DNA of 64,000 nt from Ectothiorhodospiraceae bacterium 2226 (GTDB taxonomy: Bacteria; Pseudomonadota; Gammaproteobacteria; GCA-013348725): positions 1,538,501 through 1,602,500 of the forward strand of contig CP054689.1 in NCBI GenBank assembly GCA_013348725.1. The letters are read 5' to 3'. The notes below the pieces were generated by a model. The model saw only the letters and a program-made list of their open reading frames with translations. It did no database searches and was not told the origin of the DNA. Position 1 is the first letter of the stretch. Each line of letters starts with the position of its first letter. The translations under genes were made by a program, and so were the position numbers. Shown here one piece after another: positions 1 to 64,000 of this stretch.

Positions 1-479
1 GCCACTTCCACCCGCAGGCGCACGCGCGCGGGCCCTTCGGCCTCGCTTTCGAAATAGTGCGCATGGCGCACGCGGTAGACGAGTTCGCGGCGGTCGCCGT
101 CGAAATACCACAGGCCGCCGTCCACCGCCGCGGGATCGGCGTCGTGCAGCGTGCCCAAGTGGCGCCGCGGCGGCGCGCCCGGCTCGGCGGGCCCCAGCAA
201 GGGGTGGCGCGGCCCGGTCTGCATGAGTTGCATCGGGTCGGAGCCGGCCAAGGCCGGGATGCGCGCGATGTCGCCCTGGGCATGGGCGACCAGGGCCTCG
301 ACCAACAGCGCGGTGCGCAGATTGTTGATGGTGACCTGCAGGGCGACCTCCTCGGCCTGGGCACCCAGGGCATCTAGGCGCTGGTGGCCGCCGTACACCA
401 ACGCCCCGAACACCATCGCCACCAGGGCGAGTTCCAGGCGGGTGAGTTGGCGCCGGGCGAGGTCGGTGAGCAGAGGCAT
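1..479 (-). CDS. mshF: MshF-like MSHA biogenesis protein (partial, C-terminus outside window)
   Basis: The reading frame opens with an ATG 7 bp after the mshG stop and runs off the window edge, so only about 159 residues are visible. The N-terminus has a short basic segment and then one hydrophobic stretch (about residues 16-27, LALVAMVFGALVYG), followed by a soluble part beginning with a heptad-like helix; this is the layout of a bitopic inner-membrane pilus assembly protein. MSHA loci of Vibrio have the order mshE-mshG-mshF, and the position here matches. The name rests mostly on that order; the sequence family itself is weakly conserved. A generic type II secretion or type IV pilus accessory protein is the alternative. 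Confidence 0.6.
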   Translation of the reverse strand, partial: MPLLTDLARRQLTRLELALVAMVFGALVYGGHQRLDALGAQAEEVALQVTINNLRTALLVEALVAHAQGDIARIPALAGSDPMQLMQTGPRHPLLGPAEPGAPPRRHLGTLHDADPAAVDGGLWYFDGDRRELVYRVRHAHYFESEAEGPARVRLRVEV

Positions 480-486
480 GCGGTGC

Positions 487-1713
487 CTAGCGCCGGACCG
501 CGGTGGCCATGTCCCACATGGGCATGAACACGCCGAGCGCGAGGATCAGCACCAGCGCGCCGACGGCGAGCAGCAGCACCGGCTCGATGTTGGCGGCGAG
601 GCTCTTGAGGTCGTAGTCGACCTCGCGCTCGTAGGCGGCGCCGACCTCGTCCATCATCTCGTCCACGGCGCCGGTCTCCTCGCCCACCGCGATCATCTGC
701 AGCACCAGGGGGGTGAACATGGCGGTCGCGGTGGCGGTGCGCGACAGGCTCTCGCCGCGCTCGATGCCGTTGCGCATCTGCAGGATGCGCTCCTCGACGA
801 AGGCGTTGTCGACCGCGCGCGCCACCACGGTGAGGCCCTGGATCAGCGGCACGCCCGAGCGCTGCGTCATGGCGAAGGTGCGCGCGAAGCGCGCCAGCGT
901 GGCGCGCAGGATGATGGGGCCGATGAGTGGCAGGCGCAGCTTGAGGCGGTCCCAGCGGTAGCGCCCGGCCTCGGTGCGCACGTACTGACGCACGGCGAGG
1001 TAGCCCGCTACGCCCGCGGCGATGAGGTACGGCCAGGCGACGACGAAGAAGTTGGAGGTGGCGAGCAGCGCGCGGGTGGCCAGCGGCAGATCGGTGCCGC
1101 CGCGCTCGAAGATACCGGCGAAGGCGGGGATCACCAGCACGTTGATGACCCCGATGGCGACCGCCAGCGCGATCAGCACGATGGTCGGATAGCGCAGCGC
1201 CGACTTGATGCGCTCGCGCGTGTCCTTCTCCTGCTCGAGGTAGCGGGCGATCTGCGCAAAGGCGTCGTCCAGGCGCCCGCTCTGCTCGCCCACGCGCACC
1301 AGGCTGACGTACAGCGGGGTGAAGATCGCTTCGTGGCGCGCGAGCGCCACGGCGAGTTCGCGGCCGGCCTCCAGGTCGTCGAGCACCTGCTGCAGCGCGC
1401 GCGCGAGCACGGCGTTGCGGCTCGACTCGATGAGCCCGCGCAGCGCGCGCGTGAGCGGCACGCCGGCGCGGGTGAGGGTGTGCAGTTGGCGGCTGAGCAG
1501 GATCAGCTCGCCCAGGTCGGGCGGCTGTTCCTGCAGGCGGCGGTTGAGGGCGGCGAACACGTTGCGGTCGTCGCCGTGTGCCTCGCGGATATCGATCGGG
1601 GTGATGCTGCTGTTCATCAGCAGGTCGGCCACCGCATCGGCCGACGCGGCCTCCATGCGCCCTTCGATGGCCGCGCCGCGCAGGTCGCGCCCCTTGTAGC
1701 GGAACTGCGGCAT
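487..1713 (-). CDS. mshG: MSHA/type II secretion inner-membrane platform protein (GspF family)
   Basis: This 408-residue protein is a GspF/PilC-type platform protein, which sits in the inner membrane and couples the assembly ATPase to pilin polymerisation. It has the usual short N-terminal segment (MPQFRYKGRDLRG) and two repeats of the T2SSF domain, each ending in hydrophobic helices (about residues 170-200, 220-240 and 375-400). Glu-rich QSGRLDDAF and ETGAVDEMM motifs mark the two repeats. The ATG shares one base with the mshE stop, so the two are translationally coupled. Membership of an MSHA rather than a general secretion locus is inferred from the MshEN domain of the neighbouring ATPase. 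Confidence 0.88.
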   Translation of the reverse strand: MPQFRYKGRDLRGAAIEGRMEAASADAVADLLMNSSITPIDIREAHGDDRNVFAALNRRLQEQPPDLGELILLSRQLHTLTRAGVPLTRALRGLIESSRNAVLARALQQVLDDLEAGRELAVALARHEAIFTPLYVSLVRVGEQSGRLDDAFAQIARYLEQEKDTRERIKSALRYPTIVLIALAVAIGVINVLVIPAFAGIFERGGTDLPLATRALLATSNFFVVAWPYLIAAGVAGYLAVRQYVRTEAGRYRWDRLKLRLPLIGPIILRATLARFARTFAMTQRSGVPLIQGLTVVARAVDNAFVEERILQMRNGIERGESLSRTATATAMFTPLVLQMIAVGEETGAVDEMMDEVGAAYEREVDYDLKSLAANIEPVLLLAVGALVLILALGVFMPMWDMATAVRR

Positions 1714-3482
1714 CAGGCGCCGGCCTCGCCGGCCGCGCGGCCCTGCGGCGGCGCCTCGGCCGGCGCGCCGTCCGTCACCTCGAGATCGATCTCACCGGCG
1801 ATGCGCAGTACCTCATCCAGACTGGTGACGCCGTTCAACGCCAGCTCCAGCGCGGTATCGGCCAGGGTCTGGAAGCCCTCCTGCGCGTGCGCCGCAGCGC
1901 CGAAGGCGACCGTGTCGCCGGTGCGCAGCGCATCGGCCAGGGCACGGTCGATCTCCAGCAGTTCGAACACGCCGACGCGGCCGCGGTAGCCGGTGTTGTT
2001 GCAGTGCGCGCAGCCTTGTCCGCGCAGGAAGCGCGGTCCCTCGTCGCGCTCGCCGAGGCGGCTGCGCAGCCACGCGAGCTGATTGGCGCTCGGCTCGTGC
2101 GGGCGTGCGCAGCTCTCGCACACCCGTCGCACCAGGCGCTGCGCGACCACGGCGGTAAGCGCGCTCGCCACCAGGTAGCCGGGCGCGCCCATGTCCAGCA
2201 AGCGGTGCGTGGTGCTGATGGCGTCGTTGGTGTGCAGGGTGGAGAGCACGAGGTGGCCGGTCATGGCGGCGCGCAGGGCGATCTCGGCGGTTTCGTGGTC
2301 GCGCATCTCGCCCACCAGCACGATGTCGGGGTCCTGACGCAGCGCGGCGCGCAACACGGTGGCGAAGGTGAGGCCGATGCGCGGATGCACCTGAATCTGG
2401 TTGACGCGCGGCAGCCGGTACTCGACCGGGTCCTCGACCGTGATGAGCTTCTGCGCGGGGGTGTTGAGTTCGGTCAGCGCGCCGTACAGCGTGGTGGTCT
2501 TGCCGCTGCCGGTCGGACCGGTGACCAGCACCAGCCCGTGAGGCTTGCGGATGATGCGCCGGAAGCGGGCCAGCAGCGCGGGCGGCATGCCGACGTACTC
2601 GAGGTCGAGCGCGCCGTGGCTCTGGTCAAGCAGCCGCATGACCACCGACTCGCCCCACTGGATCGGCATGGTGGACAGGCGCACGTCGATGCTGCGGCCC
2701 TTCACCCGGATGTTGAACCGTCCGTCCTGCGGCAGACGCTTCTCGGAGATGTTCAGCCCCCCCATCAACTTGAGGCGCGAGACCACGGCCAGTGAGATGT
2801 GCCGCTCCTGCACCACGTGCTCGTGCAGCAGCCCGTCGATGCGCTGGCGCACGCGCAGTACCTTCTCGTCGGGCTCGATGTGGATGTCCGAGGCGCCCAC
2901 CTGCACCGCGTCCTCGAACAGCGTCTGCAGCAGTTTGACCACCGGGGCGTCGGTGTCGCTGACGTTGTCGGCCAAGTGCGCGAGGTCGAAGTCGCCCTGA
3001 GAGATCTCTTCGCCGAGTTCTTCGGCGAGGTGACTGATCTCGTCGGTGCGCCGGTAGACGAGGTCCAGGGTACGCAGCAGGTCTGCCTCGCGCACCACCG
3101 CTTGCAGCACGGGGCGGCGCAGGAGGCGCGAGAGCTCATCGAAGGCGAAGATGTCGGTGGGGTCGGCCATGCCCACCAGCACGCCGTCGGCGCCGTCCTT
3201 CAGTGCCAGCACGCGGTAGCGGCGCGCCACGGTCTCGGGCAGCAGGCGCACGGTGGCGGGATTGAACTGGTAGTGCTTGAGGTCCACCAGCGGCAGGCGC
3301 AGCTGGCGTGAGAGGAAATCGAGCAGCTGGTCTTCGGTGATGTAGCCGTGCTCGATCAGCACCCGCCCGAGCTTGCGGCCGCTTTTCGTCTGATCGGCGA
3401 GCGCGGTCTGCAGCTGCGTCTCGGAGATAACCTTGTGCTCGACCAGCAGATCGCCGATGCGCAGCTTCTTTTGTTGTGACAC
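1713..3482 (-). CDS. mshE: MSHA pilus extension ATPase with N-terminal MshEN c-di-GMP-binding domain
   Basis: The 589-residue product is a GspE/PilB-family ATPase that powers pilin assembly. Residues about 5-55 carry two copies of the MshEN motif (RIGDLLVEHKVI and KLGRVLIEHGYI, each followed by a helix ending in Q), the known c-di-GMP-binding site of Vibrio MshE. A Walker A GPTGSGKTT, a Walker B/Asp box (DPDIVLVGEMRD), the LSTLHTND motif and a tetracysteine zinc site (CESC and CAHC) follow. I chose the GTG at 3482 because a GGGGGGA ribosome-binding site lies about 9 bp upstream and MshEN begins there; an in-frame upstream ATG at 3563 would add 27 atypical residues. No mshN or other MSHA gene precedes it. 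Confidence 0.9.
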   Translation of the reverse strand: MSQQKKLRIGDLLVEHKVISETQLQTALADQTKSGRKLGRVLIEHGYITEDQLLDFLSRQLRLPLVDLKHYQFNPATVRLLPETVARRYRVLALKDGADGVLVGMADPTDIFAFDELSRLLRRPVLQAVVREADLLRTLDLVYRRTDEISHLAEELGEEISQGDFDLAHLADNVSDTDAPVVKLLQTLFEDAVQVGASDIHIEPDEKVLRVRQRIDGLLHEHVVQERHISLAVVSRLKLMGGLNISEKRLPQDGRFNIRVKGRSIDVRLSTMPIQWGESVVMRLLDQSHGALDLEYVGMPPALLARFRRIIRKPHGLVLVTGPTGSGKTTTLYGALTELNTPAQKLITVEDPVEYRLPRVNQIQVHPRIGLTFATVLRAALRQDPDIVLVGEMRDHETAEIALRAAMTGHLVLSTLHTNDAISTTHRLLDMGAPGYLVASALTAVVAQRLVRRVCESCARPHEPSANQLAWLRSRLGERDEGPRFLRGQGCAHCNNTGYRGRVGVFELLEIDRALADALRTGDTVAFGAAAHAQEGFQTLADTALELALNGVTSLDEVLRIAGEIDLEVTDGAPAEAPPQGRAAGEAGA

Positions 3483-3633
3483 GCCCTGTTCCCCCCGGCT
3501 TCGGGGGTCAAGGATTACAGAAAGCCCTGGTGGCGCGCAATAACGGCGCACGGGGCGCGGCATCTTCCTTGCCGCCGCCCGGCGATTCTATGCGCGTCGC
3601 CGTCAGTGCACGAAGGCGCGGGTCGGGCCCGCG

Positions 3634-4602
3634 CTAGACCCCGCAGCCGGTCCCCGGGGCCTCTTCGCGCAGCAGGCTGCCGGTGAGCTGGGCGACCTCG
3701 GCGAGCTCGTGGCGCTTGAGGTAGTCGACGATGCCGGCGTTGATCTTCGGACACACCAGCGGGTCGTAGAACAGCGCGGTGCCGACGCCCACCGCGCTCG
3801 CGCCGGCGATGAGGAACTCCAGCGCGTCCTCGGCGGTCAACACGCCGCCCTGGCCGATGATGGGGATGCCGTGCGGGCGGCACACCTGATACACCTGGTG
3901 CACCTTCAAGAGCGCGATGGGCTTGATCGCCGGCCCCGACAGCCCGCCCTGGCCGTTGCCGAGGATGGGGGTACGGCTCTCGATGTCGATCGCCATGCCC
4001 ATCAGGGTGTTGATCACCGCAAAGCCGTCGGTCCCCGCCTCGATGCAGCGCCGGGCGTTCTCCTGGATGTCGGTCTGGTTGGGCGAGAGCTTGGTGATCA
4101 GCGGCTTGTCGGTCTGGGCGCGGCAGGCCTCGACCACGCGCGCGGACATGTCCGGGTCGTTGCCGAACGCCACGCCGCCTTCCTTCACGTTCGGGCAGGA
4201 GATGTTGATCTCCATGGCGTCGATCGGCGAGTCGTCGAAGATGCGCGTGATCTCGGCGTACTCCTCTACCGTGGAGCCGGAGAGGTTGGCGATGAAGCGC
4301 GTCTCGCCGAAGTCGAGCGTGGGCAGGATGCTGTCGACCACGTGGCGCGTGCCCGGGTTCTGCAGGCCGATCGCGTTCAGCATGCCGGCGGGCGTCTCGA
4401 ACACGCGGTGCGGCTTGTTACCCAGGCGCGGTGCGAGGGTGGTGCCCTTCAGGCAGACGGCGCCCACGTCGCGATTGGAGAAGCCCTCGACGCGGGTATA
4501 CTCCTCGCCGAAGCCCACGCAGCCCGACAGCAGCACCAGGGGCGTGTCGAAGCGCATGCCGCAGAAGTCGACGGCCAGCATTGCTTTGTCCTGCGGATCC
4601 AT
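3634..4602 (-). CDS. pyrD: Dihydroorotate dehydrogenase, class 1B-like catalytic subunit
   Basis: The enzyme oxidises dihydroorotate to orotate in pyrimidine synthesis. The 322-residue TIM barrel carries the active-site Cys in NISCPNVKEGG, which is diagnostic of class 1 (class 2 has Ser), and the GGLSGPAIKPIAL and PIIGQGGV phosphate/FMN motifs. Class 1B enzymes are soluble and normally work with PyrK, an FAD/[2Fe-2S] electron-transfer subunit; no pyrK lies next to it. Most gammaproteobacteria instead use the membrane-bound class 2 enzyme, so this type is notable. The ATG is preceded by a GGGGG ribosome-binding site about 6 bp away. The C-terminus contains GTGCGV. Confidence 0.87.
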   Translation of the reverse strand: MDPQDKAMLAVDFCGMRFDTPLVLLSGCVGFGEEYTRVEGFSNRDVGAVCLKGTTLAPRLGNKPHRVFETPAGMLNAIGLQNPGTRHVVDSILPTLDFGETRFIANLSGSTVEEYAEITRIFDDSPIDAMEINISCPNVKEGGVAFGNDPDMSARVVEACRAQTDKPLITKLSPNQTDIQENARRCIEAGTDGFAVINTLMGMAIDIESRTPILGNGQGGLSGPAIKPIALLKVHQVYQVCRPHGIPIIGQGGVLTAEDALEFLIAGASAVGVGTALFYDPLVCPKINAGIVDYLKRHELAEVAQLTGSLLREEAPGTGCGV

Positions 4603-4627
4603 AGGCCCCCAAAAGGCTTGAGCGTAC

Positions 4628-4665
4628 GCGTGGTCTGAGAAGTCCAGGATGGTCTGATTCAGACC
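4628..4665 (-). repeat. 5'-end fragment of the dispersed hairpin repeat (copy A)
   Basis: Read on the minus strand this 38 bp stretch starts GGTCTGAATCAGACC, continues with CATCCTGGACTTCTCAGACC and ends with CACGC. It matches the first hairpin of the full-length copies at 27543 and 43672. It lies between the divergent pyrD and trmL genes and may overlap their promoters. Only the first third of the element is present. GGTCTGA-T-TCAGACC is itself a perfect short inverted repeat. Confidence 0.65.
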
Positions 4666-4715
4666 ATTCCTAACAGACGAATCGCCCGATTATACCAGCG
4701 GAGTGTCCGCCGCCC

Positions 4716-5183
4716 ATGCTGCACGTCGTGCTCTACCAGCCCGAGATCCCGCCCAACACCGGCAACGTGATCCGCCTGTGTGCCAATACCGGCGCGCGCC
4801 TGCACCTGATTCACCCGCTGGGGTTTCGGCTCGAGGACGCGCGCCTGCGCCGCGCGGGTCTGGACTACCACGAATACGCGCGCGTGGAGGAACACGCCGA
4901 TCTGGAGGCGTTTCGCGCCGCGGTCGCGCCGCCGCGCCTGTTTGCGTTTTCCACGCGCGGCACCCGCTTTCATCACGAGGTGAGCTACCAGGCGGGGGAC
5001 GCCTTGTTGTTCGGTCCCGAGACCCGCGGCCTGCCCGCCGCGTTGCTCGCCGGCTTGCCCGCCGGGCAGGTGCTGCGCCTGCCCATGGTGCCCGGCAGCC
5101 GCAGCCTGAATCTGTCCAACGCGGTGGCGGTCGCGGTGTACGAGGCTTGGGGGCAGCTCGGCTTCGCGGGGCGCGCCGACTGA
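4716..5183 (+). CDS. trmL: tRNA (cytidine/uridine-34-2'-O)-methyltransferase
   Basis: This 155-residue protein is a small SPOUT methyltransferase that 2'-O-methylates the wobble base of leucine tRNAs using S-adenosylmethionine. The knot motifs are evident: an N-terminal YQPEIPPNTGNVIRLCANTG, the central LLFGPETRGLP and the C-terminal LPMVPGSRSLNLSNAVAVA. The length equals that of E. coli TrmL (about 157). It stands alone on the plus strand, divergent from pyrD and convergent with gpsA. Confidence 0.93.
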   Translation: MLHVVLYQPEIPPNTGNVIRLCANTGARLHLIHPLGFRLEDARLRRAGLDYHEYARVEEHADLEAFRAAVAPPRLFAFSTRGTRFHHEVSYQAGDALLFGPETRGLPAALLAGLPAGQVLRLPMVPGSRSLNLSNAVAVAVYEAWGQLGFAGRAD

Positions 5184-5219
5184 GGCCCCCCCGGGCACCC
5201 TTGGCGGCGGTAGGGTGTC

Positions 5220-5308
5220 GTAGGGCGCATTAAGCGCAGCGCAATGCGCCGGCCGCGTCTCCGGCTGGTACGCCCCTGGCGCAATGCGCTGCGCTTATTG
5301 CGCCCTAC
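5220..5308. repeat. MITE-like palindromic repeat with 31 bp inverted arms
   Basis: A left arm starting GTAGGGCGCATTAAGCGCAG at 5220-5250 is mirrored by a right arm at 5278-5308 (ending CTTATTGCGCCCTAC). The arms differ at only two of 31 positions and flank a 27 bp GC-rich spacer. It fills the space between the convergent trmL and gpsA genes. From memory, very similar GTAGGGCGCAATAAGCG-type repeats occur in many sulfur and methane-oxidising gammaproteobacteria. There is no coding capacity. The structure could also act as a bidirectional transcription terminator, though no T-run is present. Confidence 0.8.
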
Positions 5309-5325
5309 ACTCGCTCAAGCGAAGG

Positions 5326-6357
5326 TCAGCCCTCGGCGAGCGGGTGCTCGTGGCGCGGGTCGCGCTCCAGCAGGGCCTGCACCGCCTCGCGGGGCGCGAC
5401 GCCCTCGTGCAGCACGCGGTAGACCTGCTCGGTGATCGGCATCTCCACGTGTTCGCGCTGCGCCACTTCCCACACCACGCGCGCGGTCTCGATGCCCTCG
5501 ACCACCTGCTTGATCTCCGCCACCGCCTCGGCCATCGAGCGGCCGCGCCCGAGCGCAAGGCCCAGGCGCCGGTTGCGGGATTGGTCGTCGGTGCAGGTCA
5601 GCACCAGGTCCCCCAGGCCGCCGAGGCCCATCAGGGTCTCGGTCTCGCCGCCGAGCTGCGCCGCGAGGCGGGTGGCCTCGGCCAAGCCCCGTGTGATCAG
5701 CGCGGCGCGGGCGTTGGCACCGTAGCCGAGGCCGTCCGAGATGCCGGTGGCGATGGCCAGCACGTTCTTGACCGCGCCGCCGACCTCCACCCCGACGATG
5801 TCGTGCGTGCGGTAGGCGCGAAAGTGATCGTCGTGAAAGCGCTCGACCATCTCGCTGCAGAACGCCTCGTCCGGCACCGCCAGCGTGACGGCCGTGGGGT
5901 AGCCGCGCGCGACCTCGGCGGCGAAGGTCGGTCCCGACACCACCCCGAGCGGCACCTGCCGACCGAGCACCTCCTCGGCGACTTGGTGAAGCAGCTTGCC
6001 GCTGCCGGCCTCCAAGCCCTTGGTGGCCCACAGCAGGCGCTGGTCCGGGGCGCAATGCGGCGCGATCGCCTCGAGCGTGCCGCGAAAGGCGCCGCTCGGT
6101 ACCGCCACCAGGACATCGCGCGAGCGGCGCACCGCCGCACCGAGGTCGTCTTCCAATACCAGGGTATCGGGCAGGGTGGTCTGCGGCAGGTAACGCGCAT
6201 TGACGCGCGTCTCACGCATCTGCGCAATCTGGGCGGGATCGCGGCCCCACAACACCGCGGGCCGGCCCCCGCGGGCGAGCAGCACCGCCAGCGCCGTGCC
6301 CCAGGAGCCGGCACCCAGGACGCTGACCGAGCCCGGTGTGTAGCCTTGCCCGGCCAT
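5326..6357 (-). CDS. gpsA: NAD(P)+-dependent glycerol-3-phosphate dehydrogenase
   Basis: The 343-residue enzyme reduces dihydroxyacetone phosphate to sn-glycerol-3-phosphate for phospholipid synthesis. The nucleotide-binding motif VLGAGSWGTALA is at about residues 14-25, and the substrate domain contains KGLEAGSGKLL, VSGPTFAAEVARG and the catalytic-Lys region GGAVKNVLAIATG. The ATG at 6357 sits 2 bp after the secB stop. The frame stays open further upstream, through secB in another frame, but that extension is not part of this protein. The pairing with secB is the conserved gammaproteobacterial order. Confidence 0.94.
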   Translation of the reverse strand: MAGQGYTPGSVSVLGAGSWGTALAVLLARGGRPAVLWGRDPAQIAQMRETRVNARYLPQTTLPDTLVLEDDLGAAVRRSRDVLVAVPSGAFRGTLEAIAPHCAPDQRLLWATKGLEAGSGKLLHQVAEEVLGRQVPLGVVSGPTFAAEVARGYPTAVTLAVPDEAFCSEMVERFHDDHFRAYRTHDIVGVEVGGAVKNVLAIATGISDGLGYGANARAALITRGLAEATRLAAQLGGETETLMGLGGLGDLVLTCTDDQSRNRRLGLALGRGRSMAEAVAEIKQVVEGIETARVVWEVAQREHVEMPITEQVYRVLHEGVAPREAVQALLERDPRHEHPLAEG

Positions 6358-6359
6358 AC

Positions 6360-6881
6360 TCAGCTCGCGCTGGCGCCCGACTCCGGGGCGTCCTGCTGCG
6401 CCGCCGCTTTCTGCTTCTCGCGATGCTGCGCATAGAGCTGGTCGAAGTTCACCGGCGCGAGCAGCAGCGGCGGAAACCCGCCCTTGGTGACCAGGTCGGC
6501 GATCACCTCGCGCGCGAAGGGGAACAGCACGTTGGGGCAATAGCTGCCGAGCATGGCGTTGCGCTCTTCCTCGGGGAAGTTCGCCACGTTGAACACGCCG
6601 CCCTGCTGCACCTCGACCAGGAAGGCGGTCTTGTCCTTGAGCTTGGTGGTGACCGTCACCGCCAGCACCACGTCGTAGACGCCGTCGCCGAGGGTCTCGC
6701 CGGTGGTGTTCAACTCCACGTTGACGCTCGGTTCCCACTGCTCGGTGTAGATGCGCGGGGCGTTCGGCGCCTCGAAGGAGACGTCCTTGACGTAGATCTT
6801 CTGGATGGAGAACTGGCGGCCGGTGGCGGCTTCGCCGGTGGCGGCGCCGTTGCCGCGTGCGTCGGTGTTCTCGGTGGCCAT
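6360..6881 (-). CDS. secB: Protein-export chaperone SecB
   Basis: This 173-residue cytosolic chaperone keeps preproteins unfolded and delivers them to SecA. Family hallmarks are FSIQKIYVKDVSFEAPNAP at about residues 23-41, the acidic SecA-contact strand YDVVLAVTVT and the conserved NFPEEERNAMLGSYCPNVLF and GGFPPLLLAPVNFDQLY segments. Both ends carry Ala-rich extensions common in high-GC genomes. It is followed by gpsA with 2 bp between them. The repeat element at 6951-7095 separates it from trxC upstream, so it may have its own promoter. Confidence 0.95.
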   Translation of the reverse strand: MATENTDARGNGAATGEAATGRQFSIQKIYVKDVSFEAPNAPRIYTEQWEPSVNVELNTTGETLGDGVYDVVLAVTVTTKLKDKTAFLVEVQQGGVFNVANFPEEERNAMLGSYCPNVLFPFAREVIADLVTKGGFPPLLLAPVNFDQLYAQHREKQKAAAQQDAPESGASAS

Positions 6882-6950
6882 GCGGTGTCTTCCTTAGTCG
6901 TTGCGAAGGTGCGGAGCGGGCGTCGGTGCGCCCGCGCGAGAATTAGGCTA

Positions 6951-7095
6951 GGTCTGAAAAAACTCCATCCCGGAGTTCTCAGACGACCCGAAGCGAAACG
7001 CGGTCTTCGCTTAGCTTCGTGCTTAACCGGCTTGCAGCCGTCGCTCACCGCGGCACAACCGTGTGCCGCGGGAAGCGCTGAATTACTCAGCGCCT
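6951..7095 (+). repeat. Full-length dispersed hairpin repeat (copy B)
   Basis: This roughly 145 bp element has the same modules, in the same order, as the copies at 27543-27687 and 43672-43816. It begins with a GGTCTGA hairpin closed by TCAGAC, has a middle section, then the arm pair CGCGGCACA / TGTGCCGCG at 7049-7070, and a terminal arm pair GCGCTGA / TCAGCGC at 7075-7093. It fills the whole space between the trxC stop at 7098 and the secB region. The sequence between the hairpins has diverged much more than the stems. Confidence 0.75.
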
Positions 7096-7097
7096 AT

Positions 7098-7520
7098 TTA
7101 GAGGTGCTGCCGGGTCCAGCCCACCAGTGCGGCGAGATCCAAGGCACCGGCGACGCGGGCGCGCTCCTGCCCGCCGCGAAACAGGATCAGCGTCGGGATG
7201 CTGCGGATCGCATAGCGGCTGGCCAAGGTCGGCTGCGCCTCCGTATCGACCTTGGCCAGCCGTACCGCGGGGGCGAGCTGTTGGGCGGCACGCTCGAAGT
7301 TCGGCGCCATCATCTTGCAGGGCCCGCACCACGGGGCCCAGAAGTCGACCAACACGGGAATGTCGTTGCGTTCGATGTGGCGCGCGAAGCGCTGCGCGTC
7401 CAGCGCCAGCGGCTTGCCGTCGAACAGCGCCTGGTGGCAGCGTCCGCAGCGCGCGGTCTGCGCGGGCTTGCCGGTGGCCACGCGGTTGATGCTGTCGCAG
7501 TGCGGGCAGACCAGATGCAT
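7098..7520 (-). CDS. trxC: Thioredoxin 2 with N-terminal zinc ribbon
   Basis: This 140-residue cytosolic disulfide reductase has an N-terminal zinc site (CPHC at residues 5-8 and CGRC about 17 residues later), followed by a thioredoxin fold with the WCGPC active site, the FRG turn and the cis-Pro segment SIPTL. The zinc site and the oxidative-stress role are features of the TrxC family. It lies 4 bp after grxC, inside what in E. coli is the uninterrupted yibN-grxC-secB-gpsA order, so trxC is an addition to that cluster. Co-expression with grxC is likely from the spacing. Confidence 0.93.
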   Translation of the reverse strand: MHLVCPHCDSINRVATGKPAQTARCGRCHQALFDGKPLALDAQRFARHIERNDIPVLVDFWAPWCGPCKMMAPNFERAAQQLAPAVRLAKVDTEAQPTLASRYAIRSIPTLILFRGGQERARVAGALDLAALVGWTRQHL

Positions 7521-7524
7521 GGCC

Positions 7525-7788
7525 TCAGCCGTCTCCGCTCAACAGGGTATCGAGGCGGCCGGCGCGCTCCAGAGCATAGAGCTCGTCGCAGCCGCCGATG
7601 TGCAGCGTGCCGATGAAGATCTGCGGCACGCTGGTGCGACCACCGCTGCGCTGGATCATCTCGCGGCGCATGGTCATGTCGCGGTCGACGCGGATCTCCT
7701 GCACCAAAACCCCTTTCTGCTGGAGCAGCATGCGCGCCCGTATGCAGTAGGGGCAGGCCGCCGTGGCGTAGACCGTGACCTCTTCCAT
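7525..7788 (-). CDS. grxC: Glutaredoxin 3
   Basis: This 87-residue glutaredoxin has the dithiol CPYC active site at residues 12-15, the TSVPQIFI cis-Pro motif and the HIGGCDEL glutathione-binding motif. It reduces protein and ribonucleotide-reductase disulfides with glutathione. The length is typical. It lies between the rhodanese gene and trxC on the same strand, the gammaproteobacterial grxC-secB neighbourhood. Confidence 0.95.
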   Translation of the reverse strand: MEEVTVYATAACPYCIRARMLLQQKGVLVQEIRVDRDMTMRREMIQRSGGRTSVPQIFIGTLHIGGCDELYALERAGRLDTLLSGDG

Positions 7789-7831
7789 GCGTGTTGCTAC
7801 CCTCGCGTCGGTCCTGGCGCGGGCATGCCGC

Positions 7832-8254
7832 TCACTCCTTGGTGAGCGGGAAGCCCGCGTTCAGCCAGCCGGTGACTCCGCCCTTAAGGTTATAGACCTT
7901 CTCGAAGCCCGCTTTGCGCAGCTGCGCGCAGGCGCGCGCCGAGCGCGCCCCGCTGCGGCAGTTCACGATCAGCGGTTTGTCCTTGAATTTCTCCAGTTTC
8001 TTCAGCCGCTGCGGCAGCTCGCCGAGCGGCACGTGCTTGGCGCCGAGGATGTGGCCGGTGTTCCACTCGCCCTGGTCGCGCACGTCCACCACCACCGCGT
8101 TCTCGCGGTTGATCATCTTGACGGCGTCGGACGGCTCCAGGTCCTGATAACCGCCGAGGCGCCCGCCCAGGCTGGGCATCAAGAGCAGCACCAGGATGAC
8201 GATCAGCGCAAGGAAGAGGTACCAGTTGTTGAGAACGAAGCTGAAGAAGTCCAT
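7832..8254 (-). CDS. Membrane-anchored single-domain rhodanese (YibN type)
   Basis: The 140-residue protein has one N-terminal membrane helix (about residues 7-27) followed by a rhodanese domain with the active-site loop CRSGARS, so it is a probable sulfurtransferase facing the cytosol. The family E. coli YibN sits at the same place upstream of grxC-secB. I chose the ATG at 8254 because it places the membrane helix at the N-terminus; an upstream start at 8320 would add 22 residues rich in Pro and Cys. Sulfane-sulfur handling fits the sulfur-oxidising context of the window, but the substrate is unknown. Confidence 0.88.
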   Translation of the reverse strand: MDFFSFVLNNWYLFLALIVILVLLLMPSLGGRLGGYQDLEPSDAVKMINRENAVVVDVRDQGEWNTGHILGAKHVPLGELPQRLKKLEKFKDKPLIVNCRSGARSARACAQLRKAGFEKVYNLKGGVTGWLNAGFPLTKE

Positions 8255-8350
8255 GGGCGTCCGGTAGGGGCGTGGCGGATGACAGCGGCATAGTGTGCCG
8301 GGCGGCGCGCCCCGGCTCAAGCGGGGAGGCCGCCCGGCATCCGCGGGCGG

Positions 8351-8563
8351 TCAGGCGGCGCGCTGCGGCCCGCGCAGTCGCGCCAGCATGGAGTCCAGCG
8401 GGCAGAAGCGCGTGAACCCGCTCTGCAGCAGGTTGAAGCCGACGAAGGCGGTGAACCACAGCCAATACACGTGATGAAACACCGGACTGGCCTCGACGCC
8501 GAGCGCCAGGGAGATCAACACGAAGCTGCCGGCAACGATACGGACGATTTGCTCATTGCACAT
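8351..8563 (-). CDS. Small DUF2892 membrane protein
   Basis: The 70-residue product matches the DUF2892 family: a short N-terminal segment, two membrane helices (about residues 9-25 and 33-50) and the characteristic SGFTRFCPLDSML motif with a conserved Cys between helix 2 and the C-terminus. The same domain is fused to a rhodanese in E. coli YgaP. Here it stands between a rhodanese gene and an ArsR regulator of the YgaV/SqrR type, all on one strand, so a role in handling sulfane sulfur is a reasonable inference. The biochemical function of stand-alone members is not known to me. Confidence 0.85.
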   Translation of the reverse strand: MCNEQIVRIVAGSFVLISLALGVEASPVFHHVYWLWFTAFVGFNLLQSGFTRFCPLDSMLARLRGPQRAA

Positions 8564-8648
8564 GATGAAACCCTCGAAGGGGGTGGTGGGAACAAAGGCA
8601 GCCGGCGCGGGCCTCGCGGGCCCGCGCGCGGATCGATGGTCGGCGCGC

Positions 8649-8972
8649 TTAGGCCGCGGCCATCGAGCAGAACACCTCGCGCATCATGCTGATCAGGCGC
8701 AAAGTGCGCGCATCGCCAACGCGGTAAAACACGCGGTTGGCGTCCTTGCGCGAGGCGAGGATGCCCTTGTCGCGCAAGATGGCCAGATGCTGGGAGATAT
8801 TGCTCTGGGACGTGCCGACCGCGTCGACGATATCCTGTACGCTCACCTCCCGATCGCCGAGGGTGCAGAGGATTTTCAACCGCAGCGGATGGGACATGGC
8901 CTTCAACGAACGGGAGGCGCGGTCGATGTCTTCATCACGCGTGATGAGATCTACAGTTTCGGTCTGCGTCAT
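8649..8972 (-). CDS. ArsR-family regulator with a persulfide-sensor-like cysteine pair (SqrR/BigR/YgaV type)
   Basis: This 107-residue winged-helix repressor starts at the ATG at 8972. It has the ArsR core SHPLRLKILCTLG, the recognition helix TSQSNISQHLAILRDKGI and the wing KDANRVFYRV. Cys36 (alpha-2) and Cys102 (near the C-terminus) are the only cysteines and are 66 residues apart, as I recall for Cys41 and Cys107 of Rhodobacter SqrR. In that family they form a di- or tetrasulfide on exposure to reactive sulfur, which releases DNA. There is no metal-binding CxC motif in the recognition helix. The DUF2892 gene downstream is the probable target. An upstream in-frame ATG at 9053 is less likely. 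Confidence 0.88.
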   Translation of the reverse strand: MTQTETVDLITRDEDIDRASRSLKAMSHPLRLKILCTLGDREVSVQDIVDAVGTSQSNISQHLAILRDKGILASRKDANRVFYRVGDARTLRLISMMREVFCSMAAA

Positions 8973-8989
8973 ACCGCAAGTTCCTATCA

Positions 8990-9105
8990 AGTGTCGCGCT
9001 CCATGCGGGGATCTTGTTTTGATGTGGGAACAGTACTGCCCATCCTCGGCCAAACCATATACAATAATCCTTCATTTGAGAAGTGTTTTATTCTAATACT
9101 GTGAT
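8990..9105 (-). promoter_or_regulatory. AT-rich promoter/operator region upstream of the ArsR-family gene
   Basis: In a very GC-rich window this stretch is unusually AT-rich, especially 9050-9100. It contains the palindromic core TATT-CT-AATA (about 9089-9098) and the related half-site ACAATAAT at 9061. ArsR-family persulfide sensors bind AT-rich inverted repeats and autoregulate, so this is the natural place for promoter and operator. The exact -35/-10 boxes cannot be fixed by eye. Confidence 0.4.
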
Positions 9106-9216
9106 GGTCGCGGGCGCGCCTGCTAAGGCGCGGAATTTGCTGGAAGCCCGCCCCCGTGCTGCGATAGACTGAGTCTAAATCACGTACGCCAACCCGACGG
9201 AACCGAAAAGATCTTC

Positions 9217-10791
9217 ATGCCTGAGCGCAAACCCCTGGTGCTGGTCATCTTCGATGGCTGGGGCTACAGCGAATCTCCCCATGCGAACGCGATCCATAAG
9301 GCGCGCAAGCCGAACTGGGACCGACTCTGGAACGCCTACCCGCACGCCCTGATCCGCGCCTCCGGCGCCGAGGTCGGCCTCCCCGCCGAACAGATGGGCA
9401 ACTCCGAGGTGGGCCACCTGAATCTAGGCGCCGGACGCGTGGTTTATCAGGAGTTTACGCGCGTGAGCCGCGCCATCAAGACCGGCTCGTTCTACTCCAA
9501 CCAGACGCTGACCGACGCGGTGGACCAGGCGCGCGACAGTGATCGGGCGGTGCACATCCTCGGGCTGCTGTCCCCCGGCGGGGTGCATAGCCATGAAGAG
9601 CACATTCACGCGATGGTCGAGTTGGCGGTCAAGCGCGGCGCCACGCGGGTCTATGTGCACGCCTTCCTGGACGGCCGCGATACCGCGCCCAAGAGCGCGC
9701 TGGAATCGATCCGCGCCTTGGAAGCCAAGTGTCAGGAGGTGGGCGGCGGGCGCATCGCCTCCCTGATCGGGCGCTACTACGCCATGGACCGCGACCACCG
9801 CTGGCCGCGGGTGCAGGCCGCCTACGACCTGATGACCCGCGGGGCCGCCGAGTTCAGGGCCCCCGAGGCCGCCGCCGGCCTGGAGGCCGCCTACGAGCGC
9901 GGCGAGAGCGACGAATTCGTGCAGGCGACCGCCGTGGTGCCGCCGGGCGAGGCGCCGGTGGAGATCGTCGATGGCGACGTGGTGGTGTTCATGAATTACC
10001 GCTCCGACCGCGCGCGCCAGATCACCCGGCCCTTCATCGACCCGGACTTCGACGCCTTCGAGCGCGCCGCCACGCCCAAGCTGGGCGCCTTCGTGACCCT
10101 CACCGAGTACAGCGAGGACTTCGACGTGCCGGTGGCCTTCCCGCCCGAGCGCATGACGAACGTGTTCGGCGAGTACATCGCCAAGCTCGGCCTGCACCAA
10201 CTGCGCATCGCCGAGACCGAGAAGTACGCGCACGTCACCTTCTTCTTCAACGGCGGGCAAGAGGTGCCGTTCGACGGCGAGGACCGCATCCTGGTGCCCT
10301 CGCCCAACGTCGCTACCTACGATCTGCAGCCGCAGATGAGCGCGCCGGAGGTCACCGACCGCCTGGTCGAGGCCATCGAAAGCGGCCGCTACGAGGTCAT
10401 CATCTGCAACTACGCCAATCCCGACATGGTCGGCCACACCGGCAATATGGAGGCGACGGTACAGGCCATCGAGGCGCTGGACGGGTGTCTCGGCCGCGTG
10501 GCCGATGCCGTGCGGCGTACTGGCGGTGAGTTGCTCATCACCGCGGATCACGGCAACGCCGAGTTGATGAGCAACGACGAGACGCAGCAGATGCACACCG
10601 CCCATACCAGCAATCCGGTGCCCTTCCTCTATATGGGCCGGGCGGTGGAGATGGAGCCGACCGGCGCGCTGTGCGATGTGGCGCCCACCATGCTCTACCT
10701 GCTGGATCTGCCGCAGCCCTCCGAGATGAACGGCCGGCCGCTGCTGCGCCTGGTCGAGGAGCATGCCCAGCCCGAGGCGCGCGGGGCCTGA
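9217..10791 (+). CDS. gpmI: 2,3-bisphosphoglycerate-independent phosphoglycerate mutase
   Basis: The 524-residue enzyme interconverts 3- and 2-phosphoglycerate through a phosphoserine intermediate. The manganese/serine site [16 protein letters not shown], the N-terminal [30 protein letters not shown] and the metal-binding ITADHGNAE and [12 protein letters not shown] motifs are all present. Length and order are normal. It heads the conserved gpmI-envC-ctpA-yibQ run. Confidence 0.96.
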
Positions 10792-10822
10792 CGGCGATGG
10801 GCGTGGCCGCGGGGCGCACCGG

Positions 10823-11959
10823 TTGAGGCCCTGGCCGCTGCTCCTGCTCCTGCTGGTGCTCTCCGCCGCACCCGCGCTCGGCGCCGATACCGCGCAGGAG
10901 CGTGCGGCGCGTGAGCGCGAACTCGACACGCTGCGCGAGCGCATCGAGCAGGTGCGCGGCCGGCTCGACAGCGTGCGTGACCAGAGCCAGGCCGCCACCG
11001 CGGCGCTGCGCGATGTCGAGCGCGACATCGCCCGGCGCCTGCGGGCACTCGAGCAGCTGGAGGCCGACATGAAGGCGGCCCAGGCCCGGCTGCGGGTGCT
11101 ACGCGCCGAAGAGGCGGCCCTCCACGAGGACCTGCACGCGCAGCGCGAGGCGCTCGCGGCTCAGATGCGGGCGGCCTATCTCATGGGGCGCCAGCCCTAC
11201 CTGAAGTTGCTTCTCAACCAGGAAGACCCCGCCAGCCTCGGGCGCGTGCTGCGCTACTACGACTATTTCAACCGCGCCCGCCAGGCCTCGCTGGAGGAGC
11301 TCGCGGCGCGTACCCGCGCGCTGCATGCGGTGCAGACATCGCTGCAGAGCGAGCTCCAGACCCTGGAGGCGAGCCGCGAGCGCCAGCGCCGCGAGCAGGG
11401 GGAACTCGAGCAGGCCCGCGCGGCCCGCGCCGCGCTGGTCGCCCGGCTTCGGGATGAAGTGCGCGCGGGCGATGCGGAACTAACACGCCTGCGCGAGGAC
11501 GAACGAAGGCTGGAGGCGTTGTTGGAGGATCTGCGCGCGGCGGTAGCCGAGGCGCCGCGCAGTGTGCCTGCGCAGGACTTCGGGCGCCTCAAGGGTCGGC
11601 TGCCGTGGCCGGCACCTGGCGCGGTGCAGCGCGCCGGCAGCGGTGAGCGCGGGCGCGAGCATGGCGTCCTGATCCGCGCCGCCGAGGGCGCGCCGGTCGA
11701 ATCCGTCTCGCACGGGCGGGTGGTGTTCGCCGACTGGCTGCGCGGCTACGGGCTGTTGCTCATCGTCGACCACGGCGAGGGCTACATGAGCCTCTACGGC
11801 CACAATCAGCAGCTATATAAGAATGCAGGGGACTGGGTCGAAGGCGGCGAGGTGATCAGCCGCGCCGGCGCGGGCACGGAGGCCTCCGGCGTGTACTTTG
11901 AGCTTCGTCACAACGGTCGCCCAATCAGTGCCAAAACCTGGTGCCGACCGCGGGGTTGA
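10823..11959 (+). CDS. envC: Murein hydrolase activator EnvC (degenerate LytM domain)
   Basis: The periplasmic protein has a signal peptide (MRPWPLLLLLLVLSAAPALG if the TTG at 10823 is used), a long coiled coil (about residues 25-250) and a C-terminal LytM/M23 domain. The M23 zinc ligands are lost: the first His motif reads REHGVLI and the HxH motif has become VYFELR. EnvC does not cut peptidoglycan itself but activates the amidases AmiA/B at the septum under FtsEX control. The in-frame ATG at 10763, overlapping gpmI by 29 bp, would give 398 residues with a long, unusual basic n-region; I prefer the TTG. Conserved next to gpmI. Confidence 0.87.
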   Translation: MRPWPLLLLLLVLSAAPALGADTAQERAARERELDTLRERIEQVRGRLDSVRDQSQAATAALRDVERDIARRLRALEQLEADMKAAQARLRVLRAEEAALHEDLHAQREALAAQMRAAYLMGRQPYLKLLLNQEDPASLGRVLRYYDYFNRARQASLEELAARTRALHAVQTSLQSELQTLEASRERQRREQGELEQARAARAALVARLRDEVRAGDAELTRLREDERRLEALLEDLRAAVAEAPRSVPAQDFGRLKGRLPWPAPGAVQRAGSGERGREHGVLIRAAEGAPVESVSHGRVVFADWLRGYGLLLIVDHGEGYMSLYGHNQQLYKNAGDWVEGGEVISRAGAGTEASGVYFELRHNGRPISAKTWCRPRG

Positions 11960-12037
11960 TCGTGCGCCGCGCAGCACTTTAGTTTAGTATCGAGCCAGAT
12001 GCAGGGACGTATTGGGGCGAAGCCCTGGGAGACGACT

Positions 12038-13387
12038 ATGAAGCCGATGTTCCATAAAGCCGTGATCCTTTCGACCGGACTCTTGATGGGCGTGTTGCTG
12101 GCCTTGGGCGGCAGCGTCCTGGCCGATCGCAGTGAGCCACAGACGGTCGTCCTCCCGGTGGAGGAGTTGCGTGCGTTCACCGAGGTCTTCGCGCGCATCA
12201 AAAACGATTACGTCGAAGAAGTCGACGACCGCACCCTGCTGCAGCACGCCATCCGCGGCATGCTCACCGGGCTCGACCCCCACTCCGCGTATCTCGATAC
12301 GGACGAATACAAGGACCTGCGGGTCGGCACCTCCGGCGAGTTCGGCGGCCTCGGCATCGAGGTCAGCATGGAAGACGGCTTCGTGAAGGTGGTCGCGCCC
12401 ATCGACGAGACGCCGGCTGCGCGTGCCGGCATCCGTGCGGGCGACACCATCATCCGCCTCGACGAGACCCCGGTGAAGGGCATGAGCCTGTCCGACGCGG
12501 TCAAGATGATGCGCGGCAAGCCCAACACCGATCTCACCCTGACGGTGGTGCGCGACGGCGAGGACCGGCCGCTCGACATCACCATCACGCGCGCCATCAT
12601 CAAGGTGCAGAGCGTGCGCTCGCGCACCCTGGAGCCCGGCTTCGGCTACCTGCGCATCACGCAGTTCCAGTCGCGTACCGGCGAGGACGTGGTCAGGGCG
12701 TTGCAGAGCTTGAAGAATGAGAACGACGGCGCGCTCAAGGGCCTGGTGCTCGACCTGCGCAACAACCCCGGCGGCGTGCTGAACGCCTCCGTGGCGGTGG
12801 CCGACGCCTTCCTCGACCAGGGACTCATCGTGTACACCGAGGGTCGCGTGCCGGGTTCGGAACTCAAGTTCCACGCCAACCCGAACGATACGCTGGAAGG
12901 GGCGCCCATCGTGGTGCTGGTCAACGGCGGTTCCGCCTCGGCCTCCGAGATCGTCGCCGGCGCGTTGCAGGATCACCGCCGCGCGATCGTCATGGGCGAG
13001 GACACCTTCGGCAAGGGCTCGGTACAGACCATCATGCCGATGGGCAACGAGACCGCGCTGAAGCTGACCACGGCGCGTTACTTCACGCCCAAGGGCCGCT
13101 CCATCCAGGCGCACGGCATCACCCCGGACATCCCGCTCGAGTCGGTGCAGCTCGCCCAGGCGGAGGGCGGCTTCCAGGGTCTGCGCGAGTCCGATCTCAA
13201 CCGTCACCTGCGCAACGGCCAGCTGGAAGAGGCCGCGCCGGCGGACGAAGAGGGCGCCGAGGTGCCGCGCAATCGCCGCAACCGGGCGGGCGACAGCGAG
13301 CGCCTGGAGCTGGCCACCACCGACTACCCGCTGTACGAGGCGCTGAACCTCTTGAAGGGGATGTACCTCATGAACAGCCGCTCCTGA
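12038..13387 (+). CDS. ctpA: Carboxy-terminal processing protease (S41 family, PDZ)
   Basis: The periplasmic serine protease has a signal peptide (residues 1-28), an S41 N-terminal region with the KNDYVEEVDD motif, a PDZ domain with GLGIEVSMEDG (about residues 80-160) and the catalytic Ser/Lys dyad in GGSASASEIVAG and DTFGKGSVQT. Such proteases trim cell-wall enzymes and other envelope proteins. The ATG at 12038 has a GGGAGA ribosome-binding site at the right distance and gives a clean signal peptide; the ATG at 11999 would add 13 residues. The C-terminal 80 residues are charged and linker-like. A terminator follows at 13413. Confidence 0.93.
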   Translation: MKPMFHKAVILSTGLLMGVLLALGGSVLADRSEPQTVVLPVEELRAFTEVFARIKNDYVEEVDDRTLLQHAIRGMLTGLDPHSAYLDTDEYKDLRVGTSGEFGGLGIEVSMEDGFVKVVAPIDETPAARAGIRAGDTIIRLDETPVKGMSLSDAVKMMRGKPNTDLTLTVVRDGEDRPLDITITRAIIKVQSVRSRTLEPGFGYLRITQFQSRTGEDVVRALQSLKNENDGALKGLVLDLRNNPGGVLNASVAVADAFLDQGLIVYTEGRVPGSELKFHANPNDTLEGAPIVVLVNGGSASASEIVAGALQDHRRAIVMGEDTFGKGSVQTIMPMGNETALKLTTARYFTPKGRSIQAHGITPDIPLESVQLAQAEGGFQGLRESDLNRHLRNGQLEEAAPADEEGAEVPRNRRNRAGDSERLELATTDYPLYEALNLLKGMYLMNSRS

Positions 13388-13412
13388 TCCATGCGGGCTT
13401 GAGCGACACTGA

Positions 13413-13440
13413 GCGGCGCCTGCGGGCGCCGCTTTATTTT
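13413..13440 (+). terminator. Rho-independent terminator after ctpA
   Basis: The perfect stem GCGGCGCC-tgcg-GGCGCCGC is followed directly by TTTATTTT. It lies 26 bp after the ctpA stop and 15 bp before yibQ, so transcription of yibQ is partly separated from the gpmI-envC-ctpA unit. Confidence 0.88.
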
Positions 13441-13454
13441 GAACAAGAAAAACA

Positions 13455-14243
13455 ATGTACCGAACGCTTCCACTCGCGCTGCTGTGCGCGCTGCTGCTCA
13501 TCGCCCCGTCGGTCGCCGCCGGGTTCGAGCCGCCGCGCCCGGCTTATGTTGCGCTCATCATTGACGACCTTGGGGACCGCTGGCTGGAGGGCCGGCGCGC
13601 GGTGGATCTGCCGGGCGCGGTGACCGTCGCCGTCCTGCCCCATACGCCCCACGCCCGCACCCTCGCCGAGCGCGCCCACGCGGCCGGCAAGGAGGTCATG
13701 CTCCACCAGCCCATGCAGCCGGTCGGCGAGCGCGAGCCGGGCCGCGGCGCGCTGCTCCTCGACATGAGCCGCGAGGAGCTGGCGGCCACCGTGCGTGCCA
13801 ACGTGGCGGCGGTTCCGCATGTGGTCGGAATCAACAACCACATGGGCAGCCTGCTTACCCGCCACCCCGGCCACATGCTGTGGCTCATGGAGGAACTGCG
13901 CACGCTGGGTGGGCTTTACTTTGTCGACAGCCGCACCACGCACGCCACCATCGCCAAGCAGATGGCACGCGAGCAGGCCCTGCCGACCCTGGGCCGCGAT
14001 GTGTTTCTCGACCACGATCCACGTCCGATCGCCATCGAGGCCCAGTGGCGGCGGCTACTGGCGCAGGCCAGGCGCACGGGTGCGGCGGTGGGTATCGGGC
14101 ATCCCTATCCCGAGACGCTCGACGTGTTGGAAGCGGTGCTGCCCGAGTTGGAGGGCACCGGCGTGCGGCTGGTGCCTGTGTCAGACTTACTGCAGGTCAC
14201 GGACCAAAGGAGGGAGCCATGGCGCGTGTCCTTGTCCCCCTAG
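13455..14243 (+). CDS. yibQ: Divergent polysaccharide deacetylase family protein (YibQ)
   Basis: The 262-residue protein has a signal peptide (about residues 1-21) and a deacetylase-like fold with the characteristic VALIIDDLGDRW, MLHQPMQP, GINNHMGSLLT, GLYFVDSRTT and GIGHPYPETL motifs of the divergent polysaccharide deacetylase 2 family (DUF610). Its substrate is not established. It follows envC-ctpA, as in many gammaproteobacteria, which suggests a cell-envelope role. The ATG is 10-15 bp after the ctpA terminator. Its end overlaps the next start by 25 bp. Confidence 0.9.
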   Translation: MYRTLPLALLCALLLIAPSVAAGFEPPRPAYVALIIDDLGDRWLEGRRAVDLPGAVTVAVLPHTPHARTLAERAHAAGKEVMLHQPMQPVGEREPGRGALLLDMSREELAATVRANVAAVPHVVGINNHMGSLLTRHPGHMLWLMEELRTLGGLYFVDSRTTHATIAKQMAREQALPTLGRDVFLDHDPRPIAIEAQWRRLLAQARRTGAAVGIGHPYPETLDVLEAVLPELEGTGVRLVPVSDLLQVTDQRREPWRVSLSP

Positions 14244-14770
14244 CGGAGGGCTGCGAAGAACTCGAGGCGGTCACCATCATCGACCTGCTGCGTCGCGCCG
14301 AGGTGGAGGTGGTCACCGCCGGCCTGCGCCCGGGACCCGTGCGCGCGAGCCGCGGCACGGTGCTGGTGCCGGATGTGACGCTCGACCAGGTGCTGGAGCA
14401 GGATTTCGACCTGATCGCCCTGCCCGGCGGGCTGCCGGGGGCCGACCACCTGGCGCAGGACGAGCGTCTCCTCGCCCTGCTGCGCGCGCACGCCGAACGC
14501 GGGCGCTACACGGCCGCCATTTGTGCCGGTCCCAAGGTGCTGGCGCGCGCCGGTCTGTTGGACGGCCGCCGTGCCACCTGCTTTCCCGGCGCCTTGGACC
14601 AGGACGCGGGCGGCGCCGCGCTGACCGACGAGCCGGTGGTGGTGGACGGCCGGGTGATCACCTCGAAAGGCCCGGGGACGGCGATGGATTTCGCCCTCAC
14701 GTTGATCGAGCAGCTGGTGGGGCGTGACCGACGAGAGCGGGTCGAGGGCGCCCTGCAGCGCGCGGCCTGA
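14219..14770 (+). CDS. DJ-1/YajL-family protein
   Basis: The 183-residue flavodoxin-like protein carries the DJ-1 signature AAICAGPKVLA with the nucleophile Cys102, the N-terminal Glu of GCEELEAV and LPGGLPGADHL. Members such as YajL act as thiol-dependent chaperones or glyoxalase/deglycase-type enzymes; the precise activity is debated. The ATG at 14219 has a strong AAGGAGGGA ribosome-binding site inside the end of yibQ, so the two are translated from one message. Confidence 0.92.
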   Translation: MARVLVPLAEGCEELEAVTIIDLLRRAEVEVVTAGLRPGPVRASRGTVLVPDVTLDQVLEQDFDLIALPGGLPGADHLAQDERLLALLRAHAERGRYTAAICAGPKVLARAGLLDGRRATCFPGALDQDAGGAALTDEPVVVDGRVITSKGPGTAMDFALTLIEQLVGRDRRERVEGALQRAA

Positions 14771-14889
14771 GCGCATGTCGACCGGGGGGCAGTCCCCTCC
14801 GGCGCCGCCCAAACCCTAGCGCGTTCGGGTTGCGGTCCAGGCGCCCCACACCGCTCCATCAGACGGTCACTGCTCGGTCGGCGCAGGTC

Positions 14890-16548
14890 TCAGTCGCGCC
14901 GCGGCCAGCCGATCCAGAGCACGAGCGCGCCGCTCAGCGCGAGCAGCCAGGCGAGCAGGGGCGCCTGCGCCACGTAAGGGGGCGGATGGCCCAGCCCGAC
15001 CAGTAAGGCGGCCGACAGCATCAGCGCGCCGCCCGCGGCACCGGCGTAGGCGCGGCGCTGGTAGCGGCGCAGATCGCGGCGGATCTTGCGCAGCTCGTCT
15101 GCCTGGCTCGCCTGCCCCACCCGCTCGCGGCGCTGCTGCTCCAGCACGTCGTGCACCAACGAGGGCAGGTGCGGCAGCCGCTCGGCCCAGCGCGGCAACT
15201 CCTCGCGCAGGTGGCGGAAGAATGCCGCCGGCCCCACCTGATCCTCCATCCAGCGTTCCAGATACGGCTTGGCCGTCTGCCACAGGTCGAGGTCCGGGTA
15301 GAGCTGTCGCCCCAGGCCCTCGATGTTGAGCAGCGTCTTCTGCAGCAGTACGAGTTGCGGCTGCACCTCCATGTTGAAGCGCCGCGCGGTCTGGAACAGG
15401 CGCAGCAGCAGGTGCCCGAAGGAGATGTCCTTGAGCGGGCGCTGGAAGATCGGTTCGCACACGGTGCGGATGGCCGCCTCGAACTCCTCCACGCGGGTGC
15501 CGCCCGGCACCCAGCCCGATTCGACGTGCAGCTCGGCCACGCGCCGGTAGTCGCGCTCGAAGAAGGCGAGGAAGTTCTCGGCGAGGTAGCGCTGGTCCTC
15601 GCGCGAGAGGGTGCCCATGATGCCGAAGTCCACCGCGATGTACTGGCCCTCGGGCGAGACGAAGATGTTGCCCGGGTGCATGTCGGCGTGGAAGAAGCTG
15701 TCGCGGAACACCTGGCTGAAGAATATCTCCACGCCCATCTCGCTCAGGCGCTTCAAGTCGATCCTCTGCGCACGCAGGGCGCCCACGTCGCTGATGGGGG
15801 TGCCGTGCACGCGCTCCATCACCATGACCTCGCGCCGCGTATAGGGCCAGTGCACGGCGGGGATGTACAGCAGCGGCGAGTCCTCGAAGTTGCGCCGCAG
15901 CAGCGAGGCATTGGCCGCCTCGCGTTGCAGATCGAGTTCGTCGATCAGCGTCCGCTCGTAATCGTCCACCAGCTCGCGCGGGCGCAGGCGCCGCGCGTCG
16001 GGCCAGTAACGCTGCAGGTTGTCGGCCACCAGGCGCAGCAGCCCGATGTCGCGCCGAATGGTGCTTTCGATGTCGGGCCGAACGATCTTGACCACCACCT
16101 CGCTGCCGTCGTGCAGGCGCGCCGCGTGCACCTGAGCGATGGAGGCCGAGGCCAGCGCCTCTTCGGAGAACTCGGCGAAAATCGTGTCGAGGGTGGTGCC
16201 GTAGGCGCGCTCGGCGATGGCGCGCGCCTGGCGGCCGGCGAAGGGCGGCACGCGATCCTGCAACGCCGCGAGCTCGCGCGCGAGGTCGTCCGGCAACAGG
16301 TCGCGACGGGTGGATAACAGCTGCCCGAACTTTACGAACAGCGGGCCGAGATCGATCAGGGCTTGGCGGATGCGCACGCCGCGCGTGAGCCGCAGGCGGT
16401 CGCGCCGTCCCACCCAGTAGGCGGGCGAGAGGTACACCAAGAACCGCAGTTGGCGAAACAGCGGCAGGGCGAACAGGAGTTCGTCCACGCCATGCTTTTG
16501 CAGCACCCAGCCGATGTAGAACAGTCGTACGATCTGCCCCGGCCTCAC
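14890..16548 (-). CDS. ubiB: Ubiquinone biosynthesis regulatory kinase-like protein UbiB
   Basis: The 552-residue protein belongs to the ABC1/ADCK atypical kinase family required for ubiquinone synthesis, where it seems to help extract lipid precursors from the membrane. The KxGQ motif ([11 protein letters not shown]), the [16 protein letters not shown] segment, [11 protein letters not shown] and VDFGIMG are seen, and two C-terminal membrane helices end the protein (about residues 497-545). The start is GTG at 16548, overlapping the ubiJ stop (GTGA). This order ubiE-ubiJ-ubiB is the enterobacterial one. Confidence 0.94.
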
Positions 16549-17177
16549 GGCGTATCCTCCCCCGCGAGGCGCTGCGCCAGCCGCCGCACCCGCTGCTCGA
16601 GGCGGTCCACGTCCGAGCGGGTGCGGTCGACCGCGGCGAGGTAGTCCTCCACCAGCGCGCGCGGCGGCAGCAGGCGGGTCTCATCCTGCAGGTACTCGCC
16701 GAGGTCGAGCGCGAGGTTGTGCGCCGTCGCCTTGCTCCAGGCGCCGGTGGCGCGCGCCGCGCGCATCAGCTGGTGGGCCGCCACATCGCCGATCAGTTGC
16801 GCGAGCCGCTCTTCCCAGTCGATGTCCAGCCCGGTGAGCAGGCGCTGAAAGCGCTGCCCGAGCTCCACGTCCCCCTCCACCTGCACCTCGCCGGCGAACA
16901 CCAAGTCCGTGCTGTCGTCGCTCAGGGCGAGCCGCAGGTAGGTGAGCGGGGTGGCGCGGATACGCGCATCGGCCGGCGCGTCGCTGTGGTCGCGCAGCGC
17001 CAGCCCCCCTTCGGCGGGCACGCAATACACGGTCCACGGCGTGCCGCGCAGCTCCAGCGCGATGGTCTTGCCGGCCAGGCGCGCGAGCCGTCGCGGGGCG
17101 GCGGGATCCAGGCGCAGCGCGGCATTGACCGCTTGCGCGGCGGGCCGCAGCCAGGGCGTGGAGTCGGGGCGGTTCAT
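16545..17177 (-). CDS. ubiJ: Ubiquinone biosynthesis accessory factor UbiJ (SCP2 domain)
   Basis: The 210-residue protein has an N-terminal SCP2 lipid-carrier domain (about residues 15-120, with [21 protein letters not shown]) and a C-terminal helical, coiled-coil part. UbiJ with UbiK scaffolds the soluble ubiquinone-synthesis complex. It lies between ubiE and ubiB, overlapping the latter by four bases, which is the diagnostic context because the sequence itself is weakly conserved. Confidence 0.9.
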
Positions 17178-17207
17178 GCCGCGCGGACCGGGTGTCGCAC
17201 GGCGGGA

Positions 17208-17990
17208 TTACAGCTTATAGCCGTGGTGCAGGGCGACGATGCCCCCGCTGAGGTTGGTGTAGCTGCAGCGCTCCAGCCCGGCGCCCTCCATCATGCCCTG
17301 CAGGGTGCCCTGGTCGGGGTGCATGCGAATCGATTCGGCCAAGTAGCGGTAGCTCTCCGCGTCGCCGGCCACCAGCTTGCCCATCAGCGGCAACAGGTTG
17401 AACGAATAGGCGTCGTACAGCGGCGCCAGGCCCGGCAGCGTGGGCTTGGAGAACTCGAGCACCAACAGCTGCCCGCCGGGGCGCAGCGCGCGGCGCATGG
17501 AGGCCAGCGCCTCCGCCTTGCGCGTGACGTTGCGCAGTCCGAAGGCGATGGTGATGGTGTGGAAGCTGTTGTCGGGAAAGGGCAGATGCTCGGCGTCGGC
17601 CTGCACATACTGCACGTTGCCCGCCACGCCGGCATCGAGCAGGCGCGTGCGCCCCACCCGCAGCATGGAGTCGTTGATGTCGCAGAGCACCACTTGACCG
17701 TCGCGCCCCACGCGCTCGGCGAGGCGCATGGCGAGGTCGCCGGTGCCGGCGGCCAGATCCAGCACGCGCTGGCCGCGGCGCACATTGGCGGTGAGCGTGG
17801 TGTAGTACTTCCACCAGCGGTGGATGCCGAGCGACATGAGGTCGTTCATGAGGTCGTAACGCGCGGCCACCGAGTGAAACACGTCGCCGACGCGGCGCAC
17901 CTTCTCCTCCAGCGGTACGCGCTGGAAGCCGAAGTCGGTGTTGTCGTCGGGGGGGGCGCCCGACACGGGCGGTTCGCGCCGCTCGCTCAT
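17208..17990 (-). CDS. ubiE: Ubiquinone/menaquinone C-methyltransferase
   Basis: The 260-residue class I methyltransferase uses S-adenosylmethionine to C-methylate the benzoquinol (and demethylmenaquinol) ring. Motifs include [18 protein letters not shown], the SAM loop [31 protein letters not shown] and the C-terminal [12 protein letters not shown]. Its ATG overlaps the DUF971 stop (ATGA), so it is coupled to that gene. Confidence 0.96.
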
Positions 17991-18364
17991 GTGGGCTCCT
18001 TACGCGGATAGCCGGCCTTGGCCAGGTTCTGCAGGTACTCGTCCCACAGGCGTTCCTGGTTCACGCCGAGGGTGTACAGCGTCTCCCAGGAGTAGATGCC
18101 GGTGTTGTGCCCGTCGTCGAAGTGCAGCTGCACGGCGTAGGTGCCCACCGGCTCGATGTTGGTGATGTTCACGTTCTCCTTGCCGAGCTGCAAGGTCTCC
18201 TGACCCGGGCCGTGGCCGCGCACCTCGGCCGAGGGCGAGTACACGCGCAGGTACTCGCACGGCAGCTGGAAGCGGCTGCCGTCGTCGAATGCCACCTCCA
18301 GCACGCGCGACTTCTGGTGCAGCTTGATGTCCGTCGGACGGGGTCGTTGATTGCCGGTTGCCAT
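17987..18364 (-). CDS. DUF971 (gamma-butyrobetaine hydroxylase N-terminal-like) protein
   Basis: The 125-residue protein is a single DUF971 domain, with the family motifs [45 protein letters not shown] and a C-terminal LW..YL helix. In eukaryotic hydroxylases this domain binds zinc; stand-alone bacterial versions lie beside ubiE or iron-sulfur genes and their role is not settled. It sits between hslU and ubiE and overlaps ubiE by four bases. Confidence 0.92.
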
Positions 18365-18393
18365 GGAGTCTCCTACGGCGTGCGCCTGGCTAA

Positions 18394-19716
18394 CTACAGG
18401 ATGTAACGGCTCAGGTCTTCGTTCTGGGCCAGTTCGCCGAGTTGACTATCGACGTAGGCCGCATCGACGGTCAGCGTCTCGCCGCTGTGGTCGGCGGCGG
18501 TGAAGGAGATCTCCTCCAGCAGCCGTTCCATCACCGTGTGCAGGCGCCGCGCGCCGATGTTCTCGGTATTCTCGTTGACCTGCCAGGCCACCTCGGCGAT
18601 GCGCGCGATGCCGTCCTCCGTGAAGCGCACGCCGACGCCCTCGGTGTGCAGCAGGGCACTGTACTGCTCGGTGAGCGAGGCGTTGGTCTCGGTGAGGATG
18701 CGCACGAACTCCTGCACGCCCAGCGGGGAGAGCTCGACGCGGATCGGCAGGCGGCCCTGCAGCTCGGGGATCAGGTCCGAGGGTTTGGACAGGTGAAACG
18801 CGCCCGAGCAGATGAACAGGATGTGGTCGGTCTTCAGCATGCCGTGTTTGGTGTTCACCGTGGAGCCCTCGACCAGCGGCAGCAGGTCGCGTTGCACGCC
18901 CTCGCGCGAGACGTCGGGCCCGCCGTGCTCCCCGCGCTTGGCGATCTTGTCCATCTCGTCCAGGAACACAATGCCGTTCTGCTCCACGTTGGTCAGCGCG
19001 CGGGTCTTGATGTCGTCCTCGTTGACCAGCTTGGCCGCCTCCTCCTCGGTGAGCAGCTTGAGCGCCTCCTTGATGCGCAGGCGCCGGGCCTTGGTGCGCC
19101 CGCCGCCCATGTTCTGGAACAGGCTCTGCAACTGACTGGTCATCTCCTCCATGCCGGGCGGGGCCATGATCTCCACCCCCGTCGTGGCGCTGACCTCGAT
19201 CTCGATCTCCTGCTCGTCGAGTTGACCTTCCCGCAGGCGTTTGCGGAAGGTCTGGCGGGTGTTGCTCTCCTGCGCCTGCGGTTCGCCGGTGAAGCCGCGC
19301 GGGGGCGGCAGCAGGGCGTCGAGCACGCGCTCCTCGGCCGCGTCCATGGCGCGGTGGCGCACCTTCTTCATCTCCTGCTCGCGGGTCATCTTGATGGCCA
19401 CGTCGACCAGGTCGCGGACGATCGACTCGACGTCGCGCCCCACGTAGCCGACCTCGGTGAACTTGGTGGCCTCGACCTTGATGAACGGCGCGTTGGCGAG
19501 CTTGGCCAGGCGCCGTGCGATCTCGGTCTTGCCGACGCCGGTCGGGCCGATCATCAGGATGTTCTTGGGCGTGATCTCGCCGCGCAGCGGCTCGTCGACC
19601 TGGCCGCGGCGCCACCGGTTACGCAAGGCGACGGCGACGGCGCGCTTGGCGTCCGCTTGGCCGATGATGTACTTGTCCAGCTCCTGGACGATTTCCCGTG
19701 GGGTCATGTTCGACAT
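18394..19716 (-). CDS. hslU: ATP-dependent protease ATPase subunit HslU
   Basis: The 440-residue AAA+ unfoldase of the HslUV protease has the Walker [17 protein letters not shown], the pore loop [11 protein letters not shown], a large I-domain, Walker [12 protein letters not shown], and the sensor Arg region in [16 protein letters not shown]. The C-terminus ends DLSRYIL, the tail that activates HslV. It lies 9 bp after hslV. Length matches E. coli (443). Confidence 0.97.
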
Positions 19717-19725
19717 GGCGGTGCC

Positions 19726-20265
19726 TCAGTCCGTGAGGGTCTCGATGGCGAGATTCGTGTTGGTGTAGATGCAGATGTCGGCGGCGATATTGAGCGACTT
19801 CTCCACGATATCGCGCGCCGACAGCTCGGTGTTGTGCAGCAGGGCACGCGCCGCGGCCTGGGCGAAGGGCCCGCCGGAGCCGATGGCGATCAGGCCCTCT
19901 TCGGGCTCGATCACGTCGCCGTTGCCGGAGATGATCAGCGAGGTCTCCTTATCGGCCACCGCCAGCAGCGCCTCCAGGCGGCGCAGCATGCGGTCGGTGC
20001 GCCAGTCCTTGGCCAGCTCGACGGCGGAGCGCACCAAGTGCCCCTGGTGCTTCTCCAGGCGGCCCTCGAAGCGCTCGAACAGCGTGAAGGCGTCGGCCGT
20101 GCCGCCGGCAAAGCCCGCGATTACGCGATCGTGATACAGCCGGCGCACCTTGCGCGCATTGGCCTTCATCACGGTGTTGCCCAGCGTGACCTGGCCGTCG
20201 CCACCCAGCACGACTTCGCCGGCGCGGCGGACGGACAATATGGTGGTTCCTCGGAATTGCTCCAC
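19726..20265 (-). CDS. hslV: ATP-dependent protease peptidase subunit HslV
   Basis: The 179-residue proteasome-like peptidase becomes active after removal of its N-terminal leader, exposing the catalytic Thr of [22 protein letters not shown], the catalytic Lys region and [15 protein letters not shown] follow. I chose the GTG at 20265 because a GAGGGAA ribosome-binding site lies 7 bp upstream and the leader then has the usual xEQFRG form. The ATG at 20313 would add 16 residues and is unlikely. Heat-shock control is known for the family; no promoter was identified by eye. Confidence 0.94.
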
Positions 20266-20386
20266 GGATGTGTTCCCTCGATTCCCTGCGCGGGTTTCCG
20301 CCCGACCGGCCATTGTATCACCGCGCCGGCGGGAGCAAGCTCAGGTGGTGGATTGTTAAGTAGTCCGCACGGCGCGCGACTGCCGT

Positions 20387-20650
20387 TCAGCCGCAGCGGC
20401 CCGCGCCGAAATGCGCGAGCAGGGCCGCGCCCTGCGGATGGCTCCCGACCGCGGGCTCGAAGCAGGGGCGCCGCTCGCGCAGCGCGCGCTCGAGCCACGG
20501 CCGGCAGGTGCCGCAGTCGAGGCTGGCGCCGGTGGCCAGCGCCACGAGGTCCGGATCGAAGTCCATCGTCGCGCCGAGCGCAAGCAACTCCGCAAACGTG
20601 CGCCCCTTGCATACGCATCGGTCGATGCGCACGCGCGCCGCCTCGTCCAC
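20387..20650 (-). CDS. BFD-like [2Fe-2S]-binding protein
   Basis: The 87-residue protein carries the BFD-type cluster motif CVC (residues 12-14) and CGTC (residues 46-49) in an all-helical context (CVCKGRTFAELLALG). It lies 3 bp after the mlaC-like gene and is probably co-transcribed with it. A similar protein, the true bacterioferritin-associated ferredoxin, is encoded 1.5 kb away at 22165. The role of this second copy is unknown; electron transfer to a partner enzyme is plausible. Confidence 0.82.
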   Translation of the reverse strand: MDEAARVRIDRCVCKGRTFAELLALGATMDFDPDLVALATGASLDCGTCRPWLERALRERRPCFEPAVGSHPQGAALLAHFGAGRCG

Positions 20651-20653
20651 GGG

Positions 20654-21310
20654 TTACTGCGGCTGGGCGAGGCGCCGGTTGCGCTCGGCCAGGGTGCGCA
20701 GCAGCCCGTCCATGCCGCCCTGGCGGATCTCGGCGGCAAAGCTCGAGCGATAGGTGGCAATCATGCTGATGCCGTCGACGGCGACATCGAACACGCGCCA
20801 CTCGTCGTTGCGCTGACTCATGCGGTAGGCCACCGACACCGGCTGGCCGCCGCCCGGCGGGCGAATCTGCGAGCGCACCACGGCCTGGCCGCCCTCGGGT
20901 TCCCCGCGCATCGGCTGAAAGCGGACCACGTCGCGCGGCGGCACGCCGTTGGACACCACGAACTCGGCCAGTGCCTGGCCGTAGAAACGCACCAACAGGG
21001 TGCGGAATTCGCGCATGAAGCGCTCGCGCTGCTCAGGTGAGGCCTGGCGCCAATGCGGACCCAGCACCCACTGCGAGGCGCGCTCGAAATCGACCAGCGG
21101 GACCAGGATCTCGTCGACTATCGTATAGATGTGCTCGGGGTTCTCGCGCAGACGCTCCTGCTCGCGCTCCAGCGCGTCGAACATGCGATCGGAGGCCTCC
21201 TCCAACTGGCGCTGCGGGTCCTCGGCCCACGCCGCGCCTCCAGCCAGCCCCAGCAGCAGCGCGACCAACCAGGCGCCCCATGGGTGTGTGGCTCGCCGAT
21301 ACTCACGCAT
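20654..21310 (-). CDS. MlaC/Ttg2D-family periplasmic phospholipid-binding protein
   Basis: The 218-residue protein has a signal peptide (about residues 1-29, ending GGAAWA) and an MlaC fold: IVDEILVPLVDFERASQWVLGPHW, the conserved FVSNGVPP-type loop, WRVFDVAVDGISMIATYRSSF. MlaC shuttles phospholipid between outer-membrane MlaA and the inner-membrane MlaFEDB transporter. No mlaFEDB gene is close, so this is either a displaced mlaC or a paralogue. The ATG at 21310 gives the signal peptide; an upstream extension would add 75 low-complexity residues. A possible -10 box TATACT (minus, 21350-21355) lies 40 bp upstream. Confidence 0.87.
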   Translation of the reverse strand: MREYRRATHPWGAWLVALLLGLAGGAAWAEDPQRQLEEASDRMFDALEREQERLRENPEHIYTIVDEILVPLVDFERASQWVLGPHWRQASPEQRERFMREFRTLLVRFYGQALAEFVVSNGVPPRDVVRFQPMRGEPEGGQAVVRSQIRPPGGGQPVSVAYRMSQRNDEWRVFDVAVDGISMIATYRSSFAAEIRQGGMDGLLRTLAERNRRLAQPQ

Positions 21311-21636
21311 TACAGACTCCTTGATATCGAGGTAGTGCCTACCCGCCGCAAGTATAACGTATGGCCCGTAGGGTCTTGCAGACGGTCGCGGCGCCGATTC
21401 TGGGCGCCGCATGCTGGCCGTTCCTGAAAAAGGGGCACCCGATCGAAGGCGTGGCACGGGTGAGCGCGCCCCCACGACGCGATGCGGCGCCCGGTGGGGG
21501 ACCGCACTCATGGCGCCGCTCAACCGCGTGGGCACGTGGTCGGCCGACCCGTGTGCCGAGGGCGAGGATTAGGTGTAGGGCAACGTGGTGCAAAAGCCGC
21601 GGGCGTCGGTGGCGACGCGCGCCGGGCCGCCCCGTA
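21311..21636. other. Non-coding interval between mlaC-like and bfr genes
   Basis: No frame here has a convincing start, ribosome-binding site or family motif. It contains a strong stem GCGGCGCC / GGCGCCGC at 21388-21410 with a 7 bp loop and no T-run. It should hold the promoter of the mlaC-like gene and the end of the bfr message. It shows no match to the repeat family described elsewhere in the window. Confidence 0.5.
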
Positions 21637-22101
21637 CTACATCATCGATTGTTGGTAATTCTGGAGCCCGATGCGCTGGATGAGTTCGAGTTGGGTCTCC
21701 AGCCAGTCGATGTGCTCCTCCTCGCTCTCCAGGATGTCCTCGAACAGTTCCCGCGACGTGTAGTCCTGCACCTGCTCGCAATAAGCGATCGCCTCCCGCA
21801 GCAGCGCCAGCCCGTCCTGTTCGAGCTTGAGGTCGCACTCGAGCATCTCCTGGACGTGCTCGCCGACGAGCAGCTTGCCGAGGTTCTGCAGATTGGGCAG
21901 ACCCTCCAGGAACAGGATGCGCTCGATCAGCCGATCGGCGTGCTTCATCTCGTCAATCGACTCCTCGTATTCCTTGTCGTCCAGCTTGGTCAGGCCCCAG
22001 TTCTTGTACATGCGGGCGTGCAGGAAGTACTGGTTGATCGCGGTGAGCTCGTTGGTGAGCACGCGATTGAGGTAGTCGATGACCTTGGGATCGCCTTTCA
22101 T
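21637..22101 (-). CDS. bfr: Bacterioferritin
   Basis: The 154-residue ferritin-like protein has the ferroxidase ligands (Glu of [19 protein letters not shown] of [19 protein letters not shown]) and the haem-ligand Met in [18 protein letters not shown]. It stores iron as a 24-mer. It lies 63 bp downstream of bfd on the same strand, probably under the same Fur-controlled promoter. Length is normal. Confidence 0.97.
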
Positions 22102-22164
22102 GCCTCGCCCTCCGTGGCCGCAAGCAGCTTGTTATGGCGCGAAGTCTAGCAGGCGGCGGCGGGC

Positions 22165-22416
22165 TCAGGCGGGCACCGGTTCGGGGTCCGGAAACGGGCA
22201 CGCGGGCTCGGCGGCGGGGCGTCGGGCGGGGCGGGTCGGCGGCGCGACGCGCACCGCCGGGTGCGCCGCGAGCACTTCGCGTGCGCAGGATGTGCACTTG
22301 CCGCAGCCGGTGCCGACGCCCAGGCGCCGGTTCAGGTCGCGCACGGTGCGGGCACCGTCCTCGGCGGCGGCGCGAATCTGGCGGTCGGTGACACCTTGGC
22401 ACAGGCAAACGTACAT
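22165..22416 (-). CDS. bfd: Bacterioferritin-associated ferredoxin
   Basis: The 83-residue protein carries the four cluster ligands CLC (residues 4-6) and CGKC.SC (about residues 37-43) and the MYVCLCQGVTDRQIR start typical of Bfd. It binds Bfr and supplies electrons to release stored iron. The last 30 residues form a Pro/Arg-rich tail absent from the 64-residue E. coli protein. The ATG at 22416 has a GAGGAG ribosome-binding site. It precedes bfr on the minus strand. Confidence 0.93.
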   Translation of the reverse strand: MYVCLCQGVTDRQIRAAAEDGARTVRDLNRRLGVGTGCGKCTSCAREVLAAHPAVRVAPPTRPARRPAAEPACPFPDPEPVPA

Positions 22417-22445
22417 GGTTGCTCCTCGTCCTCTGAGTTCCATGT

Positions 22446-22470
22446 AAGCGCGAATGCGAATGATTGTCAA
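22446..22470 (-). promoter_or_regulatory. Fur box overlapping the bfd promoter
   Basis: Read on minus, GACAATCATTCGCATTCGC (22468-22450) matches the Fur consensus GATAATGATAATCATTATC at most positions, in the common form with a TCATTCGCATT right half. It overlaps a consensus -35 hexamer TTGACA (22470-22465), with a weak -10 (TTACAT) 17 bp further on. This is the classical arrangement for iron-dependent repression of bfd-bfr. The site also lies 67 bp upstream of the divergent hemB. Confidence 0.78.
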
Positions 22471-22517
22471 TTACTGATGGCGACGGAGGCCGCCGGCGCG
22501 CCACCCTTACGGTATGA

Positions 22518-23552
<1,035 letters not shown>

Positions 23553-23620
23553 ACGCGCCTGCTGCGCGGCGCTGTCTGTCTGCGCTACAATCCAGCGTTT
23601 AACACGGATCGAAACAGCTC

Positions 23621-24301
23621 ATGGCCCCGCGTAGCTACATCACGGACCTCTTCGGCAGTTCCCCCATTCGCCCGCTGCAGCAGCACATGGCGCAGGTCGA
23701 GTCATGCGCGCGCGAACTGATCCGCTTCGTCGACGCCGCGCTGGCCGGCGATTGGGAAACGGCGGCCGCGCAGCAGCGGCTGATCACGACTTGCGAGCAC
23801 AAGGCCGACGCGCTCAAGAAGGACCTGCGCATGCACCTGCCCAAGGGGCTGTTCATGCCCGTGTCGCGCCCCGACGTGCTCGAGGTGCTGTGGCGCCAGG
23901 ACCAAATCGCCAACAAGACCAAGGACATCGCCGGCCTGATGCTGGGGCGGCGTATGCAGATCCCCGGCCCCATCGCCGAGCCGTTTCGCGCCTTCGTGGC
24001 CCGCTGCCTCGATGCGGTGACCCAGGCGCATGTCGCGGTGGACGAACTCGACGAGTTGCTCGACACGGGTTTCAGCGGCGGCGAGGTGGTGCGTGTGGAG
24101 GAGATGCTGCGCAAGCTCGACGCCATCGAGAGCGAGACCGACACGATCCAGGTCAAGGTGCGCGAGGGGCTGTTCGCCATCGAGCGGGATCTTCCCCCGG
24201 TCGATGTGATGTTTACCTACCAGATCATCGCCTGGGTGGGCGACATCGCCGACCTCGCGCAGCAGGTGGGTAGCCGCCTGCAGCTGATGCTCGCCCGTTA
24301 A
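23621..24301 (+). CDS. DUF47/TIGR00153 PhoU-like phosphate transport regulator
   Basis: The 226-residue all-helical protein belongs to the DUF47 family, distantly related to PhoU (HKADALKKDLRMHLPKGLFMPVSRPD; RQDQIANKTKDIAGLM). These proteins are almost always encoded next to a PiT transporter, and pit follows 23 bp downstream here. It probably modulates transport. A TACAAT hexamer at 23586-23591 is a candidate -10 box. Confidence 0.93.
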   Translation: MAPRSYITDLFGSSPIRPLQQHMAQVESCARELIRFVDAALAGDWETAAAQQRLITTCEHKADALKKDLRMHLPKGLFMPVSRPDVLEVLWRQDQIANKTKDIAGLMLGRRMQIPGPIAEPFRAFVARCLDAVTQAHVAVDELDELLDTGFSGGEVVRVEEMLRKLDAIESETDTIQVKVREGLFAIERDLPPVDVMFTYQIIAWVGDIADLAQQVGSRLQLMLAR

Positions 24302-24324
24302 AACAAGAAGCTAGCCGACAATCG

Positions 24325-25593
24325 ATGGAATATGGACTGATCCTGATCCTGCTGGCGGTCGCGTTCGGCCTGTTCATGGCCTGGGGCGTCGGTGCCAACG
24401 ACGTGGCAAACGCGATGTCGACCTCGGTCGGCTCGCGCGCGCTCACCATCAAACAAGCCATCATCATCGCCGCGGTGTTCGAGTTCGCCGGTGCCTATCT
24501 CGCCGGCGGCGCGGTGACCGCCACGGTGCGCAGCGGGATGGTGGACGCGGGGCTGTTCGCGCAGGCCCCCGAGCTGCTGGTGTACGGCATGCTCGCCTCG
24601 CTGCTCGCCGCCGGCATCTGGCTCCTGGTCGCGTCGAGCTTCGGCTGGCCGGTCTCCACCACCCATTCGATCATCGGCGCCATCGTCGGCTTCGCCGCCG
24701 TGGGCGTGGGCGTGGAGGCGGTGCAGTGGGGCAAGGTGGTCAACATCGCCATGAGTTGGGTGGTCTCGCCCATGCTCGCTGGGGCGATCGCCTATGCGCT
24801 GTTCTTCAGCGTGCAGCGCCTCATCTTGGATACGCCCAATCCCTTGGCCAGCGCCAAGCGGTATGTGCCGATGTACATCTTCCTGGTCGGCTTCATCGTC
24901 TCGCTGGTCACGCTGTTCAAAGGCCTCACCCACATCGGCATCGACCTGACCACGGGTCAGAACTACGCCATCGCGACCCTGGTCGGCCTGATCATCATGG
25001 GCATCGGCATCCTCGCCATCCGCCGGCTGAAGTTCGACCCGAGCGCCGAGCGCGACTTCCATTTCGCGAACGTCGAGAAGGTGTTCGGCGTCCTGATGCT
25101 GGTCACCGCGTGTGCCATGGCCTTCGCCCACGGCTCCAACGACGTCGCCAACGCGGTGGGACCGCTGGCCGCGGTGGTGGGCGTGGTGCAGTCGGGCGGG
25201 GAGATCGACACGCGCACCGTGATGCCGTCGTGGATCCTGTTGCTCGGCGGCTTCGGCATCGTGCTGGGTCTGGTGACCTACGGCAAGAAGGTGATCGCCA
25301 TGGTCGGTTCGCGCATCACCGAACTCACGCCCAGCCGCGGCTTCGCCGCCACGCTGGCCGCGGCCGGCACGGTGGTGCTCGCCTCCGGCACCGGACTGCC
25401 GATCTCCACCACCCATACCCTGGTAGGTGCGGTGCTCGGTGTCGGGCTCGCGCGCGGTATCGCGGCGCTGGACCTGCGCGTGGTGCGCACCATCTTCCTG
25501 TCCTGGATCATCACCCTGCCGGCGGGCGCGGTGTTGTCTATCCTGTTTTTCTTCATCCTGCTCGGCAGCTTCGGGCGCGGCATCTTCGACTGA
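24325..25593 (+). CDS. pit: Low-affinity inorganic phosphate transporter (PiT family)
   Basis: This 422-residue inner-membrane protein has about ten membrane helices and the duplicated PiT signature: GANDVANAMSTSVGSRAL near residue 20 and HGSNDVANAVGPLAAVVG near residue 270, plus two WPVSTTHSI/LPISTTHTL loops. It imports phosphate as a metal-phosphate complex, driven by the proton gradient. It forms a two-gene unit with the DUF47 gene. Confidence 0.95.
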   Translation: MEYGLILILLAVAFGLFMAWGVGANDVANAMSTSVGSRALTIKQAIIIAAVFEFAGAYLAGGAVTATVRSGMVDAGLFAQAPELLVYGMLASLLAAGIWLLVASSFGWPVSTTHSIIGAIVGFAAVGVGVEAVQWGKVVNIAMSWVVSPMLAGAIAYALFFSVQRLILDTPNPLASAKRYVPMYIFLVGFIVSLVTLFKGLTHIGIDLTTGQNYAIATLVGLIIMGIGILAIRRLKFDPSAERDFHFANVEKVFGVLMLVTACAMAFAHGSNDVANAVGPLAAVVGVVQSGGEIDTRTVMPSWILLLGGFGIVLGLVTYGKKVIAMVGSRITELTPSRGFAATLAAAGTVVLASGTGLPISTTHTLVGAVLGVGLARGIAALDLRVVRTIFLSWIITLPAGAVLSILFFFILLGSFGRGIFD

Positions 25594-25627
25594 GGCGCGC
25601 GCGGGCCGTTTTACGAGGAGCGCCGGT

Positions 25628-26473
25628 ATGGCGGATCTGTTCGACTTCGATACCCGGCCGGACGAATACGCTGTGATGGGCAATCCGGTCGCGCACAGCC
25701 AGTCGCCGCGTATCCACGCCCTGTTTGCGCAGCAGACCGGCCAGCGCGTGCATTACAGCGCGATCCACGTCGACCTCGGCGGCTTCGCGCAGGCCGTGGG
25801 GAATTTCGCCGCCAACGGCGGCAAGGGCCTCAACATCACGGTGCCCTTCAAGGGCGAGGCCTTCGCGCTCGCCGACGAGCTCAGCGAGCGCGCCGGCGAG
25901 GCGCGGGCCGTGAACACCTTCGTGTGCCGGCGCGACGGCTACCTGATCGGCGACAACACCGACGGCGTGGGCCTGGTGCGCGATCTCACCCAGAACCACG
26001 CCGCGCCGCTCGCCGGCAAGCGGGTGCTGCTGCTCGGCGCCGGCGGCGCGGCGCGCGGTGTGCTCGGCCCGCTGCTCGCCGAAGGCCCGGCCGAGCTCCA
26101 CATCGCCAACCGCACCGCCGACCGCGCGGAGGTGCTCGCGGAGGCCTTTGCGGCGACGGGGCGGGTGCGCGGCGGAGGCTACGGGGGTCTGCAAGGGGCT
26201 TACGACCTCATCATCAACGCCACCAGCGCGAGCCTCGGCGGCGAGCTGCCGCCGCTGCCGGACGACGCGCTGGCGCCCGGCGGCTGGTGCTACGACATGA
26301 TGTACGGCAAGGAACCCACGCCGTTTCTGCGCTGGGCGGCGGCCCACGGCGCGGCGCAGGCCTTGGACGGCGTCGGCATGTTGGTGGAGCAGGCGGCCGA
26401 GTCGTTCTCCATCTGGCGCAAGGTGCGCCCTGCCACGGCGCCGGTCATCGCCGCGCTGCGGGCGGGGGCGTGA
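25628..26473 (+). CDS. aroE: Shikimate dehydrogenase (NADP+)
   Basis: The 281-residue enzyme reduces 3-dehydroshikimate in aromatic amino-acid synthesis. The shikimate-binding GNPVAHSQSPRIHALF, the catalytic Lys/Asp in NITVPFKGEAF and GDNTDGVGLVRDL, the NADP loop LLGAGGAARGV with NRTADRA, and the C-terminal DGVGMLVEQAAESF are present. The ATG at 25628 follows a GAGGAG site; the open frame runs further upstream within pit but is not coding there. The gene pair with gamma carbonic anhydrase (convergent here) is a common gammaproteobacterial neighbourhood. Confidence 0.96.
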   Translation: MADLFDFDTRPDEYAVMGNPVAHSQSPRIHALFAQQTGQRVHYSAIHVDLGGFAQAVGNFAANGGKGLNITVPFKGEAFALADELSERAGEARAVNTFVCRRDGYLIGDNTDGVGLVRDLTQNHAAPLAGKRVLLLGAGGAARGVLGPLLAEGPAELHIANRTADRAEVLAEAFAATGRVRGGGYGGLQGAYDLIINATSASLGGELPPLPDDALAPGGWCYDMMYGKEPTPFLRWAAAHGAAQALDGVGMLVEQAAESFSIWRKVRPATAPVIAALRAGA

Positions 26474-26485
26474 CGCGGGCCTTGC

Positions 26486-26566
26486 GGAAGCGCCGCGCGA
26501 TGCAGCGCGTCCCGCGGCACAGGGATGTGCGTGGTGTAAAAGATCCAGGCTGAATTGATGCAGACC
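26486..26566 (-). repeat. Deletion derivative of the dispersed hairpin repeat (copy C)
   Basis: On the minus strand this 81 bp piece starts GGTCTGCATCAATTCAG, has the shared CCTGGATCT block, then jumps to the CACATCCCTGTGCCGCGGGA module and ends GGCGCTTCC, as copies at 27543 and 43672 do. The middle 60 or so bp are missing. It fills the gap between the convergent aroE (stop 13 bp away) and gamma carbonic anhydrase (stop 3 bp away). Confidence 0.7.
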
Positions 26567-26568
26567 CT

Positions 26569-27096
26569 CTAGCCGGCGGCGTGCCGGTTCTTGAGCTCGA
26601 CGTAGAAACCCGCGGAATACTCGATCCAGGCGCGCTCCTCGGCGCGCAGCGGGCGCACGCGGCGGGCGGGGCTGCCGAGCCAGAGATAACCGCCTTCGAG
26701 CCGCCTACCGGGCGGCACCACGCTGGCGGCGCCGAGCAGCACATAGGGCTCCAGCACGGCGCCGTCCATCACCACCGCGCCCATGCCGATCAGACAGCGC
26801 TCCCCGATGCTGCAGCCGTGCAGCACGACGCGGTGACCGACCGTCACCTCCGCGCCGATGCTGAGCGGATAGCCGGGGGCGTCGCCGTGCGCGTGCGTGA
26901 CGTGCAACACGCTGGCGTCCTGGATGTTGGTGCGCGCCCCGATCTCGATGCGGTTCACGTCCCCGCGCGCCACCGCCATGGGCCACACCGAGGCATCGGC
27001 GCCGAGGCTCACCGCGCCGACGACCAGCGCGCTGGCGTCCACCCACGCGCCCGTCGCCAGCTCGGGGTGCCGGCCGTCGAAGGCGCGCAGGCTCAT
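26569..27096 (-). CDS. Gamma carbonic anhydrase-family hexapeptide protein
   Basis: The 175-residue left-handed beta-helix protein has hexapeptide repeats and the three zinc-ligand histidines expected for the YrdA/Cam family (LHVTH; VGHRVVLHGC). RGDVNRIEIGARTNIQDASVLH is the family signature. Whether it has carbonic anhydrase activity cannot be told; many YrdA proteins are inactive. It is convergent with aroE and 10 bp downstream of the RRM gene. Confidence 0.9.
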   Translation of the reverse strand: MSLRAFDGRHPELATGAWVDASALVVGAVSLGADASVWPMAVARGDVNRIEIGARTNIQDASVLHVTHAHGDAPGYPLSIGAEVTVGHRVVLHGCSIGERCLIGMGAVVMDGAVLEPYVLLGAASVVPPGRRLEGGYLWLGSPARRVRPLRAEERAWIEYSAGFYVELKNRHAAG

Positions 27097-27106
27097 CGCG
27101 GCGCGC

Positions 27107-27511
27107 TCAGCGCAGGTAGGCCTCCTTGTCCCACAGGAATTCCCCCTCCACCGCCTTCTCCTCCGGTTCGGGCGGTATATTCACCGGGTTGAACCGGCGC
27201 TCGGTCTGTCGCCGCTCAGCGTGCGGCCACGGGCGCTGGCGCCAGTTGAGCGCGCGGCGCTCGTTGGCGCAGTAGCGGTACACGAACTCGCGCACGGTCA
27301 CCGGTGTGCCGAGCAGACGCTTGCCGTTCAGCCCGGCGATGGCCTTCTCGGCCAGCCGGTCGGGCTCGAGCTCGATGACCGCATAGCGCACCCCGGGACG
27401 TCGCCCGGTGCGTTGCAGGATGCGGAAGGTCTCGGCGCGACGGGCATAGGTGCCGAAGAAGCCGTGCAGGTCCGTTTTGGTGCCGCGGATGTTGCCGACG
27501 TAAATCTGCAT
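27107..27511 (-). CDS. RRM-domain RNA-binding protein
   Basis: The 134-residue protein starts MQIYVGNIRGTKTDLHGFFG, an RNA-recognition motif of about 80 residues with RNP2 IYVGNI and an RNP1 region (GVRYAVIEL) lacking the usual aromatic pair. A basic, Arg-rich linker and an acidic tail (PEPEEKAVEGEF) follow. Bacterial RRM proteins are thought to act in RNA stability or cold response; the target is unknown. The ATG at 27511 has a GGGGGTGG site; the copy-D repeat lies just upstream. Confidence 0.86.
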   Translation of the reverse strand: MQIYVGNIRGTKTDLHGFFGTYARRAETFRILQRTGRRPGVRYAVIELEPDRLAEKAIAGLNGKRLLGTPVTVREFVYRYCANERRALNWRQRPWPHAERRQTERRFNPVNIPPEPEEKAVEGEFLWDKEAYLR

Positions 27512-27542
27512 CACCACCCCCATTGTTATTGGTGTTATGGAC

Positions 27543-27687
27543 GGTCTGAGTAAATCCATCCTGGATCTCTCAGGCCTCGCAGCGCGAGACAGCGTGATTC
27601 TCCCCCTGCGTGGTTATCAACGGTGGGGCCGCTGATAACGGCGGCACCCCCTGTGCCGCCGGAAACGCTGAATCGATGCGCGCTTCC
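27543..27687 (+). repeat. Full-length dispersed hairpin repeat (copy D)
   Basis: The 145 bp element contains four paired segments: GGTCTGAG / CTCAGGCC (27543-27575), a middle GTTATCA-CGG / CCG-TGATAAC (27613-27639), GGCGGCAC / GTGCCGCC (27640-27660) and an end arm starting ACGCTGA, closing with GCGCTTCC. Copy E at 43672-43816 has exactly the same length and order. It lies between the divergent promoters' side of the RRM gene and the 3' end of srkA, both on minus. No coding frame fits it. Confidence 0.8.
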
Positions 27688-27770
27688 TTCTGTCAAACCA
27701 TTGACATAATGGACCCTGCCGGTGACGGCTGCAAGTCACTCCCCGGTGCGCGTGGCGGCGGTGGGTGCGC

Positions 27771-28748
27771 CTACAGCGCCAAGGGCGGTTCGGCGAGCCG
27801 CTCCCGCTGCTCGCGCAGCGTCTGCAGCTGATCCTCCCAGTAGCGGGCGGTGTGGAACCAGGGGAAGTGCATGGGAAAGGCGGGATCGTCCCAGCGGCGG
27901 GCCAGCCACGCGCTGTAGGTGATGAGCCGCAGCGCGCGCAGCGCCTCGACGAGGTGCAGCTCCAGCGGGTCGAAGTCGTAGAACTCCCGGTAGCCCTCGA
28001 GCAGGGCGCGCAGCTGGCCCTCCATCTCCTCACGTGTACCCGAGAGCAGCATCCACAGGTCCTGCACCGCGGGGCCGTTGCGGCAGTCGTCGAGGTCCAC
28101 GAAATGGGGGCCCGCATCGGTCCACAGCACGTTGCCGGCATGGCAGTCGCCGTGCAGGCGCAGGGTGCGATAGGGCCCGACGCGCTCGAAGGCGGCCTCC
28201 ACCGCGTCCAGCAGGGGTTCGGCCGCCGCGCGGTAGTTGTGCGCCAACGCGTCGGGCACGGCCTCGGCCAGCAGGTAGGCGAGCGCGCTGCGCCCATCCG
28301 CGGGGCTCACGCGCGGGCGATGCTCGAAGCGTCGTGCCGCGCCGAGCAGGTGGATGCGCCCCAGGAAGCGGCCCAGCCAGGTGAGGTGCTCGGGATTGTC
28401 CAGCGACGGCGCGCGCCCCCCGCGGCGCGGGAACACCGCGTAGCGGAACGGCCCGTCGTGGTGCAGCGTGCGCCCCTCCAGCATCAGCGGCGCGACCACG
28501 GGGATCTCCGCCTCGGCCAGCGCCAGGGCGTAGGCGTGCTCCTCCAGGATGGCGGCATCGTCCCAGCGCGCGGGACGATAGAACTTCGCCACCACGAAGC
28601 GGTCATCCTCTATGCCGATCTGATAGACGCGGTTCTCGTAGCTGTTGAGCGCGAGCAGCCGCCCGTCGGGGCGCAGCCCCAGGGCCTCCACCGCGTCCAG
28701 CACCCGGTCGGGAGTGAGCGCGTCATAAGGGTGCGCAGGGGCGTTCAT
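27771..28748 (-). CDS. srkA: Stress response kinase A (YihE/SrkA-type Ser/Thr kinase)
   Basis: The 325-residue protein is an aminoglycoside-phosphotransferase-fold kinase with the YihE hallmarks: LNSYENRVYQIG, VAKFYRPARW, LHGDCHAGNVLW (catalytic loop) and FVDLDDCRNGPAVQDLWML (metal-binding Asp). In E. coli it protects against stress-induced cell death. The start at 28748 gives MNAPAHPYDALTPDRVLDA; the frame remains open far upstream, but that is antisense to prlC. It is divergent from prlC. Confidence 0.93.
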   Translation of the reverse strand: MNAPAHPYDALTPDRVLDAVEALGLRPDGRLLALNSYENRVYQIGIEDDRFVVAKFYRPARWDDAAILEEHAYALALAEAEIPVVAPLMLEGRTLHHDGPFRYAVFPRRGGRAPSLDNPEHLTWLGRFLGRIHLLGAARRFEHRPRVSPADGRSALAYLLAEAVPDALAHNYRAAAEPLLDAVEAAFERVGPYRTLRLHGDCHAGNVLWTDAGPHFVDLDDCRNGPAVQDLWMLLSGTREEMEGQLRALLEGYREFYDFDPLELHLVEALRALRLITYSAWLARRWDDPAFPMHFPWFHTARYWEDQLQTLREQRERLAEPPLAL

Positions 28749-28895
28749 CCCGGGGATTCTAGCAGGGCCTTGAAACCAGGGGGCCTGCCGCGTTCGACGT
28801 CTTACCCCCGGCGTGTGCACAGGCGCGGTCCTTTGACCGACGCCGCGCCGCCCCGCAGAATGATTCGTCTTGCCGCACAGGAGAACCGAGCGTCC

Positions 28896-30938
28896 ATGGA
28901 CAACCCCTTGTTGCACACCGCCGGGCTGCCGGCCTTCAGCCAGATCCGACCCGAGCATGTGGAGCCCGCCATCGACCAGATCCTGGCCGACAACCGCGCC
29001 GCGCGCGAGGCGCTGCTCGCCCAGGCCGGGCCCTACACCTGGGACAACTTGGTGGCGCCGCTGGAGGCGCTGGAGGATCGCCTGGAACGCGCCTGGTCGC
29101 CGGTCGGCCACCTCAACGCGGTGGTCAACTCCGAGGCGCTGCGCGCGGCCTACAACGCCTGCCTGCCCAAACTGAGCGCCTATGCCACCGAACTCGGCCA
29201 CGACAGTCGGCTGTTCGCGGCCTACCAGTCGATTCGGGAGGGGCGCGAGTACCAGCGCCTCGATGCGGCTCAGCGCAAGGTGATCGACAACGCCCTGCGC
29301 GACTTCCGCCTGGCGGGCGTGGATTTGCCCGCGCAGATCAAGGCCAATTACAAGGCGGTGCAGGAAGAGCTCACAGCGCTGTGCAGCCGTTTCGCCGACA
29401 ACGTGTTGGACGCCACCCAGGCCTGGACCCGGCATATCACCGACGAAGCGGGCCTCGCCGGCCTGCCCCCGTCCACCCGCGCGCTGGCGCGCCAAGCGGC
29501 CGAGCGCAACGGGCTGGAGGGCTGGCTGCTCAACCTCGAGCCGCCGACCTACATCGCGGTGATGACCTACGCCGACGATCGGGCGCTGCGCGAGGCCATG
29601 TACGAGGCTTACGTGACGCGCGCCTCCGATCAAGGCCCGGTGCCGGGGCGCTACGACAACACCGAGGTGATCGACCGCATCCTCGCGCTGCGCCACCAGA
29701 GCGCCGAGCTGCTCGGCTTCCCCAACTACGCGGAGTTGTCGCTCGCCACCAAGATGGCCGGCGACCCGGAGCATGTGCTGAGCTTCCTGAACGGCCTCGC
29801 CGAGCGCGCCGTACCCCGCGCCCGCGAGGAGTTCGCCGCGCTGTGCGCCTACGCGCGCGAGCATCACGGCCTGGCGGAGCTCGGGCCGTGGGATGTCGCC
29901 TATTACAGCGAGAAGCTGCGCAAACAGCGCCATGACCTCTCGCAGGAGGAGCTCAAGCCCTACTTCCCCGCCCCGCGCGTGGTGCAGGGGCTGTTCGCGG
30001 TGGTCGAGCGCCTCTACGGCCTGCGCGTGCAGGCGCTCGACGGCGTCGATAGCTGGCACGAGGACGTGCGCTTCTACGAGATCCGCGACGCCGAGGACAC
30101 GGTGCGCGGGCGGTTCTATCTCGACCTGTACGCGCGCCCGCACAAGCGCGGCGGCGCGTGGATGGACGAGTGTGTGCGCCGGCGCCGTAGCGCCGAGGGC
30201 CTGCAGGTGCCGGTCGCCTACCTGACCTGCAACTTCACCCCGCCGGTGGACGACACCCCCGCGCTGCTCACGCACAACGAGGTCGTCACGTTGTTCCACG
30301 AGTTCGGCCACGGCCTGCACCACATGCTCACGCGGGTGGACTACGCGCCGGTGTCGGGCATCAACGGCGTGCCGTGGGACGCGGTGGAGCTGCCCAGCCA
30401 GTTCATGGAGAACTGGTGCTGGGAGTACGAGGCGCTGGCGCTGATCAGCGGCCACGTCGAGAGCGGCGAGCCGCTGCCGCGGGAGCTGTTCGACAAGTTG
30501 CGCGCGGCGCGCAACTTCCAGTCGGCGATGAAGACGGTGCGCCAGCTCGAGTTCGCGCTGTTCGACTTTCGCCTGCACCACGAGTACCACCCCGCCTGGC
30601 AGGGGCGCTACGTGCAGCCCTTGCTCGACGACGTGCGCGACAAGCTCGCGGTGGTGCCGGTGCCGCCGTACAACCGTTTCCAGCACAGCTTCTCGCACAT
30701 CTTCGCGGGCGGCTATGCGGCGGGCTACTACAGCTACAAGTGGGCCGAGGTGCTGTCCGCGGACGCCTACAGCCAGTTCGAGGAGCACGGCATCTTCGAT
30801 CAGGCCACCGGGCGGCGTTTCCTCGAGACCGTGCTCGAACAGGGCGGCTCGCGCGAGCCGATGGAGCTGTTCGTGGCCTTCCGGGGCCGCGAACCGCGCA
30901 TCGACGCCCTGCTGCGCCACAACGGGTTGGCCGCCTAG
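28896..30938 (+). CDS. prlC: Oligopeptidase A (M3 metallopeptidase)
   Basis: The 680-residue cytosolic zinc peptidase degrades signal peptides and small peptides. The M3 signature HEFGHGLHHMLT provides the two His ligands, and the Glu ligand lies in ENWCWEYEAL. N-terminal LLHTAGLPAFSQIRPEHVEPAI is typical. The ATG at 28896 has a GGAG site 12 bp upstream; an in-frame ATG at 28860 would add 12 residues. The open frame extends more than 1 kb upstream as non-coding sequence opposite srkA. Confidence 0.95.
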   Translation: MDNPLLHTAGLPAFSQIRPEHVEPAIDQILADNRAAREALLAQAGPYTWDNLVAPLEALEDRLERAWSPVGHLNAVVNSEALRAAYNACLPKLSAYATELGHDSRLFAAYQSIREGREYQRLDAAQRKVIDNALRDFRLAGVDLPAQIKANYKAVQEELTALCSRFADNVLDATQAWTRHITDEAGLAGLPPSTRALARQAAERNGLEGWLLNLEPPTYIAVMTYADDRALREAMYEAYVTRASDQGPVPGRYDNTEVIDRILALRHQSAELLGFPNYAELSLATKMAGDPEHVLSFLNGLAERAVPRAREEFAALCAYAREHHGLAELGPWDVAYYSEKLRKQRHDLSQEELKPYFPAPRVVQGLFAVVERLYGLRVQALDGVDSWHEDVRFYEIRDAEDTVRGRFYLDLYARPHKRGGAWMDECVRRRRSAEGLQVPVAYLTCNFTPPVDDTPALLTHNEVVTLFHEFGHGLHHMLTRVDYAPVSGINGVPWDAVELPSQFMENWCWEYEALALISGHVESGEPLPRELFDKLRAARNFQSAMKTVRQLEFALFDFRLHHEYHPAWQGRYVQPLLDDVRDKLAVVPVPPYNRFQHSFSHIFAGGYAAGYYSYKWAEVLSADAYSQFEEHGIFDQATGRRFLETVLEQGGSREPMELFVAFRGREPRIDALLRHNGLAA

Positions 30939-31035
30939 CGTCGGTGAGAAGGCGCGTGGGACGGGCTCGTTTGACCCCGCGCGACGCGCTACTTATGATC
31001 GCGGCCACCTGAACCGGTGACCGGCCCAGCGGCAC

Positions 31036-31063
31036 GAGGCCCCCACGGGGGCCTCTGCTTTTT
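31036..31063 (+). terminator. Rho-independent terminator after prlC
   Basis: A ten-base-pair stem GAGGCCCCC-ac-GGGGGCCTC is followed by TGC and TTTTT. It separates prlC from xthA. Confidence 0.85.
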
Positions 31064-31084
31064 CCCGGCACGAGTGAGCGGCCT

Positions 31085-31888
31085 ATGAGAGTCACGACCT
31101 GGAACGTCAACTCCCTGCGCGTGCGCCTGGCGCACGTCCTCGACTGGCTGGACGCGCAGCGGCCGGACGTGTTGTGCCTGCAGGAGACCAAGCTGCCCGA
31201 CGAGGAGTTTCCCCTGCAGGCCTTCCTCGACCGTGGCTACCAGGCGGTGTACTCCGGACAGAAGACCTACAACGGCGTGGCCATCATCACCCGGGAAGGC
31301 GTGCGTGACCCTTGCGTGGACCTGCCCGGCACCGCCGCCACCCCCGACCCCCAGCGGCGCCTGCTGGCGGCCACCTACCAGAGCCCGACGGGGCCGGTGC
31401 GGGTGGTCAATGTCTACGTGCCCAACGGGCAGAGCGTCGAGTCGGACAAGTTCGCCTACAAGCTCGACTGGCTGACGCGTCTGCGCGGCTACTTGGCGGA
31501 GCAGTTGACCCAGTTCCCGCACCTGGTGCTGGTGGGCGACTTCAATATCGCCCCCGAGCCGCGCGACGTGCACAACCCCAAGCGCTGGGAGGGCAAGGTG
31601 CTGTTCAGCGAGCCGGAGCGGGCCGCGTTTCGCCAGCTGCTCGAGTTGGGCTTGGTCGACACCTTCCGCTTGTTCGAGGATGGCGAGGGCCACTACAGCT
31701 GGTGGGACTACCGCTTGAACGCCTTTCAGCGGGGCTGGGGCTTGCGCATCGATCACGTGCTCGCCAGCGGCCCCTTGGCTGCGCGCTGTCGCGCCGGGGC
31801 GATCGACACCGCCCCGCGCGCCCTGGAGCGGCCGTCGGACCACGCCCCCGCGTTCGCCGATTTCGATCTCGCGGAGGCGGTCGGCTAA
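31085..31888 (+). CDS. xthA: Exodeoxyribonuclease III
   Basis: The 267-residue endonuclease/exonuclease/phosphatase-fold enzyme cleaves DNA at abasic sites and has 3'-5' exonuclease activity. TWNVNSLRVRL, LQETKLPDEEF, VNVYVPNGQ, VGDFNIAPEPRDVHNPKRW and the final PSDHAPAFADF with catalytic His are present. GTG/ATG choice is clear: ATG at 31085 after a 21 bp gap from the terminator. It is a single-gene unit. Confidence 0.94.
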   Translation: MRVTTWNVNSLRVRLAHVLDWLDAQRPDVLCLQETKLPDEEFPLQAFLDRGYQAVYSGQKTYNGVAIITREGVRDPCVDLPGTAATPDPQRRLLAATYQSPTGPVRVVNVYVPNGQSVESDKFAYKLDWLTRLRGYLAEQLTQFPHLVLVGDFNIAPEPRDVHNPKRWEGKVLFSEPERAAFRQLLELGLVDTFRLFEDGEGHYSWWDYRLNAFQRGWGLRIDHVLASGPLAARCRAGAIDTAPRALERPSDHAPAFADFDLAEAVG

Positions 31889-31954
31889 GGCCGGCGCGTG
31901 CCGGCGTCGCAATATTGGCACCTGTTGCCCGCGCGCCGGCTCAGTCGCCTTATT

Positions 31955-32092
31955 TCCGACGGCGCGAGTCGGATAATCTCGGGTCTCGCTATTGGGGTCA
32001 TTCCCGATGTCAACTCGGGCGATCCCCTAAACGGTTGCCTTATTACGGATTATTCCGCATTTTCGTAGTCCCGTCCGGAGCTATCGTCCGGA
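31955..32092 (+). promoter_or_regulatory. Hairpin-rich, AT-richer leader upstream of the HAMP-array kinase
   Basis: The 244 bp gap after xthA contains four short inverted repeats in a row: TCCGAC / GTCGGA (31955-31973), a nested GGGG-TC...CCCGA / TCGGG...GATCCCC (31994-32027), CGGATTATTCCG (32046-32057) and TCCGGA / TCCGGA (32074-32092). The stretch 32028-32060 is AT-rich for this genome and probably includes the promoter. No riboswitch class is recognised. The kinase start has an AGGAG site 12 bp ahead. Confidence 0.4.
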
Positions 32093-32132
32093 ACACCTTT
32101 ATTACAGCATCCAGCAGCGCAGGAGAGCGTAC

Positions 32133-37025
<4,893 letters not shown>

Positions 37026-37039
37026 GCACCGAAGCTGCC

Positions 37040-39013
37040 ATGCAGCCGAGAAGCAAAGCCCGCGTCCTGCTGGTGGAGGACGATGCGCGCAGCCGCGCGG
37101 CGTTGTGCGCCGTGCTGGAGGACGCGCGCTTCGAGGTGACCGCCGTCAGTTCGGGCGAGGAGGCCCTGCGCAGCCTGCTCGGCGGCGAGTTCGCGGTCAT
37201 CCTGCTCGACGTGCAGCTGCCGGGCATCGACGGGTTCGAGACCGCCGAGTTGGTGCGCCGTCGCCGCCGCTCGTACCAGACGCCGATCATCTTCCTCACC
37301 GGCAAGCACCCCGACTCCACCTGGATGTACCGCGGTTACGAGGTGGGCGCGGTGGATTACATCGTCAAGCCGGTGGTGCCGGAGATCCTCAAATCCAAGG
37401 TGGTGGTGTTCGTCGACCTGTACAACAAGAACGCCCAGATCGAGGCCCACAAGGAGAAGCTGCGCGCGCTCGCCCAGCGCTCCACCGAGCGTTTCTACGA
37501 CCTCGTCCAAGGCCTCGACGCCATCGTGTGGGAGGGCGACCCCGAACACGTGTTCACCTTCGTGAGCCGGCGCGCCGAGGCCATCCTCGGGTACCCGGTC
37601 GAGCGCTGGTTTGCGGCGCGCGAGTTTCGCGCCAAGCTGATGCACCCGGAGGACCGCGAGGCCGCCCTGCACGCCTACGAGGCGACCGCGCGCGGCACCA
37701 CCGGCACGATCATCGAATACCGCGTCACACGCGCCGACGGCACCCTGGCCTGGATGCGCGACCACGTGCACGTGGTGCGCGAGGCCGCCGTGCGCACCCG
37801 CCTGCGCGGCGTGATGGTGGACATCACCGCGCACAAGACCACCGAGCACCGCCTGGAGGAGCAGGCCGAGCAGCTGCGCCTGGCCGACCGTCACCGCAAC
37901 GAGTTCCTCGCCATGCTGGGCCACGAGCTGCGTAACCCCCTCGCGCCGATCCAAAGCGCCGTGGAGTTGCTGCGCCTGCAAGGCCCCACGGAGGAGCGCA
38001 CGCGCTGGGGGCTGGACACCATCGGGCGACAGGTTACCCACATGACCCACCTGGTCGACGACCTGCTCGACGTCGCGCGTATCACGCGCGGCAAGATCGA
38101 ACTTCAGCGCGAGCGCCTCGACCTCACCGACATCGTCCGGCGCGCCATCGAGACCGTCACCCCTTTCATCGACGACAAGCGTCATGCCCTCGCCCTGGAC
38201 CTCGCGGGCGAGCCCTTGTGGGTGGACGGCGACCCCGTGCGCCTCGCTCAGGTGGCGGCCAATCTGCTCCACAACGCCGCCAAGTACACCGAAGAGGGCG
38301 GCGAGATCACGCTGCGCGTCACCGCGATCGACGAGCACGCGGTGATCCTCGTGCGCGACAACGGCATCGGCATCGCCGCCGACATGCTGCCGCGCGTGTT
38401 CGATCTCTTCACCCAGGCCGAGGGCCAGCACCGCCCCGTGCGCGGCGGGCTCGGGGTGGGCCTCAGCCTGGTGCGCACTCTGGTGGAGATGCACGGCGGG
38501 CGCGTCGAGGCGCGCAGTCCCGGGCTCGGCCGCGGGAGCGAGTTCACCGTCCACCTGCCCTTGCTCGCGGCGGTTGAGGTCCCCGAGCCGGATCTCGAAC
38601 TGGCCGGCGCCGCGGCCGAGGTGGTGCAGCGCCGCGTGCTGGTGGTGGACGACAATCACGACGCCGCCGATAGCTTTGCGCAATTGCTGGAGGTGCTGGG
38701 CCACGAAGTCGAGACCGCCGCGGACGGCCCCAGCGCGCTGCGAGCCGCCACTGATTTTCGGCCCGAGGTAATCTTCCTCGACATCGGCCTGCCCGGCATG
38801 GACGGCTACGAGGTCGCGCGCCGCCTGCGCGCGCGCAAGGACAGCCCGACCCCGCATCTGGTCGCGCTCACCGGCTACGGCCGCCGCCCGGGGGCCGAGG
38901 ACGACGAGCGCCGCCTGTTCGACCACTTCCTCTTAAAACCGGGCGACCTCTCCACCGTCGCCACCATCCTCGCGTCGCTGTCGGACCACTCCGAGGTCGC
39001 CTCGTCGAACTGA
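37040..39013 (+). CDS. Hybrid histidine kinase REC-PAS-HisKA-HATPase-REC
   Basis: The 657-residue soluble protein begins with a receiver domain (Asp57 in VILLDVQLPG, Lys of YIVKPV), then a PAS domain (about 155-270), HisKA with His295 (LGHELRNPLAP), HATPase (NLLHNAAKYTEEGG; GLGVGLSLVR) and a C-terminal receiver with Asp581 (IFLDIGLPGMDGYEVARRL). An N-terminal receiver suggests it is itself switched by phosphotransfer, possibly from the kinase just upstream. A GTG at 37022 overlapping the upstream stop (GTGA) is an alternative start and would couple translation. No separate response regulator or Hpt gene follows. Confidence 0.92.
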   Translation: MQPRSKARVLLVEDDARSRAALCAVLEDARFEVTAVSSGEEALRSLLGGEFAVILLDVQLPGIDGFETAELVRRRRRSYQTPIIFLTGKHPDSTWMYRGYEVGAVDYIVKPVVPEILKSKVVVFVDLYNKNAQIEAHKEKLRALAQRSTERFYDLVQGLDAIVWEGDPEHVFTFVSRRAEAILGYPVERWFAAREFRAKLMHPEDREAALHAYEATARGTTGTIIEYRVTRADGTLAWMRDHVHVVREAAVRTRLRGVMVDITAHKTTEHRLEEQAEQLRLADRHRNEFLAMLGHELRNPLAPIQSAVELLRLQGPTEERTRWGLDTIGRQVTHMTHLVDDLLDVARITRGKIELQRERLDLTDIVRRAIETVTPFIDDKRHALALDLAGEPLWVDGDPVRLAQVAANLLHNAAKYTEEGGEITLRVTAIDEHAVILVRDNGIGIAADMLPRVFDLFTQAEGQHRPVRGGLGVGLSLVRTLVEMHGGRVEARSPGLGRGSEFTVHLPLLAAVEVPEPDLELAGAAAEVVQRRVLVVDDNHDAADSFAQLLEVLGHEVETAADGPSALRAATDFRPEVIFLDIGLPGMDGYEVARRLRARKDSPTPHLVALTGYGRRPGAEDDERRLFDHFLLKPGDLSTVATILASLSDHSEVASSN

Positions 39014-39283
39014 CCGCTTGCGGGTGCGCGCGCGACCATGGATCAACTCAGCGCGAACCCTCTACCAGACGACGCGCGGACCCTCGGTGTCGGTTGAATG
39101 CCGCCTCGCCGGCGGTCGTGTTCGCAGCGCGGCAGCCGGGCCCAACAGGACGTTAATGGAAACCCGGAGATCGGCTAGGGCGTTTGCCCATTCGCTTGCC
39201 GCCACCGCCGAAATCGCCCATCGTTGTGGAGCTAAGACATCCACGTATGGGCGAGCATCGCCCTGCAAACAATCACCATCATC

Positions 39284-39811
39284 ATGAACATCAAGCCAAG
39301 CACGACCGTACTTTTGCTTTCTGCGCTTCTCCTCATGCCCATGAGTTTGGTCGCCGATCCACGCGGGGACGTAGGAGCGGCGGTGGACGCGCTGCCCGAA
39401 GAAGAATTCATCGTCTACGGGCCATCCGACGCCAAGCACACGGTGACCGTGTTCACCGACGTCAACTGCCCCTACTGCCGCCAGATGCACAACGAGATCG
39501 AGGACTACCACCTGTTCGACATCCGTATTCGCTACGCGGCGTTCCCCTCGGTGCACCCCGACTCCCTTCCCCAGATGGAGGCGGTGTGGTGCAGCGAAGA
39601 CCCCCATCGCGCGCTGGACGAGGCCAAGGCCGGGCGCCCCGTGGCAGCCGAACCGTGTGACAACCCCGTGGCCGACCACCTGGTGCTCGCCCAGGAAATG
39701 GGCTTCTTCGGTACGCCCGCCATCGTCACGCCGAAAGGCGAGGTGCGCTTCGGTTACGTGTCCGCCCCCGACCTCGCCGATCTGTTGGAGCAGGAAGCCG
39801 GATCGAACTAG
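39284..39811 (+). CDS. Short DsbC-like periplasmic thiol-disulfide protein
   Basis: The 175-residue product has a signal peptide (about residues 1-24) and a DsbC/G-type catalytic domain: IVYGPSDAKHTVTVFTDVNCPYC with the active site CPYC at 62-65, a second Cys pair (WCSED and EPCDN) and the cis-Pro segment GTPAIVTPKGEV. The N-terminal dimerisation domain of true DsbC (about 60 residues) is missing, so it should be a monomer and may act as an oxidase/reductase rather than an isomerase. It follows the two hybrid kinases by 270 bp; a functional link is not evident. Confidence 0.85.
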   Translation: MNIKPSTTVLLLSALLLMPMSLVADPRGDVGAAVDALPEEEFIVYGPSDAKHTVTVFTDVNCPYCRQMHNEIEDYHLFDIRIRYAAFPSVHPDSLPQMEAVWCSEDPHRALDEAKAGRPVAAEPCDNPVADHLVLAQEMGFFGTPAIVTPKGEVRFGYVSAPDLADLLEQEAGSN

Positions 39812-40217
39812 CGCGATGTCACCGATAGCGGTGCGTTTCCAGCGCAGCGCGGGCCGCCCACCATCCGCCCTCATTCCCACCGATCGGACGCGCGCATACG
39901 CGTCCTGCGCACCTCGGCCCGTGATGAACAAAGGCCCCGCACCGACGTGGTGTATGCCACTTGGGTGACGGCCTCGTCTTACCGTGGTAGGAGTCGGCCC
40001 AGCGGCTTTTCCCATAACGCGCCACGACCCGCGCGGAGGCCGAACGCAGCGCGCGGGTTCAGCGCAGTACGAAGCGTTGTTTTGGCTGCGAGGTGCCGCC
40101 GCAACCGAAGCGGAGAAGCGGGTTTTGCCGGGTGCTGAACTTCCAGCGACGGTGCGGGCGGCCGGTCGAATGTGTTAGTTTTCCCTGTTTTGCGGACACG
40201 GCCCCAGGCGGAGACGG
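39812..40217. other. 406 bp non-coding interval
   Basis: No frame has a credible start with ribosome-binding site or a recognisable motif. It has a 7 bp stem GGACGCG / CGCGTCC at 39886-39905. The last 40 bp before ubiD are AT-richer (GTGTTAGTTTTCCCTGTTTT) and probably hold its promoter. I see no match to the repeat family or a known RNA. Confidence 0.45.
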
Positions 40218-41684
40218 ATGAAATACCACGACCTGCGCGACTTCATGGCCAAGCTCGAGGCCGAGGGCGAGCTCAAGCGCGTACGCGCGCCGGTGGACCC
40301 GCGCCTGGAGATGACCGAGGTGTGCGACCGCACGCTGCGCGCCGGCGGTCCCGCGCTGCTGTTCGAGAATCCCACGGGACACCGCATGCCCGTGCTGGGC
40401 AATTTGTTCGGCACGCCGCGCCGCGTGGCGCTCGGCATGGGGCAGGACTCGGTGGCGGCGCTGCGCGAGGTGGGCAAGCTGCTCGCGTTTTTGAAGGAGC
40501 CGGACCCGCCCAAGGGTATGCGCGATGCGTGGGACAAGCTGCCGGTGTTCAAGCAGGTGCTCAACATGTCGCCCAAGGTGGTGTCGCGCGCGCCCTGCCA
40601 GCAGCACGTGTGGGAGGGCGAGGAGGTGGATCTGGCGCGCCTGCCGATCCAGACCTGCTGGCCGGGCGACGCCGGCCCGCTCATCACCTGGGCGCTGGTG
40701 GTCACCAAGGGCCCGCACAAGGCACGCCAGAACCTCGGCATCTATCGCCAGCAGGTGATCGGGCGCAACAAGGTGATCATGCGCTGGCTCGCCCACCGCG
40801 GCGGCGCGCTCGATTTTCGCGAGTGGCAGGAGACGCACCCGGGTGAGCCGTTCCCCGTCGCCGTGGCGCTCGGCGCCGATCCGGCTACCATCCTCGGCGC
40901 GGTCACGCCGGTGCCGGATACGCTGTCCGAGTACGGCTTCGCGGGCCTGTTGCGCGGCGGCAAAACGGAAGTCGTGAAGTGCCTCGGCTCGGACCTGCAG
41001 GTGCCGGCCTCGGCCGAGATCGTGTTGGAGGGCGTGATCCACCCGGGCGAGGAGGCCGACGAGGGGCCGTTCGGGGATCACACCGGCTACTACAACGAGG
41101 TCGAGCGCTTTCCGGTGTTCACCATCGAGCGCATCACGCACCGCAGCGATCCGATCTATCACAGCACCTACACCGGGCGCCCGCCCGACGAGCCCGCCGT
41201 GCTCGGCGTGGCCCTCAACGAAGTGTTCGTACCGATTCTGCAAAAGCAGTTTCCCGAGATTCTGGATTTCTATCTGCCGCCCGAGGGCTGCTCGTACCGC
41301 GTCGCGGTGGTGAGCATGAAAAAGCAGTATCCGGGCCACGCCAAGCGTGTCATGTTCGGCGTGTGGTCCTTCCTGCGTCAGTTCATGTACACCAAGTTCG
41401 TCATCGTGGTGGACGAGGACGTGAACCCGCGCAGCTGGGAGGATGTGATCTGGGCCATGACCACGCGCATGGATCCGGCGCGCGATACGGTGATGGTGGA
41501 GAACACGCCCATCGACTATCTTGATTTCGCCTCGCCGGTGTCGGGGCTCGGATCCAAGATCGGTTTCGACGCCACCAACAAGTGGCGCGGTGAGACCACG
41601 CGCGAGTGGGGCCGCCCGATCCGCATGAGCGACGAAGTGAAGGCGCGCGTCGATGCCATGTGGCAGGATCTGGGTATCGACTGA
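40218..41684 (+). CDS. ubiD: 4-hydroxy-3-polyprenylbenzoate decarboxylase UbiD
   Basis: The 488-residue prenylated-FMN-dependent decarboxylase acts in ubiquinone synthesis. N-terminal [20 protein letters not shown], the [29 protein letters not shown] region that contributes to the prFMN site, [20 protein letters not shown] (catalytic Glu) and [22 protein letters not shown] are family hallmarks. It is 4-bp-coupled (ATGA) with the next gene. ubiX is not in the window. Confidence 0.95.
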
Positions 41685-42109
41685 TGGACGAGCAGACCTA
41701 TAAGGCGCTGCCCATCGGCGAGCGCCTGGAGCTCGCGCTGTCGGAGGACCTGCCGCGCGCGGTGCGCCCTTTCATGGTGCGCGAGCAGTGGATGCACGTG
41801 AAGTGCTATTTCGCGCGCCGCATGGACCTCACGGGCGCGGAAGTGGCGGCGCTGCTCGAAGACGACGATTACGTCATCCGCCTGTGCATCGCCAAGCGGG
41901 AGGACCTGACCCCCGAACAGATCGAGCGCTGCGTGAGCGACCGCGAGCCGAACGTACGCTATGCGGTAGCACGCAATCGGCGCCTGGCGGACGAGCAGCG
42001 CGCGCGCCTGTTGCAGGACGAAGATCCGCTGGTGCGCCGTGCGGCGCAAAAAGGCCCGCGCGCGGTGCGCACCCGGCGGCGCCCGGGGCAGGTAGAAGTG
42101 ATACGCTGA
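41684..42109 (+). CDS. LRV (leucine-rich repeat variant)-type small protein
   Basis: The 141-residue protein starts at an ATG sharing one base with the ubiD stop. Its middle consists of three to four about 24-residue helical repeats of the LRV type (EDDDYVIRLCIAKREDLTPEQI, SDREPNVRYAVARNRRL, QDEDPLVRRAAQKGP), preceded by a helical segment. LRV/HEAT-like repeats bind proteins or nucleic acids. A four-Cys cluster domain found in one known LRV protein is not seen. Tight coupling suggests a role with UbiD or the ubiquinone complex, but that is inference. Confidence 0.75.
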   Translation: MDEQTYKALPIGERLELALSEDLPRAVRPFMVREQWMHVKCYFARRMDLTGAEVAALLEDDDYVIRLCIAKREDLTPEQIERCVSDREPNVRYAVARNRRLADEQRARLLQDEDPLVRRAAQKGPRAVRTRRRPGQVEVIR

Positions 42110-42141
42110 TGCGTGCGAACGCTCGCGCACGCAACAGTTTT
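42110..42141 (+). terminator. Possible terminator after the LRV gene
   Basis: An eight-base-pair stem TGCGTGCG / CGCACGCA (42110-42117 and 42126-42133) starts at the LRV gene stop and is followed by ACAG and TTTT. The T-run is short, so termination may be weak. Confidence 0.45.
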
Positions 42142-42199
42142 CGCGACAGCGGTCGCTATGGGCTACGCAACCTTTTTCCACCCTAAGGAGAATAACGAT

Positions 42200-42628
42200 A
42201 TGGCCGACAATCCTTCCGCTCTGGTTCAAGCCGCCGAACGCGATGTGCAGCGTGCTCACGAGGCTTGGGCCAAGGCCCTCGATCGCGCCTTGACGGCGAG
42301 CAACAAGGCCGTGGACGCGGCGAAGAAGAAGACCGCCGCGGCGCAGTCGAAGGCCGCGAAGGCGCTGGAGCGCTCGCGCAGTGCGAAGGGGCCGGCGGCC
42401 AAGACCAAGGCCGTCGAGGCGCGCCGCGTGGCACTGGCCGACAAGCAGAGCGCGACGGAGGCGCTGCGCGCCGCGCAGGAAGAGCAGGCGCAGGTGAAGG
42501 CGGCGCAGAAGAAGTTCAAGCTGGTGGACAGCGGTCTGTCCAAGCTGCAGAAGGCGGCCGAGAAGGCCGTGGCCAAGAAAAAGACCGTGCGCCGCCGCGC
42601 CAAGCGCAAGGCCAAGTCGGGCGGCTGA
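42200..42628 (+). CDS. Lys/Ala-rich AlgP-like (histone H1-like) protein
   Basis: The 142-residue protein is nearly all Ala, Lys, Gln, Arg and Glu in heptad-like helices, and ends in a strongly basic tail (KKKTVRRRAKRKAKSGG). It resembles the AlgP/histone-like family, which may bind DNA non-specifically. The ATG at 42200 has a TAAGGAG site 9 bp upstream. No enzyme motif or signal peptide is present. A coiled-coil structural protein is the alternative. Confidence 0.72.
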   Translation: MADNPSALVQAAERDVQRAHEAWAKALDRALTASNKAVDAAKKKTAAAQSKAAKALERSRSAKGPAAKTKAVEARRVALADKQSATEALRAAQEEQAQVKAAQKKFKLVDSGLSKLQKAAEKAVAKKKTVRRRAKRKAKSGG

Positions 42629-42633
42629 GCTTT

Positions 42634-42662
42634 GCCTCCCGCCGGCGCCGCTGGCGGGAGGC
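42634..42662 (+). terminator. Strong hairpin after the AlgP-like gene
   Basis: A perfect ten-base-pair stem GCCTCCCGCC / GGCGGGAGGC with a nine-base loop begins 5 bp after the stop codon. No T-run follows, so it may protect the 3' end or assist Rho-independent termination only weakly. Confidence 0.5.
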
Positions 42663-42671
42663 TCTGCGCTG

Positions 42672-42783
42672 CTCCCGGCACAGGGCTGTGCCTCCGAGAG
42701 CGACGGCCGCTAGGTGTCGCCCTTGAGGATCGAAACCCGCCGTGCGCGACGCGTGGTTCGCGAAAGTCAGGGGTGGTTTACTC
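42672..42783 (-). repeat. Diverged copy of the dispersed hairpin repeat (copy G)
   Basis: On the minus strand this region reads ACCACGCGTCGCG, then CGGCCGTCG and finally GGCACAGCCCTGTGCC, in the same order as the second half of the tandem copies near 56.1 kb. The GGCACA/TGTGCC hairpin is intact, while the GGTCTGA end is not recognisable. It lies between the AlgP-like gene and the convergent epimerase gene and touches its stop codon. Confidence 0.42.
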
Positions 42784-43623
42784 AGGAGTTAGCCGTCGCA
42801 GCCCCTCGGCGAGCGAGGGATAGGCGAGTCGCACCCCCAACACGTCGTGAAGCCTGCGGTTGCACAAGCGCCGCGATTCGCGCAGGTACTCGCGCCGCGC
42901 GGGTGAGGCCTGCGCGAGCGCCTCGGCAAGAGAGATCTGCGGCGGGCGGGGCAGGCCGAGGCGGTCGGCCACCGCGTCGAGGTATTCGGGCAGCGTGCCG
43001 GGGTGGTCGTCGCTGACGTTGTAGATCCCGGGCGGAGCGTCCGCGGCGGCCATGCACGCCGTCGCCAGATCGTCGGCGTGGATGCGGTTGGTCCACGGCG
43101 CCTCGGCCGCGCGGACCACCGGTTCGCCGCGCTGCAGACGGCCGATCGGCAGGCGCCCCGGCCCGTAAATGGCGCTGACGCGCAACACGGTCAGCGGCAC
43201 GTCATGCCTGCGCGCCCACGCTTCACACGCATGTTCGGCATCCAGCCGGCGGCGGCCGCGATCGGTGGCCGGTGCCGGTGAGCGGGACTCGTCCACCCAG
43301 GCGCCGCCGCAATCCCCGTAAACCCCCGAGGTGCCGAGGTACACCAGGCGCGTCGCCCGGCCTTCGGCGGCGGCCAGCCAGCGGCGCAGGCGCGTGTCGA
43401 CGGTGCCCTGCGGCGGCGGCGGCGCGAAGTAGTACACCAAGCGGCCCGCCACGCGGTGCGGCGCGAGCGGCGCGTCGAGATCCACCGCCCGCCAGTCGAG
43501 ATCGGCGGCGTTCTGCGCGTCAGGGCGGCGCGTCAGCGCCGTAACCGGCACGCCCCGCTGGCGCCACAGCGCGCCCACGCGGCGTCCGATGTCGCCGCAG
43601 CCCACGATTAGCACAGGTACCAT
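42778..43623 (-). CDS. NAD-dependent epimerase/dehydratase-like SDR protein
   Basis: The 281-residue Rossmann protein begins MVPVLIVGCGDIGRRVG (nucleotide loop) and contains VYLGTSGVYGDCGGAWVDE (YGD in place of the YxxxK tyrosine segment), RVSAIYGPGRLPI and IYNVSDDHPGT, which mark an atypical extended SDR of the YeeZ type. The substrate is unknown. It is transcribed convergently to the AlgP-like gene and divergent from the oxidoreductase gene. Confidence 0.86.
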   Translation of the reverse strand: MVPVLIVGCGDIGRRVGALWRQRGVPVTALTRRPDAQNAADLDWRAVDLDAPLAPHRVAGRLVYYFAPPPPQGTVDTRLRRWLAAAEGRATRLVYLGTSGVYGDCGGAWVDESRSPAPATDRGRRRLDAEHACEAWARRHDVPLTVLRVSAIYGPGRLPIGRLQRGEPVVRAAEAPWTNRIHADDLATACMAAADAPPGIYNVSDDHPGTLPEYLDAVADRLGLPRPPQISLAEALAQASPARREYLRESRRLCNRRLHDVLGVRLAYPSLAEGLRRLTPE

Positions 43624-43671
43624 GCGGTTTTCCTGCCGTACCGGATGCGCGATAATACAAAGCTTTTGGAA

Positions 43672-43816
43672 GGTCTACGTAAGTCTAGGCTGGATCTTTC
43701 AGGCCACGCGTAGCGCAAAGCGCGGTTTTTGCTTTGCTCGTCATCAACGGCTTGGGGCCATTGATGACGGCGGCACGGCCCTGTGCCGCAGGAACCCTGA
43801 TTTGATCAGGGCTTCC
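43672..43816 (+). repeat. Full-length dispersed hairpin repeat (copy E)
   Basis: The 145 bp element has a GGTCT...CAGGCC first hairpin with the shared GGCTGGATCTTTCAGGCC block, TCATCAA-CGG / CC-TTGATGA (43741-43767), CGGCAC / GTGCCG (43771-43789) and CCCTGA / TCAGGG (43795-43811), ending GCTTCC. Modules and length match copy D at 27543-27687. It lies just upstream of the oxidoreductase gene, 25 bp from its start, so it would be part of the 5' leader. Confidence 0.8.
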
Positions 43817-43840
43817 TTTTCTCACTTTCCCGGAAGGCGC

Positions 43841-44854
43841 ATGAGTTTCAAAGTCCGAATCGAGCCGAGCGGCCACGAATTTCGCGTCGAAGACGACGAG
43901 TCTATCCTCGAGGCCGCCTTGCGACAGGGGTTCGCGTTTCCCTACGGCTGCCGTAACGGCGCCTGCGGCTCGTGCAAGGGCAAGGTGCTCGAGGGCGGTG
44001 TGGACTACGGCGGCGAGCTGCCCCCCGCGCTCAGCGCGGCCGAGGCTGAGGCCGGCCAGGCCCTGTTCTGCCAGGCCCATGCGCTGGGCGATGTCACCAT
44101 CGAGGTGCGCGAGATCGGCGCCGCCAAGGACATCCCCATCAAGACCATGCCGTGCCGGGTCGCCAAGCTCGAGCGCCTGGCCGACGACGTGATGGCGGTG
44201 TACCTGAAGCTGCCGATGAACGAGCGCCTGCAGTATCTCGCCGGGCAGTACCTCGACATCCTGCTGCGCGACGGGCGCCGGCGCAGTTTCTCCATCGCCA
44301 ATGCGCCGCACGACGACGAGTTCATCGAGCTGCACATCAAGCACATCGAGGGCGGGCGCTTCACGCACGAGGTCTTCTCGAGCATGAAGGAGAAGCAGAT
44401 CCTGCGTATCGAGGGCCCGCTGGGCAATTTCTACCTGCGCGAGGACTCCAACCGGCCGATCATCTTGATGGCGGGCGGTACCGGCTTCGGGCCGATCAAG
44501 GCCATCGTCGAGCACGCCATCGCCGAGGGGCTCACGCGGCCCATGCACCTCTATTGGGGCGCGCGTACCCGCCAGGGCTTGTACATGGACGCGCTGGTGC
44601 GGCGCTGGACCGAGGAGCACCCGCACATCGAGTACGTGCCGGTGCTCTCCGCGCCGTTGGCGGACGATCACTGGGACGGCCGCACCGGCTACGTGCAGGA
44701 CAAGGTCATGGAGGATTTCGAGGATCTGTCCGCTTACGAGCTGTATGCCAGCGGACCGCCGCGCATGGTCTACGAGGGGCGCGACCTACTGATGACCAAG
44801 GGCGCCGATCCCGAGCACTACTATTCCGACGCCTTCGAGTTCGCCAAGGACTGA
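43841..44854 (+). CDS. Ferredoxin-fused FAD/NAD(P)H oxidoreductase (CDP-6-deoxy-glucoseen reductase-like)
   Basis: The 337-residue protein has an N-terminal plant-type [2Fe-2S] domain (CRNGACGSCKGKV plus the fourth Cys in FCQAH), then an FAD domain (RRRSFSIANAP) and an NAD(P)H domain (LMAGGTGFGPIKAIVEHA), i.e. a class IB-type reductase passing electrons from NAD(P)H to a partner. Annotated relatives are called CDP-6-deoxy-delta-3,4-glucoseen reductase and often sit near ubiD in gammaproteobacteria. The real partner is unknown; a ubiquinone hydroxylation or decarboxylase partner is possible. Its 3' end overlaps hemY tail-to-tail by 34 bp. Confidence 0.88.
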   Translation: MSFKVRIEPSGHEFRVEDDESILEAALRQGFAFPYGCRNGACGSCKGKVLEGGVDYGGELPPALSAAEAEAGQALFCQAHALGDVTIEVREIGAAKDIPIKTMPCRVAKLERLADDVMAVYLKLPMNERLQYLAGQYLDILLRDGRRRSFSIANAPHDDEFIELHIKHIEGGRFTHEVFSSMKEKQILRIEGPLGNFYLREDSNRPIILMAGGTGFGPIKAIVEHAIAEGLTRPMHLYWGARTRQGLYMDALVRRWTEEHPHIEYVPVLSAPLADDHWDGRTGYVQDKVMEDFEDLSAYELYASGPPRMVYEGRDLLMTKGADPEHYYSDAFEFAKD

Positions 44855-46128
44855 CGGCCGCCTTCGACCTCCGGGGTCACCGCATCCAGCGTCGCGTCCG
44901 CGCGCTGGATGCGCTCCGGCGCAAGCTCCAGCACCGACCCCTCCAGCACCGCGCTCGCCGCGCCGAGCCCGTCGCGGAAATGTGCGCGCGCCTCGTCCGG
45001 CCGCCCGAGCTGCTCCAGCAGCCGCCCCAGCAGGTAGTGCACCTCGGGCCGCGGCCCCGCCCGTAGGCTGGACTCGAGGTAGTGCTGCGCCTTGCCCCAT
45101 AACCCCGCGCGCAGCGCGATGCGCGCCGCGCTCAGTAGCAGGGCGGGCTGCCCGGGATGCTCCTTGAGCCAACGCTCGGCCTGCGCGAGCTGGGCATCCG
45201 GCTCCGGCCCCGGGATCAGGCCATAAAGCTGCACCAGGCGCGAGCTCCACTGGCGGCGCAGGGCGTCGCGCACCATCTGTTCGGCGGCGCGCGGCTCGTC
45301 CAGCCCAACCAGATGCCGGGCATAGGCGTAGACCATCGCCTCCTGGTAGCGCAGCTCGCGCGGGATCTGGTCCCAGGCGGCCATCAGCTGCTGCCGCTCG
45401 CCGCTGCGGCCGGCGTGCCCGAGCCGCTCCAGGTGCGCGTGCAGCGCCAATTGCTCGGCCTGTTCGGCGCTCACCACCTTGCGCTTGCGCAGCTCCGGCA
45501 GCAGCGCCACCAGCTCGTCCCAGTCCCGCAGGCGCTCGTAGAGCTGCATCAGCAGGTACAGCACATAGGGGTGGCGCGGCGTCATGGAGCGCAGGTGCTG
45601 CAAGGTGGCCAGTGCCTGCTCGAACTGGCCGTGGGCGAGTTGCAGCTCGGCCTGGGTGAGTTCGACCGCCACGTCGGCGGCGGGCATGCTCTGGTGGGCA
45701 AGCAGCAGATAGCGGTCGCGCGCGTCGTGGGCGTGGCGCTTTTGCGCGGCGCGGGCGGCGGACAGGTAGTTGAACAGTGGGTTGTCGCTGTCGGCGACGT
45801 GTTTGAGCAGGTACTTCTCGGCGGCCTCCCAATGCCCCTCGGCGAGCGCGATCAGGCCGCGGTTGGAGCTGGCGCGGGCGCGTTTGACGCGGCGTGCGCG
45901 CCGCCACTCGTAGGCGCGGCGGCGTAGCTGCGCGGTACCGCGCAGGCCGGCGAGCAGCCCGTAGACGAGCGCGAACAGCACGAGCAGCATCACCACCGCG
46001 AGGGCGAGGGAGGTCTCCACCGACCAGTCCCGGTAGGCGATCAGCAGGTAGCCCGGGTCGCGGTGGGCGATCAGCGCCAGCACCACGGCGCCGACCAGGA
46101 CGGCGAGCAGCAGGGCGAGCTTCTTCAT
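44821..46128 (-). CDS. hemY: HemY TPR-repeat inner-membrane protein
   Basis: The 435-residue protein has two N-terminal membrane helices (about residues 3-22 and 40-62) and then TPR-like helical repeats (RGLIALAEGHWEAAEKYLLKHV, ELTQAELQLAHGQFEQALATLQ). It belongs to the proteobacterial HemY family of the hemCDXY cluster, whose role is not established; it is unrelated to protoporphyrinogen oxidase HemY of Bacillus. The ATG at 46128 overlaps the hemX stop by four bases. The frame remains open upstream within hemX but is not coding. Confidence 0.9.
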   Translation of the reverse strand: MKKLALLLAVLVGAVVLALIAHRDPGYLLIAYRDWSVETSLALAVVMLLVLFALVYGLLAGLRGTAQLRRRAYEWRRARRVKRARASSNRGLIALAEGHWEAAEKYLLKHVADSDNPLFNYLSAARAAQKRHAHDARDRYLLLAHQSMPAADVAVELTQAELQLAHGQFEQALATLQHLRSMTPRHPYVLYLLMQLYERLRDWDELVALLPELRKRKVVSAEQAEQLALHAHLERLGHAGRSGERQQLMAAWDQIPRELRYQEAMVYAYARHLVGLDEPRAAEQMVRDALRRQWSSRLVQLYGLIPGPEPDAQLAQAERWLKEHPGQPALLLSAARIALRAGLWGKAQHYLESSLRAGPRPEVHYLLGRLLEQLGRPDEARAHFRDGLGAASAVLEGSVLELAPERIQRADATLDAVTPEVEGGRQSLANSKASE

Positions 46129-47714
46129 GCGCCGCGGTCCTCGCGCTCCAGCCGCGCGCGCAGATTGCGCAGGGCCTCGACCGAGGCGGCCAGTTCCGGC
46201 AGTTCGGCGCGCACGTCGAGCGCGGCGAGTTCGGCCAGCGCCTCGCGCGCCGCGCGCACCGGGTCGCTGTCGGCGAAGTGCTGCTCCAGCCAGATCTGCG
46301 CTTCCTCGAGCGTGCGCCGGTAGGTCTCCCCGTCGTTCATCAGCAGGGCCAGCCGGGCCTGCTGCAGCTTGAGCTGCAGGTTCTGGCGCAGGAAGTAGTG
46401 CTGCTCGGGCGGCAGCAGCGGCTCCACCGCCTCGCCGCCGCGGCGCACCACCACCAGGGCGCGCAGGTCGTCCCACACGGCCTCCAGCAGCGCGCGCCAG
46501 TCGCGCCAGTCGACGGCGTCGCGCGCGGGGCGCTCGCCCGTGGCGGTCGGTCGGCCGGGGATCTCGGCGCGTTCCACCGGCAGCTCGTCGGTCTGCCCCG
46601 CGAGGGCGGTCAGGCGCAGTGCGATGCCCTCGCGGTCCACGCGCGGCACTTGGCGCAGTGCGGCCAGGTCGGCCGCCAGCGCCTCACGCGCACTGTGCAG
46701 CCGCGGGTCGTCCACCTCGGCCAGGCGCTCGTCGGCCAGGCGCAGGGCAGTGACGGCGGCGTTCACGTCGCGGGCGAGCAGCAGCCGCTCGTTGGCAGCG
46801 GTGGCAAGCGATAAGGCTTCCGACACGGCGCGCCGGGTGCGCGCCGCCGCCATGGGCCGGGCGGCCTCCTCCAGCGCGGCGCGTAGGCGGCGCTGATCCT
46901 CTTGTACCGACTGCAGGGCGGCGTTCAGCTGCTCGCGGTCGTCCTCGACGAGCGCGCGTTGCTCGGCCAGGGCCCCGGCGAGCCGGCGCCGCTCCTCGGC
47001 GGCCTCTTGGTCGCTCTGTTGTAGCGCGGCGAGGGCCTGCTCCAGCCCCTGTTCCAAGGTCTCCAGGCGCTCGGCCTCGAGCCGGTCGGCCGCAGTCAGC
47101 TCTTGGCGTAGCGCGCCGACCTCGCGCTGGACCTCGGTGCGCGCCGCCGCGTTGCGCGCCTCGGCCTGATCCAGGGCGAACCAGAGATAGGCCGCGGCGG
47201 CCAGCGCGAGCAGGGCGATCAGGATTGCCAGCGCGGCCAAGGCGGCCGCGCCGCGGCCGCCTTGGCCGCGCGGAGGTTCGCCGCCGCCCTTAGGGGCGAC
47301 CGGCGGTTGCCCGGGCGGTGCCGGCTCGGGCTCGGGATCCTGCTTCGGGTCCTCGTGCGGGACATCGCCGGGCGGCGGCGGGGATGCCGGCGCCGCCGCG
47401 CTCGAGGGGGGCTCATCTGGCGCGCGTGGCGGTGCGGCGCTTACGGGTTCGCCGTCCCGTGCGACCAGGCCGGGGGCGACGGGCGCCTCGGGCGCGGGGT
47501 TACGCAAAGCGCCGCCATCGTCCGCGGGCGCGGCGGGTTCGGTGGGTGGGGTCTCGGCCGGCGCGGGTGTCTTGCTGCCCGCCGGCGGTGCTGGCTCGGG
47601 CGGCGGACCGGCGGGGCGGTCCGCGCCTTCCTCGGCGCCCGGTGTCCGTGTTTGGGTCGACTTGCGGGGTCTGCGTCCCCGTCCCCCCTTGGTTACGTCC
47701 TTTTCTTGTGCCAC
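46125..47714 (-). CDS. hemX: HemX-family membrane protein
   Basis: The 529-residue protein has a 150-residue cytoplasmic N-terminus rich in Pro, Ala and Glu, one membrane helix (about residues 155-179), a periplasmic coiled coil (180-290) and a C-terminal domain with VEPLLPPEQHYFLRQNLQLKLQQ (family signature). Once called uroporphyrinogen III methyltransferase, it lacks any such motif. Start is GTG at 47714, overlapping hemD by 22 bp. It lies between hemD and hemY, as in other gammaproteobacteria. Confidence 0.9.
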   Translation of the reverse strand: MAQEKDVTKGGRGRRPRKSTQTRTPGAEEGADRPAGPPPEPAPPAGSKTPAPAETPPTEPAAPADDGGALRNPAPEAPVAPGLVARDGEPVSAAPPRAPDEPPSSAAAPASPPPPGDVPHEDPKQDPEPEPAPPGQPPVAPKGGGEPPRGQGGRGAAALAALAILIALLALAAAAYLWFALDQAEARNAAARTEVQREVGALRQELTAADRLEAERLETLEQGLEQALAALQQSDQEAAEERRRLAGALAEQRALVEDDREQLNAALQSVQEDQRRLRAALEEAARPMAAARTRRAVSEALSLATAANERLLLARDVNAAVTALRLADERLAEVDDPRLHSAREALAADLAALRQVPRVDREGIALRLTALAGQTDELPVERAEIPGRPTATGERPARDAVDWRDWRALLEAVWDDLRALVVVRRGGEAVEPLLPPEQHYFLRQNLQLKLQQARLALLMNDGETYRRTLEEAQIWLEQHFADSDPVRAAREALAELAALDVRAELPELAASVEALRNLRARLEREDRGA

Positions 47715-48490
47715 TGCCTTATCGCCTCCACGATCGCCGCGTCGCTGGCTTCGGCCGCCACCACCGGCGGCTCCTTGAACCCGAGTTCCTCGGCGAGTTG
47801 CGCCATGCGCTCGTGTACCACCACCAGCGGCGTCTTGCGTAGCCAGTGCTGGCCGAGCTTGCCCACCATGTCAAAGAGGTTGCGGAGCCCCTCTCCGCTG
47901 GTCACCGCGATGATGTCCACCTCGCCGCGCGCCCAGGCGCGCAGCAGGACGTCGACATCCGCGCGCGGCCGACCGCGCCGGTAGGCTTCAGCATAGTCAA
48001 CCTGCGCGCCTCGCTCCTTCAGGACGTTACCCAGGTGCTCGCGGCCGCCGCCGCCCCGAAAGATGATGATGCGCTTGCCGGCCACCTGTTGCAGCGCCGG
48101 CTGTTCGAGCAGCGCCTCGCTGTCGAACTTGCGCGGCGGGAAGATGTCGGCGTCGCGGCCGATGAAGCGGCGCAGTTCCTTGGCGCTGACCCGACCGACC
48201 GCGGCGAACTGCAGCGTGGGCGGCAGGGTGCGGCGCGCCATGATCAGGTTCATGGCCTTCACCACCGCATTGGGGCTCACGAACACGGCGATGTCGTACT
48301 CATCCAGGCGGTCGATGACCGCGAGCAGCGGCCCGCTGTCGACCGGATCCAGGATCTCCAGCACCGGGAAGCGCACCGGCAGCGCGCCCTCGGCCGTGAG
48401 CGCCGCGCACAGCGGCTCGGCCTGATGGGCCGGGCGGGTGACCAGCACGTGCAGGCCGGCCAGCGCGCCGTCGGCCTCAGTCGCGCTCAT
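47693..48490 (-). CDS. hemD: Uroporphyrinogen-III synthase
   Basis: The 265-residue enzyme closes and inverts ring D of hydroxymethylbilane to give uroporphyrinogen [41 protein letters not shown] and [12 protein letters not shown] are the scattered conserved motifs of this poorly conserved family. It overlaps hemC by 14 bp. Position between hemC and hemX supports the call. Confidence 0.93.
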
Positions 48491-49409
48491 AGAGCTCTCG
48501 CAGGATGACGTCGGCGCCGCGGCCGAGCAGGTCCTCGGCGAGCACCACGCCGAGCTCCTCGGCGTCGTCGGGTCGGCCGCTGATCACCCCGCGCACCACC
48601 TCGGTGCCGTCGGGGCGACCGACCAGGCCGCGCAGCACGATGACCCCGTGCTCGAGTTCGGCATAGCCGCCGATGGGCACTTGGCAGCCGCCGTGCAGGT
48701 GCGCGTTGAGGGCCCGTTCGGCACGCACCCGCACCGCGGTCTTGGCGTCGTTCAGGGGGGCGATCAGGGTGTTGATGCGCTCATCGTCGGCGCGGCACTC
48801 GATGCCGAGCGCGCCCTGGCCGATGGCCGGCAGCAGCACCTCGGGGCCGAGGTAGGCGCGGATGCGCGCGGCCATGCCCAGGCGCGTGAGGCCGGCCGCG
48901 GCCAGCACGATGGCGTCATAATCGCCGGCGTCCAGGCGCGCCAGGCGGGTGTTGACGTTGCCGCGCAGGTCGCGCAGCTCGAGGTCGGGGCGCAGCTCGC
49001 GCAGCTGGCACTGGCGGCGTAGGCTGGAGGTGCCGACCCTGGCGCCCTGGGGCAGGGCGTCGAGGCTGTCGTAGGCGTTGGACACCAGCGCATCGCGCGG
49101 GTCCTCGCGCGCGCCGATGGCGCCGAGGTGCAGCCCCTCGGGGAGGTCCACCGGCACGTCCTTCATGGAGTGCACCGCGATGTCCGCGCGGCCCTCCAGC
49201 AACCCCTGCTCGAGCTCCTTCACGAACAGCCCCTTGCCGCCCACCTTGGCGAGCGGGGTGTCGAGGATCTTGTCGCCCTGGGTGGTCATGGTGACCAGTT
49301 CCACGGTCAGGTCCGGGTAGAGCGCGCGCAGCAGGCTGGCGACGTGCTCGGCCTGCCACAGGGCCAGCGGGCTCTTGCGGGTGGCGATGCGCAAGGTGCT
49401 GTCTTGCAT
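48477..49409 (-). CDS. hemC: Hydroxymethylbilane synthase (porphobilinogen deaminase)
   Basis: The 310-residue enzyme polymerises four porphobilinogens on a dipyrromethane cofactor, held by the Cys in [17 protein letters not shown]. Other motifs: [60 protein letters not shown] chose the ATG at 49409; the upstream ATG at 49505 would add 32 unrelated residues. It starts the hemCDXY operon. In Pseudomonas algR directly precedes hemC; here a thioredoxin-like gene on the other strand is inserted between them. Confidence 0.95.
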
Positions 49410-49597
49410 AGGGGTATAGGCTCTGTTTATGGAACGCGGCGCCGGAGCCGCTGTCCTAGACTGAAGATAAGCGCAGCTTATGGCGCCCCGCCGAACGCTG
49501 GACAACCGGCCCGGGCTGCCGGATTATCTGCCGTCGCGCCGAATGACCTGTCATGGTAACAGCTTGGTTGGGCGCGTTCATGTCGAGGAGCAGCGAA

Positions 49598-50119
49598 ATG
49601 GTGTTGAGGACATTGGTACTTGGCCTAGTGGCGGGCTTGTTCTACATGGCCTGGGCGGGCGCCGCGTCCGATCCGCGCCCGGCGCTGGTGCATGCGCACG
49701 ATCTGGTGGCCGATGCCCGTAGCGCGGCCGCCGATGACAAGCCCCTGCTGCTGATGTTCTCCTCCGAACCCTGCCCCTATTGCCGCATCGTCGAGGACGA
49801 GTTCCTGCGCCCCATGCTGATCAGCGGCGAGTACGACGACAAGGTCGTCATGCGCAAGGTGAAGCTCGACGGCTACAGCCGCATCCGCGACTTCGAGGGG
49901 CGCGAGGTGCGCGTGGACGAACTGGCCAAGAATTACGGGGTGCGCATCACCCCCACCGTGGTGATGGTGGACGCCAAGGGCCGCCAACTCGCCCCCAGCC
50001 TGGAGGGCATCGCCACGCGCGACTACTACGGCGGCGATCTGGACCGCGTCATCGACCAGGCCCTGGTCGAGGTGCGCGGCGAAGGGTCCACGCTCAGCAA
50101 GGCGCGCGCCGCGCAGTAA
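49598..50119 (+). CDS. Periplasmic thioredoxin-like protein (SoxW-like)
   Basis: The 173-residue protein has a signal peptide (about residues 1-23) and a thioredoxin fold with FSSEPCPYCRIVEDEFL (active site CPYC) and the cis-Pro segment GVRITPTVVMVDAKG. The ATG at 49598 has a GAGGAG site 7 bp upstream; starts at 49553 and 49580 would lengthen the n-region. It resembles SoxW and related periplasmic thiol reductases that maintain Sox proteins, which would fit soxYZ at 57-58 kb, but other redox partners are possible. It is inserted on the opposite strand between algR and hemC. Confidence 0.82.
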   Translation: MVLRTLVLGLVAGLFYMAWAGAASDPRPALVHAHDLVADARSAAADDKPLLLMFSSEPCPYCRIVEDEFLRPMLISGEYDDKVVMRKVKLDGYSRIRDFEGREVRVDELAKNYGVRITPTVVMVDAKGRQLAPSLEGIATRDYYGGDLDRVIDQALVEVRGEGSTLSKARAAQ

Positions 50120-50166
50120 CGGCGCGTCGGACCGGGCGCCGGCGCGCCCGGACCAGCCCACCCCTG

Positions 50167-50874
50167 TCAGCCGACCTGGCCCAGGCAGCGGCGCACGGCG
50201 GCCAGGTGTCGCCGACTCACCTCCAGCGCCTCCGGCCAATCCCGTAACACCACTTCGTGGCGCCCGCCCGGGGTGCGGCGCAGGGCCGCGACCTGCGCCA
50301 GGGCCACCAGGGCGTTGCGGTGCACGCGCACGAACAGCGGCCCGAACTCCTCCTCCAGCGCGCGCAGCGAGGTCTCCAGCACCACCTCGCCCTGGCGGTA
50401 GCGCACCACCACGTACTTCTGCTCGGAACGGAAGAACAACACCTCCTCGATGGGGATGCGTCGTACGCCGCCCAGGTGGTGCGCCACCACGTGGGTGGGC
50501 GTGAGCGGCGCCGCGGCCGCTCGGCGCGCGGCCCGCTCCAGGGCCTGCAACAGACGTTCCCGGCGCACCGGCTTGACCAGGTAGTCCAGCGCCTCGGCCT
50601 CGAAGGCGGCCAGCGCGTGCTCGGCGAAGGCCGTGGTGTAGATCACCGCCGGGCGGCGCGCGAGGGCCTTGAGGCGCTCGGCGGCCGCCAGCCCGTCCAG
50701 ACCGGGCATGCGGATGTCGAGCAGGATCAGCTCGGGGGCCAGTTGCTCGGCGAGCGCGAGGGCCTCCTCGCCGTCGGCCGCCTCGGCCACCACCACGTGC
50801 TCGCCGAGGTCCTCCACCAAGCGGCGCAGGCGCGCGCGCGCCAGCGGTTCGTCATCGGCGATCAGCACCCTCAT
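50167..50874 (-). CDS. algR: LytTR-family response regulator (AlgR-like)
   Basis: The 235-residue regulator has a receiver domain (Asp in LILLDIRMPGLDGL, Lys of YLVKPVRRERLL) and a C-terminal LytTR DNA-binding domain (VLFFRSEQKYVVVRYRQGEVV, FVRVHRNALVAL). The kinase gene overlaps its start (ATGA). AlgR of Pseudomonas controls alginate and twitching motility; here, with MSHA pilus genes nearby, pilus control is conceivable but inferred. Confidence 0.9.
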   Translation of the reverse strand: MRVLIADDEPLARARLRRLVEDLGEHVVVAEAADGEEALALAEQLAPELILLDIRMPGLDGLAAAERLKALARRPAVIYTTAFAEHALAAFEAEALDYLVKPVRRERLLQALERAARRAAAAPLTPTHVVAHHLGGVRRIPIEEVLFFRSEQKYVVVRYRQGEVVLETSLRALEEEFGPLFVRVHRNALVALAQVAALRRTPGGRHEVVLRDWPEALEVSRRHLAAVRRCLGQVG

Positions 50875-51944
50875 GCCGGCACCGCCTCACGGTAGGGCAG
50901 GCGCACGCACACCCGCCACTCGCCGCCGTCCTCGCCGGACTGCAGCGCCGCCTGGGCGCCATAGTGCGCCTGCAGACGCTCGCGCAGGTTGTCCAGCGCC
51001 ATCTGGTGGCCGCCCCGCGCCGGGGCCTGACGGGGCAGCGGATTGCGTACCTCCACCACCAACTCGGCGCCCCGCCGCTGCGCGCTGACGTACACCGTGC
51101 CGCCCTCACGGCGCGGCTCCACGCCGTGGTACACCGCATTCTCCACCAGCGGCTGCAGGGTCAGCGAGGGCAGCAGGACCTCGGGGTCGAGGTCGCCGAC
51201 CTGCCACGCGACCTGCAGGCGGGGTCCGAGCCGCAAGCCCTCCATGCGCAGATAGCGCTCGGCCACCGCGCGCTCCTCGCGCCACGGGACCAGGGTCTGC
51301 GCCTCCGAGAGGCTGGTGCGAAACAGGTCCGCCAGATCCTCGACCGCCTCCTCGGCGAGCGGCGGGTCGCTGCGCGTGAGGCTCGCGATGGTGTTCATGC
51401 TGTTGAACAGGAAGTGCGGGCGGATGCGCGCCTGCAGCGCCTCCAGGCGCGCGCGCGCCCGGGCCTCGACGCTGACGCGCCACTGATGCTGCACGTAGAA
51501 GTAACGCAGCGCGAGCGCGCCCACGATGGCGCCGATAAACAGGTTGCGCCACAGGAACTCGAAGCGGTACTCGGGGCCCGGGCCGAGCCCGGCGTGCCCG
51601 CCCACGCGCAGGGCGACCTCGGACACCAGCAGGATGACCGCCAGCAGCAGCAGATAGGCGGCGGCGCCGGCGGGGGCCGGCGGCAGGCGTCGCAGCAGCG
51701 GCCGCGCGGCGCACAGGACGGCGGCGCAGGCCAGCGCCATCCACTGCACCAGCAGCGACACCCGCGCCAGTTCGTCCCAGCGCGAGATGCTGCTCTGCAG
51801 CGGCGCCAGGGCGATCACGAACGCGAGCAACTGCGCGATCACCACCACCACGAACACCATGCGCACGCCGCAGAAGTTGGGCAGAAACAGGGTGTCGCGC
51901 GGCGTGGCCGCTGGGCTGTGTGCGTCTCCCCCCACGGATGACAC
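50871..51944 (-). CDS. algZ: AlgZ/FimS-like sensor histidine kinase (LytS family)
   Basis: The 357-residue membrane kinase starts with LFLPNFCGVRMVFVVVVIAQ, typical of AlgZ, has about four to five membrane helices (to residue 165), a His_kinase domain with RIRPHFLFNSMNTIASL (the phospho-accepting His) and an HATPase with LVENAVYHG. The start codon is GTG at 51944, or GTG at 51935, which has a better spaced GAGG site. It is divergent from argH and coupled to the regulator downstream, the classical argH-algZ-algR order. Confidence 0.89.
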   Translation of the reverse strand: MSSVGGDAHSPAATPRDTLFLPNFCGVRMVFVVVVIAQLLAFVIALAPLQSSISRWDELARVSLLVQWMALACAAVLCAARPLLRRLPPAPAGAAAYLLLLAVILLVSEVALRVGGHAGLGPGPEYRFEFLWRNLFIGAIVGALALRYFYVQHQWRVSVEARARARLEALQARIRPHFLFNSMNTIASLTRSDPPLAEEAVEDLADLFRTSLSEAQTLVPWREERAVAERYLRMEGLRLGPRLQVAWQVGDLDPEVLLPSLTLQPLVENAVYHGVEPRREGGTVYVSAQRRGAELVVEVRNPLPRQAPARGGHQMALDNLRERLQAHYGAQAALQSGEDGGEWRVCVRLPYREAVPA

Positions 51945-52097
51945 CTCGATTATGGTTATTGCGCATCAACGACTTCTGATGCTCGGACTATAACGCCGCT
52001 TGCCCTGCCCTGGCGAGACGCCCGCCACAGCCTGCGCGCCGTTGGGCGTTTCGTTATACTCAGCGCTTTCCCAACCGCCCCCTGAGCGTGCCCTTCC

Positions 52098-53498
52098 ATG
52101 TCCGAGCATAAGACCGTCGAGAAGCCCTGGACCGGGCGCTTTACCGAACCCACCGATGCCTTCGTGGAGGCCTTCGGCGCCTCGGTCGGCTTCGACCAGC
52201 GCCTCTACCGTCACGACATCGCCGGCTCCATCGCCCACGCGCAAATGCTGGCGCATGTCGGGGTGCTCACCCCGGAGGAGGCGCGCGCCATCGAGGAGGG
52301 GCTGCGCGCCATCGAACGCGAGATCGAGGCGGGCGCGTTCCAGTGGTCGATCGCGCTCGAGGACGTGCACATGAACATCGAGGCGCGCCTCACCGAGCGC
52401 CTCGGCGCGGTGGGCAAGAAGCTGCATACCGGGCGCTCGCGCAACGACCAGGTGGCGACCGACATCCGCCTCTACCTGCGCGAGGAGATCGACCTCATCG
52501 CCAAGGAACTGATGCGCCTGCAGCAGGGCCTGGTGGCGCTTGCCGAGCGTGAGGCCGACACCATCATGCCCGGTTTCACCCACATGCAGACCGCGCAGCC
52601 GGTGACCTTCGGGCACCACATGATGGCTTGGTACGAGATGCTGGAACGCGACCGCGCGCGCCTCGTCGATTGCCGCCGGCGGGTGAACCAGATGCCGCTC
52701 GGTGCGGCCGCGCTGGCGGGCACCAGCTACCCCATCGATCGGCACTACGCCGCCCAGCTGCTCGGCTTCGACGCCCCGTGCGAAAACTCGCTGGACGCGG
52801 TCAGTGACCGCGACTTCGCGATCGAGTTCGTGAGCGCCGGCGCGCTGATCCTGATGCACCTGTCGCGCTTCTCCGAAGAGCTGGTGCTGTGGTCCAGCGC
52901 CCAGTTCGACTTCGTGGACCTGGGCGATGCCTTCTGCACCGGCTCGTCCATCATGCCGCAGAAGAAAAATCCCGACGTGCCCGAGCTGGTGCGCGGCAAG
53001 GCCGGGCGCGTGCACGGCAACCTGGTCACTCTGCTCACCCTGATGAAGGGCCAGCCGCTGGCCTACAACAAGGACAACCAGGAAGACAAAGAGCCGGTGT
53101 TCGACACCGTGGACACGCTCAAGGGTTGTCTGCGCGTGTACGCCGACATGGTGCCGCGCATCCAGGTGAAGAAGGAGGTGATGCGCGAGGCCGCGCGCCG
53201 CGGCTACGCCACCGCCACCGACCTCGCCGACTACCTGGTGCGCAAGGGCATGCCGTTCCGCGACGCGCACGAGGTGGTGGGGCGCGCCGTGCGCCGCGGC
53301 GTGGACACCGGCCGTGACCTCAGCGAGCTCCCGCTGGCGGAGCTGCGCGAGTTTTCCGAGGCCATCGAACAGGATGTGTTCGAGGTGCTCACCCTGGAGG
53401 GTTCGGTGGCCGCGCGCAGCCATTTCGGCGGCACCGACCCAGGCCAAGTGCGCGCCGCCGTGCAGCGGGCCCGCGCGCGGCTGGCGGGAAAGGGCTAA
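52098..53498 (+). CDS. argH: Argininosuccinate lyase
   Basis: The 466-residue lyase cleaves argininosuccinate to arginine and fumarate. The fumarase/aspartase-superfamily signature [20 protein letters not shown] (catalytic Ser), [29 protein letters not shown] and DRDFAIEFV are present. It is divergent from algZ and its last four bases overlap the convergent transporter gene. Confidence 0.97.
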
Positions 53499-54448
53499 CC
53501 GGCCGCCAGCGGACCGGCCACCCCGCCGCCCCGCCCGCGCCGGCGCAGCCAGGCGCTGGCGCCGGTGGCGGTGATCACCGACCAGACCGCGAACAGCGCC
53601 CCCGGCAGCGCGGCCTCGGGCGGGAAGTGCGCCAGCGCGAGCGCCACGCCGAGCCCCGCGTTCTGCATGCCGATCTCGATCGACAGCGTCAGCCGGTGGC
53701 GCGCATCGAAGCCGTACCAGCGCGCCAGCTGCCAGCCGGCCAGATAACCGAGGCCGTTCACCAACACCACCGCCAGCAGGATCCACGGTCCCGCGTCGGC
53801 GATGCGGCCGTGGTTGATCGACACCGCGTAGGCGCAGATCAGGATGATGGCGAGCGCCGCCAGGGCGGGCGCGAGCGCGCGCAGCGGCGCGACGCGCGGC
53901 CCCGCCAGGCGCGCCAGCGTCATGCCGCCGGCGAGCGGCAGCAGCACCGTGAAGAGGATGGTGCGCACCATGGGCCAGAACTCCACCGGCACGAACACCC
54001 CACCCAGCCAGTGCACCAGGGTCGGCGTGACCAGCGGCGCGAGCAAGGTCGCCACCGTGGTCAGCGCGATCGAATAGGCGACCACCCCGCCGGCCAGGTA
54101 CACCAGCACGTTGCTCGCCATGGCGCCGGGCGCGGAGGCCACCAGGATGAAGCCGAGCGCCACCTCGGGCGACAGCGGCAGCAGCCAGGCGGCGGCGAAG
54201 CCGAGCAGCGGCATGACGCTGTACTGGGTGGCGACGCCTGCGCCGATGCGGGCGGGGCGGCGCAAGGTGGCGCCCAGCTCCGCCGGCTGCAGCACCAGCC
54301 CGAGCGCGAACATGGTGAGGCCGAACAGCCATAGAAAGACGCTGCCGATGGGTTGGAACAGCGGGGGATACAGGTAGGCCAGCACCGCGCCGCCCACGGT
54401 GAGCGGCGCGAGCGCGGCGGTGATGCCGTGACTGAGGCGCGCGATCAT
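53495..54448 (-). CDS. Bile acid:sodium symporter (BASS) family transporter
   Basis: The 317-residue membrane protein has nine to ten helices and BASS motifs: [36 protein letters not shown] and the crossover helix [20 protein letters not shown]. It is a sodium-coupled importer of organic anions; bacterial substrates are mostly unknown and bile acids are unlikely here. The C-terminal 20 residues are Gly/Arg-rich. It overlaps argH by four bases. Confidence 0.9.
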
Positions 54449-54472
54449 GCCCGGCCGCGCCCCCTCATCGGC

Positions 54473-54949
54473 TCAAAAGTGCCCGACCGTCTCGAAGAAC
54501 TCGTCGAACGGGATGTAATGGCTGCCGTCGCAGGAGAAGGTCATGCCGATGGTGCCGTTGATGCGGTTGATCGAGGCGTTGCGCAGGTAGATGGTCTGGT
54601 CCTTCAGACGCAGGCGCCGGAACTGCTCCAGGATGGGCCGCACCTGGTCGGACTCGATCTCGGGTTTCTCGATGGCCACCACCCGCGGCAGGGTGTCGAG
54701 GAAGTTGGGCGCGAAGATCTCCTCGCCCACGAATACGCGGTAGCGGTAGGGGTCGTTGAACAGCCAGCAGGTGAGCTGGTTGCTGGAAAAATGCAGCTTG
54801 GCGTGAAACACGCCGCGCATGCACAGCAACTCCTCGACCACGTCGAGCAGCTGATCCATGCGCTGGTCGAACAGACTGGTGTGGCGCGTCTGGTCGAACA
54901 CCTGCGCGCGCACCGACGGGTCACCTTTGATTTGCAACCACTTTTCCAT
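54473..54949 (-). CDS. Conserved-looking protein of unknown function
   Basis: The 158-residue protein is mixed alpha/beta, without signal peptide or membrane segment. Visible features: an N-terminal MEKWLQIKGDPSVRAQVFDQTRHTS... start, FHAKLHFSSNQLTCWLFNDPYRYRVFVGEEIF and a C-terminal IPFDEFFETVGHF. The ATG at 54949 has a GGAG site 5 bp upstream; GTG at 54955 is an alternative. Codon usage and GC match the neighbours, so it is likely real. I do not recognise the family. It precedes the BASS gene on the same strand. Confidence 0.72.
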   Translation of the reverse strand: MEKWLQIKGDPSVRAQVFDQTRHTSLFDQRMDQLLDVVEELLCMRGVFHAKLHFSSNQLTCWLFNDPYRYRVFVGEEIFAPNFLDTLPRVVAIEKPEIESDQVRPILEQFRRLRLKDQTIYLRNASINRINGTIGMTFSCDGSHYIPFDEFFETVGHF

Positions 54950-55009
54950 GTCCACTCCGCATGGTCTAGGCGAGCCCGCATTATGACACGCGAATGCGAC
55001 GTGGGTATG

Positions 55010-55849
55010 TCAACCGAGTAACAGTTGCTCGCCGCCCGCGCCGCGGGCGGTGAGCCGGAGCGTCTGCGCGCGCCGCAACAGACCCTTGGCGTCGTCGCCC
55101 CGCTGCCAAGCGGTGACGCCGAAGCTGTTCGGCTCGAGGCAGGCGCGCTGAGCCGGGCTGAGGGTGAGGGCCGCGAAGGCGGTGCGCAGCTTCCGCGCGA
55201 GGCTCAGGGCGCCCTCGGTCGGCGTCTCGGGCAGGGCGATGACGAACTGGGGCTCGGGGGCGAGGCGCGCGATGATGTCGGCCCAGCGCAGTTGGTCGCG
55301 CAACACGCGCGCGACGACCACCAGCGCGCCGGCGGCCTCCTGGTCGCTTTGCGGAGCCCGATCGCAACCGTCCAGGTGCAGCACCACCAGCGACAGCTCC
55401 GTGCCGTAGCGGCGGCACCGCGCGAGTTGAGGCTCCAGCGTCTGCAGTAGGGCGCGCTCGTTCAGCAGGCCGGTGGCAGGGTCGGTGGTGCGGCAGTCCT
55501 CGAGCTGGCGGCGCAGCTGCGCGAGCTCCATCTCGAGCTGGTGCGCCTCCGTAACGTCGCAGCAGTGGCCCAGCCGTCCGTCATCGACGGCCTCCCAGCG
55601 GCACATGAGCCAGCGCTCCTCCCGACCCGGCGCGGCCGGCAGATAGACCGTCTCGGCCCCGCCCAACAGCAGTTTGACGCCGTCTTCGTCGGCGCCCTGC
55701 GCGTCTTGTCCCAGCAGCGCGTCCGGCGCGCGGCCGAGCAAATCGGCCAAGGGGGGATTGCACCAGCGCACGACCCCGCGCCCGTCGAGGAAGACGAGAC
55801 CGGCCGGTACGTGGTCCAACAGCCGAGCGGCGGGTACGGCGGTGTCCAT
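55010..55849 (-). CDS. PAS protein with degenerate GGDEF domain
   Basis: The 279-residue protein has a PAS domain (about residues 8-100; LLDHVPAGLVFLDGRGVVRWCN), a short coiled coil and a GGDEF-like domain starting TDPATGLLNERALLQ. Where the signature GG(D/E)EF should stand, residues 197-202 read APEPQF after ARL, so no diguanylate cyclase activity is expected. No EAL domain follows. It may bind a nucleotide or act by protein contact; its ligand and partner are unknown. Confidence 0.82.
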   Translation of the reverse strand: MDTAVPAARLLDHVPAGLVFLDGRGVVRWCNPPLADLLGRAPDALLGQDAQGADEDGVKLLLGGAETVYLPAAPGREERWLMCRWEAVDDGRLGHCCDVTEAHQLEMELAQLRRQLEDCRTTDPATGLLNERALLQTLEPQLARCRRYGTELSLVVLHLDGCDRAPQSDQEAAGALVVVARVLRDQLRWADIIARLAPEPQFVIALPETPTEGALSLARKLRTAFAALTLSPAQRACLEPNSFGVTAWQRGDDAKGLLRRAQTLRLTARGAGGEQLLLG

Positions 55850-55958
55850 GGCAAAAGCCTCCCGAGATCATCGGCGGCAGCGCCCGCGCCGTCGCCTACG
55901 GCCAGTATCGACCGCTACGGAAAAAACTTCAGGTCGGCGACCGGCCTCCGGCGGCTGT

Positions 55959-56303
55959 GCGTGGCCCGCGCTCCAGAATGGATTGCTTCAGACCGCTTTA
56001 AACCCCGCTTTTCGCGTTGCGTGGTCTGAGCCATCCATGGATGGATGGATTCAGGCCTTCCCGCGGCACAGGGATGTGCCGCCATGATCGACGGCCGCAG
56101 GCCGCCGATCATGAAGCAACGCGGAAATCACACTTTTCGCGTTGCGTGGTCTGAGCCATCCATGGATGGATTCAGGCCTTCCCGCGGCACAGGGACGTGC
56201 CGCCATGGTCGACGGCCGCAGGCCGCCGATCATGAAGCAACGCGGAAATCACACTTTTCGCGTTGCGTGGTCTGAGCCATCCATGGATGGATGGATTCAG
56301 ACC
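55959..56303 (-). repeat. Tandem cluster of the dispersed hairpin repeat (copies F)
   Basis: Read on minus from 56303, two complete units (56303-56179 and 56178-56058, 125 and 121 bp) follow one another, then a partial unit and an end fragment (55994-55959). Each unit has the GGTCTGA-type hairpin built on CCATCCATGG, a GCAACGCG / GCGTTGC arm pair, a long palindrome CATGATCG...GATCATG (56083-56113 in one copy) and GGCGGCACA / TGTGCCGC. The units differ by four bases, one GGAT, in the first hairpin. The cluster fills the 459 bp gap between the PAS gene and the esterase stop. Confidence 0.85.
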
Positions 56304-56308
56304 TTCAA

Positions 56309-57016
56309 TCAGCGATGCGGCGGGAGCACCGCCTCGCCGAGCACCTGCGCCAGCCAATTGCGGATCACCGGCACGGCGCGCGCGCTGATCGTGTGCGCGG
56401 CGCCCGCGTCGGGATGAAACTCGACCGGGTAACCCGCCTGCGTCAGCCAGTCCGCGCTGCGCTTGCCGTGCGCGAAATTCACCACCGGATCCTGGGTGCC
56501 GTGCACCATGAGGATCGGCACGCTGCGGTTGGCCGGTGCCGCCTCGTCGTGCAGGCGGTTGGGTAGCGCCAGGTAGCTCGACAAGGCCAGCACGCCCGCC
56601 AGCCGCTCGGGATAGCGCAGGCCGGTGTGGAGCGCCACCGCGCCGCCTTGCGAGAAACCCGCCACCACGATGCGGCTGGGCGCGATACCTTGCTGCGCCT
56701 GCTCGCCGATCAAGCGGGTCAGAATCTCGGCCGAGGCCACGAGCCCGTCGGCGTCGGGTTGGCCCACGACGTCCGGCGTGGTGATGTCGTACCAGGCCCG
56801 CATCACGTAGCCGCTGTTGATCGTCACCGGCCGTCGCGGCGCATGGGGAAACACGAAGCGCACGCCGAGCTCGCGCGGCAGGGCCAAGGTCGGTACCAGC
56901 GGGTCGAAGTCATGCCCGTCGGCGCCGAGGCCGTGCAACCAGATCACGCAGGCGTGCGCCTGGCCGCCGGCGGGTTCGTGCACGACGTAGGGCGCTTCGG
57001 CGTGGGTGTCATTCAT
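56309..57016 (-). CDS. Phospholipase/carboxylesterase (alpha/beta hydrolase)
   Basis: The 235-residue cytosolic hydrolase has the LHGLGADGHDF oxyanion segment, the nucleophile GFSQGGAVAL, the Asp of HGTQDPVV and the His of AGAAHTIS, as in the YpfH/Est family of carboxylesterases. The ATG at 57016 has an AAGGAGA site 6 bp upstream; the ATG at 57040 would add eight residues. The natural substrate is unknown. Its 3' end abuts the repeat cluster. Confidence 0.91.
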   Translation of the reverse strand: MNDTHAEAPYVVHEPAGGQAHACVIWLHGLGADGHDFDPLVPTLALPRELGVRFVFPHAPRRPVTINSGYVMRAWYDITTPDVVGQPDADGLVASAEILTRLIGEQAQQGIAPSRIVVAGFSQGGAVALHTGLRYPERLAGVLALSSYLALPNRLHDEAAPANRSVPILMVHGTQDPVVNFAHGKRSADWLTQAGYPVEFHPDAGAAHTISARAVPVIRNWLAQVLGEAVLPPHR

Positions 57017-57279
57017 ACCGGTCTCCTTACCGTGGAGCATCCGCCGGTCGCGGATGCGGCGTTATCGTTCTGCGGGCGTCGGGGCGAAGATCCCTGCAGG
57101 CGGCTCGATCGGCCCCGGCGGTCAAGGCTGGCCGCCACCGTTATGCCGGCGGACGGCGCCGTCGAGCGATCGCCGTGCGGAAAACCGCACGTTCTGCGTG
57201 GCCGCGGGCGCCAGGAGGCGCTTGCCTCAGATGTGCCAGCCATCATTGTAGCGGCGCTGCGGTGTGTCGCAACGTGCTG
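57017..57279. other. 263 bp non-coding interval upstream of the esterase gene
   Basis: No gene is supported here. It contains the perfect 8 bp stem GCATCCGC / GCGGATGC (57037-57057), 10 bp upstream of the esterase ribosome-binding site, and a 6 bp stem GTGCGG / CCGCAC with an AAAA loop near 57175. The esterase promoter must lie in it. Confidence 0.45.
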
Positions 57280-57306
57280 AAAAAAAAGGGCCCCATAAAG
57301 GGGCCC
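57280..57306 (-). terminator. Rho-independent terminator after soxZ
   Basis: On the minus strand a GGGCCCC-TTTAT-GGGGCCC stem is followed by eight T residues, 21 bp after the soxZ stop. It ends the soxYZ message. Confidence 0.93.
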
Positions 57307-57327
57307 TCGGGATCGCGGCGGGTCGCC

Positions 57328-57639
57328 TCAGCCGATCTCGGTCTCGGTCGAGTCGCTCTCGCCCTTGTTGTCGACCCAGCTCATCTTCAGGGTGTCGCCC
57401 TTCTTGGCGCCCTGGAACTGGAAGGACAGGTAGGGATTGGCGGCGATACCGGCACCCCAATGGGCGGTCATCACCGGCTCGCCGTTGAGCTCGGTCACGA
57501 CCTCGGTGATGTAGTGGGCCGGGATGCGCTGGCCGGTCTTGCCGTCCTTGCGCTGGCCGGTTTCCATCGGGTGCTGGATCAGGGCGCGCACGGTGGTGGA
57601 ATCGCCCTGCACAGCGGTACGAACGCGAATCGTCGACAT
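57328..57639 (-). CDS. soxZ: Thiosulfate oxidation carrier complex protein SoxZ
   Basis: The 103-residue immunoglobulin-fold protein pairs with SoxY to carry sulfur intermediates in periplasmic thiosulfate oxidation. RVRTAVQGDSTTVRALIQHPMETGQR..G, IPAHYITEVVTELNG and the NPYLSFQFQGAKKGDTL strand are family motifs. It has no signal peptide, as usual for SoxZ, which is exported with SoxY. It follows soxY by 47 bp and is closed by a strong terminator. Confidence 0.96.
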   Translation of the reverse strand: MSTIRVRTAVQGDSTTVRALIQHPMETGQRKDGKTGQRIPAHYITEVVTELNGEPVMTAHWGAGIAANPYLSFQFQGAKKGDTLKMSWVDNKGESDSTETEIG

Positions 57640-57686
57640 ATCAGAATCCTCTCGAGCTGAACACTAAGCCAATGGGCCGAGGGCGT

Positions 57687-58151
57687 TTAGCCGCCGCAGC
57701 CGCCGATGGTGACCTTCACTTCGCGGCGCGCGGTGTGCAGCTTGCCGTTGGACTGCACCACGGCCACCACGTCGGAGGTGCGGGCCATCTTGATGCGGGT
57801 GGCCACGAAGCCTTCCGCGTTGGCGGAGAGGTCGAACTTGCCGGCCAGCGGGGAGTCGTTCTTCTCCACGATGATGGCGATGGACTCCGGGTTGGCAATG
57901 CCGGTGTTGATAGTGACCGGTACCACGGCGCCGTTCTCGGCGATGTCCGGGGCGGTGATCTCGATGTCGCCGCTCTGTTCGGTGCCGGCACCCTGGTACA
58001 GGTTCTGCAAGACGGCATCCATGGAATCGGCCTCGAATGCGCCCTTCGGCCACTCGGCCAGCACCGCCTGCGGGGCCAGCAGGCCCGCGCCCGCCGCCAC
58101 AGCCACTGCGCTACCCGCGAGGGTGCCCTTCAGAAAGACTCGACGCTGCAT
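57687..58151 (-). CDS. soxY: Thiosulfate oxidation carrier protein SoxY
   Basis: The 154-residue protein has a Tat signal peptide (RRVFLKG followed by a hydrophobic stretch to about residue 32) and ends in the mobile GGCGG arm whose Cys152 carries the sulfur substrate. PVTINTGIANPESIAIIVEKNDSPLAG is typical. The ATG at 58151 has a GAGGAG site. A sigma-54 promoter lies 50 bp upstream. soxXAB and soxCD are not in the window, so this is a stand-alone soxYZ unit. Confidence 0.96.
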   Translation of the reverse strand: MQRRVFLKGTLAGSAVAVAAGAGLLAPQAVLAEWPKGAFEADSMDAVLQNLYQGAGTEQSGDIEITAPDIAENGAVVPVTINTGIANPESIAIIVEKNDSPLAGKFDLSANAEGFVATRIKMARTSDVVAVVQSNGKLHTARREVKVTIGGCGG

Positions 58152-58200
58152 GTGCGTGCTCCTCTGCTTTGGTGGAATAAGAGTTCTCACCCGATAAGGC

Positions 58201-58216
58201 AGCAAGCCGCGTGCCA
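58201..58216 (-). promoter_or_regulatory. Sigma-54 (-24/-12) promoter of soxYZ
   Basis: The minus-strand sequence TGGCACGCGGCTTGCT fits the consensus TGGCACG-N4-TTGC(A/T) at every defined position and has the GG-N10-GC spacing. The predicted transcript would start about 40 bp before the soxY ATG. RpoN promoters need an enhancer-binding ATPase, which is encoded directly upstream. Confidence 0.9.
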
Positions 58217-58233
58217 AGTTACGGCGGTCGTCT

Positions 58234-58246
58234 TTTCAATGACTTG
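58234..58246 (+). promoter_or_regulatory. Possible IHF site upstream of the soxYZ promoter
   Basis: TTTCAATGACTTG matches the IHF core WATCAA-N4-TTR at all but one position. It lies between the sigma-54 promoter and the direct-repeat activator sites, where IHF usually bends DNA to bring the activator to RNA polymerase. Confidence 0.5.
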
Positions 58247-58281
58247 CGGCGCACCCGGTCCGCGCGCGGCACGTGGGGGTC

Positions 58282-58315
58282 GCATTCTGCAACGTGCGCG
58301 CCGTGCATTTTGCAA
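58282..58315 (-). promoter_or_regulatory. Two direct-repeat activator-binding sites (UAS) for soxYZ
   Basis: On minus, TTGCAAAATGC (58315-58305) and TTGCAGAATGC (58292-58282) differ at one base and are 23 bp apart, about two helical turns. Each is an imperfect palindrome TGCA-N3-TGC(A/G). They start immediately after the regulator stop codon and lie about 65-100 bp upstream of the -24 box, the normal place for sites of an NtrC-type activator. Confidence 0.72.
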
Positions 58316-59685
<1,370 letters not shown>

Positions 59686-59689
<4 letters not shown>

Positions 59690-61632
59690 GACTTGGTCTC
59701 CGCTGACTGGCGTGCCGCCGCCGCCGGCGGCGCAGGGTGCGCCGCGGCCGGCAGCCGCAGCGTGGCACGTGCCCCGCGCGGCGCCGTGTTCTCGATCTGC
59801 AGGCTGCCGCCATGGCGCTCCACGATACCCAGGCTGATGGACAGGCCGAGGCCGCTGCCCTCGCCGACGTCCTTGGTGGTGAAGAACGGATCGAACACCC
59901 GCTCGAGCAGGCCGGGATCGATACCGGGGCCCTGATCCTGTATCTCCAGGCGCACGTCCTCGCCGCTGAGCCCCAGCGTTACCCGCACCACGGCGCCCGT
60001 CGGGCTGGCTTGGATCGCGTTGCGCAGCAGATTGATCAGGGCCTGCTGCAACTGGCCGCGGTCCCCCTCCAGCGCCGCCACCCCCTCATTGCTAGCCGCC
60101 ACCACCACCTCGCGCACCTGCGCCTCGTGCTCCACCAAGGCCACCGTCTCGGCCAGCCAGGCGTCGGCCTCGAACACACTGACCTGCGGCGGCACCTGAC
60201 GTGCGAAGTTCAGGATGCCCTGCACGATCCGCCCGGCGCGCAGGGTCTCCTCGCGCAGCGAGTCCAGGTCCTGGCGCGCGGGTGCGTCGTCGGGCAGCGT
60301 GCGTCCGACCAGCTTGGACAGCGACAGGATGTTGTTGAGCGGGTTGTTGAGTTCGTGCCCGATGCCCGCCGCGAGCTGGCCGATGCTGGCCAGCTTGGCG
60401 TTGTGCAGCATCATCGCCTGCGCCTTGTCGCGTTCGGCGCGCGCCTTCTCCAGCGTATCCGCCATGTAGGTGAAGGCGTTCTGCAACTCGTCGATCTCGC
60501 GCAGCCCCTGGCGCTCCAGGCGCAGGCGCCGGCCGTTGTCGGCGTAGGCCTTGAGATTGTGTGCCAGGCGGCTCACCGGTCCGGCCAGGCGCCGTGCGCC
60601 GATCTGCGCGAGCCCCAGCGCGGCGAGCAGGGCGATCACCGCGAACAGCACGATGGCGATGCGGATGCGGTTGAACGGGGCGCCGATGTGGCCCGGGTCC
60701 ACGCGGCTCGCCACCACCCAACTCACCAGCAGGGTCGGGTACGGGTAATACTCCACGAAGTGGTACTGGTACTGGTCGCGCACCATGCCGTGCGGGCGCA
60801 GGTCCAGGGCCGCGAGCAGCGGGTGGTCGGGATTCAGGCGGCGCGGCTCGTCGAGCAGCCGCCCGAAGCGCACCCCGGTATGGTCGTCGTACAGCAGCGC
60901 GCCGTGGCGCGCCGGGTCCTCGGGGTTCACCTCCGCGATGAACAGCCGTCCTTGGTAGGGGCGCGGCGCGAAATCCAGGATGCGGTCGAGTTGGGCGCCC
61001 TGCACGTTGATCGCGAGGTAGCCGATCACCTCGCCGGCGCCCGCCAGCGGCACCACGTAATCCAGCATCGCGGGCCGCCACGCGGCACTTTGCGTCTCGC
61101 GGCGCTGCGGCAGCAGGGCGTAGCCGAGCTGCCCCGGCGGGAGCGCCGCGAGCGTGCGCATGAACTCGGCGTCCTGGACCTCCTGCTCCACCAGCGGGAT
61201 GCCGTCCAGGCTGTCGTAGGCCGCCTCGCTGCGGCGCGCATTGCGCACCATCAGCAGCGTGTTGCCGCGCACGTCCAGCACCCGCATGCTGTAGATGCCC
61301 GTCAGCACGTTCTGCACGTCTTCCAGAAAGGCGTTGAGGCGCTCGGAGCGCGCGCCGTACTCGGCATGCAGGCGGCTGTCGGCGGCGTCGGCCAGCACCG
61401 GCAGATAGTCCGTCAGGGCGGGCGACTCGGCCAGGCCGAGAATTATCTCGCGCTCGCCCTGCAGGCGCCGCCCGACCTCGGACACCACGGCGCGCAGCCC
61501 CGAGTCTACCTCGCGGCTCACTTCGTTGCGGTGGCTGTGCTCGGCGTAGTAGGTCGCCGCCAGCACCAGCGCAATGAGCGGCACCACCGTGGACAGGAAC
61601 ACCCACCAGAATATGTTCGACCTAAGTGTCAA
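59686..61632 (-). CDS. Membrane sensor histidine kinase, partner of the sox regulator
   Basis: The 648-residue kinase has an N-terminal membrane helix (about 10-28), a large periplasmic double Cache-like domain (30-320), a second helix (about 327-348), HAMP (350-400), HisKA (LAAGIGHELNNPLNNIL, phospho-accepting His) and HATPase (NLLRNAIQAS; GEGSGLGLSISLGIV). The start codon is TTG at 61632 with an AAGGTGAG site. Its last four bases overlap the regulator gene. A periplasmic sulfur compound is a plausible signal because of soxYZ, but the ligand cannot be read from sequence. Confidence 0.93.
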
Positions 61633-61811
61633 AGCTCACCTTCTCGAGCCCGTCCGGACTGCATCGCCCTGGCGGCGATCGCTACGCCGCCCCTCAGTGT
61701 ACTGCAGTGCTAAGCGGCGTCCCGATGTTCGCGCCGCACCGCTTTAGCCCGCTGGAGCGAAACCGTATACTGGGCCGCTAAGACCCGCCCATTCCATATA
61801 AGGTACCCGCC

Positions 61812-61928
61812 ATGCATGCGCTGCGCCCCCTGTTGCTCGCCGCCCTGTGCCTGGTGGCCTTGTCCGGCTGTGGACAAAAGGGCCCGCTCTACCTGCCCGA
61901 CCCCGAAAGCCCCGCCACCGCGCGTTGA
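61812..61928 (+). CDS. lptM: Small lipoprotein LptM (YifL)
   Basis: This 38-residue lipoprotein has a signal sequence with the lipobox LSGC (Cys20) and the conserved GQKGPLYLP segment just after it, followed by a short Pro-rich tail. LptM binds the LptDE complex and helps LptD fold and form disulfides. The gene is too short for most ORF callers. It lies directly upstream of lysA (11 bp), its usual place. A possible -10 box TATACT stands at 61768-61773. Confidence 0.92.
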   Translation: MHALRPLLLAALCLVALSGCGQKGPLYLPDPESPATAR

Positions 61929-61939
61929 GAAGCCATTCC

Positions 61940-63193
61940 ATGGACCATTTCATTCGCCGCGCAGGACGCCTGTATGCCGAGGAAGTGCCGCTGAGCGCCC
62001 TCGCGCGCACCTACGGCACGCCCTGCTACGTCTACTCCCGCGCCACGCTGGAGCGCCACTACCGCGCCTTCGAGTCGGCGCTGGGCGATCAGCCGCACCT
62101 GGTCTGCTATGCGGTCAAAGCCAATTCCAACCTCGCGGTGCTGGGCGTGTTGGCGCGCCTCGGCGCCGGCTTCGACATCGTCTCGGCCGGCGAGCTGGAG
62201 CGCGTGGTGCGCGCCGGGGGCGACCCGCGGCGCGTGGTGTTCTCGGGGGTGGGAAAGCGCGAGGACGAGATCGAGCGCGCGCTCGCCGCGCGCATCCGCT
62301 GTTTCAACGTCGAATCGGCCGCCGAACTGGCGCGCATCGACGGGGTGGCGGCGCACCTCGGCTACCGGGCGCCGATCTCCATCCGCGTCAATCCGGACGT
62401 CGATGCCCGCACCCATCCGTATATATCGACCGGTCTGCGCGACAACAAGTTCGGCGTGGCCATCGAGGAGGCGCTGGCGCTGTACCGCAGCGCGCGCCAG
62501 CTCTCCAGCGTGGAGGTGGTGGGCGTGGACTGTCACATCGGCTCGCAGCTCACCGAACTCGCGCCCTTCCAGGACGCGCTGCAACGGGTGCTCGCGCTGG
62601 TCGACCGGCTGCGCGAGGAGGGCTTCGCGATCCGCCACCTGGATGTCGGCGGGGGCCTGGGCATTCGCTACCAGGACGAGGCACCGCCCTCGCCGGCGGA
62701 CTACGCCCGTGCCCTGCGCGAGGGACTGGCGGGGCGCGACCTCACCCTGTTCATCGAACCCGGACGCGCCATCGCGGGCAACGCGGGCGTGCTGCTGACG
62801 CGCGTGGAATACCTCAAGTGCGGGCCGCACAAGAACTTCGCCGTCGTCGACGCGGCCATGAACGACCTGATGCGCCCGGCGCTGTACAACGCCTGGCAGG
62901 CCATCGAGCCGGTGGAGGCGCGCGCGGACGTCGAGACCCGGACCTACGACGTGGTCGGGCCGGTGTGCGAGACCGGCGACTTCCTCGGCAAGGAGCGCGC
63001 GCTCGCGATTGCGGCGGGCGACCTGCTCGCGGTGCGTTCGGCGGGCGCTTACGGCTTCTCGATGAGTTCCAATTACAACAGCCGCCCGCGTGCCGCCGAG
63101 GTGATGGTGGACGGTGAGCGCCACCACCTGGTGCGCCGCCGCGAACGCCTGGAGGACCTCTGGGCGGGCGAGTCGCTGCTCCCGGAGGCCTGA
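61940..63193 (+). CDS. lysA: Diaminopimelate decarboxylase
   Basis: The 417-residue PLP enzyme forms lysine from meso-diaminopimelate. The PLP Lys is in YAVKANSNLAVL; HIGSQL, GGGLGIRY, EPGRAIAGNAG and CETGDFL are the cofactor and substrate motifs. The ATG at 61940 gives MDHFIRRAGRLYAEEV, the usual start. It overlaps the methyltransferase start by one base. Confidence 0.96.
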   Translation: MDHFIRRAGRLYAEEVPLSALARTYGTPCYVYSRATLERHYRAFESALGDQPHLVCYAVKANSNLAVLGVLARLGAGFDIVSAGELERVVRAGGDPRRVVFSGVGKREDEIERALAARIRCFNVESAAELARIDGVAAHLGYRAPISIRVNPDVDARTHPYISTGLRDNKFGVAIEEALALYRSARQLSSVEVVGVDCHIGSQLTELAPFQDALQRVLALVDRLREEGFAIRHLDVGGGLGIRYQDEAPPSPADYARALREGLAGRDLTLFIEPGRAIAGNAGVLLTRVEYLKCGPHKNFAVVDAAMNDLMRPALYNAWQAIEPVEARADVETRTYDVVGPVCETGDFLGKERALAIAAGDLLAVRSAGAYGFSMSSNYNSRPRAAEVMVDGERHHLVRRRERLEDLWAGESLLPEA

Positions 63194-63867
63194 TGCAGCG
63201 CGTACCCGAACCGGAGCTGATGGACGATGCGGCGCAGGCGCGGGCTTACGCGGAGGCCGATTTCGCCGAGGCGCACGACGCCTTCGTGCGCCTGTACCTC
63301 GAGCGCTTCGGCGCGGCGCCGGACGGCTGGGTGCTGGATCTGGGCTGCGGCCCCGGCGACGTGACGCTGCGCTTCGCGCGCGCCTGTCCGCAGGTGCGGG
63401 TGCACGGGGTGGACGGCGCCGCCGCCATGCTGCGCCTGGGCACGGCGGCGGTGGAGGCCGCGGGCCTGGGCGAGCGGGTGACGCTGCTACAGGGGCATCT
63501 GCCGGGCGCGTCGCTGCCGCGCCCGCGGTATGACGCCGTGATCAGCAACAGCCTGTTGCACCATCTGGCCGAGCCCGGCGTGTTGTGGGCCAGCGCGCGG
63601 CGCTTCGGTGCACCGGGCGCGCCGCTGTTCGTGATGGATTTGCTGCGCCCGGCCGACCCCGCTGAGCTGGAGGCCCTGGTGGCGCGCTACGCCGCCGATG
63701 CCCCGCCCGTGCTGCGGCGCGACTTCGCCGCCTCGCTGGCGGCGGCCTACCGGGTCGACGAGGTGCGCGCGCAGCTGGCCGCGGCGGGCCTCGCCGGCTT
63801 CACGGTGGAGGCCGTCAGCGACCGGCACTGGGTCGCCTGGGGCCGGCTGCCGGAGGCCGCGTCATGA
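63193..63867 (+). CDS. Class I SAM-dependent methyltransferase
   Basis: The 224-residue protein has motif [14 protein letters not shown], motif [13 protein letters not shown] and motif [15 protein letters not shown], a standard small-molecule methyltransferase fold. No substrate can be assigned. It sits between lysA and dapF, which are normally adjacent, and overlaps both (1 and 4 bp). Confidence 0.88.
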
Positions 63868-64000
63868 GCGCGGTGCGCTTCAGCAAGATGCACGGCCTGG
63901 GCAACGACTTCGTGGTGTTCGACGCCGTGCGCCAGCGCCTCGAGCTCACGCCGGAGGTGGTACGCCGCCTCGCCGACCGGCACGAGGGCATCGGCTGCGA
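63864..64000 (+). CDS. dapF: Diaminopimelate epimerase (partial, N-terminus only)
   Basis: The first 45 residues are visible: [20 protein letters not shown] is the DapF start, and [12 protein letters not shown] carries the first catalytic Cys (residue about 45). The enzyme isomerises LL- to meso-diaminopimelate. The start overlaps the methyltransferase stop (ATGA); the rest is outside the window. Confidence 0.95.

Follow-up and report, generated by a model that had tools for sequence, protein, structure and literature searches.

A predicted sigma-54 control module at a second soxYZ copy beside a kinase/regulator pair in Gammaproteobacteria

The stretch of DNA analysed here (64,000 nucleotides, henceforth the window) comes from the 2.96-Mb chromosome of the sulfur-oxidising Ectothiorhodospiraceae bacterium 2226, and it carries on its minus strand the genes of a sensor histidine kinase and an NtrC-type response regulator, after which follow only soxYZ and then a terminator (Table 1). 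SoxY and SoxZ both score above their equivalog cut-offs and by this measure are true family members; the start codon of soxY (ATG at 58151) was chosen from the conserved MQRR...FLKG. An original prediction made from the letters alone had described the regulator as containing GAFTGA and as translationally coupled to a kinase with a large periplasmic domain, and each of these points was borne out. The motif is present in the translation of a protein of REC-AAA-HTH_8 architecture (Pfam PF00072, PF00158 and PF02954), there is a 4-nt overlap between the two genes at the kinase stop, and the kinase has HisKA and HATPase domains together with a predicted dCache sensor at about residues 26-322. The Pfam dCache_1 match is weak and below cut-off. 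An AlphaFold model of the first 420 residues (46 aligned sequences, pLDDT 87.7) matches dCache sensor domains, the best being 3lid (Z 20.1, rmsd 3.6, 249 residues), and the kinase is hence predicted to carry a double-Cache periplasmic sensor; the structure matches span receptors for many unrelated ligands. No NCBIfam equivalog for the kinase or the regulator scored above cut-off.

Table 1 Features of the kinase-regulator-soxYZ locus in the window; promoter, activator and IHF-type sites are predictions
Feature	Coordinates	Strand	Details
Sensor histidine kinase, 648 aa, TTG start	59686..61632	-	Pfam HisKA, HATPase, HAMP
NtrC-type response regulator, 457 aa	58316..59689	-	REC, sigma-54 AAA+ with GAFTGA, HTH_8 (Fis)
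Regulator stop TGA	58318-58316	-	Sequence
Distal activator dyad TTGCAAAATGCAC	58303..58315	-	99 nt from first base of -24 box; relatives 97-102 nt
Proximal activator dyad TTGCAGAATGCGA	58280..58292	-	76 nt from first base of -24 box; relatives mostly 75-80 nt
IHF-type site TTTCAATGACTTG	58234..58246	+ (opposite to transcription)	30 nt upstream of -24 box
Sigma-54 promoter -24/-12 TGGCACGCGGCTTGCT	58201..58216	-	GC of -12 at 58203-58202
soxY, 154 aa, Tat-type N-terminus, GGCGG C-terminus	57687..58151	-	TIGR04488 165 bits, cut-off 125
soxZ, 103 aa	57328..57639	-	TIGR04490 137.5 bits, cut-off 76
Intrinsic terminator after soxZ	57286..57308	-	Strong; 9-bp stem and T-tract

Read along the minus strand from the regulator stop to the soxY ATG, the control region has the layout TTGCAAAATGCAC-N10-TTGCAGAATGCGA-N33-IHF-type site-N17-TGGCACGCGGCTTGCT, with a predicted transcription start near 58190. 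An ordered sigma-54 region between the regulator gene and soxY had been proposed at the outset; its elements are confirmed, the coordinates given for them were all right, and the case is stronger for the relatives considered below. The two activator sites, which lie 23 bp apart from start to start, are likewise both present, but what had been read as 11-bp direct repeats is better described as two imperfect 13-bp dyads of the form TTGCA-N3-TGCAA, with one mismatch each. The window contains no zero-mismatch match to TGGCAC-N5-TTGCW other than the -24/-12 element. The chromosome has five zero-mismatch TGGCAYRN4TTGCW sites, this one included, and in it the pair of activator sites (UAS) occurs a single time even if up to 3 mismatches are allowed. 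The IHF-type site differs from the consensus WATCAANNNNTTR at one position. Matches of this quality are unremarkable on their own, as 7 are found across the window against 3.9 expected; within the 63-bp GC-rich stretch between dyad and promoter one arises in 0.5% of shuffles.

Relatives of the regulator were gathered from species genomes, yielding 68 loci of regulators that fall into one clade with that of the window (support 100 in the tree) and 40 loci of regulators outside it. With up to one mismatch allowed, the TTGCA-N3-TGCAA dyad occurs 45 times downstream of the clade regulators, compared to 0.5 expected from shuffles, and the loci outside the clade contain one site. Under a strict score that sets thresholds for both the dyad and the -24/-12 box, 33/65 regulator-proximal promoters of the clade pass, and about half fail, in part owing to contigs that stop short or to genes lying in between. 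The distances from dyad to -24 in the 33 passing promoters cluster at 75-80 (proximal) and 97-102 (distal), and 17 of them, including the window with its 30 nt, have an IHF match of at most one mismatch in one orientation 29-32 nt upstream of -24. Of the evidence for a genuine IHF site, this positional clustering in relatives is the strongest.

A second set was anchored on soxY and comprised 40 promoters, those of the window and its relatives. The dyad and the -24/-12 box occur together upstream of soxY in 29 of these (0.05 expected from shuffles), and dyad, IHF site and box together in 19 (0.0 expected), expectations that overstate independence because related loci share ancestry and are not independent samples. 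Despite this shared ancestry chance is untenable, given that the spacing recurs and that most SoxY rows have diverged to about 45-80% identity. None of the four control soxY genes in soxXYZ-type operons, namely the second copy in the same genome and three in TspR-type clusters (see below), has the module (0/4). Where soxY and the regulator are set apart by other sequence (L045, L054 and L057) or soxY lies on the opposite strand from it (L081, L083 and L087), the operator sits at soxY, and where a second soxYZ follows (L051 and L055) it accompanies that second copy and is absent at the regulator. Judged from these rearrangements, the putative module belongs to soxY and stays with it at loci where soxY no longer adjoins the regulator gene.

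The order kinase-regulator-soxY(Z) is kept in many Chromatiales-type genomes, lysA frequently flanking the opposite end, and other clade regulators adjoin soxB, soxX-soxA, fccAB or dsrE-like genes. The tandem soxYZ copies after the regulator in L051 (7461-8246) and L055 (7465-8250) have the operator only at the second copy; the first copies are more diverged, with 49-50% SoxY identity. At the first soxYZ copies of L051, L052 and L055, directly beside the regulator, no sigma-54 box is recognisable. Several contigs of relatives end inside soxY, as is expected for duplicated soxYZ.

Regulators of the NtrC type activate sigma-54 RNA polymerase from enhancer sites, a textbook mechanism and the most likely one here. 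The initial reading, a sigma-54 control region for soxYZ served by the adjacent regulator and kinase, is supported by the comparative evidence, by the GAFTGA motif and REC-AAA-HTH_8 architecture of the regulator, and by the presence in the genome of one rpoN (PF04552, 237.9 bits) and of ihfA (TIGR00987, 175.7 bits). We assign a probability of roughly 0.88 to this reading, in which soxYZ has a sigma-54 promoter with an IHF site and two enhancer sites and for which we infer binding, phosphorylation and RpoN dependence. The small periplasmic ligand that the dCache kinase would sense is most probably thiosulfate or another reduced sulfur compound, and the kinase would, as its family suggests, phosphorylate the co-translated regulator. 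Phosphorylated regulator dimers would then occupy the two dyads just downstream of their own gene, and IHF would bend the intervening DNA such that the GAFTGA loop of the AAA+ ring meets the sigma-54 polymerase at the -24/-12 element. Opening of this complex would start a soxY transcript that is expected to end at the terminator after soxZ. The switch would act on the second soxYZ and probably also on one or more periplasmic dsrE-like genes, among them that at 2666299, and it appears to increase the amount of sulfur carrier when needed, not that of the complete Sox enzyme set.

Alternatively, most soxYZ transcription could stem from sigma-70 polymerase reading through from the kinase-regulator operon, or else start at a promoter that went unrecognised, with the sigma-54 elements surviving as relics. 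The regulator and soxY are collinear and 164 nt apart, and a search for a terminator between them found none, so that read-through from the regulator operon may indeed contribute. As the main route it is very improbable: the elements are perfect or near perfect, they keep fixed spacing in diverged relatives and they are also found at soxY genes that do not lie downstream of the regulator. Moreover, sigma-70-type matches on the minus strand between 57000 and 62000 fall inside soxY and downstream of soxZ, and none falls upstream of soxY.

The predicted sigma-54 switch has to be placed among the remaining sox genes of the genome. The original prediction had soxYZ separate from soxXAB, a point in need of correction: the soxYZ of the window is an extra copy, as another resides in a soxX-Y-Z-A-A operon at 2353717-2357142 that includes two soxA genes in a row, and soxB is located alone elsewhere (916435-918216). 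Over 798 nt of DNA the two soxYZ copies show 89% identity, suggestive of recent duplication or gene conversion. No dyad was found upstream of soxX, and the soxB upstream region has only one two-mismatch dyad and no sigma-54 box. An operator common to the core sox operon was therefore rejected, and since neither soxXYZAA nor soxB has it, the switch concerns the second carrier copy.

A candidate second target is dsrE1, a dsrE-like gene at 2666158-2666763 (6159-6764 of locus L116). Its operator is a pair of related dyads, spaced by 22 bp, that precede a -24/-12-like box by 86 and 64 nt, and a rough calculation from dyad and box counts gives about 0.015 such co-occurrences expected in the genome. 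Among 17 dsrE-like genes examined, 5 have a dyad and a sigma-54 box (0.02 expected), and in a sister group of regulators a dsrE-like gene is the direct neighbour. On this evidence dsrE1, which would encode a periplasmic DsrE-like protein, is probably a further target of the switch. A loose genome-wide pattern of dyad plus sigma-54 box, with soxY and dsrE1 among its matches, was discarded; the matches were mostly judged to be codon-biased coding background, and the reversed control was much lower.

The genome encodes at least two paralogous kinase/regulator pairs, the regulators of which are 47% and 43% identical to that of the window. The former pair (1943881-1947235; the locus L117 spans 1943208-1947235) has a regulator of the same clade and is followed by another dsrE-like gene; the locus has a dyad, GTGCAAATTGCAC, and a perfect IHF match, and no consensus -24/-12 was found there. 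The latter (248128-250967; locus L115, 248128-253376) is divergent from a UspA-like and SulP transporter unit with a -24/-12 element of its own, TGGCACGGAACCTGCT, a sequence also present at 1524188. Its two dyads, TTGCA/ATGCA-N3-TGTAA, are 23 bp apart. The promoter of this unit (251117) was not counted as a target, as its dyads are nearer to TTGCA-N3-TGTAA and it faces its own paralogous pair. Both pairs may cross-talk with that of the window and may share its operator preference, in which case the activator at dsrE1 could be any of them. By extension, the operator at soxY might be real and yet be activated mainly by a paralogous regulator, for instance that at 1943881, as a case of cross-regulation or heterologous control; its membership of the same clade and the related dyads at dsrE-side loci fit such an arrangement, which the consistent position of orthologues of the adjacent regulator beside the soxYZ genes that have the operator makes very improbable.

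The original prediction had also regarded RpoN-dependent, kinase-controlled sox genes as little described, and in this general form the claim does not hold. Passages on the TspS/TspR system of Acidithiobacillus caldus describe sigma-54 kinase/regulator control of sox (Li et al. 2017, doi 10.1007/s00253-016-8026-2, as summarised in PMC6335251; also PMC12194929), with similar pairs in some other chemolithotrophs (PMC6335251, PMC12194929). The TspR UAS, TGTCCCAAATGGGACA, is located right after the regulator gene and serves a -24/-12 promoter for sox (PMC6335251). To go by these passages, the likeness to the window is evident in a sigma-54 kinase and NtrC-type regulator that adjoin sox genes and in activator sites just 3' of the regulator gene. 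TspSR, in contrast, drives a whole soxXYZA-hyp-B operon, whereas the window pair serves soxYZ alone, and its palindrome is TGTCCC-N4-GGGACA as opposed to TTGCA-N3-TGCAA. We located TspSR-type clusters by searching for the TGTCCCAAATGGGACA palindrome, with soxXYZA-hyp-B after the regulator; the genome of the window itself has no match to it with up to 1 mismatch. One TspR-type regulator is 39% identical to the window regulator, three such regulators group among themselves (support 100) and lie outside the 68-member clade, and the TspS-type kinase aligns with the window kinase over the catalytic core only (29%) and has a different sensor domain. One genome (G025) harbours both a TspR-type cluster and a member of the window regulator's clade. 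That the window pair is the TspS/TspR orthologue in another host, as the common logic of the two systems (PMC6335251) might suggest, is extremely improbable and was rejected on the tree, the 39% and 29% identities, the different operators and the co-occurrence in G025: the pair seems to work like TspSR but not to be TspSR.

In two of the TspSR-type clusters (L139, G025:C12 11389-12276, and L140, 137914-138837) the gene just before the kinase looks to us like one for a PhnD-type substrate-binding protein, and its product could belong to the signal input of TspS.

The gene order of the window has been noted before. In Thioalkalivibrio sulfidiphilus, Tgr7_0038-0041 comprise soxY, a sigma-54 Fis-family regulator, a sensor kinase and lysA, genes mentioned in passages of a paper to explain a broken contig in strain ALJ17 as a problem of duplicated soxYZ (PMC6382920); the relevant passages do not deal with the regulation of the locus. 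The synteny is that of the window, and the ALJ17 locus (L046) has the same dyads and -24/-12. NtrC/DctD-type systems with dCache kinases resemble the window pair in their REC-AAA-Fis regulator, paired UAS dyads, IHF bend and -24/-12 promoter, and the DctB sensor (3by9) is a fold relative of the window sensor (Z 14.3, rmsd 3.3, 219 residues); their operator, targets and presumably ligand differ. Unlike the window system, the ArsR-family repressor SoxR, which responds to sulfane sulfur and controls sox in response to thiosulfate in, for example, Hyphomicrobium denitrificans (PMC12423496), employs neither sigma-54 nor a kinase. A literature search covering mostly papers outside subscription journals yielded no description of the window operator or of regulation by the window pair, and the switch itself, like its operator and its target genes, appears undescribed. 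Sigma-54 two-component control of sox is as such already known; as far as sequence can tell, the window pair belongs to a separate clade and has another sensor, operator and target set.

Taken more broadly, the comparisons permit a tentative proposal, to which we would give slightly less than an even chance: that a widespread, as yet unnamed sulfur-responsive regulon exists in sulfur-oxidising Gammaproteobacteria, in which the supply of SoxYZ, and of DsrE-like proteins, is tuned by a dCache kinase and its enhancer-binding protein (bEBP) and is uncoupled from the Sox enzymes, by way of duplicated soxYZ copies that bear a portable UAS-UAS-IHF-(-24/-12) module. The predicted switch suggests that carrier supply is regulated apart from the Sox enzymes, and makes the kinase dCache domain a candidate periplasmic sensor of a reduced sulfur compound. 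The arrangement of TTGCA-N3-TGCAA, IHF site and -24/-12 at fixed distances provides a testable regulatory code for sulfur oxidation, applicable to a large group of mostly uncultured Gammaproteobacteria in which sox control is poorly known.

Elsewhere in the window, the intergenic region at 56000-56306, between a GGDEF gene and an alpha/beta hydrolase gene, contains direct repeats in which a 121-nt unit is present twice at 97% identity together with a partial third copy.
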